Positions 1 through 64,000 of a stretch of DNA of 64,000 nucleotides are shown piece by piece. Numbering within the stretch: the first letter of the stretch is position 1; every line of letters starts with the position of its first letter. The notes below the pieces were generated by a model. The model searched no databases, was not told where the DNA came from, and was given only the letters and a program-made list of their open reading frames with translations. The stretch spans positions 496,001-560,000 of the forward strand of contig NZ_JAPEHU010000002.1 of assembly GCF_028823635.1 (NCBI RefSeq). The letters are read 5' to 3'. The DNA is from Demequina sp. B12. GTDB lineage: Bacteria > Actinomycetota > Actinomycetes > Actinomycetales > Demequinaceae. A program made the position numbers and the translations under genes.

Positions 1-151
1 GCGTGGCGAATCCGAGGCTTCGTTTGATGCGCGGTGTGCCTGACCATTGTGCCGCGAAAACACGTTGTGACCGAACACAGGAGCGCAAAAGGTACATAAA
101 GCACCAACACGCCCGCGCCCTTGAATGTGCATTGCATCGGTAAAGCGGGCG

Positions 152-157
152 TAAACT
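152..157 (+). promoter_or_regulatory. possible -10 box of the Pr6Pr gene
   Basis: The hexamer TAAACT ends 8 nt before the ATG at 166, close to the leaderless spacing seen at many other genes here. No clear -35 is visible. The rest of positions 1-165 shows nothing else that I recognise. Confidence 0.3.
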
Positions 158-165
158 CTGAGGGC

Positions 166-822
166 ATGAGCAACGAAGCTTGGATTCGGACCACCCGACT
201 CGTGAGCGCCTTGACCATCACGGCCGGCCTCGCAGTCCAGGCCTGGGCAGACCTCACCTTCGGAACCTTCTCCTGGGACCAACTCCCCGGCTACTTCACG
301 CCGCTAGCCGCGCTCGCGGGCGTCATCGCACTGCTCGCCGCTGCACTTCACCCTCATCCCCACCGGTGGTGGATCGACCTGCTCCGCGTCAATGCGCTCA
401 CCTACCTCACCATCGCTGGCGTGGTGTACTGGCTGCTGCTCGCCGCCCACACCACACCCAAGGTGCCGTGGGCCAACGCCATCCTTCACGGCGGTGCAGC
501 CGTCATCTTGCTGGCCGACTGGATCATGTTTGGTCAACGCCGCCGCCTGCCCGTCCGCACCTGGTGGACCGTCCTGGTCGTCCCCGCATTGTGGGCGTCC
601 TACCTCATCATGCGAGCATCACGAGACGGATGGGTCCCCTACCCCTTCCTTGATCCGGCAAGGGGAACCGCGGCGATCGCAGGCACCCTCGCGATCATCG
701 CCGGGTGCGGCCTGGCGCTTGTGGGGCTGTTCCACCTCTGCGTCTATCTCCGCCCCTCCCCGCTCGCAGCACCCGTCACCGGAACGTTTGCGGTCCGTCC
801 GCACGCGCGGAGATTGCCATAG
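166..822 (+). CDS. Pr6Pr family membrane protein
   Basis: Predicted polytopic membrane protein of the Pr6Pr family (related to FAR-17a/AIG1), whose bacterial members have no established reaction. About six hydrophobic segments are visible over 218 residues. The block WVPYPFLD at about residues 156-163 matches the family's conserved YPYPFLD region, and LADWIMFG near 116-123 fits the preceding conserved helix. I chose the ATG at 166 rather than the in-frame TTG at 121 because it places the first membrane segment near the N-terminus and has a -10-like hexamer just upstream. The next gene starts 28 bp downstream on the same strand, so co-transcription is possible. The family call is good; the function is unknown. 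Confidence 0.75.
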   Translation: MSNEAWIRTTRLVSALTITAGLAVQAWADLTFGTFSWDQLPGYFTPLAALAGVIALLAAALHPHPHRWWIDLLRVNALTYLTIAGVVYWLLLAAHTTPKVPWANAILHGGAAVILLADWIMFGQRRRLPVRTWWTVLVVPALWASYLIMRASRDGWVPYPFLDPARGTAAIAGTLAIIAGCGLALVGLFHLCVYLRPSPLAAPVTGTFAVRPHARRLP

Positions 823-850
823 CGACTTGAGTGCGCGTACGAATGTGTCC

Positions 851-1978
851 ATGCAGGACTCTTCGCTCACGCTCCCGTCGTCGATCCCCATCCTCGTGGT
901 CGGCGCGGGGCAAGCGGGCCTATCCGTGGGCTATCACCTCGTGAAGCAGGGCCTACAGCCAGGACGTGACTTCCTCGTCGTGGACCGCGGCCCCACCGCA
1001 GGCGGGGCTTGGCAGTACCGCTGGCCCACGCTGCGCTTCGGCGACGCGCACGCCCTCGCTGACCTCCCAGGAATGGCCGATGCTGGAGTGACGTTCAGCG
1101 GCGCACCCACCCAGCCCCCGGCAAGCGACGTGGTGCGTGAGCGCTACGCCACGTACGAGGCGCACTTTGGCCTGGACGTGCATCGGCCCGTCAACGTCGA
1201 GGAGGTCCGCACGGACGGCGATAGCTATGTAGCCACCTACACCGCCCACGGTGAGCGCCACCGCATCAATGCCACCGTGGTGATTGCCGCGGTAGGAACC
1301 TGGGGCGCTCCCCGGCAGCCAGCGCAGTGGAGGGACTCGACTTTCGCAGGCGCCCAGTTCACGACCCCCGAATATCCCGGCCCCGACTACTTCCGAGGCC
1401 TCAACGTCGCAGTAGTAGGAGCTGGCGCTTCGGCCCTGGGGTTTCTTCGTGAACTCGCAGACGTCGCCAAATCCCTTCACTGGTACACACGTCACCCAGT
1501 GGCGTTCCTCGACCGGGACACTTTCTTGCGGGAAGAGCTCGGGCGCAAAGCAGTTGCACTTCAGGACCAGGCCGCTCAAGCAGGGCGCCCACTCCCCAGC
1601 ATCGTGTCCACGACCGGGATGCCGCTCACTCCCCCACTGCGCAGGCTCAAGGAGCGCGGGCACCTCACCCGTACACCCATGTTCACCGCCCTGGTCTCCG
1701 ACGGTACGGTGCAGCAAGACGGCACCTTCCAAGCCCTCGACGCCGTGATGTGGGCCATGGGATTCGACGCCGAACTTGCGCTTCTCGAGCCCCTGGGAAT
1801 CAGTGCTACCCGCGGTGTCCGCGTGATCGATGGACACACGCCCAGCGTTCCGGGGATCTTCCTTGCCGGGTACGGGCCACAAGCCTCCACCATCAGCGCT
1901 AACCGTGGAGCGCGCGTCATCGCAAGGGACGCGGTCCGCTACCTCTCCTTCCACGAATGGCCACCGCCGCGCCACTAG
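851..1978 (+). CDS. FAD-dependent oxidoreductase (flavin monooxygenase-like)
   Basis: A 375-residue flavoprotein with two dinucleotide-binding folds: VVGAGQAGLSVGY near residues 15-27 for FAD, and VAVVGAGASALGF near the middle for NAD(P)H. This order is typical of the CzcO/flavin-containing monooxygenase group. A C-terminal GYGPQAS segment resembles the FAD-contacting end of the fold. The substrate cannot be read from the sequence. The ATG at 851 directly precedes the first beta strand; the long in-frame extension upstream is the out-of-frame shadow of the preceding gene. A TACGAA hexamer 7 nt before the ATG could give a leaderless mRNA. It converges on the acyl-CoA oxidase gene with a 36-bp gap. 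Confidence 0.8.
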   Translation: MQDSSLTLPSSIPILVVGAGQAGLSVGYHLVKQGLQPGRDFLVVDRGPTAGGAWQYRWPTLRFGDAHALADLPGMADAGVTFSGAPTQPPASDVVRERYATYEAHFGLDVHRPVNVEEVRTDGDSYVATYTAHGERHRINATVVIAAVGTWGAPRQPAQWRDSTFAGAQFTTPEYPGPDYFRGLNVAVVGAGASALGFLRELADVAKSLHWYTRHPVAFLDRDTFLREELGRKAVALQDQAAQAGRPLPSIVSTTGMPLTPPLRRLKERGHLTRTPMFTALVSDGTVQQDGTFQALDAVMWAMGFDAELALLEPLGISATRGVRVIDGHTPSVPGIFLAGYGPQASTISANRGARVIARDAVRYLSFHEWPPPRH

Positions 1979-2014
1979 GCCCCGGTCGTGACGCCGCGAC
2001 TGGAAGGGTCCTGA

Positions 2015-3970
2015 CTACTTCTCCGGGGCCACAAGGGGCGCGCCCAGCCATGAAGCGGGAACTCCTAGCCCCTCCACCAGCGACAACGCATGTGGGCGCA
2101 ACTCACGGCACAGCGCATCAATCTGCCCCTCGAGGGCCTTGGAGCGGCCGGAACTGATGCGGTTATGCTCCATGAACCACGCACGCTGCTCATAGATAGA
2201 CGTCAACGCGTACAGCGAGCACACCCGTTCCAACACCTCGCGGGTCTCTCCGGGCTCCACCGCGTCCAGCGCATCAACGAACGACTGCAGCACCAAGCGG
2301 TCCATGTGCGCTCGCGCCACAAACTGCACATGCTCACCCAGAGCATTGAAGGCCTCGAACTGGTCGTCCTTGGTCTTGCCCACAGCCCTCATGCGCCGAG
2401 CAAGGGATTCGAGCGAATGCCGCGCCCGGTCCTCAAACATCAAGGCATGCCAACGTCGGTCCACCAGCGTGGTCTCTTCGGGACGCCTGCGTACCGCGGA
2501 CGCCAACCGGTCCAGGGCAATATTGACGGCGGTTGCCTCTGCCACCTGTTCGCCCGCGACACGCGCGGTCGCTTGAACAACGCCTGTGCGGTCCAGGTCT
2601 GACCATTCCTTGCGATAGTCGGTCAGCAGGGCCTTGGTGACGAGCTGCATCAAGACAGTGTTGTCGCCCTCGAAGGTGGCGAAGATGTCAATGTCGCGCC
2701 GGATCTCCACGATGTGGTTTTCGCTCATGTAGCCTGCGCCGCCACACGCCTCTCTCGCCTCCTGGACCGCGTCGTTCGCGAACCACGTGGTCACTGCCTT
2801 CATGCCAGCAGCGCGGGTTTCGAGGTTGCGCTGGTCTTCTTCGGTACTGGGCTCTTCGCCTTGAACCTTGACCAAGTCTCGGATCAGTTCGTTTTGGGCG
2901 AAGCCCAAGGCGTAGGACTGCGCAATGCGTGGCAGCAGTCTGCGTTGGTGCGTCAAGTAGTCAAGCAGCAGCACTCCGCCGTCTCTTCCGGCGGCCGGGA
3001 ACTGACGGCGGTTCAATGCATGCCGGGTGGCGATCGACAGGGCGCGCCGGGCGGCAACACCTGCGCCCCCGCCCACGCATACACGTCCTCGTACGAGCGT
3101 GCCGAGCATCGTGAAGAAGCGCCGGTTGGGGTTGTCGATGGGCGACTCATAGGTGCCGTCGGCGTTGACGCCGCCGTAGCGGTTGAGCAGCATCGCGCGG
3201 GGCACTCGAACGTGATCGAACCGAATCGTCCCGTTGTCGACGCCTAGCAGGCCACCTTTGTGTCCGTGGTCGCCGGTAGTGACTCCCGGGAGATCCCTGC
3301 CGTTGTCGTCCCGGAGAGGGACCAATACGGTGTGGACCCCGTGACCAGTTCCATCTACGATCAGTTGCCCAAACACCGCCGCCATAGTTCCATGCGTCGC
3401 AGCGTTGCCGATGTACGCCTTGGTTGCCGTGGGGGTCGGCGAGTGGATCTCATACTCGTCCGTTTCCGGCACGTAGGTAATCGTGGTCTCCACGCTCGCC
3501 ACATCGGAGCCATGACCCAGTTCGGTCATCGCGAAGCCGCCCAACAGTGTCAGGTTGGTGATGGCGGGAAGGAACTGCTCGTGATGCCATGCGGTTCCCA
3601 GGTTCGTGACGGCTCCGCCAAACAACCCAAACTGCACGCCGGACTTGATCGTGACGGACAAGTCCGCGTGCGCCAACATCTCGAACGCCATGACAGCGGT
3701 GAGGGGGTCCTGGACGGTGTTGGCACCATCCGGAACTCCTGCGTGTCCGAACCCGTGCCGTTCGAGCTCGAGCAAGCGATTCAGCGTCCACTCCCGCGCC
3801 TCGACGACGCCCATCTCGGGGGCGCGGTGCATGCCCTCCGTAGGGAAGGTAGCGCGCCCCACGGACCGTTGAGGGTGGTACTGGCCGTCCAGATGGGTGC
3901 GCAGGTCTGCGCCCAATGTCGTCAGGCTTTCCGTTGCCGGAACGTGAGGGGCTTCAGGTGTCAACGTCAT
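2015..3970 (-). CDS. acyl-CoA oxidase/dehydrogenase family flavoenzyme
   Basis: A 651-residue FAD enzyme predicted to introduce the alpha-beta double bond of fatty acyl-CoAs, the first step of beta-oxidation. FAMTELGHGSDV is the central beta-barrel signature and EACGGAGYMSEN the conserved loop near the active site. The length exceeds that of ordinary acyl-CoA dehydrogenases (about 380-400) and fits acyl-CoA oxidases with an extra C-terminal helical domain, so oxygen could be the electron acceptor; sequence alone cannot decide. The ATG at 3970 has an AAGGA ribosome site. It lies 38 bp downstream of the tetR gene on the same strand, so the two probably form one transcript, regulated together with the divergent thiolase operon. 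Confidence 0.85.
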   Translation of the reverse strand: MTLTPEAPHVPATESLTTLGADLRTHLDGQYHPQRSVGRATFPTEGMHRAPEMGVVEAREWTLNRLLELERHGFGHAGVPDGANTVQDPLTAVMAFEMLAHADLSVTIKSGVQFGLFGGAVTNLGTAWHHEQFLPAITNLTLLGGFAMTELGHGSDVASVETTITYVPETDEYEIHSPTPTATKAYIGNAATHGTMAAVFGQLIVDGTGHGVHTVLVPLRDDNGRDLPGVTTGDHGHKGGLLGVDNGTIRFDHVRVPRAMLLNRYGGVNADGTYESPIDNPNRRFFTMLGTLVRGRVCVGGGAGVAARRALSIATRHALNRRQFPAAGRDGGVLLLDYLTHQRRLLPRIAQSYALGFAQNELIRDLVKVQGEEPSTEEDQRNLETRAAGMKAVTTWFANDAVQEAREACGGAGYMSENHIVEIRRDIDIFATFEGDNTVLMQLVTKALLTDYRKEWSDLDRTGVVQATARVAGEQVAEATAVNIALDRLASAVRRRPEETTLVDRRWHALMFEDRARHSLESLARRMRAVGKTKDDQFEAFNALGEHVQFVARAHMDRLVLQSFVDALDAVEPGETREVLERVCSLYALTSIYEQRAWFMEHNRISSGRSKALEGQIDALCRELRPHALSLVEGLGVPASWLGAPLVAPEK

Positions 3971-4008
3971 TGTCGATCCTTCGGTTGTCGGGGAACTGGG
4001 CCGGACGG

Positions 4009-4644
4009 TCATCGCTCCGGTGAATGGGGCGCGGATACCACGACGGCACCTGCGAGTGCAGGGCTGAACATGGCGCAGATGTGACCGACGACTTCTTCCC
4101 GCGGCGGGCGTGGGTCGCTGTCCATCCATGAGTCCACCGCGGCTTGGATGAACCCCACGAGTCCGTATCCCCAGGTCTGTGCCCTGCTGGCGGTGATGTC
4201 GGGGACACGTTCGTGGAGGAGATCGGTCACGGCAGAGGCGATAGTGACGGGGACTCTGCCCGCGGCGGTGTTGGGGGTGGTGCCCCCGGCGCCGCTCATC
4301 ACAAAGAGATAGATGTCGCGGTCGCGTTCCACGAGCGAGAGGTAGGCGTTCGCCAGCGTGGTCGTGAAATGGACCATGTCCTGAGGGCTGCTGTCTTCGA
4401 GTGCCTGGAGCACCCCGTCGCGAATGTACTGGTGAACTGAGTCAACGACGGCGTCGTATAGCCCGGCGCGGTCGCCAAAGTGGCGGTAGAGCACCGTCTT
4501 GGATGTTCCCGCCCGGGCGGCGATCTCATCCATGCCCACGCCGGGGCCGTGCACGCGGATTGCTCGTAGCGTGTGAGAGACCAGCTCCGCACGTCGTGTG
4601 GTGCGGTGCTCATCCCAGCGTGAGTTCCTGCCGTCGATGGCCAT
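4009..4644 (-). CDS. TetR/AcrR family transcriptional regulator
   Basis: A 211-residue one-component repressor. The N-terminal helix-turn-helix is clear (MDEIAARAGTSKTVLYRHF, roughly residues 32-50), followed by GDRAGLYDAV as in most TetR proteins. The C-terminal ligand domain is helical and unassigned. It lies between an acyl-CoA oxidase gene and a divergent thiolase-FabG-MaoC-FadD operon, so an acyl-CoA ligand is a reasonable inference. The ATG at 4644 is 6 nt from a TATATT -10 box, implying a leaderless mRNA. A perfect palindrome lies just upstream of that -10 box, a position suited to autorepression. Confidence 0.9.
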   Translation of the reverse strand: MAIDGRNSRWDEHRTTRRAELVSHTLRAIRVHGPGVGMDEIAARAGTSKTVLYRHFGDRAGLYDAVVDSVHQYIRDGVLQALEDSSPQDMVHFTTTLANAYLSLVERDRDIYLFVMSGAGGTTPNTAAGRVPVTIASAVTDLLHERVPDITASRAQTWGYGLVGFIQAAVDSWMDSDPRPPREEVVGHICAMFSPALAGAVVVSAPHSPER

Positions 4645-4650
4645 ATCCCG

Positions 4651-4656
4651 AATATA
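4651..4656 (-). promoter_or_regulatory. -10 box of tetR (leaderless)
   Basis: Read on the minus strand, TATATT is followed by six bases (CGGGAT) and then the ATG of the TetR gene. Transcription would start at or next to the start codon. Confidence 0.55.
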
Positions 4657-4659
4657 GCC

Positions 4660-4674
4660 GATACTTTCAGTATC
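4660..4674. promoter_or_regulatory. palindromic operator candidate for the TetR protein
   Basis: GATACT-TTC-AGTATC is a perfect 6-bp inverted repeat with a 3-bp centre in the 97-bp space between divergent tetR and the thiolase gene. It sits in the -35/-10 spacer region of the tetR promoter. A second inverted repeat, CGTGA-GTA-TCACG (4681-4693), follows 6 bp later and shares the AGTATC core, suggesting one site per promoter. Binding by the local TetR is inferred. Confidence 0.55.
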
Positions 4675-4741
4675 TGCTACCGTGAGTATCACGTACGTAC
4701 TCGAGCCAGTCCCCGAGTTCTCTTCCAACGATGGAGGCACT

Positions 4742-6010
4742 ATGACCCACAACGCAGTGGTGATCGGCGGGAACCGTATCCCGTTCACCAAGAGTGGCGG
4801 TCCCTACGCCCACGCGTCTAACCACGACATGCTCACGGCAGCGCTCGACGGACTGATCGCTCGGTTCGGTCTGAGTGGCATGCGCATGGGTGAAGTTGCC
4901 GCAGGCGCCGTTCTTAAGGACCCTGCCGACTTCAACCTCACGCGGGAAGCAGTGCTGAGCACCACCCTGGCGCCCGACACCCCCGCGTGCGACCTGCAAC
5001 AAGCCTGCGGCACCGGCCTCGAAGCCACCATCTACATCGCCAACAAGATCGCGTTGGGCCAAATTGATGTGGGGATCTCCGGCGGCACGGACACTACTTC
5101 CGATGCGCCCATCACCTTGTCCGACCCCATGCGCCGCGTCCTGCTGGAGGCAAGCGCCGCACGCTCACTGGGCCAGCGAGTCAAGCCATTCACGAAAGTG
5201 AGGCCGCGCCACCTGTCCCCCAAGGCACCGAGCGTCGCCGAACCGCGTACCGGAATGTCGATGGGCCAACATCAAGCGAAGACATCCGAAGCCTGGGCCA
5301 TTGAGCGCTCCGAACAAGACGCGCTCGCCGTTGCATCGCACCACAATCTCGCGCAGGCGTGGAACGACGGCTTCTTCGACGACCTTGTCACGCCGTACCT
5401 GGGAGTGACAACGGACACCATCATGCGTGCGGATACCTCCGTCGAGAAGCTGGCAAAACTCCCGGCGGTGTTCGGCGGACCGAACGGCACCATGACGGCG
5501 GGCAACTCCACAGCGTTGTCGGACGGTGCTGCGACCGTATTGCTTGCCAGCGAAGAGTGGGCACGCGACCACCACCTGCCGGTTCTGGCCCGCATCGTGG
5601 ATGCAGAAGTGTCCGCAGTCGACCATCCAGGTGGGGCAGATCTCCTCCTCGGACCGGTAGCCGCCACGGGCCGCCTCCTGGCTCGCCAAGGACTCACGGT
5701 CAGCGACTTCGACCTCGTCGAGATCCACGAGGCCTTCGCCTCCACCGTGCTCGCCACCCTCAAGGCGTGGGCAGACGACGACTACTGCCGCAGCCTCGGA
5801 CTCGACAGCGCACTCGGCACCATCGATCGTGACCGTCTCAACGTCACCGGATCGTCATTGGCGACCGGCCACCCCTTCGCAGCGACCGGAGCCCGCATCG
5901 TGCCCACGCTCGCGAAGCTCCTCCATGCCAGGGGCCCCGGCACCCGCGGTCTCATCTCGATGTGCGCGGCAGGTGGCCAAGGAGTCGTCGCAGTTCTGGA
6001 GGCCGTGTGA
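4742..6010 (+). CDS. fadA: acetyl-CoA C-acyltransferase (thiolase)
   Basis: Cleaves 3-ketoacyl-CoA with CoA to give acetyl-CoA, the last step of beta-oxidation. The 422-residue protein has the acyl-accepting cysteine in QQACGTG (Cys89), the EIHEAFAS segment carrying the conserved His, GHPFAATGAR, and the C-terminal CAAGGQG with the second catalytic cysteine. The ATG at 4742 has GGAGG four bases upstream; an in-frame start at 4682 would precede that site. The stop overlaps the next ATG (TGATG), indicating translational coupling with fabG. In gene order, thiolase-FabG4-MaoC resembles the fadA2-fabG4-htdX locus of mycobacteria. Confidence 0.92.
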   Translation: MTHNAVVIGGNRIPFTKSGGPYAHASNHDMLTAALDGLIARFGLSGMRMGEVAAGAVLKDPADFNLTREAVLSTTLAPDTPACDLQQACGTGLEATIYIANKIALGQIDVGISGGTDTTSDAPITLSDPMRRVLLEASAARSLGQRVKPFTKVRPRHLSPKAPSVAEPRTGMSMGQHQAKTSEAWAIERSEQDALAVASHHNLAQAWNDGFFDDLVTPYLGVTTDTIMRADTSVEKLAKLPAVFGGPNGTMTAGNSTALSDGAATVLLASEEWARDHHLPVLARIVDAEVSAVDHPGGADLLLGPVAATGRLLARQGLTVSDFDLVEIHEAFASTVLATLKAWADDDYCRSLGLDSALGTIDRDRLNVTGSSLATGHPFAATGARIVPTLAKLLHARGPGTRGLISMCAAGGQGVVAVLEAV

Positions 6011-7359
6011 TGAGCGCACTAGAGAAGGCATTCACGTCCACACCTGGTCGTGCCATCGCGAAGAAGGCAGGACTCAAAGACCCGCCGCGACTACGCCGGG
6101 GACGCACCTGGCCGCAAGGCGCTCTTGTCTTGGCCTCCATCGGCGGCGGAACTCTCGCCGCACAGACCCTCCGCCTCCTGGGGCGCTCCAGCGAGCATCC
6201 CGTCACGGACGGCGGAGAAGAGCCCACACCGGGATACGGGGCACCCATTGGTGCACTGGTCGTCGACGCCACCCACCTTGCGCGAATCGAGCAGCTCGAG
6301 GAACTCCGGGCCGTCCTGCGACCCGCCGTGAAAGGCATAGAAAAATCCGGGCGCATCGTACTGGTCGCAAATCGAGACGCAGAGACCTGGGAAGCGCGGG
6401 CCGTTCTGCGCGGGCTCGACGGAATCAACCGCACCATCGCCAAGGAACTTCGCGGTGGTGCCACCTCAACGCTGCTGCACGTCAGCACCGCCACCACCGC
6501 TGACGACCTCGCCTCCACCCTCGCATTCACCCTGCAGGGACGCTCGGCATTCGTCGACGGTCAAACGTGGAGCGTAGGACATCACCAAGCGCCCGCTACC
6601 GCCACCACGCCCTCCCCGCTGGACGGTAAAGCGATCATTGTGACGGGCGCTGCCCGTGGCATCGGCGCCGCCATCGCCCGCACGCTTGCACGGGACGGCG
6701 CCACCGTCATCGCCGTGGACATTCCCGCCGCGGGCGAAGCCCTCGCAGCAGTCACCAACGAAGTAGGTGGCATCGCCATCCAACTCGACATTACGGGCGC
6801 CGATGCTGGCAGCCACTTGGCGGCATTGGTCGCCCAACGCGGTCTCTCGCTGTACGGGGTAGTGCACAACGCCGGCATCACCAGGGACAAGATGCTGGTC
6901 AACACGGACAGTGCACGCTGGCAGTCAGTCCTGGACGTCAACCTTGCCGCGCAAATGCGCATCAACCAGGTGCTCTTGGACCCCACCACCGAAGGCGGAC
7001 TCGAGGACGGCGGGCGGCTCGTGGGCATCGCCTCGACGTCGGGACTGGCCGGCAACAAGGGCCAAACCAACTATGCGGCCTCCAAGGCAGGCGTCGCCGG
7101 ACTAGTCATTGCCATGGCACCCGATCTGTCCGACCGCGATATCACCGTCAATGCAGTCGCCCCCGGATTCATTGAGACAGAGATGACCGGCCGCATCCCG
7201 TTCGTGCAGCGCGAGATCTTCCGCCGCTCAAACTCGCTCAATCAAGGCGGCAAGCCCGTCGACGTCGCCGAGACCATCGCCTATTTGCTGGACCCAGCAT
7301 CGTCCGCCGTGACAGGCCAAGTCATCCGCGTCTGTGGCCAGAACCTCGTAGGCGCCTAA
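6010..7359 (+). CDS. fabG: high-molecular-weight 3-oxoacyl reductase (FabG4 type)
   Basis: A 449-residue short-chain dehydrogenase, about 200 residues longer than ordinary FabG, matching the FabG4 architecture: an N-terminal degenerate flavodoxin-like domain (about 1-205) and a C-terminal catalytic Rossmann domain. The catalytic half has TGAARGIGAA (around 212-221), the NAG motif, and a Ser-Tyr-Lys triad with Tyr355 and Lys359 in NYAASKAG. FabG4 proteins reversibly reduce 3-oxoacyl-CoA; in this locus oxidation of 3-hydroxyacyl-CoA fits. The N-terminal domain ends in a Pro/Thr/Ala-rich linker. Start and stop codons overlap those of its neighbours. Confidence 0.9.
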   Translation: MSALEKAFTSTPGRAIAKKAGLKDPPRLRRGRTWPQGALVLASIGGGTLAAQTLRLLGRSSEHPVTDGGEEPTPGYGAPIGALVVDATHLARIEQLEELRAVLRPAVKGIEKSGRIVLVANRDAETWEARAVLRGLDGINRTIAKELRGGATSTLLHVSTATTADDLASTLAFTLQGRSAFVDGQTWSVGHHQAPATATTPSPLDGKAIIVTGAARGIGAAIARTLARDGATVIAVDIPAAGEALAAVTNEVGGIAIQLDITGADAGSHLAALVAQRGLSLYGVVHNAGITRDKMLVNTDSARWQSVLDVNLAAQMRINQVLLDPTTEGGLEDGGRLVGIASTSGLAGNKGQTNYAASKAGVAGLVIAMAPDLSDRDITVNAVAPGFIETEMTGRIPFVQREIFRRSNSLNQGGKPVDVAETIAYLLDPASSAVTGQVIRVCGQNLVGA

Positions 7360-8252
7360 TGACAACGCTCACGCTGGACCAGATGCCCTCGATGGGCGCT
7401 GGGTTTGCGCGCGCACTGATGCCATCGCGACGCACCCAAGCAGCACTGCCCAAGGACGCTGTGACCGTCCCCCACCTCCGGCAGGACTCTGCACGGCTCG
7501 CAGACTATGCACGCGTCTGTGGCTTCACCCTGCGCGACACCGTGCCAGCGACGTGGCTGCACGTCCTGACGTTCCCACTGCACGTCCACCTCCTAGGCGA
7601 CCCAGCTGCAAGTGTGCGACTCATGGGGGCCATCCACGTCAGCAACTCCATGACGCTCCACCACGAAGTACACATCACAGATCCCCTCGCTGTCACCGTC
7701 CACGCGAACAACCTGCGCGCCCACAAGCGCGGCACGCTCGTCGACCTCAACGGCGCCATCAGCGTTGATGACCAGATGGTGTGGGAAGGCACCAGTACAT
7801 ACCTGGCCTCTGGAGTGACGACGCCCGGGGACCCCGTCGAGATCTCCAAAACGCCCTTCGTCCCCCACACTCCACACGCCACCTGGCGTCTACCCGCAAC
7901 ACTCGGACGTGACTACAGGCGAGTATCAGGAGACCCCAACCCCATCCACACCCACACCATTGCCGCAAAGAGCTTCGGGTTCCCCCGGCCCATCATCCAC
8001 GGCATGTGGACCCACGCACGCGCGCTCGCGGCACTTGAAGGCCGCATTCCGTCCCGGCACACCGTCAACGTCGACTTCGTGAAGCCGGTATTCCTCCCCT
8101 CCTCAGTGGGGTTCCAGGCCTCTGCTGATGATCAAGGTGTGCATGCTGCGGTCACATCGAAAGACGGAAGCAAGCCTCATCTCCTGATGACGGTGACCGA
8201 GGCACTGATGGAACACACCACACCCAGCGACGTGTCCCTGACGGATCGCTGA
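7359..8252 (+). CDS. MaoC-like (R)-specific enoyl-CoA hydratase
   Basis: A 297-residue hot-dog-fold protein. The C-terminal half carries the hydratase-2 motif YRRVSGDPNPIH with the catalytic pair Asp192 and His197, followed by GFPRPIIHGMW. The N-terminal half looks like a second, degenerate hot-dog repeat, as in HtdX-type proteins. Hydration of trans-2-enoyl-CoA to (R)-3-hydroxyacyl-CoA is expected. The start overlaps the fabG stop (TAATG). With FabG4 next door it can replace the FadB steps, which have no gene in this window. Confidence 0.87.
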   Translation: MTTLTLDQMPSMGAGFARALMPSRRTQAALPKDAVTVPHLRQDSARLADYARVCGFTLRDTVPATWLHVLTFPLHVHLLGDPAASVRLMGAIHVSNSMTLHHEVHITDPLAVTVHANNLRAHKRGTLVDLNGAISVDDQMVWEGTSTYLASGVTTPGDPVEISKTPFVPHTPHATWRLPATLGRDYRRVSGDPNPIHTHTIAAKSFGFPRPIIHGMWTHARALAALEGRIPSRHTVNVDFVKPVFLPSSVGFQASADDQGVHAAVTSKDGSKPHLLMTVTEALMEHTTPSDVSLTDR

Positions 8253-8322
8253 ACCCACTAAAGTTCCTTCAACACTCCTTGCGTCCTGTCCCCCAGTCCC
8301 CCACACATCAATGGAGATGATG

Positions 8323-10062
8323 ATGACGAATCCTCAGCCTGGCGTCCCGGCATTCGAGGTACGCGACCACGACCCGGTCGCGGGAGCGGACCGCCCTTGG
8401 TTCGCTTTCTATCCCCCTGGCGTTCCACACGCCATTGACGTTCCTGAGGAGTCCAGCCTGGGCGAGATGGTGGCGCATGCCGCACAGCGCTACGGCGATA
8501 AGACAGCATTCTCCAACCTCGGAGGCTCGCTGAGCTTTACCGAGGTCGATGCGTATGCCACCAAAGTCGCTGCGTACTTCACGCAGACCTTGGGTCTCCG
8601 CAAGGGCGACCGCGTCGTTCTCCAAATGCCGAACCTGCTGCAGTATCCAGTGGCGCTGTTCGGTGCCCTCCGTGCCGGTTTGATCGTTGTCAACGCCAAT
8701 CCGTTGTACACCGCGGATGAACTCAGCAAGGTCGTCGAAGACGCGCAACCGCGGGCGATCGTGGTGATGGCGAACTTTGCCGACAAACTCGAGCGCGTCC
8801 TCGTCGACCACCCGATCGACCACGTGATCATCACGGAGGCTGGCGACCTTCTGCCACAGCCCAAGCGCACCATCATCAACCTTGCCGCCAAGCACCTCAA
8901 GAAGATGGTCCCTGCGTACTCGATTCCGCAGGCCTTGCCCTACCGAGCGTTGCTGACCGGAGACGCAGAGTCCTTCGCGCCGCCCACCATCACGCCCGGC
9001 GATGTGGCCTTCCTCCAGTACACGGGAGGAACCACTGGAGGCACCAAAGCCGCAGTCCTCACCCACTCCAACCTGCTGTGCAACCAGGAACAGTTCATCG
9101 GACAGATCCGTGCGGTTCTCGACGAAGGCGAAGCCTCCGTCATCGCTGCACTGCCGCTCTATCACGTGTTCGCATTGACCGTGAACTGCATCGGCTTCTT
9201 CCGATACGGCGGACACAACGTCCTCATTACCAACCCACGCGACATTCCCGGCTTCATCAAGACCATCGACGCGTCCAAGCCCCACGTTCTCGTACTCGTC
9301 AGCACTCTTGCGGGCGCGTTGATGGAGAACCCGGCCTTCGCCAAGGTCGATCTTTCGAACATCAGGATTTCCGTCGCAGGCGGAATGGCGCTGCGTTCGG
9401 CCGTGGGGAAGCGTTGGCGTGAGATGACGGACTCCGACATCATCGAAGGCTACGGACTCACCGAGGCCTCCCCCGTCGTCTCGGTGAACCCCACTCACCT
9501 TCCTCCGCGCATTGGCACCATTGGCGTGCCCCTGCCGTCGACGGATGTCAAGGTACTTGACGACGACGGCAAGGAAGTCCCGCTGGGACAGCCCGGAGAG
9601 CTCGCGGTGCGAGGCCCGCAGGTCATGGCCGGGTACTGGAACAAGGCTGACGAGACTGCTGCGGTCATCACCGATGACGGCTGGCTGCTCACAGGAGATG
9701 TCGCCACGATCGACGACGAAGGCTATTTGCGCATCGTCGATCGCAAGAAGGAGATCATTGTGGTTTCCGGGTTCAACGTCTACCCCGGGGACATCGAGGA
9801 TGCAGCGATGCTTCACCCCGGCGTCGTCGAAGCTGGCGCAATCCCCGTCGCCGACGAGCATGCGGGCGAAGTACCTAAGTTGTTCGTGGTCCGCCGTGAC
9901 GACTCCCTGACCGAGGCCGACCTCAAGGCGTTCCTGAAGGAGCGCCTCACCGGCTACAAACGTCCTCGCCACATCGAGTTCATCGATGAACTTCCCAAGA
10001 CAAACGTAGGCAAGGTCCTACGCCGCGGACTGCGCGAACTCGAAGAGTCCCGCAAGGCGTAG
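8323..10062 (+). CDS. fadD: long-chain fatty acid-CoA ligase
   Basis: Activates fatty acids to acyl-CoA through an acyl-adenylate, supplying the enzymes encoded upstream. This ANL-superfamily protein (579 residues from the chosen start) has the P-loop YTGGTTGGTKAA near residue 233, the GYGLTEASPV motif, the DDGWLLTGDVA motif and the C-terminal hinge and lysine region VDRKKEIIVVSGFNVYP. Four in-frame ATGs occur at 8311, 8317, 8320 and 8323; GGAG at 8313-8316 is best placed for 8323, though 8311 is possible. A 70-bp gap from maoC contains no strong terminator, so it probably belongs to the same operon. Confidence 0.92.
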   Translation: MTNPQPGVPAFEVRDHDPVAGADRPWFAFYPPGVPHAIDVPEESSLGEMVAHAAQRYGDKTAFSNLGGSLSFTEVDAYATKVAAYFTQTLGLRKGDRVVLQMPNLLQYPVALFGALRAGLIVVNANPLYTADELSKVVEDAQPRAIVVMANFADKLERVLVDHPIDHVIITEAGDLLPQPKRTIINLAAKHLKKMVPAYSIPQALPYRALLTGDAESFAPPTITPGDVAFLQYTGGTTGGTKAAVLTHSNLLCNQEQFIGQIRAVLDEGEASVIAALPLYHVFALTVNCIGFFRYGGHNVLITNPRDIPGFIKTIDASKPHVLVLVSTLAGALMENPAFAKVDLSNIRISVAGGMALRSAVGKRWREMTDSDIIEGYGLTEASPVVSVNPTHLPPRIGTIGVPLPSTDVKVLDDDGKEVPLGQPGELAVRGPQVMAGYWNKADETAAVITDDGWLLTGDVATIDDEGYLRIVDRKKEIIVVSGFNVYPGDIEDAAMLHPGVVEAGAIPVADEHAGEVPKLFVVRRDDSLTEADLKAFLKERLTGYKRPRHIEFIDELPKTNVGKVLRRGLRELEESRKA

Positions 10063-10079
10063 CCACCGGCTCTCACCAC

Positions 10080-10112
10080 GGGCCGGTCCTGACTCTGAGT
10101 CGGGGCCGGCCC
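10080..10112 (+). terminator. hairpin terminator after fadD
   Basis: A near-perfect inverted repeat of about 16 bp, with two G-U pairs, begins 17 bp after the fadD stop and is followed by CCTTG. The T-run is weak. Confidence 0.6.
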
Positions 10113-10128
10113 CTTGCCGTGTGTCTCC

Positions 10129-10134
10129 TACGAT
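10129..10134 (+). promoter_or_regulatory. -10 box of pcp (leaderless)
   Basis: TACGAT followed by six bases and then the GTG start of pcp. This fixes the GTG at 10141 as the likely start and implies a leaderless transcript. Confidence 0.5.
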
Positions 10135-10140
10135 GGTGAC

Positions 10141-10791
10141 GTGACCACCGTCCTCCTCACCGGATTCGAGCCCTTCGCGGGTGCTGAGCGCAACCCCTCA
10201 TGGGAGATTGCACGCAGCGTCGCACACTCCTGGCGTGGCGACGCGACCGTGGTTGCTGAACGCCTGCCCGTCGAGTTCACCGCGGCACCTCAACGACTCG
10301 CGGAGGCACTAGTCCAGCACCAGCCGGACGTGGTGATTGCTCTTGGCTTGGCGGAAGGGCGGCCCGGGATCACCCCTGAGAAAGTGGCGATCAACACCAT
10401 GGACGCCCGCATCCCTGACAACGCCGGCGCACAACCCATTGATGCCGACATCGTTGCGGATGCCCCCACCGCGTACTTCACCACGCTGCCGATCAAGGCC
10501 ATGGTGGCTGCTATCAACGAGTGCGGCGTGGCAGCCTCAGTCTCGTACACCGCAGGCACGTATGTCTGCAATCAGATCTTCTACAGCCTTCAGCACGCGC
10601 TGCGCGGCACCCACGTGGCGTCCGGGTTCATCCACGTGCCGCTCGATGAGCCTGCGAATGACCAGACGACCTCCCCGGCAGTGCGCCCCTGGGTTCCGCT
10701 TGATCAACAGGTCGCAGCGATCTCAGCCGCGCTCGCCGTTGTCGTCCGTGGAGATCACGAACTGAAAACCAACGCCGGAACCCTTCACTGA
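10141..10791 (+). CDS. pcp: pyroglutamyl-peptidase I
   Basis: Cytosolic cysteine peptidase (family C15) that removes N-terminal pyroglutamate from peptides. The 216-residue length is standard. The catalytic triad is visible: Glu80 in GRPGITPEKVAIN, Cys143 in AGTYVCNQIFY and His164 in GFIHVPLDE, and the N-terminal LLTGFEPFAG is characteristic. The GTG at 10141 begins MTTVLLTGF, as in other family members. It stands alone between a terminator and a convergent GGDEF gene and has its own leaderless-type promoter. Confidence 0.95.
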   Translation: MTTVLLTGFEPFAGAERNPSWEIARSVAHSWRGDATVVAERLPVEFTAAPQRLAEALVQHQPDVVIALGLAEGRPGITPEKVAINTMDARIPDNAGAQPIDADIVADAPTAYFTTLPIKAMVAAINECGVAASVSYTAGTYVCNQIFYSLQHALRGTHVASGFIHVPLDEPANDQTTSPAVRPWVPLDQQVAAISAALAVVVRGDHELKTNAGTLH

Positions 10792-10804
10792 CGCGTCACG
10801 AAGC

Positions 10805-11986
10805 TCAGTCGTCGTACACGTCGACCACGACTTGATCGCGGCCGTTCTCCTTCGCGGAGTACATCGCTTCGTCGGCGCGTCCCAAGAGCTGGGAAAGGGT
10901 GAGGTCACGGCGCATGAACGTTGCGCCATAACTCACCGTTGACAGTGGCACGCCACGCTCATCGCACAACAGCGTGAACCGTTCGCTCACTGCTTCAAGC
11001 CGCTCGGTGATCTCGGCTCGCGTTCCATGTCGCAACACGATTCCGAACTCCTCACCCCCCAGCCTTCCCGCGATCTCACCGTGCGTGACAGACTCCTCGA
11101 CCGCTGTGCCGAAGGCTTCCAAGACACCATCACCCGTGGCGTGACCATAGGTGTCGTTGATGCGCTTGAAGTAGTCGAGATCCGCGATCACGAGCGCCGT
11201 CCCACCGTCTTGGTTCGATCCCTGCTTGAGGATCTTCTGTGCTCCCTCGAGAAATGCCGCCCTCGAAAGCAACCCGGTGAGTTCATCCCGTGCGATTCTG
11301 CGCCGTAGTTCCTGAGTCTGCTCGTCGTATCCCAACGATGCCACCGAGAACGTGACAGCCACCAGCGACACCAGCAACACGAGTGTGGTGCTTCCCGTTC
11401 CCGCCAGCGTGTGAAAAATGTCGGAACCTTGCCCCGTGAAAGCAAACAACGCCCACCGGAGAACATAGAAAACGGCAAGAAGAGATGCCGCCAACGACGC
11501 CACGAGCAGCGCCATTCGCGCCTCACCGTCATGCAGCGAATCAAAGACTCCACGACGTGCACGCCATGCCTGCCACAAGTCCCACGCCGCCAAACAGAAA
11601 GCCACCGCCATGACCCACAGCAACAAGCCGTTCCCGGCCCACACGTTATGGGCAGGGTCCTCGAGAAGAGCGACAATACCCACCGCACCGCACGCCGACC
11701 ACAGCACCACCGGCAGGGGCCGCAAACCACGGAGTCTGCGCGTTGCGAACCACACCGACACCGCCCCAATGACGGACACGATGGAACCCAGGGGGTTCGC
11801 AATACCTTGGACCACGGAACCATTCAAGAGAAACAGAAGGGAACTCGCCGACGTGCTCAACAGCGCAATCGACCACCACATTGCAAATGGCGAGCGAGTA
11901 GGCCTGAAGACGGCAAGATAGAAAAGCCCAAGCACGACAACAGAGACCACGCCAAGCGCGAGTCGCAGAGTTGTCACGTCAAGCAT
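10805..11986 (-). CDS. membrane diguanylate cyclase (GGDEF)
   Basis: Predicted to make cyclic di-GMP from two GTP. The N-terminal ~215 residues hold about six hydrophobic segments; the C-terminal GGDEF domain has DELTGLLSRAAF, the metal-binding DLDYFKRIND, and GRLGGEEFGI with the active-site loop GGEEF near residue 310. The allosteric RxxD site expected before the loop is THGE here, so product inhibition by that site is unlikely. I chose the ATG at 11986: it starts MLDVTTLRLAL and has a TATTGT -10 box 7 nt upstream. A GTG at 12043 would extend the protein by 19 residues but would place a palindrome and the promoter inside the coding region. Confidence 0.88.
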   Translation of the reverse strand: MLDVTTLRLALGVVSVVVLGLFYLAVFRPTRSPFAMWWSIALLSTSASSLLFLLNGSVVQGIANPLGSIVSVIGAVSVWFATRRLRGLRPLPVVLWSACGAVGIVALLEDPAHNVWAGNGLLLWVMAVAFCLAAWDLWQAWRARRGVFDSLHDGEARMALLVASLAASLLAVFYVLRWALFAFTGQGSDIFHTLAGTGSTTLVLLVSLVAVTFSVASLGYDEQTQELRRRIARDELTGLLSRAAFLEGAQKILKQGSNQDGGTALVIADLDYFKRINDTYGHATGDGVLEAFGTAVEESVTHGEIAGRLGGEEFGIVLRHGTRAEITERLEAVSERFTLLCDERGVPLSTVSYGATFMRRDLTLSQLLGRADEAMYSAKENGRDQVVVDVYDD

Positions 11987-11993
11987 ATTGTTG

Positions 11994-11999
11994 ACAATA
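11994..11999 (-). promoter_or_regulatory. -10 box of the GGDEF gene (leaderless)
   Basis: On the minus strand TATTGT is followed by seven bases and then the ATG at 11986. It overlaps a small palindrome, ATTGT-TG-ACAAT (11987-11998), that directly abuts the start codon. Confidence 0.45.
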
Positions 12000-12014
12000 G
12001 TGCGCACGACTAGC

Positions 12015-12032
12015 CACAGAAACGTCTCTGTG
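12015..12032. promoter_or_regulatory. palindrome over the -35 region of the GGDEF gene
   Basis: CACAGAAACGTCTCTGTG is an 18-bp inverted repeat with one mismatched pair. It covers the -35 position for the -10 box at 11994-11999, so a protein bound there would block transcription. It also lies 45 bp before the divergent DUF1801 gene. The cognate regulator is not identifiable. Confidence 0.45.
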
Positions 12033-12076
12033 ACGAGGTCCACTTGCGTTTACTTCCACGACAAAGGAGTCTCAGG

Positions 12077-12481
12077 ATGGCTGTCACACAACCGACTGAC
12101 GCCTCAGTCGACGACTTCCTCGCGGCAGTTGTGCCCGCGCAGCGACGCCAGGACGCACTGGATCTCCGTGCGCTCATGGAGACAGTGACGGGACAGGAAG
12201 CCACCATGTGGGGACCAAGTATCGTCGGTTTCGGCGAGTATCGATATGCGTACCCATCCGGACGCACAGGAACAATGCCACGAGTCGGTTTCTCGCCGCG
12301 TCGGCCCTCAATCTCGCTCTACGGACTCAAGGACCACCCGGCCGCGGGACCACTGCTCGACGCTTTAGGACCCCACACGGAAGGCGTGGGATGCGTGTAC
12401 GTCAAGAAGCTTGGTGCCGTTGATCATGACGTCCTGGCACGACTGATCGAACTGGCGCACGACGGGCGCGCCGGTACTTAG
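12077..12481 (+). CDS. DUF1801 domain-containing protein
   Basis: A 134-residue soluble protein of the DUF1801 (YdhG-like) family; no biochemical role is established. The family pattern is visible in VDDFLAAVVPAQRRQDA at the start, then the TMWGPSIVGFGEYRY block (about residues 45-59), then the RVGFSPRRPSISLY strand and VKKLGAVD near the end. The ATG at 12077 has a strong AAAGGAG ribosome site 7 nt upstream, so the earlier in-frame start at 12044 is unlikely. Divergent from the GGDEF gene and convergent with der. Confidence 0.82.
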   Translation: MAVTQPTDASVDDFLAAVVPAQRRQDALDLRALMETVTGQEATMWGPSIVGFGEYRYAYPSGRTGTMPRVGFSPRRPSISLYGLKDHPAAGPLLDALGPHTEGVGCVYVKKLGAVDHDVLARLIELAHDGRAGT

Positions 12482-12499
12482 CCAGGAGCCTAGCCACCC

Positions 12500-13999
12500 C
12501 TACCGACGCTTGCGCTTCTCCCGAACGCGAACCGACACCTGAATCGGTGTGCCTTCAAACCCGAAGGTCTCACGTAGTCGGCGCTCAATGAAGCGACGGT
12601 AGGTCGGCTCCAAGAATCCCGAGGCGAAGATCACGAAGCGCGGCGGACGGTTCGACGCTTGCGTCGCGAAGAGGATCTTGGGCTGCTTGCCGGAGCGCAC
12701 GGGGTGCGGGAACTCGGCCACAAACTCACCAAGGAACGAGTTGAGTCGGCCAGTCGAAATGCGCTGATCCCACGATCCCAGCGCACGGTCAATAGCGGGA
12801 ACCAAACGGTTGGTGTGCCATCCCGTCCGCGCCGACACATTGACGCGCGGGGCCCATGTCAGTTGCACGAGGTCCTTCTCGATGGACCGCTCCAAGAGGA
12901 ATCGCTCGTCCTCGCCGACCAGGTCCCACTTGTTGAAAACCAGCACCAATGCACGGCCGGACTCGACCACTTGAGTGATAACTCTGGTGTCCTGCTCAGT
13001 GAGGGGCGTGGAGCCATCCAAGAGCACGAGCGCTACTTCGGCGCGGTCGATCGCGGCAGCCGTACGCAAGGATGCGTAGAAGTCTGCACCCTTGGTCTGG
13101 TGCACACGTCGACGAATGCCTGCTGTGTCGACGAGCGTCCAACGCCGGTCACCGATCTCGACGATCTCGTCGACGGGGTCACGGGTCGTACCGGCGACCT
13201 CGTTGACGACGACGCGGTTCTCCCCCGCGAGCTGGTTCAACAGGGAACTCTTGCCCACGTTGGGGCGACCAACCAAGGCGATGCGTCGCGGGGCGTCGGG
13301 ATCGATCTCCCGGTGAGGCATTTCCTTCGGGAGAGCCGCCACAGCAGCGTCGAGCATGTCACCCATGCCGCGCCCGTGGAGGGCGGAGACGGGGTACGGC
13401 TCCCCTAGGCCCAGGTTCCAGAGTGCTGCGGCTTCGAGCTCAGCTTGCGGGCCGTCGGACTTGTTGGCGACCAGCACGACCGGCTTCTTGGCTGCCCGTA
13501 GGAGCCGCATCACGTGCTCGTCAGATGCCGTGGCGCCCACCGTGACGTCCACGACAAAAGCAATGGCGTCAGCCATGTCGATCGCTACTTCAGCCTGCTG
13601 GGCAACAGAAAGGTCGAGGCCTTCGACCTTGGCTTCCCAGCCCCCGGTGTCCATGAGCATGAAGTCGTGGCCTGCCCACTCGGCACGGTACGAGACACGG
13701 TCACGCGTCACGCCCGGAGTGTCCTCTACGACAGCAACGCGCTTACCGATGATGCGGTTGACCAGCGTGGACTTCCCGACATTCGGGCGGCCGATGATGG
13801 CCAAAGTGGGGAGTTCGGGTTCCGTCTCCGGTGCAACACCAGCGAGGGTCGCCAAGTCCTCATCCGTGAGGTCATAGGCTTCCAGGCCCGCCCGCAGGGC
13901 GGCTTCTCTCACTTCATCGAGGCTTTCTTCGGGGTCGGAGTGCACCTCGACCACCGGAGGGGCGTCCTCGACTCCGTAGTATTCCTGCTCGTCACTCAT
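12500..13999 (-). CDS. der: ribosome biogenesis GTPase Der
   Basis: Essential tandem GTPase that assists 50S subunit maturation. The 499-residue protein has an acidic N-terminal extension of about 60 residues, common in actinobacterial Der, then two G domains: the first with GRPNVGKST at 70-78, DTGG and NKSD, the second with GRPNVGKSS near 242, DTAG and NKWD. A C-terminal KH-like domain (LNSFLGEF onward) and a basic KRKRR tail follow. It is last in the aroH-tyrA-cmk-plsC-der string; its ATG overlaps the plsC stop by 4 bp. Confidence 0.97.
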
Positions 14000-14685
14000 G
14001 AGGTCTCCTCGCGTTTGCGGTCGCCGTCATCGTCCGGCAGTTCTAGATCAGTAGTAGCGAGGGTCGACTCTACGCGCTTGCGTAGCGCTTCAGCGAGTTG
14101 AGCCTGCGCAGCCTCTTGGCGTTTGCGGCCTTTGAGATCATCCGAGAGGGCGAGGGTGATCGGCTGTCCGAACTCCACCACGAACTTCCGGCGGGCAGCC
14201 GGCCACACGCTGACGGGTTCGCCCGTGCGCCGAGTCCCCACGAGTGCGGTGGGCACGATGACTGCCCCCGACTGGACTGCCAACCAGGCTGCTCCCCCAT
14301 GCACGGCATCGGCGCGGCCTGCGCCCCGGGTCCCTTCCGGGAAAACGCCCACCAGGTCGCCGCGACGCAGAACTCCGAGCCCCTGGGCCAGAGCCTCGCG
14401 CCCATTTCCCGAGACTTTGATTTGCTGCGCTCCCGTCAAGAGAGCGCCCAACACTCCCTTGTACATGTGGGAGCCGATGAGGAAGTACGAGCCACGTGGC
14501 ACAACCCCGTGAAGAACTGGGCCGTCCACTAGCCCAACATGGTTCGCCACCACAATGACCGGTCCATGGCGCGGCACATTCTCGCGCCCACGGACATCCG
14601 TGTTCCAGAGGCCACGGGCGAGAGCGCGTCCCACCCAACGCGACCATCGAGGCCCCCACCGGCTGGGGAGGCGTGGTGATGTCAC
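13996..14685 (-). CDS. plsC: 1-acyl-glycerol-3-phosphate acyltransferase
   Basis: Adds the second acyl chain to lysophosphatidic acid at the membrane, giving phosphatidic acid. The 229-residue protein has the catalytic HX4D motif in ANHVGLVD (about residues 47-54) and the substrate-binding FPEGTR near 115. The C-terminus is charged. GTG at 14685 is used because it overlaps the cmk stop (GTGA), as at the neighbouring junctions. A plsC between cmk and der is common in Micrococcales-type genomes. The family also includes relatives with other acceptors. Confidence 0.88.
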
Positions 14686-15377
14686 GAGCCTTCGGAACCC
14701 TTCTGGCGTGCCGCTTCGGCCAAGTCAAGAACGGCCTGAACAGCTTCTTCAATGGTGAGGTGGGTGGTGTCAACGGTGACCACACCCTCCGCGGCCTCAT
14801 GGAAACTCACCACCGTCGAGTCCTTCTTGTCACGTCCCAGCACAGCCTCACGAACCGTCGCGGCGTCTGCGCCTTCGCCCGCACGGCGCGCCACACGGAC
14901 GTCCTCATCTGCAGTGAGGAGCACGCGAACATCGGCCTCAGGCGCAATCACTGTGGTGACATCGCGCCCCTCAGCGCAGACTCCGGCCCCCTTCGAAAAG
15001 CCGCCCTCCACCTCACGGGCGATCACATCACGTTGAATCTGCTGAAGAATCGGACGCGCTTCGAGGTTGGTCGCAACCTTCGACACCGACAACGCGACGG
15101 TGTCCGTCCGAATGAGCCGGCTCACATCTTCGCCGTCGAGCGCGACATGAGGATTCTGGGGGTCCAGGATAAGTTCTACGTTCATCGTGGCGACCATCGC
15201 CGCCACATCGGACAACTCGTCGAAGTTCACGCCTTCACGAAGGCACGTCAACGTGGCAACCCGGTAGGTCGCACCAGTATCGAAGTACGCGAGGCCCAAA
15301 CGCCGGGCAACTTCGCGCGACACGGTTGACTTTCCGGTGCCCGCTGGGCCGTCAATTGCAACAACGATTCCGGTCAT
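14682..15377 (-). CDS. cmk: cytidylate kinase
   Basis: Phosphorylates CMP and dCMP with ATP in pyrimidine nucleotide synthesis. The 231-residue protein has the P-loop AIDGPAGTGKST (residues 7-18), the YFDTGATYR segment that contacts the nucleobase, and GRDVTTVIAP in the CMP-binding insert. The ATG at 15377 overlaps the tyrA stop (ATGA); an in-frame ATG 18 nt upstream would lie inside tyrA and is less likely. Expected to be cytosolic. Confidence 0.96.
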   Translation of the reverse strand: MTGIVVAIDGPAGTGKSTVSREVARRLGLAYFDTGATYRVATLTCLREGVNFDELSDVAAMVATMNVELILDPQNPHVALDGEDVSRLIRTDTVALSVSKVATNLEARPILQQIQRDVIAREVEGGFSKGAGVCAEGRDVTTVIAPEADVRVLLTADEDVRVARRAGEGADAATVREAVLGRDKKDSTVVSFHEAAEGVVTVDTTHLTIEEAVQAVLDLAEAARQKGSEGS

Positions 15378-16429
15378 GGCGAAGCAATCTCCCACTGATG
15401 GCTGGTCAGAGCCCGCAGCAGATCCTGCGCGCGCTCCGGAAGAACATGAAGGGTAGTCAAACCCACTGGCTGACGAGGCGAGTGCTCAATGGTGATGTCC
15501 TCAACGTTGACGCCCACGGCGGCAGCGTCGGACAGGAGTTTCAGCAATTGGCCCGGCTCGTCAGGAACGATAACTGTAATGGGCACCCAATCGCGAGTCG
15601 GCCCGCCGTGCTTGCCGGGGATCCGCGCCACTTCAAGACGCCCCCGCTCCATCAGGTCCGTGAGCGCCTCTCCGATGTCATCGGCCTCTCGCACGTCCTC
15701 CAAGTCGCCAATGATGTGGTCAAGCGTGACTTCAAGAGACTCGCGATTCAGGCGCGCGATGTCGGCCCACATCGCAGGATGCGACGCGGCTATACGCGTG
15801 ACATCCCGTAGTCCTTGCCCTGCAAGCGCGACATCATCGTGACGGAGCGGCCCCAACGCCGCGGCAACAGCCGACGCTGCCACCTGTGGCGCGTGCGACA
15901 CCCGGGCAACAGCGGCATCATGCGCGGCCGCATCCATGACGACGACGTCTCCTTGGAGAGTACGCGCCACCCGTGTCACCAGGCTGACGGCGTGCTCGCT
16001 CGCTTGACCCGGGCACACCACCCACGGACGAGCCTTGAACAGATCTCCTTGCGCCGCCGTCGCTCCAGAGATCTCTCGGCCTGCCATGGGATGCGAGCCT
16101 ACGTAACGCGAGGCATCGACCGCGGTTGCCGCGTCCGCGATGGGCTGCTTCACGCTCGCCACATCCGTGACGACAGCATCGGCCCACGCGCGCAGCGCCT
16201 GCTGCACCACAGCAGGAGCCACGGACGGAGGTGCGGCGACCACCACCAGTTCGGGGGACTCATCCCCCAACACTCCCCCGGCGCCAATCGCACGCGCTAC
16301 TCGCGCGGACTCGTCGTTAACGTCCTCAATGGTGACCGCCCAGCCGTCCGCAGACAGACCGATTCCTACAGACGCACCGATCAGACCAGCGCCCACGATG
16401 TGGACGCGCGGCGTTGCTGACTCGCTCAT
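15374..16429 (-). CDS. tyrA: prephenate dehydrogenase with ACT domain
   Basis: Oxidises prephenate to 4-hydroxyphenylpyruvate in tyrosine synthesis. The N-terminal NAD-binding fold shows HIVGAGLIGASVG (residues 9-21), followed by the family motif GSHPMAGRE (around 115) where the substrate binds. A C-terminal ACT domain (ITVIVPDEPGQLLKLL, about residues 278-350) suggests feedback control by an aromatic amino acid. It overlaps aroH upstream and cmk downstream by 4 bp, so chorismate mutase and the next enzyme of the pathway are translationally coupled. Confidence 0.94.
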   Translation of the reverse strand: MSESATPRVHIVGAGLIGASVGIGLSADGWAVTIEDVNDESARVARAIGAGGVLGDESPELVVVAAPPSVAPAVVQQALRAWADAVVTDVASVKQPIADAATAVDASRYVGSHPMAGREISGATAAQGDLFKARPWVVCPGQASEHAVSLVTRVARTLQGDVVVMDAAAHDAAVARVSHAPQVAASAVAAALGPLRHDDVALAGQGLRDVTRIAASHPAMWADIARLNRESLEVTLDHIIGDLEDVREADDIGEALTDLMERGRLEVARIPGKHGGPTRDWVPITVIVPDEPGQLLKLLSDAAAVGVNVEDITIEHSPRQPVGLTTLHVLPERAQDLLRALTSHQWEIASP

Positions 16430-16788
16430 TGAGCCAGATCACGGCGAAGCTGCGCCGCACCCCGCAAGTAGATGTGCTGAATCTGGTCCCGTGGGGTGTC
16501 CAGTTCCGCGTGCATCATGACCCGCACCACCAGTGGCAGAGCGCCCGGAACTGCCATCTCTTGAGCACACATCAGCGGTACTGCGCCGAACCCCAACTCT
16601 CGTGCGGCAGCTGCAGGAAAGTCGCTGACAATGTCAGGAGTACACGTGAAAATGACGGAGACCACATCGTCGGTCGACAGGGAGTTTGCCTCCATGATTC
16701 CCGTGACCAACTCCTTGGTACGCGAATACAGGTGTTCCCGTTCGTCCTGGTCCAACGTGATTGCGCCGCGGATTGCTCTCATCGCCAT
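16426..16788 (-). CDS. aroH: chorismate mutase (AroH class)
   Basis: Converts chorismate to prephenate, the substrate of the adjacent TyrA. The small protein (120 residues from the chosen start) is of the trimeric AroH type, not the helical AroQ type: MRAIRGAITL near the start carries the conserved Arg, and VPLMCAQEM and LPLVVRVMMHAE correspond to the Cys/Glu/Arg active-site strands. In-frame ATGs occur at 16797, 16788 and 16782. I favour 16788 because a TAGCAT -10 box ends 7 nt before it; 16797 would fall inside that box. It opens the operon aroH-tyrA-cmk-plsC-der. Confidence 0.9.
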   Translation of the reverse strand: MAMRAIRGAITLDQDEREHLYSRTKELVTGIMEANSLSTDDVVSVIFTCTPDIVSDFPAAAARELGFGAVPLMCAQEMAVPGALPLVVRVMMHAELDTPRDQIQHIYLRGAAQLRRDLAQ

Positions 16789-16795
16789 GGCACCC

Positions 16796-16801
16796 ATGCT
16801 A
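16796..16801 (-). promoter_or_regulatory. -10 box of aroH (leaderless)
   Basis: TAGCAT on the minus strand, 7 nt before the ATG at 16788. It would drive the five-gene run that ends with der. Confidence 0.45.
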
Positions 16802-16839
16802 TCGGCGTTGCTCTACCAGTCCGCGACTAGACGCAGGCC

Positions 16840-17586
16840 TCAGAGTCCAGCCTCGTTCATGAGCGCGCCCATCTCCTCACGGTTCAACTGACGCGCCACG
16901 CCCGGAGCAAGGGTCCCCAAAGGAATCGGCCCAAACTGCGTGCGCACCAGTTCCTCCACTGGATGGCCGACCTTGTCGAACATGCGGCGCACGATGCGAT
17001 TGCGGCCTTCGTGCAGCACCACTTCTACCAACGAGTGGTCCTTGGCCACATCGAGCACCTGGCACGACGCTACCCGGACTGGACCGTCATCCAAGTCGAC
17101 TCCGGCACGCAGGACGGTTCCGATGGACTTAGCGACGCGTCCCGTCACTTTCGCGACGTATGTCTTCGAAACGCCGTGGGTCGGATGCGCGAGACGGTTC
17201 GCGAGGTCGCCGTCATTCGTCAGCAGCAAGACACCCGTCGTTTCCGCGTCCAAGCGGCCCACGTGGAAGAGCCGAACGTCGTACTCCTTCACAAACTGGC
17301 GCAAGTCAGGGCGCCCCTGCTCATCGTGCATCGATGAGACGACGCCCTTGGGCTTGTTCAGCACGACGGTGATGGCGCTGTCATCGACACAGATGCGCTT
17401 GCCCTTCACCTCAATGACCACCTCGTCGGGGTTGACGCGCACCCCCAGCTGGTCGACGATCTGGCCATCGACCTTCACGAGACCGCGCTCGATGAGGACC
17501 TCACACTTGCGGCGAGATCCCACGCCCGCTGACGCGAGCACCTTCTGAAGCCGCACCCCTTCGGGGCGGTGTACTTCAAGGCTCAT
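16840..17586 (-). CDS. rluB: 23S rRNA pseudouridine synthase (RsuA/RluB family)
   Basis: Isomerises a uridine in 23S rRNA. The 248-residue protein has an N-terminal S4 RNA-binding domain (RLQKVLASAGVGSRRKCE, about 12-29) and the catalytic domain with the family motif GRLDAETTGVLLLTNDG, whose Asp is the nucleophile. LNKPKGVVSS and EGRNRIVRRMF are further conserved blocks. Which RsuA/RluB/E/F position it modifies cannot be fixed from sequence; association with scpAB is the classic context of rluB. The ATG overlaps the scpB stop. Confidence 0.93.
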   Translation of the reverse strand: MSLEVHRPEGVRLQKVLASAGVGSRRKCEVLIERGLVKVDGQIVDQLGVRVNPDEVVIEVKGKRICVDDSAITVVLNKPKGVVSSMHDEQGRPDLRQFVKEYDVRLFHVGRLDAETTGVLLLTNDGDLANRLAHPTHGVSKTYVAKVTGRVAKSIGTVLRAGVDLDDGPVRVASCQVLDVAKDHSLVEVVLHEGRNRIVRRMFDKVGHPVEELVRTQFGPIPLGTLAPGVARQLNREEMGALMNEAGL

Positions 17587-18131
17587 CGGTCATTTTCTCC
17601 ATCTACATCGGCCAGTTCAGGAAGGTACGGTGCCAAGGGCGGCAACTCTTCAAGGCTGGCGAGACCCATACGCTCAAGGAACTCCGTGCTCGTGCCGTAT
17701 TGCACGGCACCGCCGACTTCGCCCACTTCCGTCACGAGTCCACGCGCACTCAACGTCTTCATCACTGAGTCAACGTTAACCCCACGCACCTGTGACACCT
17801 GTCCACGGGTCACCGGCTGACGGTACGCCACGACCGCAAGCGTCTCCAACGCCGCCTGCGACAACCGCGCAGACTGCCCCTCGACAACAAAGGCACCGAC
17901 TGCGTCGGCGAACAGGCGCGAGGAGTACACACGCCAACGACCTTCGACTTCACGCAACTCAAAGCCACGCGGATTCTCTGGATTGGCGTACTCATCACGC
18001 AAAGCGTGAAGCGCAGTGACGATCTCTTGTTCCGGAACGTCGAGCGCTACGGCGATGTCCGCGGCCGGAACAGGCTCGTCCACGACCATCAGGATCGCTT
18101 CGATTGCACCGTGCACGTGTGCGTCAGTCAT
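17583..18131 (-). CDS. scpB: segregation and condensation protein B
   Basis: Winged-helix kleisin-interacting subunit of the SMC-ScpAB condensin. At 182 residues it has typical size. AIEAILMVVDEPVPAADIA near the N-terminus and LETLAVVAYRQPVTRGQVSQVRG in the second winged helix are characteristic. It overlaps scpA by 4 bp upstream and rluB by 4 bp downstream, so stoichiometric synthesis with ScpA is expected. Confidence 0.95.
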   Translation of the reverse strand: MTDAHVHGAIEAILMVVDEPVPAADIAVALDVPEQEIVTALHALRDEYANPENPRGFELREVEGRWRVYSSRLFADAVGAFVVEGQSARLSQAALETLAVVAYRQPVTRGQVSQVRGVNVDSVMKTLSARGLVTEVGEVGGAVQYGTSTEFLERMGLASLEELPPLAPYLPELADVDGENDR

Positions 18132-18979
18132 CCGTGAGACGCCCCTTCCACTGAAGCTGATTGCCTGGAGTCTGCATCTTCATCAAACTCGTCGGACACC
18201 TCGACTCCGTCCTCGCCGCCGGTCCAACGAATCGTGAGTTCGCCAAGCGAGCGTACTTGATCGAATGCGATGACAGCCTGCCGGAACAACTCAAGTAATG
18301 CGAGGAACCTCGCCACGACCACATTGACGTGACCGGCGTCCGCGACCAGCGCGCGAAACGTCATCGCTGAGTCACGCTGCAAACGGGAAGTCACCAAAGC
18401 CGCCTGCTCCCGAACACTGACGGCCGGAGCGTGGAGGTGGTCGACGTTGACTCCGAACGACTCTGCCTTGGGTTGCAATGCGTGGGCCGCCAACCGCGCC
18501 AGTTGTTCCGGCGTCACGTGCCACACCAGTTCCGGAAGAAGCATCGCGAACTGTGGTTCTAGTGGAACGTCTCGCGGCACGCGTCGAGGTTGAGCGAGCG
18601 CCTGTGCAAACGTGCCGGCCATCTGCTTGAAGGCTCGGTACTGCAGGAGCCGCGCAAAGAGCAGGTCCCTGGCTTCGAGAAGCTCAAGATCCTCAATGTC
18701 GTCTACCTCACCCTGAGGCAGCAGCCGCGCCGCCTTCAGGTCCAGCAAAGTCGCCGCCACCACCAGGAACTCGGATGCCTGGGACAAGTCCCACTCCGCT
18801 TCATGCGCGGCAATGGTCGCCAGGAACTCGTCCGTGACCCGTGCGAGCGCCACCTCAGTGATCTCCATCTCATGCTTGGAAATCAGTGACAGCAACAGGT
18901 CGAACGGGCCGGTGAAGTTATCGAGGTGAACCTCGAACCCACGAGGCTCACCGTCCGCGGTCAGCGCGTCGGTGGTCAC
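18128..18979 (-). CDS. scpA: segregation and condensation protein A
   Basis: Kleisin subunit that bridges the SMC heads in condensin. The 283-residue protein begins with the signature FEVHLDNFTGPFDLLLSLI (about 15-33), followed by EFLVVAATLLDLKAARLLP, and ends in an acidic tail. The start is GTG at 18979, 5 bp after the parA stop, so parA-scpA-scpB-rluB form one transcription unit. Confidence 0.95.
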   Translation of the reverse strand: MTTDALTADGEPRGFEVHLDNFTGPFDLLLSLISKHEMEITEVALARVTDEFLATIAAHEAEWDLSQASEFLVVAATLLDLKAARLLPQGEVDDIEDLELLEARDLLFARLLQYRAFKQMAGTFAQALAQPRRVPRDVPLEPQFAMLLPELVWHVTPEQLARLAAHALQPKAESFGVNVDHLHAPAVSVREQAALVTSRLQRDSAMTFRALVADAGHVNVVVARFLALLELFRQAVIAFDQVRSLGELTIRWTGGEDGVEVSDEFDEDADSRQSASVEGASHG

Positions 18980-18984
18980 CGCAC

Positions 18985-19800
18985 TTAGGCGACGGCCCCG
19001 CGCGAAATCAGTTCGCGCGCCAGTTCGCGGTACGCCTCTGCGCCCGCATGCTGCGGAGCGAAGGTCGTAATGGGTTCCGCCGCGACGGAGGCATCCGGGA
19101 ACTTCACCGTACGGTGAATCATCGTTTGCGTGACCTGGTCGCCGAACGCGCCACGCACGCTCTCCACGACCTCCTGCGAGTGCAGCGTGCGTCCGTCATA
19201 CATCGTGGGAATGATGGCGTCGACGGTCAGGCGCGGGTTAAGCCGGTCCTGGACCTTGGTGATGGTGTCAATAAGCAGAGCAACACCGCGCATCGCAAAG
19301 TACTCGCACGCAAGCGGGATCACGACGCCGTGCGCTGCGACCAAAGCATTGACCGTCAACAGTCCCAACGACGGCTGGCAGTCAATCAGGATGACGTCAT
19401 AGTCATCTTCGAGGCCACGAAGCGCCCGGTCCAACGTGGACTCACGCGCCACTTCACCGACCAGCTGCACCTCTGCGGCCGACAAGTCGATGTTCGCCGG
19501 CAACAGGTGCAAGTTGTCGACCCCAGTGGAACGGATCGCGTCGCGGGGATCAAACGACGTCTTCATGAGCAAGTCATAGACAGTGAGATCTGCTTCATTG
19601 GGGTTGATCCCCAGCCCGGCTGAGGCAGCGCCCTGCGGGTCGAAGTCGACGACCAGAACTTTGCGCCCATACTCCGCGAGTGACGCAGCAAGATTCACGG
19701 AGGTCGTCGTCTTGCCCACACCACCCTTCTGGTTACACAAGGCCACCACACGCGCAGGGCCGTGGCCGGAAAGGGGCTCGGGCACGGGGAAGTCAGTCAC
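18985..19800 (-). CDS. parA: ParA family ATPase
   Basis: Deviant Walker-A ATPase of the ParA/Soj group (271 residues) with CNQKGGVGKTTT near residues 22-33, FDPQGAASAGLG and DCQPSLGLLTVNAL. No parB accompanies it. The association with scpAB-rluB is a conserved actinobacterial arrangement distinct from the parAB operon near the origin, so it may act with condensin or be an orphan ParA. GTG at 19800 is used; a TAAGGT -10 box ends 6 nt upstream, implying a leaderless mRNA, although the same AAGGTG could serve as a ribosome site. Confidence 0.92.
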   Translation of the reverse strand: MTDFPVPEPLSGHGPARVVALCNQKGGVGKTTTSVNLAASLAEYGRKVLVVDFDPQGAASAGLGINPNEADLTVYDLLMKTSFDPRDAIRSTGVDNLHLLPANIDLSAAEVQLVGEVARESTLDRALRGLEDDYDVILIDCQPSLGLLTVNALVAAHGVVIPLACEYFAMRGVALLIDTITKVQDRLNPRLTVDAIIPTMYDGRTLHSQEVVESVRGAFGDQVTQTMIHRTVKFPDASVAAEPITTFAPQHAGAEAYRELARELISRGAVA

Positions 19801-19806
19801 GCGTTC

Positions 19807-19812
19807 ACCTTA
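19807..19812 (-). promoter_or_regulatory. -10 box of parA (leaderless)
   Basis: TAAGGT on the minus strand, six bases before the GTG at 19800, in the 29-bp gap after xerD. Confidence 0.4.
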
Positions 19813-19829
19813 CCGTCGCATCGGCTCGC

Positions 19830-20756
19830 TCAACTGAGGGCACGCGGGTGGAACGTGGTGTAAACCTCACGCAAGGTGTCCTGCGTGACGGCGGTATAGA
19901 TCTGAGTGGTCGTGACAGACGCATGACCCAGGAGTTCCTGCACCACACGGACATCCGCGCCACCGGTCAACAGGTGCGTAGCGAACGAATGGCGCAAGGT
20001 GTGTGGCGAAACGTCCGGGATCCCCGCACGTTCTGCCGCCGCCCGCAGGATCGTCCAGGCGCTCTGACGCGACAGGCGTCCTCCCCTAGCGTTCAAGAAC
20101 AGGGCCGATGTGCCACGCCCGGCCTGGGCAAGCGGACTACGCGCGCGGACCACATACGCGTCGAGCGCCTCAACCGCGTATCCACCAATGGGCACTACAC
20201 GCTCCTTGTTGCCCTTTCCTCGCAAAACGACAGCTTCCGCTCCTGCCTCAAGTGCGAGGTCATCGACATCAAGGCCGATCGCCTCCGAGATACGAGCACC
20301 TGTCGCATAGACCACTTCCAGGAGCGCGCGGTCGCGAAGCGCCGCAGCGCCATCTCCGACCGATGCGACCTCCAGGATCGCTTCAACCTGCGCCGTCGAC
20401 AGAGCTTTGGGAAGGCGCTGTGGCACCGCACGCGGCTTCACGAGGCGCGACGGGTCATCAGTAGTCCACCCCTCTGCGAGAGCAAAGCGATGCCATCCAC
20501 GGACGGCAACGACGGTTCTGCTTGCCGAGGCGGGCGCCAACGCGGCACGCTCAGGAGTGCCAGCGGACAACTCCTGGGCAAACTCCTCGACGTCGCTTCT
20601 GACGACACGGGCCAACGAGTCCACGTCGCGTTGGCGCAGGAAGTCCTCATAGCGCCGCATGTCTCGGCGATACGCCGCCAACGTGTTTTTGCTGAGCCCG
20701 CGCTCGACCGCGATATGGGCAAGATAGCCCTCGCGTTGGTCGGCTAGATCGCTCAG
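19830..20756 (-). CDS. xerD: site-specific tyrosine recombinase XerD (CTG start)
   Basis: Tyrosine recombinase that resolves chromosome dimers at dif with XerC. Catalytic residues are visible: Arg in [18 protein letters not shown] (HxxR), [12 protein letters not shown] with His and the Tyr nucleophile. The first ATG/GTG/TTG in frame is a TTG at 20681, but it would remove the conserved N-terminal stretch [20 protein letters not shown]. Reading upstream, the frame stays open with no ATG, GTG or TTG until a TGA inside ctaB. The only plausible start is CTG at 20756, overlapping the ctaB stop as CTGA, with GGTGGGG 5 nt upstream. That gives 308 residues, the normal XerD length. An initiator codon this rare needs experimental support. 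Confidence 0.85.
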
Positions 20757-21718
20757 AACAACCCCACCGTCAAAGAGTCCGGAAGAAACGGATCCACCAG
20801 CACAGCCGCAAACACGACCGTGAGGTACGTGATCGAATCATGGAACAAGCGCATCTCACGCAGCTTCTTTTCCTCGCGTTGAGCCCGGTTGTACAGGCGG
20901 ACGCAACCGACCGTAAACCACACACCCGCACCCAGGGCCACTCCTGCGTACACCCACGTCATGCCGGCAACGGGAACCAGCAACAGACTGCACGCCACCA
21001 TCGCGACCGCATATGCGACCATCTCCACCGCTACACGGCGCGTCGTCGCGACGACAGGGAGCATCGGCACATCAGCGTTGGCGTAGTCCCGGCGGAACTT
21101 CATTGATAGCGGCCAGTAGTGAGGCGGAGTCCAGAAGAAGATCACTCCGAACAGCAACACAGGCGCCCACGAGATGCTCTGCGTGACCGCTGCCCAGCCA
21201 ATCAGGACAGGCATGCACCCCGCCATACCGCCCCAGACGATGTTCTGGGCAGTACGACGCTTGAGGATCATGGTGTAGCCCACGGCGTACCCGAGAATGG
21301 CGAGTACCGAGAGCACCGCCGCGAGCGGAGAGCCCACGACAAACCAGAACCACAACGTCGACACCACTGCGAGCGTCCACCCGAACACGAGCGCTTCGCG
21401 CCCGGTGACGGCTCCGGTCACCAAGGGGCGACCCTTGGTCCGCTTCATGATCGCGTCAATGTCGCGGTCGATGTACATATTGAAGGTGTTCGCCGACCCG
21501 GCGGACAAGGCGCCGCCCACGAGCGTGGTGAGGACCAGCCATCCCGAAGGCCACCCGTCCGCCGCGAGAATCATCGTCGGGATCGTGGTGACCAGAAGTA
21601 GCTCAATGATGCGAGGCTTCGTCAGCGCCACAAAAGCGCCGGCGCGCGCACGTGCGGCCGCCCATGGTGAGGGAGGGGTTACGGGGGCGTCAGGACGCGC
21701 GGGACTAGCCGTCGACAT
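20753..21718 (-). CDS. ctaB: protoheme IX farnesyltransferase (heme O synthase)
   Basis: UbiA-superfamily membrane enzyme that farnesylates heme b to heme O for aa3-type oxidases. The 321-residue protein has about nine hydrophobic segments and the prenyl-diphosphate motif [30 protein letters not shown] marks the first helix. The ATG at 21718 has a TAGCAT -10 box 7 nt upstream (leaderless); an in-frame start at 21748 would place that box inside the gene. It is divergent from tkt; adjacency of ctaB and tkt is conserved in actinobacteria. Its stop overlaps the CTG proposed for xerD. Confidence 0.94.
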
Positions 21719-21725
21719 GACCACA

Positions 21726-21731
21726 ATGCTA
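21726..21731 (-). promoter_or_regulatory. -10 box of ctaB (leaderless)
   Basis: TAGCAT on the minus strand, 7 nt before the ctaB ATG at 21718. Confidence 0.5.
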
Positions 21732-21806
21732 CCTGGGCGGCAGCGCACGCAGTCCCACCGTGGTCGCCAGCACCTCGCCGGGCGTCGCGCGCCGGGCCTG
21801 CCGAGG

Positions 21807-21836
21807 TGTCAGAAGGAAACTCTGGACCGGTAGGCT
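21807..21836 (+). promoter_or_regulatory. promoter of the tkt operon
   Basis: TAGGCT at 21831-21836 is a typical actinobacterial -10; TGTCAG or GTCAGA sits 17-18 bp upstream as a weak -35. The expected leader is about 30 nt and includes the GGGGAG ribosome site. Confidence 0.4.
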
Positions 21837-21873
21837 GGCCCCGACATCACCACACAATTCTGGGGAGAAATCT

Positions 21874-23946
21874 GTGACCGTCAACTGGAATGACGCTGAC
21901 CACCGCGCCGTCGACACCCTCCGTGTGCTCGCCGCCGACGCTGTCGAAAAGGTCGGCAACGGCCACCCCGGCACTGCGATCTCGCTCGCACCTGCTGCCT
22001 ACTTGCTTTTCCAGAACGTGATGCGTCACGACCCCTCTGACTCGTCCTGGATGGGGCGCGACCGCTTCGTGCTGTCGGCAGGCCACTCGTCCCTCACGCT
22101 GTACCTCCAACTGTTCGCCTCCGGCTACGACCTGGACCTCGACGACATCAAGGCGCTGCGAACCTGGGGTTCGCGCACCCCCGGACACCCCGAATACGGC
22201 CACACCGATGGTGTCGAGACCACCACCGGGCCGCTGGGTCAGGGCGTCGCGACTGCCGTCGGTATGGCGATGGGAGCCCGTCGCGAGCGAGGCCTGTTTG
22301 ACCCTGAAGCCGCCCCCGGCACCAGCCCCTTCGATCACTTCGTCTATGTGATCGCCTCCGACGGTGACCTCCAAGAAGGCGTCTCGGCTGAGGCGTCGTC
22401 GCTTGCCGGCACCCAGGAACTTGGCAACCTCATCGTCATTTGGGACGACAACAACATCTCGATCGAAGACGACACCGACGTTGCCTTCACTGAAGATGTC
22501 ATCGCGCGTTACGCAGCCTACGGCTGGGACACCCACCACGTTGCCTGGAAGCAGGCCGGACAGGAGTACGTCGAGGACATCGACGCGCTCGCTGCCGCCA
22601 TCGACGCAGCGAAGGCGGAGACCTCCAAGCCCTCCTTCATCGCGCTTTCGACCATCATTGGATGGCCGTCCCCCAACAAGCAGGACACGGGTGGAATCCA
22701 CGGTTCCAAGCTGGGCGCCGACGAGCTCAAGGGCCTCAAGGAAGCCCTCGGCTTCGACCCCGAGAAGTCCTTCGACGTTGACCCCCAGGTGCTTGACCAC
22801 GCACTGCAGGCCCGTACGCGCGGCCAGCAGGCCCACTCTGAATGGAATGCCGACTTCAGCCGCTGGGAGGCGGAAAACCCCGAGCGCGCAGCGCTTCTTC
22901 AGCGGCTGCGTTCGCGCGAGCTGCCCGCCGGGTGGCAAGAGTCCCTGCCCGTGTTCGAGCCCGGAGCCGCTGTCGCCACGCGCGCAGCATCCGGAGCAGT
23001 GCTGAACTCTTTGGCTGCAACGCTGCCCGAACTTTGGGGTGGCTCTGCGGACCTTGCAGGTTCGAACAACACGACGATGAAGGGCGAGCCTTCGTTCCTT
23101 CCCGAGCGCCGTTCCACCGACGCGTTCAGCGGCAACATCTACGGCCGCACGCTTCACTTTGGTATTCGCGAGCACGCCATGGGCGCGATCCTCAACGGCA
23201 TCACGCTCCACGGACAGACTCGCGTCTACGGTGGTACGTTCCTGCAGTTTGCTGACTACATGCGTCCCGCGGTACGCCTCGCGGCACTCATGCAGATTCC
23301 CTCAACCTTCGTGTGGACCCACGACTCGATCGGTCTTGGCGAGGACGGACCTACCCACCAGCCCATCGAGCACCTTGCAGCGCTGCGCGCCATTCCCGGC
23401 TTGGACGTGGTTCGTCCCGCAGATGCCAACGAGACCGCTCAGGCATGGCGCGGAATCCTCGAACGTCACGACCGTCCCGCGGGCATCATCTTGACCCGCC
23501 AGGGTGTGCCTACCTTCGACCGCTCCACCGTCGCGTCTGCAGAAGGCGTGCTGCGCGGAGGTTACGTCCTGTCTGACGTCGACGGCACGCCCGATGTGCT
23601 GCTGGTCGGTACCGGCTCCGAGGTCCAGTACGCCCTCGCCGCTCAGGAACTGCTCGCGCAGGACGGCATCAAGGCACGAGTGATCTCCATGCCTTGCCGC
23701 GAATGGTTCAACGAGCAGGATGACGAGTACCGCTCCGCTGTTCTTCCTTCCGAGGTGAAGGCTCGCGTCGTGATCGAGGCTGGCATCGCCCAGTCCTGGT
23801 ATGACCTTGCCGGCGACGCTGGCCGCATCATCTCGATCGAGCACTACGGCGCATCCGCAGACGCCAACCTGCTGTTCGAGAAGTACGGCTTCACCGCTCA
23901 GAACGTCGCCGACAAGGCGCGTGAGTCCCTGAACGCGGTGAAGTAA
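21874..23946 (+). CDS. tkt: transketolase
   Basis: Thiamine-diphosphate enzyme moving two-carbon units between sugar phosphates in the non-oxidative pentose-phosphate pathway. The 690-residue protein has NGHPGTAISLAP, the GPLGQGVATAVGMAMG block, the ThDP/Mg motif SDGDLQEGVSAEASSLAG and the C-terminal Pyr-domain segments GGTFLQFADYMRPAVRLAAL and THDSIGLGEDGPTHQP. GTG at 21874 has GGGGAG 6 nt upstream. It heads the operon tkt-zwf-opcA-pgl; the usual tal between tkt and zwf is missing. Confidence 0.97.
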   Translation: MTVNWNDADHRAVDTLRVLAADAVEKVGNGHPGTAISLAPAAYLLFQNVMRHDPSDSSWMGRDRFVLSAGHSSLTLYLQLFASGYDLDLDDIKALRTWGSRTPGHPEYGHTDGVETTTGPLGQGVATAVGMAMGARRERGLFDPEAAPGTSPFDHFVYVIASDGDLQEGVSAEASSLAGTQELGNLIVIWDDNNISIEDDTDVAFTEDVIARYAAYGWDTHHVAWKQAGQEYVEDIDALAAAIDAAKAETSKPSFIALSTIIGWPSPNKQDTGGIHGSKLGADELKGLKEALGFDPEKSFDVDPQVLDHALQARTRGQQAHSEWNADFSRWEAENPERAALLQRLRSRELPAGWQESLPVFEPGAAVATRAASGAVLNSLAATLPELWGGSADLAGSNNTTMKGEPSFLPERRSTDAFSGNIYGRTLHFGIREHAMGAILNGITLHGQTRVYGGTFLQFADYMRPAVRLAALMQIPSTFVWTHDSIGLGEDGPTHQPIEHLAALRAIPGLDVVRPADANETAQAWRGILERHDRPAGIILTRQGVPTFDRSTVASAEGVLRGGYVLSDVDGTPDVLLVGTGSEVQYALAAQELLAQDGIKARVISMPCREWFNEQDDEYRSAVLPSEVKARVVIEAGIAQSWYDLAGDAGRIISIEHYGASADANLLFEKYGFTAQNVADKARESLNAVK

Positions 23947-23985
23947 CTCACCCGTCGTCCCCGACACTGACGGAAGGCACTACAA

Positions 23986-25503
23986 GTGGCCAATCCTTTG
24001 AGCGACCCCCGTGACCGCCGGCTCCCCCGCATTGCAGGCTCATGCGGCCTGGTGATGTTCGGCGTCACGGGTGACCTTGCCCGCAAGAAGCTCATGCCTG
24101 CGGTCTACGACCTTGCTAACCGCGGCCTGTTGCCGCCCGCGTTCGCGCTGACAGGCTTCGCAAGGCGCGAGTGGGACAGGCAAGACTTCGAGCAGGTGGT
24201 TTACGAGTCCGTCAAGAAGCACGCCCGCACGCCGTTCCGCGAGGAAACCTGGCAGCAGCTCTCCGAGGGGATTCGGTTCGTTCAGGGCACCTTCGACGAC
24301 CCCGATTCCTTCCGACGCTTGCGCGAGACCGTCGAGGAACTCGATGCCAAGCGCGGCACCGGTGGCAACCATGCGTTCTACCTCTCCATTCCGCCGTCGG
24401 CATTCCCTCAGGTACTGACTCAGTTGCGCACCTCAGGGTTGTCTGACAGCAAAGACGGAGCATGGCGCCGTGTCGTCATCGAGAAGCCCTTTGGTCAGGA
24501 CCTCAAGACCGCCAACGAACTCGACGCCGTGGTATCGGAGGTCTTCCCCCCAGACTCGGTGTTCCGCATCGACCACTACCTGGGCAAAGAAACCGTTCAG
24601 AATCTCCTGGCGCTGCGCTTCGCGAACCAGCTCTTTGAGCCCATCTGGAACTCCCAATACGTGGACCACGTCCAGATCACCATGGCCGAGGACATCGGAA
24701 TTGGATCCCGTGCCGGGTACTACGACGGCATCGGACAGGCACGCGACGTCATCCAGAACCACCTCCTCCAACTGTTCGCATTGACCGCAATGGAAGAACC
24801 CGCGACGTTCGACGCCAACGACTTGCGCGATGAGAAGGAGAAAGTTCTCCGGGCGGCCCGGGTCCCCGCGGACCTGAACGCCAACACTGCTCGTGGCCAG
24901 TACGCCTCGGGTTGGCGCGGCGGCGAACAGGTTGGCGGGTACTTGGACGAAGACGGTATTCCCACGGACTCCATTACCGAAACGTACGCCGCCATTCGCC
25001 TCGATGTGCCCAACCGTCGTTGGGCCGGAACGCCGTTCTACCTGCGTGCAGGCAAGCGCCTGGGACGACGGGTGACTGAGATCGCGCTGGTCTTCAAGAA
25101 GGCGCCCTCGCCCTACTTCCAGGAAGTGGAAGGCGCAGACGCAGGAAACAATGCGCTCGTGATTCGAGTCCAGCCCGATGAAGGCGTGACCTTGCGGTTC
25201 GGGTCCAAGGTTCCTGGATCGCAGATGGAAGTGCGCGACGTCACGATGGACTTTGGGTACGGCAACGCCTTTACCGAGTCGTCGCCCGAAGCCTACGAAC
25301 GCCTCATCCTCGACGTGTTGTTGGGCGACCCCCCGCTCTTCCCCCGCCAGGAGGAAGTTGCTCTGTCCTGGAAGCTCCTCGATCCCGTCATCGAACACTG
25401 GGGCACCCAGGGACAGCCGGAGGCTTACCGCTCCGGCACCTGGGGTCCTGCCAGTGCTGACGCCATGATGGCCAAGGATGGACGTACCTGGAGGCGCCCG
25501 TGA
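23986..25503 (+). CDS. zwf: glucose-6-phosphate 1-dehydrogenase
   Basis: Oxidises glucose 6-phosphate to 6-phosphogluconolactone with NADP+, the entry to the pentose-phosphate pathway. The 505-residue protein has the nucleotide-binding GVTGDLARKKL, the EKPFG block, and the active-site signature RIDHYLGKE with the catalytic His. GTG at 23986 has GGAAGG 8 nt upstream. The stop overlaps the opcA start by 4 bp, which fits the need for OpcA in enzyme assembly in actinobacteria. Confidence 0.97.
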   Translation: MANPLSDPRDRRLPRIAGSCGLVMFGVTGDLARKKLMPAVYDLANRGLLPPAFALTGFARREWDRQDFEQVVYESVKKHARTPFREETWQQLSEGIRFVQGTFDDPDSFRRLRETVEELDAKRGTGGNHAFYLSIPPSAFPQVLTQLRTSGLSDSKDGAWRRVVIEKPFGQDLKTANELDAVVSEVFPPDSVFRIDHYLGKETVQNLLALRFANQLFEPIWNSQYVDHVQITMAEDIGIGSRAGYYDGIGQARDVIQNHLLQLFALTAMEEPATFDANDLRDEKEKVLRAARVPADLNANTARGQYASGWRGGEQVGGYLDEDGIPTDSITETYAAIRLDVPNRRWAGTPFYLRAGKRLGRRVTEIALVFKKAPSPYFQEVEGADAGNNALVIRVQPDEGVTLRFGSKVPGSQMEVRDVTMDFGYGNAFTESSPEAYERLILDVLLGDPPLFPRQEEVALSWKLLDPVIEHWGTQGQPEAYRSGTWGPASADAMMAKDGRTWRRP

Positions 25504-26414
25504 TTATCACTCTTCCCCAGACCACCACGTCAGAGATCAACAAGCGTCTGGTACAGGCGCGTAAGGACTTTGGTGTCATCACCCTTGGTCGCGTGATGAC
25601 ACTCGTCATCGACGCAACGGGCACCGACGTCGAAGACGTGATCTCCACGGCTAACGTGGCCTCGCGCGAGCACCCCTGCCGCATCATCGTCATCGCACCA
25701 CACGATGGTGCCGACGACTGCCTCGACGCCGAACTACGAGTAGGCGGAGACGCGGGCGCCTCTGAGGTGGTCGTGCTCCACCCTTCGACCGTGCAAGCGG
25801 AGCACGCCGATACCCTCGTGATCCCGCTTCTTCTGCCGGATGTTCCCATCGTGGCCTGGTGGCCCGGAGAGGTTCCTGCGAATGCCAGTGGCACCGGTAT
25901 CGGTCGGATGGCTTCCCGCCGCATCACCGATACCAAGGACGCAGTCGAACCGGGTGCCGTCCTGCGAAGCCTCGCAGCGCACTATCAACCTGGGGACACG
26001 GACCTCGCCTGGACGCGACTGACGCGATGGCGCGCACTGCTCGCGTCTGCCCTTGAGCAGGTCAACGACCAGCGAGTTTCTAAGGCGCGCCTTCACGGCG
26101 ACGTAGGAAGCCCCTCGATCCTGTTGCTGGGGTCGTGGCTAACAAAGAACTTGGGTTGCGAGTACGAAGCTACTTACGACGCCGACGCGACTGGCTTGCT
26201 CTCGATCATCTTGGAGACAGACTCGGGCGAGATCTCCATCTCACGCCCAGATGCGCTCAACGCGATCCTCGCGCAACCGGGGCAGCCAGACCACGCACTC
26301 GCACTTCCGCCACGCACCTTGGGTGACTGCCTTGCAGAAGAGCTGCGTCGCCTCGATGACGACCCTGTGTACGGCGAGGCACTCGCACAGTACGCACTCA
26401 CCAGCAGCAAGTAG
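25500..26414 (+). CDS. opcA: glucose-6-phosphate dehydrogenase assembly protein OpcA
   Basis: Accessory subunit required for active G6PDH in actinobacteria and cyanobacteria; it is not itself a dehydrogenase. The 304-residue protein contains the conserved HPCRIIVI, LPDVPIVAWWPGE and DTKDAVEPG blocks. It starts with GTG overlapping the zwf stop (GTGA), and pgl follows 15 bp later. Confidence 0.94.
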   Translation: MIITLPQTTTSEINKRLVQARKDFGVITLGRVMTLVIDATGTDVEDVISTANVASREHPCRIIVIAPHDGADDCLDAELRVGGDAGASEVVVLHPSTVQAEHADTLVIPLLLPDVPIVAWWPGEVPANASGTGIGRMASRRITDTKDAVEPGAVLRSLAAHYQPGDTDLAWTRLTRWRALLASALEQVNDQRVSKARLHGDVGSPSILLLGSWLTKNLGCEYEATYDADATGLLSIILETDSGEISISRPDALNAILAQPGQPDHALALPPRTLGDCLAEELRRLDDDPVYGEALAQYALTSSK

Positions 26415-26429
26415 AGAAAGTTCAGTTTC

Positions 26430-27140
26430 ATGCGCCAGGTCGTTGTGTACTCCGATCCCACTGCACTGTCCGAAGCCACCGCAGCACGGCTGCTTCTTCA
26501 GATCGGTGACGCCCTCGCCACGCGGGGGCGCGCAGACATCGTCCTCACCGGTGGAACCGTAGGGATCGCTGTACTCGCCGACGCTGCTGTGTCCGGCCTG
26601 GCTTCTGCAGTTGACTGGACCTCGGTACATGTGTGGTGGGGCGATGAACGGTTCGTTCCCACCGGGCACGCCGATCGCAATGAGGGGCAGGCCCAGCAGG
26701 CGCTCCTGCACACACTCCCCCTCCCCGAAGACAACATCCACAGGATGGGGTCGTCGGACGACTTCGCTACCGCCGAAGAGGCCGCCGCGGCCTACGCTGC
26801 AACCATTGACGCGCAGGGCACGCCCGCCTGGGACGTGCTCCTGCTCGGGCTGGGACCGGATGCCCACGTGGCGTCATTGTTCCCCGGACACCCGGTTTTC
26901 CGGGACTCCGATAGCGAGACACACGCGGTGCACAACTCCCCCAAGCCGCCTCCGTCCCGCGTCACCCTTGGCCTTCCCAGCATCAACCGTGCGCGTGAGG
27001 TCTGGGTTGTGGCAGCCGGCGAGGGAAAGGCGGATGCAGTCGCCGACAGCCTGCGACGCAACGGCGTTCCTGGCGGTGCGGTCGACGGTACCGAACGTAC
27101 CTTGTGGCTGCTCGACGCTCCTGCTGCCACAAAGATTTAG
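26430..27140 (+). CDS. pgl: 6-phosphogluconolactonase (DevB type)
   Basis: Hydrolyses 6-phosphogluconolactone, the product of Zwf. The 236-residue SugarP_isomerase-fold protein shows LTGGTVGIAVLADA, VWWGDERFVPTGHADRNEGQA (the signature WxDER region) and LLGLGPDAHVASLFPGHP. The ATG at 26430 follows a GAGAAAG purine stretch. It is the last gene of the operon; its stop codon is next to a strong hairpin. Confidence 0.95.
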   Translation: MRQVVVYSDPTALSEATAARLLLQIGDALATRGRADIVLTGGTVGIAVLADAAVSGLASAVDWTSVHVWWGDERFVPTGHADRNEGQAQQALLHTLPLPEDNIHRMGSSDDFATAEEAAAAYAATIDAQGTPAWDVLLLGLGPDAHVASLFPGHPVFRDSDSETHAVHNSPKPPPSRVTLGLPSINRAREVWVVAAGEGKADAVADSLRRNGVPGGAVDGTERTLWLLDAPAATKI

Positions 27141-27169
27141 GGAGGCCGCACCTGACGGTGCGACCTCCC
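27140..27169. terminator. hairpin terminator between pgl and the Rdx gene
   Basis: GGGAGG-C-CGCACC, loop TGA, then GGTGCG-A-CCTCCC, beginning at the last base of the pgl stop. The convergent arrangement suggests use from both sides. Confidence 0.7.
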
Positions 27170-27184
27170 TTCGAGCAACGTACG

Positions 27185-27412
27185 CTACTGCAGCTTCGCC
27201 TTCACGGCTTCCACGACCTGAGTGATGTCGAAGTCAGCGGGCTTCGAATAGATCTCGACGCCGTCAGCAGCAATCGTGAACACTCCCTTGTCCCCCGTCA
27301 CCAGAGCCACAGACTCGAGCGCGCCACCAAAAGTCGACAGCAAGGTCCGCTGAGCATCGATAGCGCGCTCAAGGTAACCGCACGGGACACAGTAGGTAAT
27401 GTCAATCTTCAC
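27185..27412 (-). CDS. Rdx/SelW family thioredoxin-like protein
   Basis: A 75-residue protein of the Rdx (SelT/SelW/SelH) family with a thioredoxin-like fold and a redox-type CVPC motif at residues 8-11. In selenoprotein relatives one cysteine is selenocysteine; here both are cysteines. GVEIYSKPADFDITQVV corresponds to the conserved GxFE/K-type C-terminal segment. The likely role is thiol redox chemistry with an unknown partner. GTG at 27412 has GGAGG 4 nt upstream. Confidence 0.78.
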   Translation of the reverse strand: MKIDITYCVPCGYLERAIDAQRTLLSTFGGALESVALVTGDKGVFTIAADGVEIYSKPADFDITQVVEAVKAKLQ

Positions 27413-27530
27413 GTTTCCTCCATCGTTGTCACGTTTGTGGTTCCATCCTTCCAGACTTCATCAGAGGAACGGTCAACGCGTGCGGAATGCAAGACTCGAC
27501 GATGCCGTTCGCCAAGGATCCACCTGAACA

Positions 27531-27578
27531 CAAGAACGGGCCTGCTTCCTCTCAACAGAGGAAGCAGGCCCGTTCTTG
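27531..27578 (-). terminator. long hairpin terminator after rbpA
   Basis: A perfect 22-bp stem with a four-base loop (CAAC at 27553-27556) begins 17 bp after the rbpA stop. No T-run follows, but the stem is far stronger than chance. Confidence 0.7.
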
Positions 27579-27594
27579 ACAGAAGTCGAGGAAC

Positions 27595-27966
27595 TCAGTC
27601 CGCGGTCACAACAGTGCCGCGTCGAGCACGCAAGGTGGACAAAGCCTCGTTCAGCAGCTCTTCGCCTTCCTCATCCGTACGCCGCTCCTTCACATAAGCA
27701 AGGTGGGTCTTGTACGGTTCGGTGCGCATAGGCTCCGGGGGGTTCTGCTGGTCAAGCCCGGCGGGAAGGCCGCACTTGGGGCAGTCCCACTCCATCGGAA
27801 TCTCTGGAGTGTCGTTCTCATCTCCCAAGGCGAAAGACGGGGACGTGACGTGGCCCCGAGCACAGAAATACTGCACGACCTGACGCGGCGCAGACTCGCC
27901 GCGCTCAGCCTCCCCAAGTGGGCCAGCGCCTACGCGCGACCCTCGAATGGCATTGCCGCCTGCCAT
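27595..27966 (-). CDS. rbpA: RNA polymerase-binding protein RbpA
   Basis: Actinobacteria-specific transcription factor that binds RNA polymerase and principal sigma factors and stabilises the open complex. The 123-residue protein has the N-terminal MAGGNAIRGSRVGAGPLGE tail that reaches the polymerase core, a cysteine-containing core (FCARGHV and WDCPKCG) and the basic sigma-interacting region KTHLAYVKERR. The ATG at 27966 has GGAGGGG upstream. The secG gene ends 18 bp upstream on the same strand, so the two may be co-transcribed. Confidence 0.96.
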   Translation of the reverse strand: MAGGNAIRGSRVGAGPLGEAERGESAPRQVVQYFCARGHVTSPSFALGDENDTPEIPMEWDCPKCGLPAGLDQQNPPEPMRTEPYKTHLAYVKERRTDEEGEELLNEALSTLRARRGTVVTAD

Positions 27967-27984
27967 GTTCCCCTCCTACAGCTA

Positions 27985-28230
27985 TTAAATTGCGAACCTG
28001 GAAATCAGTCCTAGGAGCACGATGCAACTCACCCATACGCCGGAGACAATCCAGGTGATACGGGTCAAGTTTCGTTCACCAACCGCGGAGGACTGGACAC
28101 CGGAAGCGAACCCACCACCGAACATGTCGGTGATACCGCCGCCGCGTCCACGGTGGATCAGCACCAGGCCAATGATGATCAGGCTCGTGAGTACCAGTAG
28201 CACCCACAGCGCGGTCTCAAGAATATCCAC
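27985..28230 (-). CDS. secG: preprotein translocase subunit SecG
   Basis: Small membrane subunit of SecYEG. The 81-residue protein has two hydrophobic segments (about residues 5-25 and 57-77) joined by a glycine-rich loop with GITDMFGGGF, the SecG signature. GTG at 28230 has GAGGAG 6 nt upstream; an in-frame TTG at 28242 would include the ribosome site in the gene. The tpiA-secG order is common in actinobacteria. A hairpin lies between them. Confidence 0.93.
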   Translation of the reverse strand: MDILETALWVLLVLTSLIIIGLVLIHRGRGGGITDMFGGGFASGVQSSAVGERNLTRITWIVSGVWVSCIVLLGLISRFAI

Positions 28231-28247
28231 AGTTCTCCTCAAACGCG

Positions 28248-28301
28248 TTCAGGACGGACACCAGGATACGCGACTTACGCGCACCTGATGCCCGCCCTGA
28301 A
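28248..28301 (-). terminator. long wobble-paired hairpin between tpiA and secG
   Basis: Arms of 18 bases (28248-28265 and 28284-28301) pair along their whole length, with three G-U pairs in the minus-strand RNA; an inner GCGCG/CGCGT stem closes the loop. It lies 11 bp after the tpiA stop and ends about 8 bp before the secG ribosome site. It could terminate tpiA mRNA or attenuate secG expression. Confidence 0.5.
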
Positions 28302-28312
28302 TGAAATGTCGC

Positions 28313-29104
28313 TTATGCGCCAACCTGGTGCGAACGGAAGCGTGCGATCTTCGAGAACTCCTCGGGATCGAGGCTTGCGCCACCCACCAAACCACCGTCG
28401 ACGTCTGGCTCCGCCATGAGCTGAGCAATCGAGCTCGACTTCACGGAACCGCCGTACAACACGCGGACACCATCGGCGAGTTCAGCGTCGTACAGCTCTG
28501 CAAGACGACCGCGGATAGCTGCACAGACTTCCTGCGCGTCAGCGGGAGTTGCCACTTCACCGGTACCGATGGCCCAGACGGGTTCGTACGCGATGACAAC
28601 GTCCTTCGCACGCTCAGCCGGGAGACCGTTCAGCGCGCCGTCCACCTGCGCGAGGGTGTACTCGACGTGAGTGCCTTCCTTGCGGATGTCGAGGCCTTCG
28701 CCCACGCAGACGATCGGCACGATGCCGTTGTCGAAGGCGGCAACCGTCTTCGCTGCCACAACCTCGTCGGTCTCGCCGTGGTACTGGCGACGCTCCGAGT
28801 GACCAACTGCAACGTAGTCGCAGCCCAGCTTGCTCAGCATCGTGCCGGAAACCTCACCGGTGTAAGCACCGGAGACGTGCTGCGAGATGTCCTGCGCACC
28901 GTACTTCAGCTGAAGCTGGTCAGCGTCCACGAGGGTCTGCACGGAGCGAATCGACGTGAACGGGACCAGGACGGCAACCTCAACATCGTCGAAGTCGTGC
29001 TTGGCGTCGCGCAGCAGCCACGCGAGCTTCTGTGCGGTGTGAGTCGCCTCGAGGTGGTCGAGGTTCATCTTCCAGTTGCCAGCAATAAGCGGGGTACGTG
29101 CCAT
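28313..29104 (-). CDS. tpiA: triosephosphate isomerase
   Basis: Interconverts dihydroxyacetone phosphate and glyceraldehyde 3-phosphate. The 263-residue TIM barrel has NWKMN with the catalytic Lys, GHSERR with the catalytic His, and [11 protein letters not shown] carrying the catalytic Glu and leading into the flexible loop. The ATG at 29104 lies 3 bp after the pgk stop, so gap, pgk and tpiA are contiguous in pathway order. MgsA, encoded at 56 kb, would compete for dihydroxyacetone phosphate. Confidence 0.97.
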
Positions 29105-29107
29105 GGT

Positions 29108-30298
29108 TTAGTCCTCCAGTACGGCCAGGCCCGGAAGGACCTTGCCCTCAAGCAGTTCGAGCGACGCGCCGCCGCCCGTGGAAATGTGGCTGAAGCCGCC
29201 CTCGTCGTAACCCAGACGACGGACTGCCGCGGCAGAGTCTCCACCGCCCACGACGGAGAAACCATCTGCGTCGATCATGGCCTGCGCGACCCCACGCGTG
29301 CCGCCTTCGAACGCCTCGAACTCGAACACACCCATGGGGCCGTTCCACACGATCGTCTTGGCGTCTGCGATCTTCGAAGCAAACAGAGCAGCGGACTCGG
29401 GGCCGATGTCCAGTCCCATCCATCCCTCGGGGATCGCGTCAGCAGCGACAGTCTTGTGTTCTGCGTCCGCAGCGAACTTGTCCGCAACCTCGATGTCAGT
29501 GGGGAGAACAATCTCCACACCGTTCTCTTCAGCCGTAGCCAAGTAGCCCTTGACGGTATCGATCTGGTCTTGCTCAAGCAGCGACGAGCCCACCGAGTAA
29601 CCCTTGGCAGCAAGGAAAGTGAACACCATTCCGCCACCGATCAGCAGGCGGTCAGCCTTGGTGAGGAGGTTACCGATCACTCCGAGCTTGTCCGACACCT
29701 TCGAACCACCCAGCACAACGGCGTAGGGGCGCTCGGGGTTGGTGGTGGCGCGCGACAGCGACTCCACCTCCTTCTGGACAAGGAGACCGGCGGCAGCCGG
29801 AAGAATCTGAGCCACGTCGTACACCGAGGCCTGCTTGCGGTGCACAACACCGAAGCCGTCCGAGACGAACACGTCGGCGAAAGCCGCAAGCTCCTTGGCA
29901 AGCTCTGCGCGCTCCTCGTCGACCTTGGAGGTCTCGCGCTTGTCGTAACGCACGTTCTCCAGCATCGCGACCTGGCCCGACTCCAAGGCCGCAACGGTCT
30001 CCTTGGCAGAATCGCCAACGAGGTCCTTAGCCAGGGTCACAGGGCGGCCCAGCACCTCAGCGAGACGTGCTGCGGCGGGTGCCAGCGAATACTCGGGCTT
30101 GGGCTCGCCACCGGGGCGGCCCAGGTGGGCGGTGACGATCACGGCGGCGCCGGCGTCAAGAAGCTTCTGAATGGTAGGAACCGACGCGCGTACGCGGCCG
30201 TCGTCCGTAATCGTGGTGCCATCAAGCGGGACGTTGAGGTCTGAGCGAACCAGCACCTTCTTGCCCGTGAGGTCTCCCAGGCTGTCAATGGTCTTCAT
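29108..30298 (-). CDS. pgk: phosphoglycerate kinase
   Basis: Transfers phosphate from 1,3-bisphosphoglycerate to ADP. The 396-residue protein has the N-terminal substrate segment [21 protein letters not shown], and the C-terminal nucleotide-binding GGGDSAAAV. The ATG at 30298 has GGAG 7 nt upstream; a start 18 nt earlier would lie ahead of that ribosome site. Preceded by a hairpin after gap, so part of the transcription may stop between the two. Confidence 0.97.
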
Positions 30299-30331
30299 GA
30301 GGGTCTCCTTACACACTGCTGGTCACATGGC

Positions 30332-30364
30332 AACGCCCGCACACGCAGCGCGTGCGCGGGCGTT
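30332..30364 (-). terminator. hairpin between gap and pgk
   Basis: AACGCCCGC-A-CACGC, loop AGC, GCGTG-C-GCGGGCGTT. It lies 25 bp after the gap stop without a T-run. Because pgk follows on the same strand, it may partially terminate or protect the gap message from decay. Confidence 0.55.
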
Positions 30365-30388
30365 ACCACGATCTGAATCTTGCGAGGC

Positions 30389-31486
<1,098 letters not shown>

Positions 31487-31544
31487 CTACTGTCACCCTA
31501 CACCGATGGACCAAGTCGCCACACGACGAAAGTCCTGGTGAAGG

Positions 31545-32528
31545 TTAGTCCATGTCCAAAATCTCCTGGGAGATCCCGGCTTCAGTATCTGGTATGCCGA
31601 GCTCGCCGGCACGCTTGTCCGCGGTGGCAAGCAAACGTCGAATACGGCCCGCGATTGCATCCTTGGTGAGAGGGGGTGTTGCCATCTTGCCTAGTTCCTC
31701 GAGCGATGCATCGCGATGTGCAAGTCGCAAGCTGCCGGCTTCGCTCAGATGCTCGGGCACTTCCTCACCGAGAATCTCGAAAGCTCGTTGGACGCGTGCG
31801 CTTGCCGCGACGGCCGCCTGGGCGCTCCGGCGCAGGTTCGCATCGTCAAAGTTGGCGAGCCGGTTTGCTGTGCCACGAACCTCTCGACGAGTGCGCTTCT
31901 CTTCCCACTGAAGGACAGAGTCGTGGGCACCCAACCGGGTCAGCAACTCCGAGATGGCTTCTCCGTCACGGATCACCACGCGGTCAACCCCGCGCACCTC
32001 TCGCGACTTTGCAGTAATCCCCAGCCGGCGAGCCGCACCCACCAGAGCGAGCGCAGCTTCAGGGCCGGGTGAGGTGACTTCAAGCGCGGATGAGCGTCCT
32101 GGCTCGGTCAGGGAGCCGTGCGCCAAGAAAGCGCCACGCCATGCCGCCACGGTGTCGCCGACCGCTCCCCCCACCACCTGGGGAGGAAGGCCGCGCACGG
32201 GACGACCACGATGATCCAGCAGTCCCGTCTGGCGAGCGAGAGATTCCCCCTCCTTCACGACGCGGACGACGTAGCGGTTGCCTTTTCGCAGGCCGCCGCC
32301 AGATACGACAATGACTTCGCTCGCCAAGCCATAAACCTCGTGCACGAAGCCGCGAAGGCGTCGCGCTGCAGCAGCGGTATCCAACTCTGCCTCGATGACG
32401 ATTCGGCCACTCACGATGTGAAGTCCACCGGCGAACCTCAACATGGTCGCCACTTCTGCCTTGCGAGCCGAGGTCTTTTCGACCGCTAGCCGCGCCAACT
32501 CATCCTTCACCTGTGCCGTCAAAGCCAT
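31545..32528 (-). CDS. whiA: WhiA family sporulation/cell-division regulator
   Basis: DNA-binding protein with a degenerate LAGLIDADG homing-endonuclease fold (about residues 1-200) and a C-terminal helix-turn-helix ([21 protein letters not shown]). It regulates differentiation in Streptomyces and cell division in many Gram-positives. The 327-residue length is standard. I use the ATG at 32528 ([14 protein letters not shown]); an in-frame start 75 nt upstream would lie within yvcK. The order uvrC-rapZ-yvcK-whiA is the classical actinobacterial cluster. Confidence 0.95.
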
Positions 32529-32532
32529 GGGG

Positions 32533-33495
32533 TTATCCTGCCATCGTCGAGCTGGGCCCGCGGACCCCGAGCTCCCATTCCGCAATGATTCGCGCGAAAA
32601 CACGCCGCAAAGCCGCAGGGTCGTGCGCGAACACCTCGTCGCCAGCGGTGAGCGGTGCGACGCGCAACGCCACTCCCCACGTGTCGAGCTCCGACCTCAA
32701 GTCAAGGTCATCGCCGTGGGCGCTTTCTACCAACGCTACGGCGGGTTGGAAGTCGGGGGCAGCGTCACGCAGCGCACGCACCTCATCGGCCCTTCCTAGG
32801 CCTTCCATCTCCCGGTCGCTATCCCCCACGTTCAACACCAGGATGCACTTGTGCGCATTGGCGACCAGAGCATCGGCCACTGGCGCCACCGCAAAGTGCG
32901 TCATCACACTGGTGTGCCAACTGCCGGGACCCAACACGATGACGTCTGCCGCGCTGATCGCGGCCAGTGTCTCGTCCGGGACGTGCGGTTGCGCGGGTTC
33001 AAGTGAGAGCGACACGACAGTGCCAGCGGTGGTAGCGACCGCCGCCTGCCCCTGGATCTCCTTACGCCCCTCGGGGCCGTCGATGACCGCACGCACGGTC
33101 AGCGGCTCGTCTGCAAGTGGTAGCACCCGCCCTTGCGCTTGGAGGAGCGATGCCACCAAGTCGAGACCGCCCACCACGTCGCCGTCGCGATCCCACAATG
33201 CAGCAATGAGCAGGTTGCCCACTGCATGCCCGTCGAGTGGGCCATCGGTAGTGAAACGCCACTGCAGCACATCACGCCAGGTGCGGCCCCACTCCGAGTC
33301 AGCACACAATGCGCTCAACGCCATGCGGAGATCTCCAGGCGGAACAATGCCCATCTCGGACCTCAAGCGACCCGATGAGCCACCATCATCAGCAACCGTC
33401 ACGATCGCGGTGAGATCCGAAGTCAACTCCCTGAGGGCCGTAAGCGAGTTGTAGAGTCCGTGCCCGCCTCCCAACGCGACGATCGCGGCCGTCAT
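32533..33495 (-). CDS. yvcK: YvcK/CofD-like gluconeogenesis factor
   Basis: A 320-residue CofD-like protein that in other Gram-positives binds UDP-GlcNAc and influences cell-wall precursor metabolism. [12 protein letters not shown] (residues 7-18) is the nucleotide-sugar binding loop; [13 protein letters not shown] follows, and the central [12 protein letters not shown] is conserved. Its ATG overlaps the rapZ stop by 4 bp and whiA follows after 4 bp. Confidence 0.93.
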
Positions 33496-34409
33496 ACCTG
33501 GGGCCGATCCCGGTGCGTCACGCGGACTGCGTGACCAGCGTCAGTCAACCGTAGCCCCAAGGCTTCGGCCACGGCCACCGAACGATGTTTGCCGCCCGTA
33601 CACCCGATCGCGACTGTCACGGACACACGATCATGGGCGCGGTACTGCTGCAGGACATCCGAAATCAGCGTCGCGTACGACGACACAAAGGCCTCCGCCC
33701 CTGGGTCCGCGAACACAGCTTGTTTCACAGCATCGTCAAGCCCCGTGAGGTCACGCAGCGCGGGATCCCAATGGGGGTTGGGTAGGAACCGCACATCGGC
33801 CACGAAATCTGCGTCGGTGGGAATGCCGTTCTTGAAACCAAAAGACATCACGTTGACGTGCAGTTCGGGCGTCCGGTCAGCGAGCCGGTTGCCAATGATC
33901 TGACGCAAGTCGTGAACGCTCAGCCGCGATGTGTCGACCACAAAGTCGGCGTCCTCACGCAACGGTTGGACGATCTCGCGCTCCCGATGAATCCCCTCAA
34001 GCAAGGTCCCTTCGCCTTGCAACGGGTGGGGTCGCCGTGCCTCTTCAAAGCGACGCACCAACGTCGCATCGTCAGCGTCGAGGAACACAAGCCTCACGGA
34101 CGTACCACGAACCTCGAGGTCGTCCACCACAGACTCGAGGTCCCCAAAGAACGGACCTCCACGAGCATCCACCACAGCAGCGAGACGCTGAGCGTCACCC
34201 CGCACCATGAGCGTTGTCACCAACTCGCCGAGCATGTGGGGCGGCAAGTTGTCGACGACGTACCAGCCCAGGTCTCCCAGCACACCTGCGGCTCTGGTAC
34301 GTCCAGCCCCGGACATACCGGTGAGTACCAACACCTCTCCCCCGTCTCCCGAATGCAAGTTCACCCGGGGTATGCCGGAGGGGTACGTCGGCGGGAAGGA
34401 ATCCGTCAT
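33492..34409 (-). CDS. rapZ: RapZ/YvcJ nucleotide-binding protein
   Basis: P-loop protein of 305 residues. In E. coli RapZ directs RNase E to the small RNA GlmZ; in Gram-positives the role is less clear. [14 protein letters not shown] (about residues 28-41) is the Walker A loop with Arg in place of the usual Lys, as in actinobacterial members. The C-terminal half has [17 protein letters not shown], the conserved metabolite-binding segment. Both ends overlap neighbours by 4 bp. Confidence 0.92.
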
Positions 34410-36289
34410 GACTCTAGGATGCCACCGGAACCATGCAACGCCTCATGCACGACATGTGCGGTGTGATGCCCCACCCCAGGTACCAGCGCGATCTGCTCCA
34501 CCGAAGCTTCCTTAAGCCGCGCGACAGAACCAAAGTGACGGAGGAGGGATTTGGCGCGCGCAGGGCCGATGCCAGGAAGAGTGTCGAGGTCAGAGGCCGT
34601 CATCGCTTTGGCGCGTTTGCGGCGGTGGTGCTTGATGGCGAAGCGGTGCGCCTCATCGCGAACACGTTGAAGCAAATAGAGCGCCTCCGATCCGCGCGGA
34701 AGAATCACAGGGAACGGATCACCGGGGATCCATACCTCTTCCAGCCGCTTGGCTAGGCCGACCAACTCGACGTCCGTGATTCCCATCCGGTCGAGCACCG
34801 CCTTGGCAGCGTTGACCTGAGGAAGCCCGCCATCGACCACGACGAGCTGCGGCGGATACGCAAACTTGGCGCTCTCACGTTCTTCTGGAGGAAGTTCCGA
34901 CTCTTCCAAGTACCGCGTGAACCGACGCCGCAACACCTCATCCATCGCTGCCGTGTCGTCAACGGCATCCGCGATGCCGAACTGTCGGTACTCCTTCTTC
35001 CGCGGAAGCGCATCCTCAAACACCACCATCGAGCCAACCTGATTGGTGCCTTGGGTGTGAGAGATGTCGTAGCACTCGATTCGCAGCGGAGCTTGCTGTA
35101 GCCCCAAGTGTTCCTGCAACTCCTGGAGCGCCGCTGAGCGTGTCGTCAAATCGGAGGAACGCTTCAGACGATGCTGTTTCAACACCTGCTCCGCGTTGGA
35201 GTGCCCGGTAAGCGCCAGTTCAGCCTTCTTTCCACGCTGCGGCACTCGCACACTGACACGTCCGGACCTCTGCCCCGACAACACGTCACGTAGTGCATCA
35301 GCCGCCGCCGGCATCACCGGGACCAAGATTTCTGGCGGAATCTCTTCCGGAGCCACCGCGCCATACGCCTCCTGGACAAGCTGCAACACCATGGAGGCAG
35401 GGTCAAGCGGCTCTGGCTTGTCGACGACCCAGCCACGCTCGCCCGTGATCCGACCGTCGCGAACGTGAAAGACGTGCGCTGCGGCCTCCATCTCGTCGTC
35501 GACCAGACTGAAGATGTCGACATCGCTGCCGGCGTCGAGCACTACTGCGTTGCGGTCCAGTACGGCGTTGAGCGCACGAATACGGTCCCGGGCACGCGCA
35601 GCAGCCTCAAAGTCCTCTCGCTCCGCTGCGGCCGTCATCGATTCGGTGAGTGACCGCATCAGTGGCTTGGCGTGCCCACTCAGCACGTCGCAGACATCTT
35701 CGGCAAGAGCGCGGTGATCTTGCTCGGAAATCTTCCCCACACACGGTGCCGCGCACTTGTCGATGTATCCCAACAGGCAGGGCCTGCCTTGTCGCTCAGC
35801 TTTGCGGAAGACTGCCGGCGCACACGACCGCATCGGCATGGCAGTGAGCAACGTATCCACCGTTTCTCGGATCGCCCAGGCCTTCGCGTACGGCCCGAAG
35901 TAGCGGACTCCTTTGCGGCGCTCGCCACGCATGACCTGAATCCGCGGAAACTTTTCATTCATCGACACCGCGAGATACGGATAGGACTTGTCATCCTTGA
36001 ACACCACATTGAATCGGGGGTCGTACTCCTTGATCCACGTGTGTTCAAGGATCAACGCCTCGGCTTCCGAACGCACCACAGTCCATTCCACGGAGGCGGC
36101 CGTGGTCACCATCATGCGAGTGCGCGGGTGTAGTTGCGACAGATCTTGGAAGTAGTTGGCAAGGCGCGCACGCAGACTCTTGGCCTTGCCTACGTAGACG
36201 ACTCGTCCGTGCGGGTCACGGAAGCGGTACACCCCCGGCTTGGCTGGAATAGTGCCGGGCGCGGGGCGGTAGCTCGCTGGGTCAGTCAC
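34406..36289 (-). CDS. uvrC: excinuclease ABC subunit C
   Basis: Dual-incision nuclease of nucleotide excision repair. The 627-residue protein has an N-terminal GIY-YIG domain ([22 protein letters not shown], about 18-39), a central UVR helix pair, an RNase H-like domain with [16 protein letters not shown], and C-terminal helix-hairpin-helix motifs ([13 protein letters not shown]). GTG at 36289 lies 43 bp after the uvrA stop; a weak TAAGAC hexamer at 36296-36301 could be a leaderless -10 box. It leads the uvrC-rapZ-yvcK-whiA run. Confidence 0.96.
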
Positions 36290-36332
36290 AGCGCAGTCTT
36301 ACAGTCGCGACGCGTCACCACCGCCCCGGTGG

Positions 36333-39176
36333 TCATGAAGCAACCTCAAGCTCTCCCAAGAGCTCTTTGAGGAAGCGTCCGGTATGGCTGTCCGGGTGGG
36401 CCGCGACGTCTTCAGGCGAGCCTTCCGCCACCACCATGCCACCGCCAGAGCCACCTTCAGGCCCCATGTCGATCACCCAATCCGATGACTTGATGACATC
36501 GAGGTTGTGTTCGATCACGATGACGCTATTGCCCTTGTCGACTAGCCCCTGTAGCACCGCGAGGAGCTTCCGCACGTCCTCGAAGTGCAAGCCGGTGGTG
36601 GGCTCGTCAAGCACATAGATAGTCTTGCCCGTCGACCGGCGCTGGAGTTCAGATGCAAGCTTCACACGTTGCGCCTCTCCACCGGACAATGTGGGCGCAG
36701 GCTGGCCAAGTCGCACGTACCCCAACCCCACCTCGACAAGTGTTTTCAGGTGCCGGGAAATCGCCGGAATGGCCTCGAAGAACTCTGCAGCCTCCACGAT
36801 AGGCATGTCGAGTACTTCAGCAACGTTCTTGCCTTTGAAGTGAACTTCAAGCGTCTCGCGGTTGTACCGCGCCCCCTTGCATACTTCGCATGGCACGTAC
36901 ACGTCGGGCAGGAAGTTCATCTCAATACGCAAGGTGCCATCACCAGAGCACGACTCGCAACGACCGCCCTTGACGTTGAAGGAGAAACGTCCCGGACCGT
37001 AGCCGCGGACCTTGGCTTCGTTCGTGTCCGCGAAGAGTTTGCGGATCTTGTCCCATACCCCTGTATATGTTGCCGGGTTGGATCGCGGGGTCCGCCCAAT
37101 GGGCCCTTGGTCAACGTGGACGATCTTGTCCAGTTGGTCCACGCCAAGGATCCGGGTGTGCCGGCCCGGCACCTGCCGAGCCCGGTTGAGTTGATTTGCG
37201 AGCGCGGTGTACAAGATCGAGTTGACCAGTGTCGACTTGCCCGAGCCAGAGACGCCTGTCACCGACGTCAACACGCCCAAGGGGAAGGTCACATCGATGT
37301 CTTGGAGATTGTTCTCCTTTGCCCCTACCACCGTGATTTCCCGAGCCCGCGTGGTCTCGCGACGGCTCGCCGGCACCTCAATCGAGCGGCGGCCTGCAAC
37401 GTAGGCTCCGGTCAGCGAGCGGTCATTCGCCAGCAACGCATCGACGTTGCCTGAGTGCACCACCTCGCCACCATGCTCGCCAGCCCCTGGGCCGATGTCG
37501 ACGACCCAGTCTGCGGCCCGAATGGTGTCTTCGTCGTGCTCCACCACGATGAGCGTGTTGCCCAAGTCGCGCAAGCGCGTCAGGGTGTCAATCAGGCGCC
37601 GATTGTCGCGCTGGTGCAAGCCGATGCTGGGCTCGTCGAGGACATACAGGACCCCCACGAGTCCACTACCGATCTGGGTCGCGAGCCTGATGCGTTGGGC
37701 CTCGCCTCCGGACAGTGTTCCTGCAGCACGGGCAAGAGTCAGGTAGTCGAGTCCCACATCGAGCAGGAAGCCCAGCCGTGCATCGATCTCCTTCAATACT
37801 TGGACCGCGATCTGGCGCCCGCGCTCGTCAAGCTCCGCCTGCTGCAGAAAAGTCCGCGCCTGCGCAATGGACAGTTCACACACCTCGGCGATGGACTTAC
37901 CGCCGATGCTGACGGCCAGTACTTCAGGCTTGAGCCGGGTTCCGCCACATTTGTGGCATGGAACCTCTCGCATATAGGCCTCGTACTTTTCGCGTGACCA
38001 GTCGGACTCAGTCTGACCGTGCAGGCGCTCGATCCATGACAGGACCCCCTCGAAACCGGTCGTGTACTGGCGTTCGCGACCAAACCGGTTGCGGAAGGAG
38101 ACATGGACTTCATAGTCCTTGCCCACGAGCAACGCTTCCTGGACCTTCTCCGGAAGAGTGTTCCACGGCGCATCCATGGAGAATCCCAAATCTGCGGCCA
38201 GGGACTTGAGCATACGGCCGTAGTACTCGGACGAGGTGTTACTCCAAGGATGGATCGCTCCCCCGTTGAGGCTCAGCTCGGGATCGGGAATCACCAGTCC
38301 CGGATCGACCTCAAGCCGGACGCCGATGCCTGTGCACTCAGGGCACGCACCGTAAGGGGCGTTGAAGGAGAACGTTCGCGGTTCGATCTCCTCAAGAGTC
38401 AGGGGGTGGTCATTCGGGCATGCCCGCTTTTCGCTGTAGCGTCGGGCGGGTTCTTCGCTGTCGACGGGCTCAATGATGACCAAACCTTCAGCGATCCGCA
38501 GCGCAGTCTCGACGGAGTCGGTCAACCGCTGCCGAACTCCATCCCTTGAGACAAGGCGGTCCACCACCACTTCAATGTGGTGCTTGATGTTCTTTTCAAG
38601 CGTGGGAGGTTCCGTGAGTTGCACAACCTCGCCGTCTACTCGGGCACGAGCAAACCCCTGTTGTTGGAGTTCCTCAAACAGATCCACGTATTCGCCCTTG
38701 CGTCCCCTCACCACGGGCGCCAGTACTTGGTAGCGCGTTCCCTCCGGCAGCCCAAGTGCGGAGTCGACAATCTGCTGAGGTGTCTGAGCCTGAATGAGTT
38801 CGCCACACTTGGGGCAATGAGGCGTGCCCACGCGCGCAAACAGAAGTCGCAGGTAGTCGTAGACCTCGGTGATCGTCCCCACCGTTGATCGCGGGTTCCT
38901 GTTCGTGGACTTCTGGTCAATAGAGACGGCCGGCGAGAGCCCCTCGATGAAGTCGACGTCCGGCTTGTCCATCTGCCCCAGGAACTGGCGAGCATATGCG
39001 CTCAAGGACTCCACATAGCGCCGCTGCCCCTCGGCGAAGATGGTGTCGAATGCCAACGACGACTTTCCCGAGCCACTCAGACCCGAAAAGACGATCAACG
39101 CATCTCGAGGAAGGTCGAGATCCACGCCCTTGAGATTATGTTCACGGGCACCACGGACAAAAAGTCGGTCATTCAC
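36333..39176 (-). CDS. uvrA: excinuclease ABC subunit A
   Basis: Damage-recognition ATPase of nucleotide excision repair (947 residues). It contains two ABC ATPase modules with Walker [10 protein letters not shown] and GVSGSGKST, two LSGGEAQR signatures, and zinc-finger cysteine pairs ([25 protein letters not shown]). GTG at 39176 is 6 nt from a TAGCAT -10 box, so the mRNA should be leaderless, and a LexA box covers the -35 region. Confidence 0.97.
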
Positions 39177-39182
39177 ACAGAC

Positions 39183-39188
39183 ATGCTA
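39183..39188 (-). promoter_or_regulatory. -10 box of uvrA (leaderless)
   Basis: TAGCAT on the minus strand, six bases (GTCTGT) before the GTG at 39176. Confidence 0.55.
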
Positions 39189-39201
39189 CGCGCCCCGGCG
39201 T

Positions 39202-39217
39202 TCGAACGCATGTTCGA
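39202..39217. promoter_or_regulatory. LexA-binding SOS box of uvrA
   Basis: TCGAACGCATGTTCGA is a palindromic match to the actinobacterial/Bacillus-type LexA consensus CGAAC-N4-GTTCG. It overlaps the -35 position for the uvrA -10 box, so LexA would block polymerase directly. uvrA is a classical SOS gene. Confidence 0.85.
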
Positions 39218-39295
39218 CTGCGCGTGTCGCGGTGATCGGTGGAGTGCGGGACCTGTTCCTCTCGCGCTCGGGAAAAGGCCTGGAACACTAGGCCC

Positions 39296-39589
39296 ATGAC
39301 TACATGGATGATTGAGTACGTTTACGACGACAACGCTGCTGGGCGCGACGCGCACCGCCCTGAGCACCGCGCCTACCTCGCGAGCCTCGCCGCGGATAAC
39401 AAGATGCCCGCATACGGACGGTTCACGGATGACGGCCCCGCAGGTGCCCTCCTGATCGCGCAGGCAGAAACTCAGGCAGAAGTGGAATCGATGATCGCGT
39501 CAGACCCCTTCAGCCGTCACGGCCTGATCGACTCCTACCGCATCCGCGAATGGCCGGCTGTATGGGCTGCGCCGCAGGTGACCCAGTAG
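39296..39589 (+). CDS. YciI family protein
   Basis: A 97-residue protein with the YciI dimeric alpha-beta barrel fold: EYVYDDNAAGRDAHRPEHRAYLASLA, then GRFTDDGPAGALLIAQA, then SDPFSRHGLIDSYRIREWPAV. These are the conserved His/Asp and DPF segments. YciI proteins are possible small hydrolases or dehydrochlorinase-like enzymes; most have no known substrate. The ATG at 39296 is chosen over an extended open frame that covers the LexA region. It is divergent from uvrA and convergent with terC. Confidence 0.82.
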   Translation: MTTWMIEYVYDDNAAGRDAHRPEHRAYLASLAADNKMPAYGRFTDDGPAGALLIAQAETQAEVESMIASDPFSRHGLIDSYRIREWPAVWAAPQVTQ

Positions 39590-39624
39590 CGGACGCCGAA
39601 CTCGCCACCATCGTCCGACAATTG

Positions 39625-39667
39625 CGCGAGGGGTGCGACTGCGTGAAACGCAGTCGCACCCCTCGCG
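39625..39667. terminator. bidirectional hairpin terminator
   Basis: A perfect 20-bp stem with loop GAA between the convergent yciI-like gene and terC. Confidence 0.75.
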
Positions 39668-39688
39668 ACGTCTATACAGATGCCGAAC

Positions 39689-40738
39689 TCAGCCCTTGCC
39701 GGGGTCAGGCTCCTGCGAGATGTCGAGGGCGTCGCCCTGCACATCGTTCTCAAGCTCTGTTTTGAGTTCGTCCTTACCTCGCGTCGCGATCAAACTGGCG
39801 ACCGTCGAAATGACCAAGATCGTGCAGATGACGCTCAGAGAGAGCGCAGTGGAGACCTCCGGAACATGAATGCCCTCACCACCGTTGACGAACGGCAGGT
39901 TGTTCTCATGCAGGGCGTGGAGAACGAGCTTCACACCGATAAAGGCCAGGATCGCGGCCAGGCCATAGTGAAGGTACACGAGCCGCTGCAGCAGGCCTTG
40001 CACGAGGAAGTACAGCTGACGCAGACCCAAGAGCGCGAATGCATTCGCCGTAAACACGATGAAGGGGTCCTGGGTGAGGCCAAAGATCGCGGGAATTGAG
40101 TCCAAGGCGAACAACACGTCTGTCGATCCGATGGCCACCATGACCAGAAGCATGGGCGTCACCATGCGCTTGCCGGCCTCACGCACCATGACTCGTCCTT
40201 CACGATATCCATCGGTGACGGGGTAAAGCCTGCGCACGAGTCGGACCATTCGACCTTCCTCGTACTCCTGGTTCGTCGACTCCTCGGAACTCTCCTTGGC
40301 CAAGCCCCACGCGGTGTAGATGAGGAAGGCCCCAAACACGTAGAAGAGCGCCGAGAACGCGTCGAGTGCCGCCGCACCAGCAGCAATGAAGATTCCGCGC
40401 AGCACCAGGGCCACCGCGATTCCCACCAGGAGGACCCGAGACCGGTACCTAGGCGGCACCGCGAAGCGCGTCATGATCACAAGGAAGACAAACAAGTTGT
40501 CAACCGAAAGTGACTTCTCCGTGATGTAGCCCGCGAAGTACTCCATCGTGGGGAAGTCTGCGTGCCACAGATGCAGAACGAAGCCGAAGATCACGGCGAG
40601 GCCGATATAGAACAGCGACCACCCCACTGACTCCTTGAATGTCGGCTCGTGGGGACGGCGGATCACCACCGCAAAATCAAAGATGAAGAGGGCAACGATG
40701 ACCGCAATGGTCACTGCCCACACGCTCGCGTCAGTCAC
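39689..40738 (-). CDS. TerC family integral membrane protein
   Basis: A 349-residue membrane protein with about nine hydrophobic segments. Acidic residues typical of the family lie in helices: TEKSLSVDNLFVFLVIM and GSTDVLFALDSIPAIFG. TerC/Alx relatives export manganese or other metals, some serving secreted metalloproteins; the substrate cannot be fixed here. The C-terminus is acidic. GTG at 40738 has a TAGGAT -10 box 6 nt upstream; no leader, and hence no manganese riboswitch, is present. Confidence 0.9.
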   Translation of the reverse strand: MTDASVWAVTIAVIVALFIFDFAVVIRRPHEPTFKESVGWSLFYIGLAVIFGFVLHLWHADFPTMEYFAGYITEKSLSVDNLFVFLVIMTRFAVPPRYRSRVLLVGIAVALVLRGIFIAAGAAALDAFSALFYVFGAFLIYTAWGLAKESSEESTNQEYEEGRMVRLVRRLYPVTDGYREGRVMVREAGKRMVTPMLLVMVAIGSTDVLFALDSIPAIFGLTQDPFIVFTANAFALLGLRQLYFLVQGLLQRLVYLHYGLAAILAFIGVKLVLHALHENNLPFVNGGEGIHVPEVSTALSLSVICTILVISTVASLIATRGKDELKTELENDVQGDALDISQEPDPGKG

Positions 40739-40744
40739 TGGAAC

Positions 40745-40750
40745 ATCCTA
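40745..40750 (-). promoter_or_regulatory. -10 box of terC (leaderless)
   Basis: TAGGAT on the minus strand, six bases before the GTG at 40738, in the 21-bp gap after uvrB. Confidence 0.5.
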
Positions 40751-40759
40751 GGTGCCAAG

Positions 40760-42829
40760 TCACAAGCCACCGAGCATCTGGCGTAGTTCCTTCTTCAGAT
40801 CGCCGATTTCATCTCGTAGACGTGCTGCCAGTTCGAACTGCAGCTCCGAAGCGGCCTCGCGCATTTGGGCACTGAGATCCTCAATCAACTGTGACAACTC
40901 TTCAGCGGGGCGGCCCGCGAACGGCGTCTTGCTGCTCTCCGCGCCCGATCCCTGCGTTTGGGTCTTCTCATGAGCCTTGGCGAGCGTCTCCTGTGTGTCG
41001 GCTTCTTCACGAGCCAACATCTCGGTGATGTCGCCGATGCGCTTTCGCAGTGGTGTCGGGTCGATTCCGTTGTCGGTGTTGTACGTGATCTGGATCTCCC
41101 GACGGCGGTTGGTCTCTTCGATGGCGAGGGACATGGAGTCCGTGACCCGGTCCGCATACATGTGAACCTCACCGGAGACGTTACGAGCGGCACGGCCAAT
41201 CGTCTGAATCAGCGACGTGCCGGAACGAAGGAAGCCCTCCTTATCCGCATCCAGAATGGACACGAGCGAGACTTCAGGTAGGTCAAGTCCCTCACGGAGA
41301 AGGTTGATACCCACCAACACATCGAACCGACCGAGCCGGAGTTCACGGAGCAGTTCGACACGCCGAAGCGTGTCGACATCCGAGTGGAGGTATTCCACCT
41401 GCACTCCCCTGTCAGACAGGAACTCGGTCAGATCCTCCGCCATCTTCTTCGTGAGCGTTGTGACGAGTGTCCGCTCATCCCGTTCCACCCGGGCCCGAAT
41501 CTGTTCAAGCAGATCGTCGATCTGGCCTTCAGTTGGCTTGACCACGATCTTGGGGTCGACTAGTCCCGTCGGGCGAATGATCTGCTCCACCACTCCGTCA
41601 GCCGCATCCAGTTCGTATTGGCCGGGAGTGGCCGAGAGGTACACCGTTTGGCCCGTGCGATTGAGGAACTCGCCCCACGTGAGCGGACGGTTGTCCAGTG
41701 CGGAGGGAAGCCGGAAACCGTGCTCTACGAGCGTGCGTTTGCGGGAGCGGTCTCCTTCAAACATCGCACCGATTTGAGGCACTGTGACGTGGGATTCATC
41801 GAGGACGAGCAGGAAGTCATCGGGGAAATAGTCCAGCAAGGTGTGCGGCGGCGTTCCCTCTGCTCGCTGCTCGATGTGACGGGAGTAGTTTTCGATGCCT
41901 GAGCACGTTCCAACTGACTGCATCATTTCGAGGTCAAAAGTGGTGCGCATCTTGAGGCGCTGGGCTTCAAGAAGCTTGTTCTGCTTCTCGAGTTCCTCGA
42001 GCCGTTCCGCGAGTTCCGTCTCGATCGTACGGATGGCAGCATGCATCCTGTCCTGACTGGCGACATAGTGAGATGCGGGGAACACGTGGGCGTGAGTACG
42101 TTGCTCGACGACCTGCCCCGTCAGGGGGTGCAACGTGTAGAGGGCATCAATCTCGTCGCCGAAGAACTCGATACGAATCGCGAGCTCTTCGTACACCGGG
42201 ATGATCTCGACGGTGTCACCGCGCACCCGAAACGTTCCTCGGGTGAAGGCGAGGTCGTTGCGCGCATATTGCATCTGCACGAACTCACGGAGGAGCGCGT
42301 CACGGTCAATGACATCGCCCACTTGAAGCGACACCATTCCTTGGATGTACTCCTCAGGGGTTCCTAGGCCATAGATGCACGACACGGATGACACGACCAC
42401 GACGTCCCGGCGGGTCAGCAAGGAGTTGGTGGCGGAGTAGCGCAGTCGTTCCACCTCCTCATTGATAGATGAATCTTTTTCAATGAAGGTGTCCGTCTGA
42501 GGGACGTAGGCCTCAGGCTGGTAGTAGTCGTAGTAGGACACGAAGTACTCCACCGCGTTGTGCGGAAGGAGCTCTCGAAACTCGGTGGCCAACTGCGCAG
42601 CCAGCGTCTTGTTGTGCGCCATCACCAGAGTGGGGCGTTGAAGCCTCTCGATCAACCACGCTGTTGTTGCGGACTTACCCGTACCGGTAGCGCCGAGGAG
42701 AACCACGTCTTCCTCACCGGCTTGTATACGCCGGGCAAGTTCATCAATGGCTTTGGGCTGGTCACCAGACGGCTGATACTCGGACTCCACCTTGAACGGC
42801 GCATCGGAACGGCGGATGTCAAAACTCAT
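40760..42829 (-). CDS. uvrB: excinuclease ABC subunit B
   Basis: DNA helicase-like damage-verification subunit of nucleotide excision repair. The 689-residue protein has [17 protein letters not shown] near residues 42-58 (Walker A), the beta-hairpin region [23 protein letters not shown] as motif II, and a C-terminal UVR helix pair for UvrC. The ATG at 42829 lies 6 nt from a TACGGT -10 box. No LexA box is visible next to it, unlike uvrA. Confidence 0.97.
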
Positions 42830-42835
42830 GGCACT

Positions 42836-42841
42836 ACCGTA
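42836..42841 (-). promoter_or_regulatory. -10 box of uvrB (leaderless)
   Basis: TACGGT on the minus strand, six bases before the ATG at 42829, in the 33-bp gap after coaE. Confidence 0.45.
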
Positions 42842-42862
42842 CGCGGCACCTACGACACCCGG

Positions 42863-43459
42863 TTATGACTGAGGTACGTGCTCCGCCCAGAAGCGATCCA
42901 CCTGGCCGCGAAGATCCTCAGCGTTTCCTGCCCCGTCCAGCACTACATCGGCAATTGCAGCACGCTCACTGTCGGTGGCCTGGGAAGCAATTCTGCCTCG
43001 CGCTTCTTCCAGCGACAGTCCCCGGCCTTCGACAAGTCGAGATAGCCGCAGTTCCGGCGGTGCAGCGACGGTCACGACAAGCGAGAACTGGGCATCCTGG
43101 CCGCTCTCCACCAAGAGCGGAATGTCGTGCACGACGACCTTCTCCCCTGCAGCCCGAGCCCGCTTGTCAGCAGCTTGACCCATCGCGAAGACATATGGAT
43201 GGACGATTGAGTTCAGTTTCCTGCGCGCGTCGTCGTTGCCAAAAACGATGTCCGCAAGCGCCGCCCGGTCGAGGGCTCCATTGACCACCATCTTGTCGCC
43301 AAACTCACGCACAATATCGACAAGCGCCGCAGAGCCGGGAGCCACTGCTTCACGGGCGAGCACGTCATGGTCCACCACCAACGCACCGAGCTCACCAAAA
43401 CGTGTTGACGCGGTGGACTTGCCCGCCGCGATTCCCCCTGTCAATCCGATGCGCAACAT
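42863..43459 (-). CDS. coaE: dephospho-CoA kinase
   Basis: Catalyses the last step of coenzyme A synthesis. The 198-residue protein has the P-loop GLTGGIAAGKST (about 5-16), VDHDVLAREAV, and VVHDIPLLVESG in the substrate lid. Many actinobacterial CoaE proteins carry a GrpB-like C-terminal domain; this one does not. I use the ATG at 43459 (MLRIGLTGG); the upstream in-frame extension overlaps the rpsA terminator. coaE lies between rpsA and uvrB, a conserved order. Confidence 0.95.
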   Translation of the reverse strand: MLRIGLTGGIAAGKSTASTRFGELGALVVDHDVLAREAVAPGSAALVDIVREFGDKMVVNGALDRAALADIVFGNDDARRKLNSIVHPYVFAMGQAADKRARAAGEKVVVHDIPLLVESGQDAQFSLVVTVAAPPELRLSRLVEGRGLSLEEARGRIASQATDSERAAIADVVLDGAGNAEDLRGQVDRFWAEHVPQS

Positions 43460-43560
43460 GGCCAGAGTCTCCCACTGTGCGCGAGTCACAAGCAACTTTG
43501 CTCCAGGCTTCGCGGTGACGGATCTCGCCGCACGGTCGGGCCCGAAGCCGCCCGGACACG

Positions 43561-43595
43561 CAGAAGGCCCCGACCGCAATGGTCGGGGCCTTCTG
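43561..43595 (-). terminator. rpsA terminator
   Basis: A perfect 15-bp stem (CAGAAGGCCCCGACC and its complement) with a 5-base loop, starting 12 bp after the rpsA stop. Confidence 0.7.
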
Positions 43596-43607
43596 TGATG
43601 CTGTGGC

Positions 43608-45086
43608 TTAGTTGCCGGTCAGCTTCTCGCGCAGAGCGGCGAGACGCTCATCCGAGGCAAGCGTTCCAGCGTCAGTCGATTCGTCGTGCGACGAGTACGA
43701 AGCACCTTCCGACTTGCCTGCACGGCGGCGCGCTGCGGGCTCCGCGGTCTCGGCTTCGGCGGCCTGCTCGTCCTGCTTGGCGACGAACTTCTTGTGGGCT
43801 TCCCAGCGCTCGTGAGCCTTGGCGTACTCCGCTTCCCAGGCTTCGCGCTGCTCGTCGAAGCCATCGCGCCATTCCTGGGTCTCGGGGTCGAAGCCCTCGG
43901 GGTACTTGTAGTTGCCCTGCTCGTCGTACTCGGCAGTCATACCGTACAGAGCGGGATCGAAGTCTTCGCCCTCGGGGTCGACACCTTCGTTGGCCTGCTT
44001 GATCGACAGCGAGATGCGACGACGCTCCAAGTCGATGTCGATGATCTTGACGAAGACCTCTTCATCGGCCTGAACAACCTGCTCGGGCAGCTCAACGTGG
44101 CGCACAGCCAACTCGGAGATGTGGACGAGACCCTCGATGCCGTCGTAGACGCGAACGAACGCACCGAACGGAACGAGCTTGGTGACCTTGCCGGGCACAA
44201 TTTGGCCGATGGCGTGGGTACGTGCGTACACAGCCCACGGGTCTTCCTGGGTTGCCTTGAGCGACAGCGAAACGCGCTCGCGGTCCATGTCGATGTCGAG
44301 AACCTCGACCTCGACTTCCTGACCCACGGACACAACCTCGTTGGGGTGGTCGATGTGCTTCCACGACAGTTCGGAAACGTGGACAAGACCGTCGACGCCG
44401 CCCAGGTCCACGAAGGCACCGAAGTTGACGATCGACGACACAGTGCCCTTGCGGACCTGGCCGGGCTGCAAGGCGGTCAGGAAGGTCGAGCGGACCTCCG
44501 ACTGCGTCTGCTCGAGGAAGGCACGACGCGACAGCACCACGTTGTTGCGGTTCTTGTCGAGTTCAATGATCTTCGCTTCGATCTGCTGACCGATGTAAGG
44601 CGCGAGGTCGCGAACGCGACGCATTTCCACCAGCGATGCAGGCAGGAAGCCACGCAGACCGATGTCAACGATCAGACCACCCTTGACGACCTCGATCACG
44701 GAGCCGGTGACAACACCGTCTTCTTCCTTGACCTTCTCGATCGAGCCCCACGCACGCTCGTACTGAGCACGCTTCTTCGACAGGATCAGTCGACCTTCCT
44801 TGTCCTCCTTCTGGAGAACGAGGGCTTCGATGGTGTCGCCAACTTCGACAACCTCATCAGGGTTGGCGTCGTGACGGATCGACAGTTCACGCGAAGGGAT
44901 CACACCTTCGGTCTTGTAGCCGATGTCGAGGAGGACCTCGTCACGGTCGACCTTGACGATGGTGCCCTCAACGAGGTCGCCGTCGTCAAAGTTCTTGATA
45001 GTCGCGTCGACGGCTGCGAGGAAATCCTCAGCGGAGCCGATGTCGTTGACGGCGATAGGGGTGGACTCGGGGGTGGATACGGACAT
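43608..45086 (-). CDS. rpsA: 30S ribosomal protein S1
   Basis: RNA-binding ribosomal protein. The 492-residue protein has four S1 repeats (first near VEGTIVKVDRDEVLLDIGYK, third at VRKGTVSSIVNFGAFVDLGG, fourth at VPGKVTKLVPFGAFVRVYDG), as in actinobacteria, and ends in an acidic, low-complexity tail. The ATG at 45086 follows GGAG by 10 nt. A promoter about 90 bp upstream gives a leader of roughly 80 nt, which could allow autogenous control. Confidence 0.97.
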   Translation of the reverse strand: MSVSTPESTPIAVNDIGSAEDFLAAVDATIKNFDDGDLVEGTIVKVDRDEVLLDIGYKTEGVIPSRELSIRHDANPDEVVEVGDTIEALVLQKEDKEGRLILSKKRAQYERAWGSIEKVKEEDGVVTGSVIEVVKGGLIVDIGLRGFLPASLVEMRRVRDLAPYIGQQIEAKIIELDKNRNNVVLSRRAFLEQTQSEVRSTFLTALQPGQVRKGTVSSIVNFGAFVDLGGVDGLVHVSELSWKHIDHPNEVVSVGQEVEVEVLDIDMDRERVSLSLKATQEDPWAVYARTHAIGQIVPGKVTKLVPFGAFVRVYDGIEGLVHISELAVRHVELPEQVVQADEEVFVKIIDIDLERRRISLSIKQANEGVDPEGEDFDPALYGMTAEYDEQGNYKYPEGFDPETQEWRDGFDEQREAWEAEYAKAHERWEAHKKFVAKQDEQAAEAETAEPAARRRAGKSEGASYSSHDESTDAGTLASDERLAALREKLTGN

Positions 45087-45172
45087 TAAGGAGTAGCTCC
45101 GATGGACAGTGGAATTGGACTTTGATTGTTGAACTGCACCACAAGCGCACAAGGCGCACATGGCCACCGGAC

Positions 45173-45202
45173 ATAGTACCCGCTACTGGCCTCACGATAC
45201 AA
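45173..45202 (-). promoter_or_regulatory. promoter of rpsA
   Basis: On the minus strand TTGTAT (45197-45202), an 18-bp spacer and TACTAT (45173-45178). It predicts a transcript starting near 45166 with an ~80-nt leader. Confidence 0.5.
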
Positions 45203-45235
45203 CCTGACGCACCACAAAGAAGGTGACAGCATTAA

Positions 45236-45265
45236 CGGGGCCTTTCCTCACAGCGAAAGGCCCCG
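45236..45265 (-). terminator. pfkA terminator
   Basis: CGGGGCCTTTC, an 8-base loop and GAAAGGCCCCG, beginning 20 bp after the pfkA stop. Confidence 0.7.
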
Positions 45266-45285
45266 CCAATACGTCGAAGGTGCGA

Positions 45286-46308
45286 TTACAGCGTGCGCGC
45301 AGCCTTCAGAAGTTCCTCAGGAACCCACTTGGTCTTGCCCATCATCGTCTCAAAAGGTTCCAACACGATGTTCCCGCCTTGCAGTGCGGTGAACTTGTGG
45401 CTCTCGCCGCGGACGATTCCGTCGATCGCAGCGACGCCCATGCGCGTACCCAAGAGGCGGTCTGCCGCGGTGGGAACACCGCCACGCTGGACGTAGCCAA
45501 GCACGGTCAGTCTCGTGGGGAAGCCAGTGGCAGACTCAATGGCCTTCGTGACTTCGTGGCCGATCGACCCTGCGATCGGGTTGCCCTTCTCGTCGAGAGT
45601 GTCGTGGCCGCTCCACTCCGAGCCCTCTGCCGGAATGGCACCCTCCGCGACGGCGATGATCGAGAAGTTCTTGTAGCGGTGACGGTGCTTGATTCGCTTG
45701 GCGATCTTCTCGATATCGAAGGGCTCTTCCGGAGCCAGAATGATGTCGGCGCCACCCGCAATACCAGCCGTGACAGCAATCCAGCCACTGTGACGGCCCA
45801 TGAGTTCCACCACCATCACACGGTTGTGCGACTCCGCGGTGGAGTGCAAGCGGTCCACGGCTTCCGTTGCAACGGAAACAGCAGTGTCAAAGCCGATTGC
45901 GGCGTCTGTGCCGACCACGTCGTTGTCGATGGTCTTGGGGATACCGATCACGGGAACGCCGAGTTCCTTCGACACCTTGCCAGCAGCCTTCAGCGTGCCG
46001 TCACCACCGATGCAGATGAAGCCGTCAAGCTTCTCATTGTCGAAGGTGTCTTTCACCGCTTCCATGCCACCCGGCACCTTGTGTGGGTGGCAACGCGCCG
46101 TCCCGAGCATGGTTCCACCGTGGACCAAGATGCCGCTGACGTCATCACGTGTCATGGGGACTGCGTCACCGTCGATCACGCCTTGCCATCCGTTGCGGAA
46201 ACCCACGATCGAGCAGCCGTGTTCCGAGGTACCGCGCTTCACTACAGCGCGGATGGCCGCATTCAGTCCGGGGCAGTCTCCCCCGCCAGTCAGAATTCCG
46301 ATTCGCAT
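45286..46308 (-). CDS. pfkA: 6-phosphofructokinase
   Basis: Phosphorylates fructose 6-phosphate, the committed step of glycolysis. The 340-residue group-III-type protein has GGGDCPGLN at the N-terminus, GGDGT with Gly104 (favouring ATP over pyrophosphate), PKTIDND with Lys125 and the catalytic Asp, and MGRHSGWIA. The Gly/Lys combination occurs in ATP-dependent actinobacterial enzymes, but pyrophosphate use cannot be fully excluded. The ATG at 46308 is 6 nt from a TAGGGT -10 box that starts with the polA stop codon. Confidence 0.95.
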   Translation of the reverse strand: MRIGILTGGGDCPGLNAAIRAVVKRGTSEHGCSIVGFRNGWQGVIDGDAVPMTRDDVSGILVHGGTMLGTARCHPHKVPGGMEAVKDTFDNEKLDGFICIGGDGTLKAAGKVSKELGVPVIGIPKTIDNDVVGTDAAIGFDTAVSVATEAVDRLHSTAESHNRVMVVELMGRHSGWIAVTAGIAGGADIILAPEEPFDIEKIAKRIKHRHRYKNFSIIAVAEGAIPAEGSEWSGHDTLDEKGNPIAGSIGHEVTKAIESATGFPTRLTVLGYVQRGGVPTAADRLLGTRMGVAAIDGIVRGESHKFTALQGGNIVLEPFETMMGKTKWVPEELLKAARTL

Positions 46309-46314
46309 GTTTCC

Positions 46315-46320
46315 ACCCTA
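46315..46320 (-). promoter_or_regulatory. -10 box of pfkA overlapping the polA stop
   Basis: TAGGGT on the minus strand; its first three bases are the TAG stop of polA. Six bases separate it from the pfkA ATG. Confidence 0.5.
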
Positions 46321-48975
46321 GTGTCCGGCGGCGCGCCAGTCCGGCCCCTCGCCGACATTGACATCGAGTGGTACGGACAGATCACCCGCGGCGTGCATCT
46401 GTTCACGCAGAATCTGCTCAACGGCTTCACGTTCGCCATCTGCAACCTCTACGACAAGTTCATCATGCACCTGGAGTAGTTGCCTAGAGCGCAGACTTTG
46501 GTCCCGAATCGCCTGGTCAACGCCCAACATCGCCTTTTTAATGAGGTCGGCGGCGCTTCCCTGGATCGGTGCGTTCAGCGCGGCACGTTCCGCTATATCA
46601 CGTCGCTGACGGTTTGTTGACGTCAAGTCCGGGAAGTAGCGGCGCCGCCCCATGATGGTCTCGGTGTAACCATCTTGGCGCGCACGTTCGACGACCTGGT
46701 GGAGGTAGTCACGCACTCCACCGAAGCGCGCGAAGTAGTCGTCCATCAACCGTTGGGCTTCACCGACCGGTAGCGACAACTGGCGGGCGAGTCCGAAGGA
46801 CGACAGCCCGTACGCGAGGCCATAGCTCATGGCCTTCACCTTGGACCGCATTTCAGGTGTGACCTCCGAAGGCTCCACGCCAAAGACCCTGGCACCCACA
46901 AAGCGGTGGAGGTCCTCTCCCCCACGGAAAGCTTCGATCAAGCCCTCATCACCGCTGAGGTGGGCCATGATGCGCATCTCGATCTGGCTGTAGTCCGCGG
47001 TCAGCAGGGTCGAATACTCCTCACCGACGACAAACGCTTCGCGAATACGGTGTCCCTCTTCGGTGCGAATGGGGATGTTCTGGAGGTTCGGGTCGCGCGA
47101 ACTGAGGCGGCCCGTTGAGGCGACGGTCTGGCTGAAGGTGGTGTGGATGCGTCCGTCGACACGAATCGCGCTCGACAAGGTCTCGATGATCTGCCCAAGC
47201 TTTGTCGAGTCACGGTACGCCAAAAGCGCCTCGAGGAACGGATGCGGGTTCTTCGCTTGAAGGTCCGCGAGCGAAGACGCATCGGTTGAGTATCCAGTCT
47301 TGATCTTCTTGGTCTTGGGCATCCCGAGTCGCTCGAACAACACCTCTTGAAGTTGCTTCGGCGAGCCCAGGTTTACTTCAGTACCGTCGATTGCGGCGTA
47401 TGCCTCCTGAGCGGCGGCGTCAGCTCGCCCGCGTGCGTGGCCAGCGAGTTCCGCCATCACCGCCTGGTCGACGGCGATCCCCGCGTGCTCCATGTGGGCA
47501 AGCACGCGGATCAGGGGAATCTCGAGTTCCTCGTAGACCGCGGTCATCCCGCGCCGTTCGACTTCGGCATCAAGTTCACCGGCAAGGGTCGCAATATGCG
47601 CGGCTCGCTGGCCGGCTGCCTGCGCCGCGGAAGTCCCGAGCCCCAGGTCGAGTTCCCCGCCAGTTGTCGCTGGCCCGCTTTGCATGCCGAGGAAGCGCTG
47701 AAGCACTGAGTCCAAGTCAAATCCACGTTGATCTGCATTGACCAGGAATGCCCCAATCTGCGTGTCCCCGACGATGCCTTCGAGCGTGAAGCCCCTGGCC
47801 CTCAGCGAGTGCCATGCATCCTTGGCAGAGTGTGTCGTGACTGCCACATTGGGGTCTGCCAGCCATCGAGATAACGCGGCGTCTTGGTCAGTGCTCAGAC
47901 CCGTGAGGTCGATGCCCCACGCCTGGTCTCCTACGCACACGCCCAGCGCCCACGCGTCAGCATCGACTCCCGTCTTGCCTTCAACGTGGAGCCACACAGG
48001 ACCCTTGAGTTGCGTGACGGCCTCGACTGCACCCTCGACTGTCACCAGAACCTCTTCCGGTTCTTGTGGAGCCTCCTCGGCGGCATCAGAAGTGGCCAGC
48101 GGTAGCAGCCGGTCCCGCAGGGTGCGGAACTGCAAGGTGTCGCAGACCTGATGGACGGCAGCCGCATCGGCTCCCTGGTACTCCAGCTCTGCCAAAGGCA
48201 CGGCGACCTCAAGGTCCGTCAGCAAATGGTTGAGCTTGCGGTTAAGGCGGACTTGCTCGAGGTGATCGCGGAGGCTCTGCCCCGCTTTCCCCGGCACGTC
48301 CTCTGCCTGATCGAGGATCTCGGTGAGGCCCCCATAAGCATTGATCCACTTCGCGGCGGTCTTGGGGCCGACGCCAGGCACACCCGGAAGATTGTCGCTT
48401 GACTCCCCCACTAGTGCGGCAAGTTCGGGGTACTGGTGGGGCGCGACCCCATACTTTTCCTGCACTGAGTCGGGAGTGAAGTACACCAGGTCAGACACAC
48501 CCTTGCGGGGGTACAGCAAGGTGACATCCTCTGTCACCAACTGGATGGTGTCGCGGTCTCCGGACACCACCAGCACGCGCATTCCGGCCTCACGGCCCAT
48601 ACGCGCATACGTAGCGAGGAGGTCATCTGCTTCATAGCGCTCTTTGTCCACAGCGGTGATGCGCAGGGCATCCAGCACCTCACGAATGAGAGGAACCTGA
48701 GGTTCGAACTCCGGGGGCGTCGCGTCACGCGTTCCCTTGTACGAAGGCAGCTGCTCGGTCCGGAACGTGCCTCCGGGAAGGTCGAAGGCTACTGCCACGT
48801 GTGTCGGAGAGTTCTCCTTCATCAAGGTCGCCAGCATGGTGCTGAACCCATAGACCGCATTCGTGGGAGTACCCGTGTCTGTTGCGAAGTTCTCCACCGG
48901 CAGCCCGAAAAAAGCCCGGAATGCCATAGAAAGTCCGTCGATCAGCAAGAGTGTTGGTCGGCTGTTGTCGCTCAC
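46318..48975 (-). CDS. polA: DNA polymerase I
   Basis: Gap-filling polymerase for excision repair and Okazaki fragment processing. The 885-residue protein has an N-terminal 5'-3' exonuclease domain (LLLIDGLSMAFRAFFGL, GVPGVGPKTAAKW), a central 3'-5' exonuclease-like domain, and a family-A polymerase domain with TADYSQIEMRIMAHLS and QVHDELVVEV. The middle domain lacks the DxE pair of proofreading enzymes (HVEGK at that position), as in other actinobacterial Pol I, so proofreading is probably absent. GTG at 48975 has a TAGGTT -10 box 6 nt upstream. Confidence 0.97.
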   Translation of the reverse strand: MSDNSRPTLLLIDGLSMAFRAFFGLPVENFATDTGTPTNAVYGFSTMLATLMKENSPTHVAVAFDLPGGTFRTEQLPSYKGTRDATPPEFEPQVPLIREVLDALRITAVDKERYEADDLLATYARMGREAGMRVLVVSGDRDTIQLVTEDVTLLYPRKGVSDLVYFTPDSVQEKYGVAPHQYPELAALVGESSDNLPGVPGVGPKTAAKWINAYGGLTEILDQAEDVPGKAGQSLRDHLEQVRLNRKLNHLLTDLEVAVPLAELEYQGADAAAVHQVCDTLQFRTLRDRLLPLATSDAAEEAPQEPEEVLVTVEGAVEAVTQLKGPVWLHVEGKTGVDADAWALGVCVGDQAWGIDLTGLSTDQDAALSRWLADPNVAVTTHSAKDAWHSLRARGFTLEGIVGDTQIGAFLVNADQRGFDLDSVLQRFLGMQSGPATTGGELDLGLGTSAAQAAGQRAAHIATLAGELDAEVERRGMTAVYEELEIPLIRVLAHMEHAGIAVDQAVMAELAGHARGRADAAAQEAYAAIDGTEVNLGSPKQLQEVLFERLGMPKTKKIKTGYSTDASSLADLQAKNPHPFLEALLAYRDSTKLGQIIETLSSAIRVDGRIHTTFSQTVASTGRLSSRDPNLQNIPIRTEEGHRIREAFVVGEEYSTLLTADYSQIEMRIMAHLSGDEGLIEAFRGGEDLHRFVGARVFGVEPSEVTPEMRSKVKAMSYGLAYGLSSFGLARQLSLPVGEAQRLMDDYFARFGGVRDYLHQVVERARQDGYTETIMGRRRYFPDLTSTNRQRRDIAERAALNAPIQGSAADLIKKAMLGVDQAIRDQSLRSRQLLQVHDELVVEVADGEREAVEQILREQMHAAGDLSVPLDVNVGEGPDWRAAGH

Positions 48976-48981
48976 TGTGAC

Positions 48982-48987
48982 AACCTA
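48982..48987 (-). promoter_or_regulatory. -10 box of polA (leaderless)
   Basis: TAGGTT on the minus strand, six bases (GTCACA) before the GTG at 48975. It occupies the 18-bp space before the divergent thioesterase gene. Confidence 0.5.
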
Positions 48988-48993
48988 TCTCCT

Positions 48994-49407
48994 ATGACCG
49001 ACATCGACGCGGCCTCGCCACACAGTGGTGGCAAGGAGACTTTGATGACTCGCCTGGGGATTGAGATCACCGAGGCGTCGTCTGATCGCGTCGTAGGGAC
49101 GATGCCCGTCCAAGGGAACGTACAGCCCTACGGTTTTCTGCACGGCGGAGCGTCCGCCGCGCTTGCCGAGACACTGGGTTCCATCGGCGCACAGCACCAT
49201 GCTGGCGCCGGTGCAGTGGCAATCGGCGTTGATCTCAACATCACCCACCATCGTTCCGTGACCGCGGGCATGGTGAGTGGAACCGCACAACCGCTCCACC
49301 TGGGGCGGACTACGGCCACGTACTCCGTGACCGTTTCGGACGAATCGGGAGCAACAGTCGCATCGGCGCGACTGACGTGCGCGATTCGACCTCGCCGCGC
49401 TACATGA
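48994..49407 (+). CDS. PaaI family thioesterase
   Basis: A 137-residue hot-dog-fold hydrolase. The signature YGFLHGGASAALAETLGSI (about residues 48-66) includes the HGG motif and the catalytic acidic residue; VGVDLN-like and THHRSV segments follow. Such proteins hydrolyse aryl- or acyl-CoA thioesters, with homologues in phenylacetate and menaquinone pathways. The ATG at 48994 is used; an extended upstream frame runs antisense to polA and is discounted. Only 18 bp separate it from the divergent polA start. Confidence 0.88.
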   Translation: MTDIDAASPHSGGKETLMTRLGIEITEASSDRVVGTMPVQGNVQPYGFLHGGASAALAETLGSIGAQHHAGAGAVAIGVDLNITHHRSVTAGMVSGTAQPLHLGRTTATYSVTVSDESGATVASARLTCAIRPRRAT

Positions 49408-49424
49408 CGGAAACATCTCGCGAT

Positions 49425-49430
49425 TAGGTT
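49425..49430 (+). promoter_or_regulatory. -10 box of the liv operon
   Basis: TAGGTT, 29 bp before the TTG start of livH. No convincing -35. It predicts a short leader that includes the GGAGGGG ribosome site. Confidence 0.4.
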
Positions 49431-49459
49431 GTGCGTCAACACAAACCCTGGGAGGGGCC

Positions 49460-50605
49460 TTGACGAAGAGAATCGACCGGCGCGTGATGTTGCGCGCGCT
49501 GATCGTCCTCGTCATTGCAGTGGCAGCATTCATTGCCCTTGGCGCATCCGGTTCTCCCGCGATCGCCAGCACCACCGACACCGTTGTCGCACATTCAGCA
49601 GCGCTGTCCAATGAAGCACCATCCGCACTGACGCAGGACACCACCACTGTTCATGCCACCGCAGATACCGAAAGCTCTGGCGTCGGCGATAACCGCTATG
49701 TCCAGCAGTTCATCAACGGCATCGTTTTTGGACTCTTGCTAGCACTGGCCTCCGTTGGCCTATCGCTGATCTACGGAACAACGGGACTCAGCAACTTTGC
49801 CCACGGAGAGCAAGTCTCGTTGGGCGCGTTGTTGACATTTTTCTTTGCTTCCAAGCAAGAGGTCTCGTTGCCGTTCTTGCCCGTGGAGTTCTCCATCGGA
49901 TGGCCACTCCTACCCTCGGCTCTCGCCGCAATTGCCATCAGTGCAGGCACAGGCTGGTTGCAGGACCGGTATCTGTGGTCGCCATTGCGTCGACGCCGCG
50001 TGTCGATCGTCCAACAGATGATCGTGTCAATCGGACTATCCCTGGCGATGCTGAACTTCATCCAGTGGTGGTTCGGGGCAGAGCGCAAGCGCCTCACGAC
50101 CTCGATCGACACAAGGCTGGACCTCGGCCTCTTCTCGATCGGACAAACCACCATTTGGTCCGTCCTGATCGCACTGGTCTGCCTGGGCGGTGTGGGCTAC
50201 TTCCTTCTCAAGACTCGCACCGGCAGGGCCACCCGAGCGGTGTCCGACAACCCGGCACTCGCATCGGCGTCAGGAATCCGTGTAGAAAAAGTCGTCCGGC
50301 TCGTATGGATCATGGCCACTGGGCTTGCAGCGGTGGGAGGCATTCTCCTCGCTCTGTACGACAACGCTGCCGCATTTGACGTAGGAGCACGCCTCCTGCT
50401 GTTGATGTTTGCTGCCGTGACTCTAGGCGGCCTGGGCCAAGCGTTTGGCGCCTTGGTCGGTTCCCTGGTCATCGGAGTCGCTGTCGAAATGTCGACGCTG
50501 TGGATTGGCACCGACCTCAAGTACGCCGTCGCACTCGCGATTCTGATCCTGGTGCTGCTCGTGAGGCCGCAAGGCATCCTCGGACGAGCCGAGAGGGTGG
50601 GTTGA
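49460..50605 (+). CDS. livH: branched-chain amino acid ABC transporter permease LivH
   Basis: One of two membrane permeases of a LivHMGF-type importer. The core starts at about residue 80 with FINGIVFGLLLALASVGLSL, then YGTTGLSNFAHGE, the typical first block of LivH; GLAAVGGIL and TLGGLGQAFGALVG follow near the C-terminus. The protein has an unusual extra N-terminal segment: a hydrophobic, signal-like stretch (12-28) and a Ser/Thr/Ala-rich stretch (29-78). TTG at 49460 is chosen because GGAGGGG lies directly upstream; an ATG at 49487 is possible. Substrate could be branched-chain amino acids, or urea or amides in related systems. Confidence 0.9.
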   Translation: MTKRIDRRVMLRALIVLVIAVAAFIALGASGSPAIASTTDTVVAHSAALSNEAPSALTQDTTTVHATADTESSGVGDNRYVQQFINGIVFGLLLALASVGLSLIYGTTGLSNFAHGEQVSLGALLTFFFASKQEVSLPFLPVEFSIGWPLLPSALAAIAISAGTGWLQDRYLWSPLRRRRVSIVQQMIVSIGLSLAMLNFIQWWFGAERKRLTTSIDTRLDLGLFSIGQTTIWSVLIALVCLGGVGYFLLKTRTGRATRAVSDNPALASASGIRVEKVVRLVWIMATGLAAVGGILLALYDNAAAFDVGARLLLLMFAAVTLGGLGQAFGALVGSLVIGVAVEMSTLWIGTDLKYAVALAILILVLLVRPQGILGRAERVG

Positions 50606-50607
50606 TC

Positions 50608-51582
50608 ATGGATATTTTGCTCGACGCGACCACAGCAGTGTTCGCTCCCGCGACCGCCGCTTTTGCTCTAGCCGCCATTGGCCTGAACTTCCACTTTGGA
50701 CTGACGGGGCTCCTCAACATGGGCCACGCAGGCTTCATGCTGCTCGGCATGTATGGCTATGCCATCTCCACGTCACGCGGTGCACCCATCTGGCTTGCTT
50801 TGATCGTCGCAATCGCGGCGGCCACTGTCTTTGGCCTGCTCTTGGGATGGCCGACGCTCAAGTTACGCGGCGACTACCTCGCCATCGCCACCATTTCCGC
50901 CGCAGAACTCGTCCGCTACCTTGGTCGGTCCAACTCTCTCCAAGGGCTCACGGGCGGATCCACCGGAATCCGAGGCTCCGACTTCAAGTTCACCTTCGAA
51001 GAGCTGAGCCCGTTGCCCAACGAGAACATCACGATCCTCTTCTGGACCAACCACGGTTCGCTGTCGTCGAGTTGGTGGCTACATATCGTGGCCTGGTCCG
51101 CCGTGGCATTGTTTGCGCTCCTGTTTTGGCAGTTGGCGCGCAGCCCTTGGGGCCGTGTGCTGAAGGGCATCCGTGAGGACGAGGACGCGGTCCGCGCACT
51201 CGGCAAGAACGTGTACTCCTACAAGATGCAGGCCCTCGTCCTGGGCGGTGTGATTGGCGCCATTGGCGGTGTGCTGTGGTCACTTGGAGCCTCGGTCCAA
51301 CCGGACTCCATGGGACGTCCCACAACATTCTGGCTCTGGACCATCCTGCTCCTCGGTGGCGCCGCAACAGTATTCGGCCCGGTGCTGGGTTCGATGCTCT
51401 TCTGGATGTCGCTCGTTGTCATCAAGGGTCTTGCGTCCACCTTCATTCCGTCGAGCGTGCTCTCGCCAGTCGAGATCGAACCGTTCTCACTGGTGCTTGT
51501 GGGAATCACGCTGATGGTGCTCGTGGTGTTCCGGCCACAAGGAGTACTCGGAAACAAGAGGGAGTTGGCTTTCAATGACTGA
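50608..51582 (+). CDS. livM: branched-chain amino acid ABC transporter permease LivM
   Basis: Second permease (324 residues, about eight membrane segments). GLNFHFGLTGLLNMGHAGFMLLG at the N-terminus is the family signature, and SPWGRVLKGIREDEDAVRALG is the cytoplasmic loop that contacts the ATPases. The ATG at 50608 lies 2 bp after the livH stop with AGGGTGG upstream. It overlaps livG by 8 bp. Confidence 0.93.
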   Translation: MDILLDATTAVFAPATAAFALAAIGLNFHFGLTGLLNMGHAGFMLLGMYGYAISTSRGAPIWLALIVAIAAATVFGLLLGWPTLKLRGDYLAIATISAAELVRYLGRSNSLQGLTGGSTGIRGSDFKFTFEELSPLPNENITILFWTNHGSLSSSWWLHIVAWSAVALFALLFWQLARSPWGRVLKGIREDEDAVRALGKNVYSYKMQALVLGGVIGAIGGVLWSLGASVQPDSMGRPTTFWLWTILLLGGAATVFGPVLGSMLFWMSLVVIKGLASTFIPSSVLSPVEIEPFSLVLVGITLMVLVVFRPQGVLGNKRELAFND

Positions 51583-52414
51583 GGTTTTCGCAGAGGTCGC
51601 GCACGAACCAGGGGCTGCCAAGCAGGACCCCATCGTGATCGCGGATCACGTGCACCGTCACTTTGGCGGTTTGACCGCGGTGGACGTTGAGCACTTCGAG
51701 GTGCAACGCAACGCTATTACCGCGTTGATTGGACCGAACGGTGCCGGAAAGTCCACGTTCTTCAACCTCCTCACCGGGTTCGATAGGCCCCAACGCGGCG
51801 AGTGGCAGTTCAATGGCCACTCCCTCGTGGGAACGTCTCCGGCGAAGATCGCTCGCGCAGGGAAGGTACGTACCTTCCAGCTCACCAAAGCCCTCAATCG
51901 CATGACCGTCATGGAGAACATGCGACTGGGAGCAGCTGAACAGGGCGGCGAGAACTTCTTCAAGGCGCTTGTGCCCGGGCTTTGGAAGGCCCGTGAACAA
52001 GAGATCACAGAGAAAGCTCATGTTCTCCTTCACCGCTTCAAACTGTATGAGAAGAAGGACGACTACGCCGGGTCGCTCTCTGGCGGGCAACGAAAGCTAC
52101 TCGAGATGGCCCGCGCCCTGATGTCGGACCCCGAGATGATCATGCTTGATGAGCCCATGGCAGGAGTAAACCCAGCGCTCACCGAGTCTCTGCTCGACCA
52201 CGTCGTTGAGCTCAAGAACGAAGGCAAGACCATCTTGTTTGTCGAGCACGACATGCACATGGTGCGGAGGATCTCCGACTGGGTTGTTGTCATGGCAGAG
52301 GGACGCATCATCGCTGAGGGGCCGCCTCAGACGGTGATGGCCAATCCTGCGGTACAAGATGCATACCTCGGTGCGCATCACGACAGCGACCTCTCCGAGG
52401 AGGACCCCTCATGA
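51575..52414 (+). CDS. livG: branched-chain amino acid ABC transporter ATPase LivG
   Basis: ATP-binding subunit (279 residues) with Walker A LIGPNGAGKSTFF, signature LSGGQRKLLEMARAL, Walker B MIMLDEPMAGVNP and the H-loop VEHDMHMV. MAGVNP following Walker B is typical of LivG. It ends in an acidic tail, and its stop overlaps the livF ATG (ATGA). Confidence 0.95.
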   Translation: MTEVFAEVAHEPGAAKQDPIVIADHVHRHFGGLTAVDVEHFEVQRNAITALIGPNGAGKSTFFNLLTGFDRPQRGEWQFNGHSLVGTSPAKIARAGKVRTFQLTKALNRMTVMENMRLGAAEQGGENFFKALVPGLWKAREQEITEKAHVLLHRFKLYEKKDDYAGSLSGGQRKLLEMARALMSDPEMIMLDEPMAGVNPALTESLLDHVVELKNEGKTILFVEHDMHMVRRISDWVVVMAEGRIIAEGPPQTVMANPAVQDAYLGAHHDSDLSEEDPS

Positions 52415-53139
52415 CCGACGCACCCGTCATCGTCGACGCCGACGACCTTTACGCCGGCTATCTGCCGGGCATCGACATCCTCAACGGCTGCTCGATGAGG
52501 GTCCAAGAAGGCGAACTCATCGGCATCATTGGCCCCAATGGCGCCGGCAAGTCCACCTTCCTCAAGGCCTTGTTCGGCTTGGTGCCGATCCGCTCGGGTT
52601 CCGTCACCTTGGGTGACGAGGACATCACTAACATGCGAGCCGATGAGCTGGTCAAGCGTGGCATCGGGTTCGTTCCTCAGACCAACAACGTGTTCCCCTC
52701 GTTGACTGTGCTGGAGAACCTCGAGATGGGCACCTACCAGCGCCCCAAGGCCTTCAAAGCACAATGGGAGCGCATCGGTGAACTCTTCCCCAAACTCGTG
52801 GACAGGCGAGATCAGCGCGCGGGTTCACTGTCTGGCGGCGAACGCCAAATGGTGGCGATGGCGCGTGCCCTCATGATGGACCCCAAGGTCCTGCTCCTTG
52901 ACGAGCCGTCCGCTGGCCTATCTCCGGACCGCCAGGATGAGACCTTCGTGCGTACGAGGGAAATCAACCGTACAGGTGTCACGGTGATCATGGTGGAGCA
53001 GAACGCCCGACGTTGTCTGCAGATCTGTGATCGCGGATACGTCCTCGACCAGGGCACGACTGCCTACACGGCATCAGGCCAGGAGCTTCTCAAGGACCCC
53101 AAGGTGATCGAGCTTTACCTCGGAACTTTGGGAGCATAA
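52411..53139 (+). CDS. livF: branched-chain amino acid ABC transporter ATPase LivF
   Basis: Second ATP-binding subunit (242 residues) with IIGPNGAGKSTFLKA, FVPQTNNVFPSLTVLENLEMG, LSGGERQMVAMARAL, LLLDEPSAGLSP and VEQNARRCL. The VEQN H-loop variant is characteristic of LivF. Last gene of the operon, followed by a strong terminator. The solute-binding gene livJ lies downstream on the opposite strand. Confidence 0.95.
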   Translation: MTDAPVIVDADDLYAGYLPGIDILNGCSMRVQEGELIGIIGPNGAGKSTFLKALFGLVPIRSGSVTLGDEDITNMRADELVKRGIGFVPQTNNVFPSLTVLENLEMGTYQRPKAFKAQWERIGELFPKLVDRRDQRAGSLSGGERQMVAMARALMMDPKVLLLDEPSAGLSPDRQDETFVRTREINRTGVTVIMVEQNARRCLQICDRGYVLDQGTTAYTASGQELLKDPKVIELYLGTLGA

Positions 53140-53158
53140 CAACCCGCCTGACGCATAG

Positions 53159-53195
53159 AGAGAGGGCCCCAGCAGTGTGCTGGGGCCCTCTCTTT
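53159..53195 (+). terminator. terminator of the liv operon
   Basis: A perfect 16-bp stem (AGAGAGGGCCCCAGCA and its complement), loop GTG, followed by TT. Confidence 0.85.
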
Positions 53196-53469
53196 GTGCG
53201 TCTCCTCCCCCGAAGCGCACCTCCCCTCGCATCCCCGGTCCAAGGCGCTAGACGCCTCCCTACAGTGAGCGATGCGTTCCACCCGGGTGATCGCCGGAAG
53301 GTCGTCTGCGCGTCCAGCCGCATCGGGGCGTCCGTGCACTCGTGTCGTCACACCTGAGGGCCGCCGGCCACGGGGTGGGCCTGCGTGTTGCGCTCGTCTG
53401 CCGGAGACCGCCATCACTCGGCCGGTGTCGTCTCGATGAAGGTCCCCAGCTCCAAGTCTGCGCACGCAA
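53196..53469. other. gene-free region between convergent livF and livJ terminators
   Basis: About 270 bp between two terminators. I see no open frame with a ribosome site or recognisable domain; the only structure is a small hairpin, AGGCG-CTAGA-CGCCT, near 53244-53258. It is probably spacer or a decayed remnant. Confidence 0.5.
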
Positions 53470-53499
53470 AGAGGGCCCCGGCTAGCGCCGAGGCCCTCT
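53470..53499 (-). terminator. livJ terminator
   Basis: On the minus strand AGAGGGCC-U-CGGC, loop GCTA, GCCG-G-GGCCCTCT, then TTTGCG; one G-U pair. It begins 21 bp after the livJ stop. Confidence 0.75.
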
Positions 53500-53519
53500 C
53501 TACTGGAACGTGGTGACTA

Positions 53520-54797
53520 TCAGGAGGTAGGAACCTCACCAAACACTTCAGACACCCAGTTCTGAACGTTGTCGCCGTCGTAGGAGTACACGCCTACGTA
53601 AGCGGCGGAGGGGTCGTTCTGCTCATTGAACGGTCCCACTCCCGAGACAGGCTGGTAGTTGATCTCTTCGCCTGCCTCAAGCAGTTCCGCGCACTCGGCA
53701 AAGCCGGAGCACTCGGTACCGTCGGTTGCTCCCGAAACAGCGGCCATCGAGCCCTGGATCGAAGGACCATCGGTAGCACCCGCATGTACTGCGGCGAGTG
53801 CGATCAGCATCGCTGCGTCGTACGACTCAGGGCCGTAGGCATACGAGTCGAGCGCCTCGTCCGCGACACCGTTGAGGCGTTCCTTGAACTCATCCGATGC
53901 GTTGGCGCCCGGAATAGTGCCCTGTGCACCTTCGATTGCGCCCGGATCGAAGTCACCGGAGTAGTCCGCCGTGTTGCCATCCGTCATGTAGAGGTTGGCG
54001 GGGTCCAAGTCAGCCGCAAGCAGTTCAGGAATGATCTGCTTGGTCTGGTCGAACGCGATCAGGACGAGAGCATCGAAGTCGGTCGCCATGACGGCTTCAA
54101 CTTCTGCTGAGAAGTTGGTAGCCGCCGGGTCAAACTCTTCACCCGGGTTTCCATACGTGATGGTGCCACCAGCTTCTTCGATTGTCGCCTGGATGACGTC
54201 GCGCAATCCCGTTCCATAGTCTTCGTTGAACACGAGGATGCCGACGTTTTCGTGCCCATCGTCGAGAATCAGGTTGGCGAGCGCGTTGCCCTGCACGGAG
54301 TCCGGCGGCGCAGTACGGAAGAAGTAGGGGTCGTAGCCGGACAGCGAAGTCGCAGTGTTGGCCGGAGATACCTGGACCACCTGAGCCGCGGCAACATCGT
54401 CCACAAAGTTCAGCGTGACTGCAGACGAGGCCGCACCAATAATCGCCGAAACCCCGTCAGAGATGAGGTCCGCTGCAGACTGCGGTGCAATGTTGGCCTG
54501 CTGGGTGTCCGAGGAGTCCTCGTGGATCGCCTCAACGGGGTTTCCGAGGACTCCGCCAGCTTCGTTGATCTCCTGTACCGCGAGATTGACGCCAGCGACC
54601 TCAGGAGGCCCCAAGAACGCGAGTGAGCCTGTCAAAGGCAAGACCGTACCGATCTTGAGAGCGTCAGTTGACCCGCCTTCGGAGCCTGCGGAAGTGGTGC
54701 CTTCCGACTCGCTGCCATCCGATGAGCAGGCGGCCAGGGCGATCGACGCGGCTGCCAGTACGGCGCCACCGCGTGCGATGGTGTTCCATCGTGCCAT
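53520..54797 (-). CDS. livJ: branched-chain amino acid ABC transporter substrate-binding lipoprotein
   Basis: Extracytoplasmic solute-binding protein (425 residues, type I periplasmic-binding fold) that delivers substrate to LivHMGF. The signal peptide ends in the lipobox IALAACSSD with the modified cysteine near residue 24, followed by a Ser/Gly/Glu-rich linker. KIGTVLPLTGSLAFLGPPEVAGVNLAVQEINEAGGVLG is the family's opening block. The ATG at 54797 has GGAGGGAA 8 nt upstream. It is a separate, convergent transcription unit, allowing the binding protein to be made in excess. Confidence 0.93.
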   Translation of the reverse strand: MARWNTIARGGAVLAAASIALAACSSDGSESEGTTSAGSEGGSTDALKIGTVLPLTGSLAFLGPPEVAGVNLAVQEINEAGGVLGNPVEAIHEDSSDTQQANIAPQSAADLISDGVSAIIGAASSAVTLNFVDDVAAAQVVQVSPANTATSLSGYDPYFFRTAPPDSVQGNALANLILDDGHENVGILVFNEDYGTGLRDVIQATIEEAGGTITYGNPGEEFDPAATNFSAEVEAVMATDFDALVLIAFDQTKQIIPELLAADLDPANLYMTDGNTADYSGDFDPGAIEGAQGTIPGANASDEFKERLNGVADEALDSYAYGPESYDAAMLIALAAVHAGATDGPSIQGSMAAVSGATDGTECSGFAECAELLEAGEEINYQPVSGVGPFNEQNDPSAAYVGVYSYDGDNVQNWVSEVFGEVPTS

Positions 54798-54886
54798 TGT
54801 GTGTTCCCTCCACACTGACCGAGGCGAGCCTCCGTCAGCCCATTGCCCCAAGGACGGTCCCTGGCGGCAATATGTTCACGCTACCG

Positions 54887-54914
54887 AAAATAGATTTCGC
54901 GGAAAGTACAACAA
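54887..54914 (-). promoter_or_regulatory. possible promoter and operator of livJ
   Basis: On the minus strand TTGTTG (54909-54914), a 16-bp spacer and TATTTT (54887-54892). An inverted repeat CGAAA-ATAGA-TTTCG (54885-54899) covers the -10 box and could be an operator. The leader would be about 80 nt. Confidence 0.35.
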
Positions 54915-54964
54915 CGTCACGATTCCGTGACCTGCGCCCGGGCAACGCGGACCCGAGAACGCAA

Positions 54965-54996
54965 GTCGGGCAGCCACGTTCACCGTGACTGCCCGA
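54965..54996 (-). terminator. pdtaR terminator
   Basis: GTCGGGCAG and CACG arms pair with CGTG and CTGCCCGAC around a short loop, with one mismatch or wobble. It follows the pdtaR stop by 27 bp. Confidence 0.6.
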
Positions 54997-55023
54997 CGAG
55001 AAAACTCGAAAAACGAGGGAGGT

Positions 55024-55656
55024 TTACTTCCCTGACATCTGCTCAATCACGGCCTCGGCGACCTCGCGCATCGTCAAGCGGCGGTCCATGGACGTCTTCT
55101 GGATCCAGCGGAAAGACTCAGGCTCGTTGAGCTTCATCTTCTCCATCAGAAGGCCCTTCGCGCGCTCCACCTTCTTACGGGTCTCCATCCGCTCGTTGAT
55201 GTCGGCGATTTCCGACTCGAGCGCGCGAATCTCCGCGAAGCGCGACGCGGCAATCTCCACTGCGGGCAACAAGTCTGCGGGAGTAAACGGCTTCACCACG
55301 TATGCCATGGCACCAGCGTCACGTGCGCGCTCGACCAACTCCGTCTGGGAGAAAGCCGTCAGCAGCACCACGGGAGCCACGCGCTCTGCCGCAATCTGCT
55401 CAGCTGCGGTAATTCCATCCATGACAGGCATCTTGATATCCATGACGACAACGTCAGGCTTGTGTTCCTTGGCGAGCGCGACGCCTTCTTCACCGTTAGC
55501 CCCCTCGCCTACCACGTCGTATCCACCCTCACGGAGGGTCTCTACGATGTCCATGCGGATGAGCGCTTCATCCTCCGCAACAACGGCCCGACGCTTCTTC
55601 GTCGCAGGCACTTCTGCGGGTGCTTTTTCCTGAGGTGTGTCATCAACGTTCGTCAC
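55024..55656 (-). CDS. pdtaR: ANTAR-domain response regulator PdtaR
   Basis: Cytosolic response regulator acting on RNA: the receiver domain (about 22-140) has phosphoacceptor Asp73 in VVVMDIKMPVMDG and Lys122 in YVVKPFTP; the C-terminal ANTAR domain (about 150-205) contains RKKVERAKGLLMEKMKLNEPESF. ANTAR proteins bind paired hexaloop RNA hairpins to prevent transcription termination; in mycobacteria PdtaS is the kinase. No kinase gene is adjacent here. GTG at 55656 is 7 nt from a TAGGCT -10 box, so the mRNA is likely leaderless. Confidence 0.94.
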   Translation of the reverse strand: MTNVDDTPQEKAPAEVPATKKRRAVVAEDEALIRMDIVETLREGGYDVVGEGANGEEGVALAKEHKPDVVVMDIKMPVMDGITAAEQIAAERVAPVVLLTAFSQTELVERARDAGAMAYVVKPFTPADLLPAVEIAASRFAEIRALESEIADINERMETRKKVERAKGLLMEKMKLNEPESFRWIQKTSMDRRLTMREVAEAVIEQMSGK

Positions 55657-55663
55657 AGGCGCT

Positions 55664-55669
55664 AGCCTA
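55664..55669 (-). promoter_or_regulatory. -10 box of pdtaR (leaderless)
   Basis: TAGGCT on the minus strand, seven bases before the GTG at 55656. Its upstream end shares two bases with the plus-strand -10 box of the tRNA gene, and any -35 must lie inside the tRNA gene. Confidence 0.55.
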
Positions 55670-55673
55670 GTCT
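55668..55673 (+). promoter_or_regulatory. -10 box of the tRNA gene
   Basis: TAGTCT, six bases (CCTAGG) before the first base of the tRNA. Transcription could therefore start at the mature 5' end. It interlocks with the divergent pdtaR -10 box. Confidence 0.45.
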
Positions 55674-55679
55674 CCTAGG

Positions 55680-55753
55680 GCCCCGATAGCCCAACTGGCA
55701 GAGGCATACGGCTCAAACCCGTACCAGTGTGGGTTCGAATCCCACTCGGGGCA
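55680..55753 (+). tRNA. tRNA-Leu (anticodon CAA) with short variable loop
   Basis: Complete cloverleaf: acceptor stem GCCCCGA/TCGGGGC (7 bp), D arm, anticodon stem TACGG/CCGTA with loop CTCAAAC (anticodon CAA at 55714-55716, reading UUG), T arm GTGGG/CCCAC with loop TTCGAAT, discriminator A. No CCA is encoded. The variable region is only 5 nt (CCAGT), as in class I tRNAs, whereas bacterial tRNA-Leu normally has a long variable arm. Leucine identity is therefore inferred from the anticodon and the A discriminator only. Confidence 0.93.
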
Positions 55754-55758
55754 CGAAT

Positions 55759-55795
55759 CGGGCGTGACGATGCGCAAAGCGCCTCGTCACGCCCG
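55759..55795 (+). terminator. terminator of the tRNA gene
   Basis: CGGGCGTGACGA pairs perfectly with TCGTCACGCCCG, with an inner GCGC/GCGC stem, beginning 6 nt after the tRNA. No T-run. Confidence 0.55.
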
Positions 55796-55825
55796 TAACG
55801 CCTACCCCCCTTGGAGGACGTAGAC

Positions 55826-56296
55826 ATGGTTGATGCCGAACGTACCCCTGCAGCCGCGAAACATATCGCGCTCGTCGCCCACGACAACAAGAAGTCAGAG
55901 CTTCTTGAGTGGGCAAAGTTCAACAAGGGCTCCTTGTCTCGCCACCACCTCTACGCGACCGGGACCACAGGGTCCATGCTTGAGGACGTACTTGACCTTC
56001 CTGTGACACGATTCCTGTCGGGGCCCATCGGGGGTGACCAACAGATCGGTGCTCGAATCGCAGAGGGCAAGATCGATTTGCTCGTGTTCTTCTGGGACCC
56101 GCTCGAGGCTCAGCCTCACGACCCCGATGTCAAAGCCCTGCTGAGGCTAGGCTGCGTGTGGAACATTCCCATGGCGAGCAACGTTGCCACCGCCGACTTC
56201 CTGATCTCCTCTCCCCTGTTCCGCGAGACCTACCAGCGCACGGCGCCAGTCTTGGGTCCCCGCGACTGGACCACGCTCGGTACGCAGGAGTCTTAA
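55826..56296 (+). CDS. mgsA: methylglyoxal synthase
   Basis: Converts dihydroxyacetone phosphate to methylglyoxal and phosphate, bypassing lower glycolysis under phosphate limitation or sugar-phosphate overload. The 156-residue protein keeps the catalytic residues at E. coli numbering: His19 and Lys23 in VAHDNKK, Asp71 in GPIGGDQQ, His98 and Asp101 in [20 protein letters not shown] is the phosphate-binding loop. The ATG at 55826 has GGAGG 8 nt upstream; TTG at 55811 would precede that site. It is a separate unit between the tRNA and convergent pyk. Confidence 0.95.
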
Positions 56297-56474
56297 CCGC
56301 ACGCTCTTCCTGCACGGCAGGTCCCACGTACTCACGGGTCTCTATGCGGCCTGCCCAGATGCGGCAACAAGCCCCGCCATGGCCTCATATTCCCTGTACT
56401 CGGCGCTGCAGTTCATCAACCCCAGCGTGACCCGCGATATGGACCACCCAGGCTTGTGGGGCCTTCAGACAACA

Positions 56475-56514
56475 AAAAGCGCGGGCCCCGCACCGTGAGG
56501 TGAGGAGCCCGCGC
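56475..56514 (-). terminator. pyk terminator
   Basis: On the minus strand GCGCGGGC and GCCCGCGC enclose an inner CACC/GGTG stem and are followed by TTTTTG, a classical intrinsic terminator starting 18 bp after the pyk stop. Confidence 0.9.
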
Positions 56515-56532
56515 CGCAGGTATGAACGGAAC

Positions 56533-57954
56533 TTATCCGCGAACCTGACCGACCTTGTGGACGAAGATCGAGTTCGTCGTTCCAGCAGTTCCGACGGGAG
56601 TACCCGACACGACCACGACGTAATCGCCGTCGACAGCCTTGCCGGACTCCTTCAGATAGCCGTCAACGAGGTTCACCATCTCGTCAGTAGTCTCAACGCG
56701 GTCCACCAACTCAGCATCCACGCCCCAGCTCAGCGCGAGACGCTTCTGCGTCTTGGGCTCGGGGGTGAAGGCCAGCATCGGGACGCTCGGGCGCAGGCGA
56801 GCCATACGCACGGCAGAGTCGCCGGACTGGGTAAACGTCACGATGTACTTGATGTCGAGCGCATCAGCGATCTCAGCCGCAGCGTGGGTCACCGCGCCAC
56901 CGCGAGTCTTGGGCGTCGTCAAGAAGGGTGCGATACGGCTGTACCCCTTCTCTTCCGTGTTGCGCACGATGCGAGCCATCGTCTCGACAGTAACGATCGG
57001 GAAGTCACCCACCGAGGTCTCACCGGAGAGCATCACAGCATCGGTGCCATCAAGGATCGCGTTGGCGCAGTCCGACGTTTCCGCACGGGTAGGAACCGGC
57101 GAGTGAGTCATCGACTCAAGCACCTGCGTAGCGACGATCACGGGCTTGGCGTTCGCACGGCACAGTTCGATGGCGCGCTTCTGGACCAGCGGAACCTCTT
57201 CGAGCGGAAGCTCCACACCAAGGTCACCACGAGCGACCATGATGCCGTCGAAGGCGTCGACGATCTCTTCAAGGTTGTCGACGGCCTGCGGCTTCTCCAC
57301 CTTGGCAACGACGGGAACCGTAATGCCCTCCTCGGCCATGATGCGAGCGACGTCTTCGTAGTCGGCGGCATTGCGCACGAACGACAACGCGATGAAGTCT
57401 GCACCAATCTTCAGGCCCCAACGCAGGTCGTCCTCGTCCTTCTCGGACAGCGCGGGAACAGACACCGAAACGCCAGGCAAGTTGATGCCCTTGTTGTTCG
57501 ACACCGGGCCGGGCACGACGCACTTGGTGATGACATCGGTCTCGGTGACGTCGGTCACCTCGAGCCGGACCTTGCCATCGTCGATGAGGAGCGTGTCGCC
57601 AGGCGAGCAGTCGCCTGGCAGGCCCTTGAAGGTCGTGCCACAGATGTCCTTGGTGCCTTCCACGTCACGAGTGGTGATCGTGAAGACATCACCGATAGCG
57701 AGCTCGTGTGGTCCGTTGGCGAACTTCTCCAGACGGATCTTGGGGCCCTGCAGGTCAACCAGGACGGCCACGTTGCGACCCGACTCCTCAGCTGCCTGAC
57801 GAACGTTGTTGTACACCGCCTCGTGCTCTTCAGTGCTGCCGTGCGATCGGTTGATACGAGCGACGTCCATGCCCGCATTCACCAACTCACGCATGCGCTC
57901 CAGGGGCGCCGTTGCCGGGCCGATCGTGCAGACAATCTTTGCTTTACGCGACAT
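56533..57954 (-). CDS. pyk: pyruvate kinase
   Basis: Transfers phosphate from phosphoenolpyruvate to ADP. The 473-residue protein has KIVCTIGPATA at the N-terminus, RINRSHGS, the active-site VVAKVEKPQAVDNL and MVARGDLGVELP with the Mg-binding Glu/Asp, and the C-terminal allosteric domain ending in TNSIFVHKVG. The ATG at 57954 has GAGG about 10 nt upstream. It lies 22 bp after gltD on the same strand, so gltB-gltD-pyk may be one transcript. Confidence 0.96.
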   Translation of the reverse strand: MSRKAKIVCTIGPATAPLERMRELVNAGMDVARINRSHGSTEEHEAVYNNVRQAAEESGRNVAVLVDLQGPKIRLEKFANGPHELAIGDVFTITTRDVEGTKDICGTTFKGLPGDCSPGDTLLIDDGKVRLEVTDVTETDVITKCVVPGPVSNNKGINLPGVSVSVPALSEKDEDDLRWGLKIGADFIALSFVRNAADYEDVARIMAEEGITVPVVAKVEKPQAVDNLEEIVDAFDGIMVARGDLGVELPLEEVPLVQKRAIELCRANAKPVIVATQVLESMTHSPVPTRAETSDCANAILDGTDAVMLSGETSVGDFPIVTVETMARIVRNTEEKGYSRIAPFLTTPKTRGGAVTHAAAEIADALDIKYIVTFTQSGDSAVRMARLRPSVPMLAFTPEPKTQKRLALSWGVDAELVDRVETTDEMVNLVDGYLKESGKAVDGDYVVVVSGTPVGTAGTTNSIFVHKVGQVRG

Positions 57955-57976
57955 CTCTCGTTTTCCTCAGATCTCT

Positions 57977-59443
57977 CTACGCACGGAGCGCAACCGTGCT
58001 GGCTGTCACAGGTGCCGGCAGCTCGGTGCTACCGGTCAGGTACTCATCGATCGCAGCGGCGGCCGCACGGCCCTCCGCGATGGCCCACACCACGAGGGAC
58101 GCGCCGCGCCCGGCATCGCCGGCCACAAACACGCCATCCGCAGAGGTGTGGAAGTCGTCCGCGCGCTCAATGCGCCCGCGGTCGGTGACGGCAACGCCGC
58201 CCTGTGTTGTCAAACTTTCCGTCTCTGGTCCCGTGAAGCCCATAGCAATCAGCACCAGATCCGCGGGAATGTCCCGCTCGGTGCCGGCCATCGGAGTCCG
58301 TGAACCATCGGCGTTGTACTGAGTCTCAGCGACACGCAATGCCGTGACGTTCCCTGCGTCGTTGCCGATGAACTCGACGGTCGACGCGAGGAACTGGCGG
58401 GTGCCACCTTCTTCATGACTCGACGATACTTCGAATACCCGGGGATCCGTAGGCCAAGGGTCATGGTCTGGCCTAGAAACTGGCGGTTTTTTGCCGATCG
58501 CGAGGGTCGTCACCGATGCGGCCTTCTGACGGAGCGCGGTGCCGATGCAGTCGGAGCCAGTGTCGCCGCCACCGATCACGATGACGTGTTTGCCCTCGGC
58601 ATGAATCTGGTCCTCGACGGCGTCACCGGCTGCAGCTTGGTTGCCCTGGTGGAGGTACTCCATCGCGAAGTGAACTCCACCCAACGCACGGCCCGGCAGG
58701 GGCAGTTCACGCGGCAGGGGCGCACCAGTGGCGACAAGCACGGCGTCGTAGCGGGCACGCAAGTCGTCCCACGTGACGTCCTTGCCGATCTCGACGTCAG
58801 TGCGGAAGCGCGTGCCCTCGGCCTCCATCTGCTCGATCCGCCGATCGATGTGAATCTTCTCAAGCTTGAAGTCCGGAACTCCGTACCGCATCAAACCGCC
58901 GATGCGGTCATCCTTCTCGTAGACACGGACCGTGTGGCCTGCGCGCGTGAGCTGTTGCGCCGCTGCCAAACCTGCGGGACCGGATCCGACCACCGCAATG
59001 GTCTTGCCGGTCTGACGCTGCGGAATGTGAGGCTCGACATAGCCTTCCTTGAACGCCTTGTCGATGATCTCTGCTTCGATGCTCTTGATCGTGACCGCAG
59101 GCTGGTTGATACCCAACACGCAGGACGTTTCGCAAGGAGCCGGGCAGATGCGTCCGGTGAAGTCCGGGAAGTTGTTCGTAGCGTGGAGACGCTCGATTGC
59201 GTCCTCCCACTGTCCCTGACGCACCAGGTCATTCCACTCGGGAATGATGTTGCCCAAGGGGCAACCTTGGTGACAGAACGGAACTCCGCAGTCCATGCAA
59301 CGTGTCGCCTGTCGACGCAACGTCGGTTCGTCCTTCGTGAGCTCGTCCTTCACGTCCTTCCAGTCAAGGAGTCGGATCGGGACGGGGCGGTTCTGAGGAA
59401 CCTCACGCTCACGGTACTTCAGGAAGCCTTGGGGGTCAGCCAC
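57977..59443 (-). CDS. gltD: glutamate synthase, small (beta) subunit
   Basis: FAD/NADPH subunit that passes electrons to GltB. The 488-residue protein has an N-terminal iron-sulfur cysteine cluster ([16 protein letters not shown] and CPAPCETSC), an FAD fold [15 protein letters not shown] and an NADPH fold [13 protein letters not shown], ending with [20 protein letters not shown] at 59443 overlaps the gltB stop by 8 bp, indicating coupled synthesis. Confidence 0.96.
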
Positions 59444-62400
59444 CGGTTACCTCCAGGAATTCGGCCCAAGCACCCGGAGCGCGCAGATCGCCTCCTGTTG
59501 CTTCAAGCTCTGCGAGTGCCTCACGCACGCGTGCGTACTGTGCCGGTAGCACGCGCGTGAAGCGGTCCTTGTTCTCATCCCACTTGGCAAGAAGTTCCTT
59601 GCCCCGCGGGGATTCCGTCTCTGCGACATGCCGTTCCAACAGGGTGCGCACGATGGTCTCGTCTTCAGCGTCCAGCGGGCTGAGGGTGAGTTCCCCCGCC
59701 GCCAGCGCATCGGCGTTCACACGTTCTACCTTCAAATCAAGGATGTACGCGGTACCACCAGACATACCAGCACCGAGGTTGCGGCCCGTGCGGCCCAGAA
59801 TCAGCGCCGTGCCGCCCGTCATGTACTCCAGTGCGTGGTCTCCCACTCCTGCCACCACTGCGGTGGCGCCGGAGTTGCGCACCAAGAAGCGTTCGCCTAC
59901 CTGGCCACGAAGGAAGATCTCGCCTGAGGTCGCACCGTAACCAATAACGTTGCCGGCAATGACGTCCTTGGAGTCGTCCAGCATCGCTTCGCGGGCGGGC
60001 CGGACGACGATGCGTCCTCCGGAAAGTCCCTTGCCCACGTAGTCGTTCGCGTCGCCCTGCAAGCGCAACGTGATGCCTCGCGGCACAAACGCACCAAAGG
60101 ACTGACCTGCGGAGCCCTGGAAGTTGACGGAGATCGTGTCGTCTTCCAGGCCTGCACCGCGATAGCGGCGCGTGACTTCGTAACCCAGCATGGTGCCGAC
60201 CGTGCGGTTCACGTTGCGGATCGGCATATCGATCTGCACTGCTTCCCCACGCTCCAAGGCGGGTGACGCAGCGGCAATGAGCTCCTGGTCAAGCGCCACG
60301 TCCAACGAGTGGTCCTGCACTGTGGCGTTGCTCAACGCTCGTCCCGGTTCGGGACGCGCCAGGACTGGCGTCAAGTCCAGCCCCTTGGCCTTCCAGTGAT
60401 CGATTGCTTCTCGAGTGTCGAGCGCCTCGACGTGCCCGACGGCCTCAGCGATCGAACGGAATCCGAGCTGCGCGAGCAGTTCACGTACCTGCTCGGCGAT
60501 GAACTCGAAGAAGTTCACGACGTGCTCGGCCTTGCCGGTGAAGCGCTCTCGCAACTCTGGGTTCTGCGTAGCGACACCCACCGGGCAGGTGTTCAGGTGG
60601 CATACGCGCATCATGATGCAGCCCTCGACCACCAACGGCGCGGTCGCGAAGCCGAACTCTTCTGCTCCGAGCAGTGCGCCGATGACGACGTCACGTCCCG
60701 TCTTCATCTGTCCGTCGACCTGAACCACGACGCGGTCACGCAAGTCGTTCAGCACCAGGGTCTGCTGGGTATCGGCCAACCCAATCTCCCACGGCGCACC
60801 CGCGTGCTTGAGGGAGTTGAGAGGACTTGCCCCAGTTCCGCCGTCCTGGCCGGAGATGAGGACCACGTCCGACTTGCACTTCGCCACGCCTGCAGCGATC
60901 GTGCCAACGCCGATTTCCGACACCAGCTTGGTGTGAATACGAGCTTGCGGGTTGGCGTTCTTGAGATCGTGGATCAGTTGCTTGAGATCCTCGATCGAGT
61001 AAATGTCGTGGTGAGGCGGCGGGGAAATCAGCCCCACACCAGGAGTGGAGTGTCGTGTCTCCGCGACCCAGGGGTAGACCTTGGAGCCCGGGAGCTGACC
61101 ACCCTCACCAGGCTTGGCGCCCTGCGCCAGCTTGATCTGGATGTCATCAGAGTTCACGAGGTACTCGCTCGTCACGCCAAAGCGGCCGGATGCCACCTGC
61201 TTGATCGCCGAACGACGCTCGGGATCGTACAGGCGCTCCACGGACTCGCCACCTTCACCGGTATTCGACTTACCGCCGAGTCGGTTCATCGCGATGGCCA
61301 GTGTCTCGTGCGCTTCTTCGGAGATCGACCCATAGGACATTGCACCGGTCGAGAAACGCTTGACGATCTCGGAAATGGGCTCGACCTCATCCAAGGCAAC
61401 CGGCTCACGGTCAGACGCGAACTCGAACAGGCCACGCAAGGTCATCAGGCGCTTCGCCTGGTTGTCCACGCGGTCGGTGTACTGCCGGAAGACGTCGTAC
61501 TTCCGCTCGCGGGTAGCGTGCTGAAGTTTGAAGATCGTCTCAGGGTCGAACAAGTGCTCTTCACCGTCACGTCGCCACTGATACTCACCACCGGTGTTCA
61601 GGCGGCGGTGCGCAGGCAACTCACCTGACGCGGGGTACGCATCGGCATGGCGCAGCGCAACCTCACGAGCGATGACGTCCAGGCCCACGCCATCGACCTG
61701 GCTGGGGGTGCCGACGAAGTGACGGTCGACGAACTCACGGGACAACCCGATGGCTTCGAAAACCTGGGCGCCGCGGTACGACTGAATCGTCGAGATACCC
61801 ATCTTCGACATGATCTTCAGCACACCCTTGCCGAGTGCCTTGATGAAGTTCTTGACGGCCTTCTCTGAAGCCATGTCGCCCAGGAAACCACGAGCTGCCA
61901 GGTCCTCGATGGTCTCCATAGCCAGGTACGGGTTCACTGCGGCGCAACCATAGCCCACGAGAAGAGCGACGTGGTGAACTTCACGCACATCTCCGGCCTC
62001 CACGACAAGCGATGCCCGAGTGCGAGAGTGGTTGCGCACCAAGTGATGGTGCACGGCCGATGTCAGCAGGAGCGACGGGATCGGTGCAAAGTCCTGGTTG
62101 CCGTCGCGGTCGGACAGGACGATGAATGAGACGCCTTCCTTGATGGCCTGATCGACCTCGTCAAAGATGTCATCGAGGCGGCGCTGCAGCCCCTCTTCGC
62201 CGTCTTGAACGCGGTAGAGACCACGGATCTTGCGCGCTGAGAAGACGCCCTTCAGGCGCGGGTCAGCATCGATGTGGAGGATCTTCGCCAGTTCATCGTT
62301 GTCGATGACGGGGAACTCCAACATGATCTTGCGAGCGTGTTCCGCCGTGGTGTCCAGCAGGTTTGGCTCGGGACCGATCGCGCCGCCGATGGCGGTCACG

Positions 62401-63971
62401 ATCTCTTCACGGATGGCATCCAGCGGCGGGTTCGTGACCTGCGCGAACATCTGTGTGAAGTAGTCGAACAGCAAACGGGGGCGATCCGACAACACCGCAA
62501 TGGGGGTGTCGGAGCCCATCGCACCGATCGGCTCTGCACCGTTGAGGGCCATCGGGGTCAGAAGCTTCTTCAGCTCCTCTTCCGTGTAACCAAAGGCGCG
62601 CTGACGACGCTTGACCGACGCCTGTGAGTGCACAATGTGCTCTCGATCCGGGACCTCAGACAAGCGCACGGCGTTGTCGCGCACCCACTGCTCGTAGGGG
62701 TGTTCCGAAGCAAGACGGGTCTTAATTTCTTCGTCTTCAATGATGCGCCCAGCAGCGGTGTCTACCAGGAACATGCGGCCTGGCTGCAGGCGTCCCTTGC
62801 GGACGACCTTGGCGGGATCGATGTCAAGGAGACCGGCTTCCGATCCGGCCACCACCAAGCCTTCATCCGTCACCCAGAAACGACCTGGACGGAGACCGTT
62901 GCGGTCGAGCGTGGCACCGATCACCGTGCCGTCGGTGAAGTGAAGGGCAGCGGGACCGTCCCACGGTTCCATGAGCGCCGAGTGGTACTCGTAGAAGGAC
63001 CGCCGTGCGGGGTCCATCTCGGAGTTGTTCTGCCAGGCCTCAGGCATCATCATGAGCACGGCATGCGGCAGCGACCGGCCGGCGAGGTGCAGGAGCTCCA
63101 AAACCTCATCGAAAGAGGCGGTGTCGGAGGCCGAGGCGGAACACACTGGCATCAGGTCCGCGACTTCCCCGAGTACCTCGGAGCGCAGGGTGCCTTCGCG
63201 TGCGGTCATCCAGTTGCGGTTGCCCTGCACGGTGTTGATCTCACCGTTGTGCGCGATTCCGCGCAGCGGCTGTGCGAGTGGCCAGGACGGGAAAGTGTTG
63301 GTCGAGAAGCGCGAGTGTACGAGCGCAAGCTCAGACGCATACAGCTCATGGGTCAGATCAGGAAACACCTGCTCCAACTGATAGGTCGTGAGCATCCCCT
63401 TGTAGGTGAGCGTTCGGCTCGACAGGGAGGCAAAGAACGGACCACCATTGTTCTCTGCACGCTTACGGACCCGGTAGACACGGCGGTCAAGCGCAATGCC
63501 CGACAGTCCGTCGACGGCGACGAACACCTGACGGAAGGTTGGCATCGCCTCACGTGCCGACGGTCCGAGCGGATCGCCAACGGCTGGAACATCGCGCCAA
63601 CCCAGGACCGTCACGCCCTCAAGGGCGGCCGCACTCTCAAAGGCTGAAACCTCAGTCGACTCGGAACCCGGAGTCAAGAAGGCGATGCCGACGGCGTACT
63701 CGCCCTTCTCGGGAAGGTCAAAGTCGACGACAGCACGAAGGAAGGCGTCCGGCACCTGAGTCAGGATGCCCGCGCCGTCGCCTGTCTCCGTCTCTGCACC
63801 AACCGCGCCGCGGTGCTCCAAGTTCTTCAGAGCCGTCAGCCCAGCCTCGACAATGTCGCGACCAGGCGTGCCTCGTAGGGTCGCTACAAAAGCGACACCA
63901 CACGCATCGTGCTCGTACGCGGGGTTATACAGCCCTTGCGCGGGCTGGGAAGCGCCAGTGAGCGCAGCCAT
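59436..63971 (-). CDS. gltB: glutamate synthase, large (alpha) subunit
   Basis: Makes two glutamates from glutamine and 2-oxoglutarate. The 1511-residue protein has an N-terminal class II amidotransferase domain whose catalytic Cys24 (HDACGVAF) is exposed after removal of a 23-residue propeptide; a central domain; an FMN domain with [18 protein letters not shown]; 3Fe-4S cysteines in [15 protein letters not shown]; and a C-terminal glutamate-synthase beta-helix with many GG repeats. The ATG at 63971 has AAGGA 7 nt upstream; the GTG immediately before it (63974) is also in frame. The promoter lies outside the window. Confidence 0.97.
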
Positions 63972-64000
63972 CACACCGTCCTTGCTTTTCCCGGGAATGA

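Follow-up and report, generated by a model that had tools for sequence, protein, structure and literature searches.

The window, by which we mean the whole stretch of 64,000 nucleotides from Demequina sp. B12 analysed here, contains a single tRNA gene, which ARAGORN identifies as tRNA-Leu(caa) at 55680-55754 on the plus strand and which matches the Rfam tRNA family over 55680-55753 (57.5 bits against a gathering score of 29, E 8.8e-10), so that it qualifies as a tRNA cloverleaf. The gene and its surroundings comprise the following features:

55024..55656, minus strand: pdtaR-like response regulator with an ANTAR domain, the divergent neighbour that marks the locus (Pfam Response_reg and ANTAR)
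55680..55753, plus strand: tRNA-Leu(CAA), 74 nt, class-I shape (ARAGORN; Rfam RF00005)
55689..55705, plus strand: D arm, with a 3-bp stem (G10-C25, C11-G24, C12-G23), the mismatch C13·A22, and A14, A15, G18G19, A20a and G21
55714..55716, plus strand: anticodon CAA, which reads UUG (ARAGORN)
55724..55728, plus strand: 5-nt variable loop CCAGT, whose last base, U48, is the presumed partner of A15 (Levitt pair)
55753..55753, plus strand: discriminator A73, followed by CGA, CCA not being encoded
55759..55795, plus strand: strong hairpin just 3' of the tRNA, 12 + 4 bp, likely a terminator without a T run
55811..56296, plus strand: methylglyoxal synthase, the downstream neighbour (NCBIfam NF003559, 212 bits)

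Our results agree with the first-pass annotation of this DNA in that the gene is a 74-nt tRNA-Leu(CAA) with a 5-nt variable loop and A73. The same annotation considered the cloverleaf intact in every stem; the acceptor, anticodon and T stems are indeed fully paired, but C13·A22 is a mismatch that leaves the D stem with 3 bp, and this one stem is thus incomplete. While the anticodon is that of leucine, the variable loop falls within the 4–5 nt of class-I (type I) tRNAs and does not reach the 10 nt or more of a class-II (type II) arm, and a class-I shape on a leucine anticodon is, as had been pointed out, atypical by the textbook rule.

The name pdtaR is taken from the earlier annotation; the best named match of the window protein is from Demequina sediminicola (91%). 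The segment 55680-55810, which spans the tRNA and the hairpin, folds at -64 kcal/mol against a mean of -42.4 for shuffled sequences (z -5.56), and a strong hairpin 3' of the tRNA is present in some, not all, of six Demequina-type loci. A promoter scan found no sigma-70-like promoter upstream of the tRNA gene.

The tRNA set and the LeuRS of the genome

The genome (2.33 Mb, 99.98% complete) gives 45 Rfam tRNA matches, 44 of which are resolved by ARAGORN. Five are tRNA-Leu, with variable regions of 5 nt (CAA), 5 nt (UAA), 13 nt (UAG), 15 nt (CAG) and 17 nt (GAG), and the four tRNA-Ser and the one tRNA-Tyr keep their long arms. Neither the Rfam matches nor ARAGORN reveal a tRNA with a long arm that would read UUA or UUG. 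We considered and rejected a long CAA copy that had escaped notice, there being none among the genome's tRNA matches or by the long-CAA pattern; the listing of all tRNA-Leu genes thus bears out that the short gene has no normal counterpart. One LeuRS scores 940 bits, above the family cut-off of 548, and it has the editing and anticodon-binding domains.

A separate observation concerns tRNA-Cys, for which the genome gives a single match (locus L036; G000:C21:367578-367688, minus strand). This match is 111 nt long and repeats about 40 nt internally, across the anticodon arm and a portion of the T arm. In two genomes of the same genus (G412 and G414) two tRNA-Cys copies lie some 550–650 bases apart, so the long match is likely to reflect either an assembly error or a tandem pair that has collapsed or recombined.

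One locus with two arm lengths

The locus was compared in relatives by way of pdtaR, as the first-pass annotation had proposed. Searching named genomes by pdtaR gave 80 loci, of which 78 have tRNA-Leu(CAA) beside this gene, 31 of them in the short form and 47 in the long one. The short form lies beside pdtaR in, for example, Demequina, Cellulomonas, Cellulosimicrobium, Isoptericola, Actinotalea, Georgenia, Timonella, Sanguibacter, Actinomyces and a Bifidobacteriaceae bin, and the long form in Arthrobacter and relatives, Kocuria, Brevibacterium, Brachybacterium, Rhodoluna, Ruania, Flaviflexus and Myceligenerans, among others. Two loci (L092 and L095) show no tRNA-Leu(CAA) near pdtaR within the stretch examined: the first is a contig of Cellulomonas sp. 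RIT-PI-Y with pdtaR present and no such tRNA within 5 kb, and in the second pdtaR starts at base 156 of the contig end. Twenty further loci of the class were chosen around the CAA tRNA itself (13 short, two of these of the second type described below, and 7 long), and pdtaR is near in 19; the one miss begins at a contig end.

Where both genes are present (97 loci), they lie 15–1510 bases apart, and in 89 of these loci they are divergent. Of the eight loci with both on the same strand, six (L105, L115, L118, L121, L124 and L150) hold long tRNAs within mostly short clades, which points to gene replacement at these loci rather than to regrowth of the arm. On a pdtaR tree of 98 rows arm length must have changed 12 times or more, and well supported branches force four of these changes, although this tree is weakly resolved, with long branches flagged, and serves as a rough guide only. 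It includes locus L123, on a contig titled Vibrio cholerae strain 35D that carries an Arthrobacter-like pdtaR and a tRNA-Leu(CAA); this contig is plainly actinobacterial and probably a contamination.

The tertiary core covaries with the arm

Identical sequences enter the tRNA trees and pair counts once, and any tRNA whose positions could not be numbered was omitted from them, uncounted. C12-G23, C13·A22, A14, A20a, G21 and A73 are present in all 73 distinct short sequences, and A9 in 72. The full signature, with A15 and U48, is found in 71; of the two that break it, one has G15-C48 and the other A15·C48. The 45 long sequences, in contrast, all have G9 and G12-C23, with G13·A22 in 42 and A13·A22 in 3. 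Arm length therefore goes with three core positions. In the short set, D-stem pairs 10-25 and 11-24 each occur as four pair types and are paired in 73/73 sequences, a covariation expected of a working RNA.

A second short type was found in family f27 (4 loci, 3 distinct sequences; the labels of the second-type loci are L171-L174, L221 and L222). It has A13·A22, A21 and the loops TGTGT, TGTTT or TGCCT, and the two loci that were checked both lie at the same pdtaR locus. This type may represent an independent loss of the arm.

These data bear on whether the gene could be decayed or silenced, or encode a regulatory tRNA-like RNA with no decoding role, a reading for which its atypical shape had counted. 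Against it, the gene is the only CAA tRNA of an almost complete genome, it is kept at one locus across the class, and its stems show compensatory changes; we consider this reading extremely improbable and have rejected both pseudogene and regulatory RNA. An origin from tRNA-Met, as in human Leu-CAA-5-1, was likewise rejected, since the window tRNA has a leucine core and not a Met body: the closest tRNA-Met of the genome agrees at 39/65 positions, below tRNA-Leu, Asn, Arg, Thr and Lys.

Distribution across the actinobacteria

A strict pattern for short UUA/UUG tRNAs is found in 169 of 296 genomes of the class (65 of 115 genera), and among the matches listed the reversed pattern, used as a control, gave none, so the short form is present more often than chance would give. 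The strict long-CAA pattern is found in 42 of the 296. With looser patterns in 98 genomes of the class, CAA is short in 57 and long in 20, UAA is short in 34 and long in 18, and no genome has both forms of either; these counts come from exact patterns that miss variants, neither CAA form being detected in 21/98 genomes and neither UAA form in 46/98. The reversed control matched once in this survey (G082). Both isoacceptors could be resolved in 42 genomes: both are short in 23, only CAA in 10, only UAA in 7, and both are long in 2.

The short pattern extends to 35 of 119 genomes sampled across the phylum, 109 of which are outside the class. Judged from the sequences, 24 of these 109 have tRNA-like short matches; the matches in G351, G314, G300 and G298 look like chance, and the reversed control matched once (G335). 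Similar DNA is also carried by phages: 118 phage records, many of them actinophages, matched at E 1e-3, and most of the 15 matching records listed have a tRNA-Leu annotation.

The first-pass annotation had suggested that the short tRNA might be a conserved actinobacterial isoacceptor, which both the pdtaR loci and the class survey confirm, and had named as a refutation of its identity problem that the short form be the standard across the group, which as to distribution is what we find. Since the short form is common across the actinobacteria, the long-arm rule fails for that group.

UUG is conserved as leucine

UUG accounts for 62 of the 325 leucine codons in eight genes of the window. In the same genes (51575-63974, 3800 codons) UUA does not occur, although a tRNA-Leu(UAA) gene is present. 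We compared the window genes, column by column and leaving out L123, with genomes that have a long CAA tRNA. Leucine is the majority residue at 26/31 UUG columns, and UUG is thus a codon conserved as leucine; the other leucine codons give 38/50 (CUG), 33/41 (CUC) and 11/16 (CUU), and the control codons 5/37 (AUG), 2/74 (GUG) and 4/38 (UUC). Leucine is as frequent at UUG columns as at CUN columns, which argues that UUG is read as leucine. Judged by these alignments, the genetic code looks unchanged, UUG most likely being plain leucine.

The same comparison bears on charging or co-charging of the tRNA by another synthetase, for example PheRS, with UUG partly ambiguous. PheRS reads A35A36 and A73, and the window tRNA shares both with tRNA-Phe, together with the class-I shape. 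Phenylalanine, however, is the majority at 0/31 of the UUG columns, the genome's own tRNA-Phe differs (G15-C48, no 20a, A21), and ambiguity would be costly with UUG making up almost a fifth of the leucine codons. We therefore give this explanation only a slight chance. The suggestion that UUG is partly ambiguous finds no support, and ambiguity or reassignment of the codon is rejected by the codon columns.

Discussion

In this work we have followed up a tRNA gene that joins a leucine anticodon to a class-I body. We are confident, short of certainty, that it is the ordinary and sole UUG tRNA of its genome and is charged by LeuRS through A73 and the elbow, its expression, charging and tertiary contacts being predicted. 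The passages of PMC9976931 that deal with E. coli give as LeuRS determinants A73, the A15-U48 Levitt pair, G18G19 and A20a, find the sequence and folding of the long arm uncorrelated with leucylation, and report that tRNA-Leu variants without the anticodon arm and the long arm remain active. A73, A14, A15-U48, G18G19 and A20a are all in the window tRNA, these being E. coli rules that may not hold for an actinobacterial LeuRS. In the Demequina genome, A15, U48, A20a, G21 and A73 occur jointly in 5/5 tRNA-Leu and in 0/39 other tRNAs. The single LeuRS would thus recognise the short tRNA by A73 and the elbow (A14, the A15-U48 Levitt pair, G18G19 and A20a); no elbow contact would need the long arm, and the enzyme would charge the short tRNA with leucine. 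The determinants kept, the UUG columns that are leucine and the one ordinary LeuRS together make LeuRS most likely the enzyme that charges it. The identity problem raised in the first-pass annotation, that LeuRS usually relies on the overall shape plus A73, is accordingly not supported, the long arm being no determinant in E. coli and the reported determinants being present, and a non-canonical role is not needed.

Some results count against this explanation. The short UAA tRNA of the genome agrees with its own tRNA-Arg(UCU) at 51/65 positions and with the short CAA tRNA at 50/65, and the acceptor stem of the window tRNA is identical to that of tRNA-Thr(GGU) (14/14). Similarity over the whole body thus fails to single out tRNA-Leu. 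The negative outcome of the promoter scan counts on the same side.

Our hypothesis is that a single isoacceptor, encoded at one conserved locus, can be built in two ways, short or long, and that the short version relies on a different tertiary core (A9, C12-G23, C13·A22). How the short form arose is a matter on which the data point both ways. It could descend from a class-I tRNA, Arg- or Asn-like, by a change of anticodon and a one-base insertion in the D loop, and not by loss of a class-II arm; a tRNA recruited in this manner would still work as a leucine tRNA. The likeness of the short UAA tRNA to tRNA-Arg(UCU), which includes 13/14 acceptor bases, and the presence in the short form of T8 A9, as in most class-I tRNAs of the genome, favour such a descent. 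The D arm, on the other hand, equals that of class-II tRNA-Leu at the determinant positions, and we regard recruitment as a tentative proposal, with somewhat less than an even chance. The tRNA trees, too short to decide, reject neither one short clade (p-AU 0.91 and 0.64) nor one CAA clade (0.64 and 0.12).

On a broader scale, we lean slightly towards the view that the Actinomycetota have a phylum-wide and unrecognised class-I tRNA-Leu(UUR) subfamily with its own tertiary core, which has been swapped with the long form on several occasions at a single orthologous locus and has two or more origins (one for the main type, with C13·A22, and one for the A13·A22/A21 type of f27). If this is true, tRNA class is an evolvable switch and not a fixed property of an isotype, and UUR and CUN leucine tRNAs in genomes like that of Demequina would be told apart by shape.

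The class-II rule for bacterial tRNA-Leu fails in much of the actinobacteria, including, by gene length, M. tuberculosis. The passages concerned of a 2023 review of tRNA identity have tRNA-Leu long-armed everywhere except in animal mitochondria, and a tRNA-seq tool, in the part of PMC6297222 that bears on this, lists bacterial Leu with a type of 13–22 nt; tools built around a long arm may flag short tRNA-Leu or assign them wrongly. Having two builds at one orthologous gene provides a natural experiment in which LeuRS, modification enzymes and tRNA-targeting toxins meet their substrate with and without the arm. In the open-licence literature, with most subscription journals outside the search, we found no paper that treats class-I tRNA-Leu as an actinobacterial trait. 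The pattern seems unremarked in the literature covered, though the facts sit in annotated genomes, and tRNA-Leu(CAA) would be ordinary in function while being in form an apparently unremarked structural variant, widespread in Actinomycetota.

How does this tRNA compare with known systems? In M. tuberculosis, Table 1 of PMC9336784 tabulates the Leu_CAA and Leu_TAA genes at 74 bp, so leuV and leuX resemble the window gene in length and, with CAA and UAA, in anticodon; they are recorded with no remark on a missing arm in the passages of that paper that concern them. The same passages describe tRNA-Leu(CAA) as a MiaA substrate in vitro, and a printed RNase T1 fragment is part of the anticodon arm of the tRNA at our locus L188. 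M. tuberculosis tRNA-Leu-2, 3 and 5 are said to have a long loop in the relevant part of PMC11541572. A tRNA-Leu(TAG) in a Mycobacterium tRNA cluster also has a short variable loop and a leucine anticodon, but, according to the section of PMC6582537 that describes it, it is an extra clustered copy with a normal long copy elsewhere. Human Leu-CAA-5-1 places a CAA anticodon on a short-armed body (PMC8450103, in the passages on this gene); it is a recent tRNA-Met derivative of low expression, whereas the window tRNA is a conserved sole isoacceptor. Human mitochondrial tRNA-Leu(UUR) is charged without a long arm, with A73 and A14 as determinants, in the account given in part of PMC9976931; it belongs to an organelle and its transcript has a floppy anticodon branch, whereas ours is a well paired cloverleaf of free-living bacteria. 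With the bacterial class-II tRNA-Leu the short form shares the anticodon, A73, A14, A15-U48, G18G19, A20a, G21, A22 and the locus beside pdtaR, and it differs in lacking the 12–17 nt arm and in having A9, C12-G23 and C13·A22 in place of G9, G12-C23 and G13·A22 or A13·A22.
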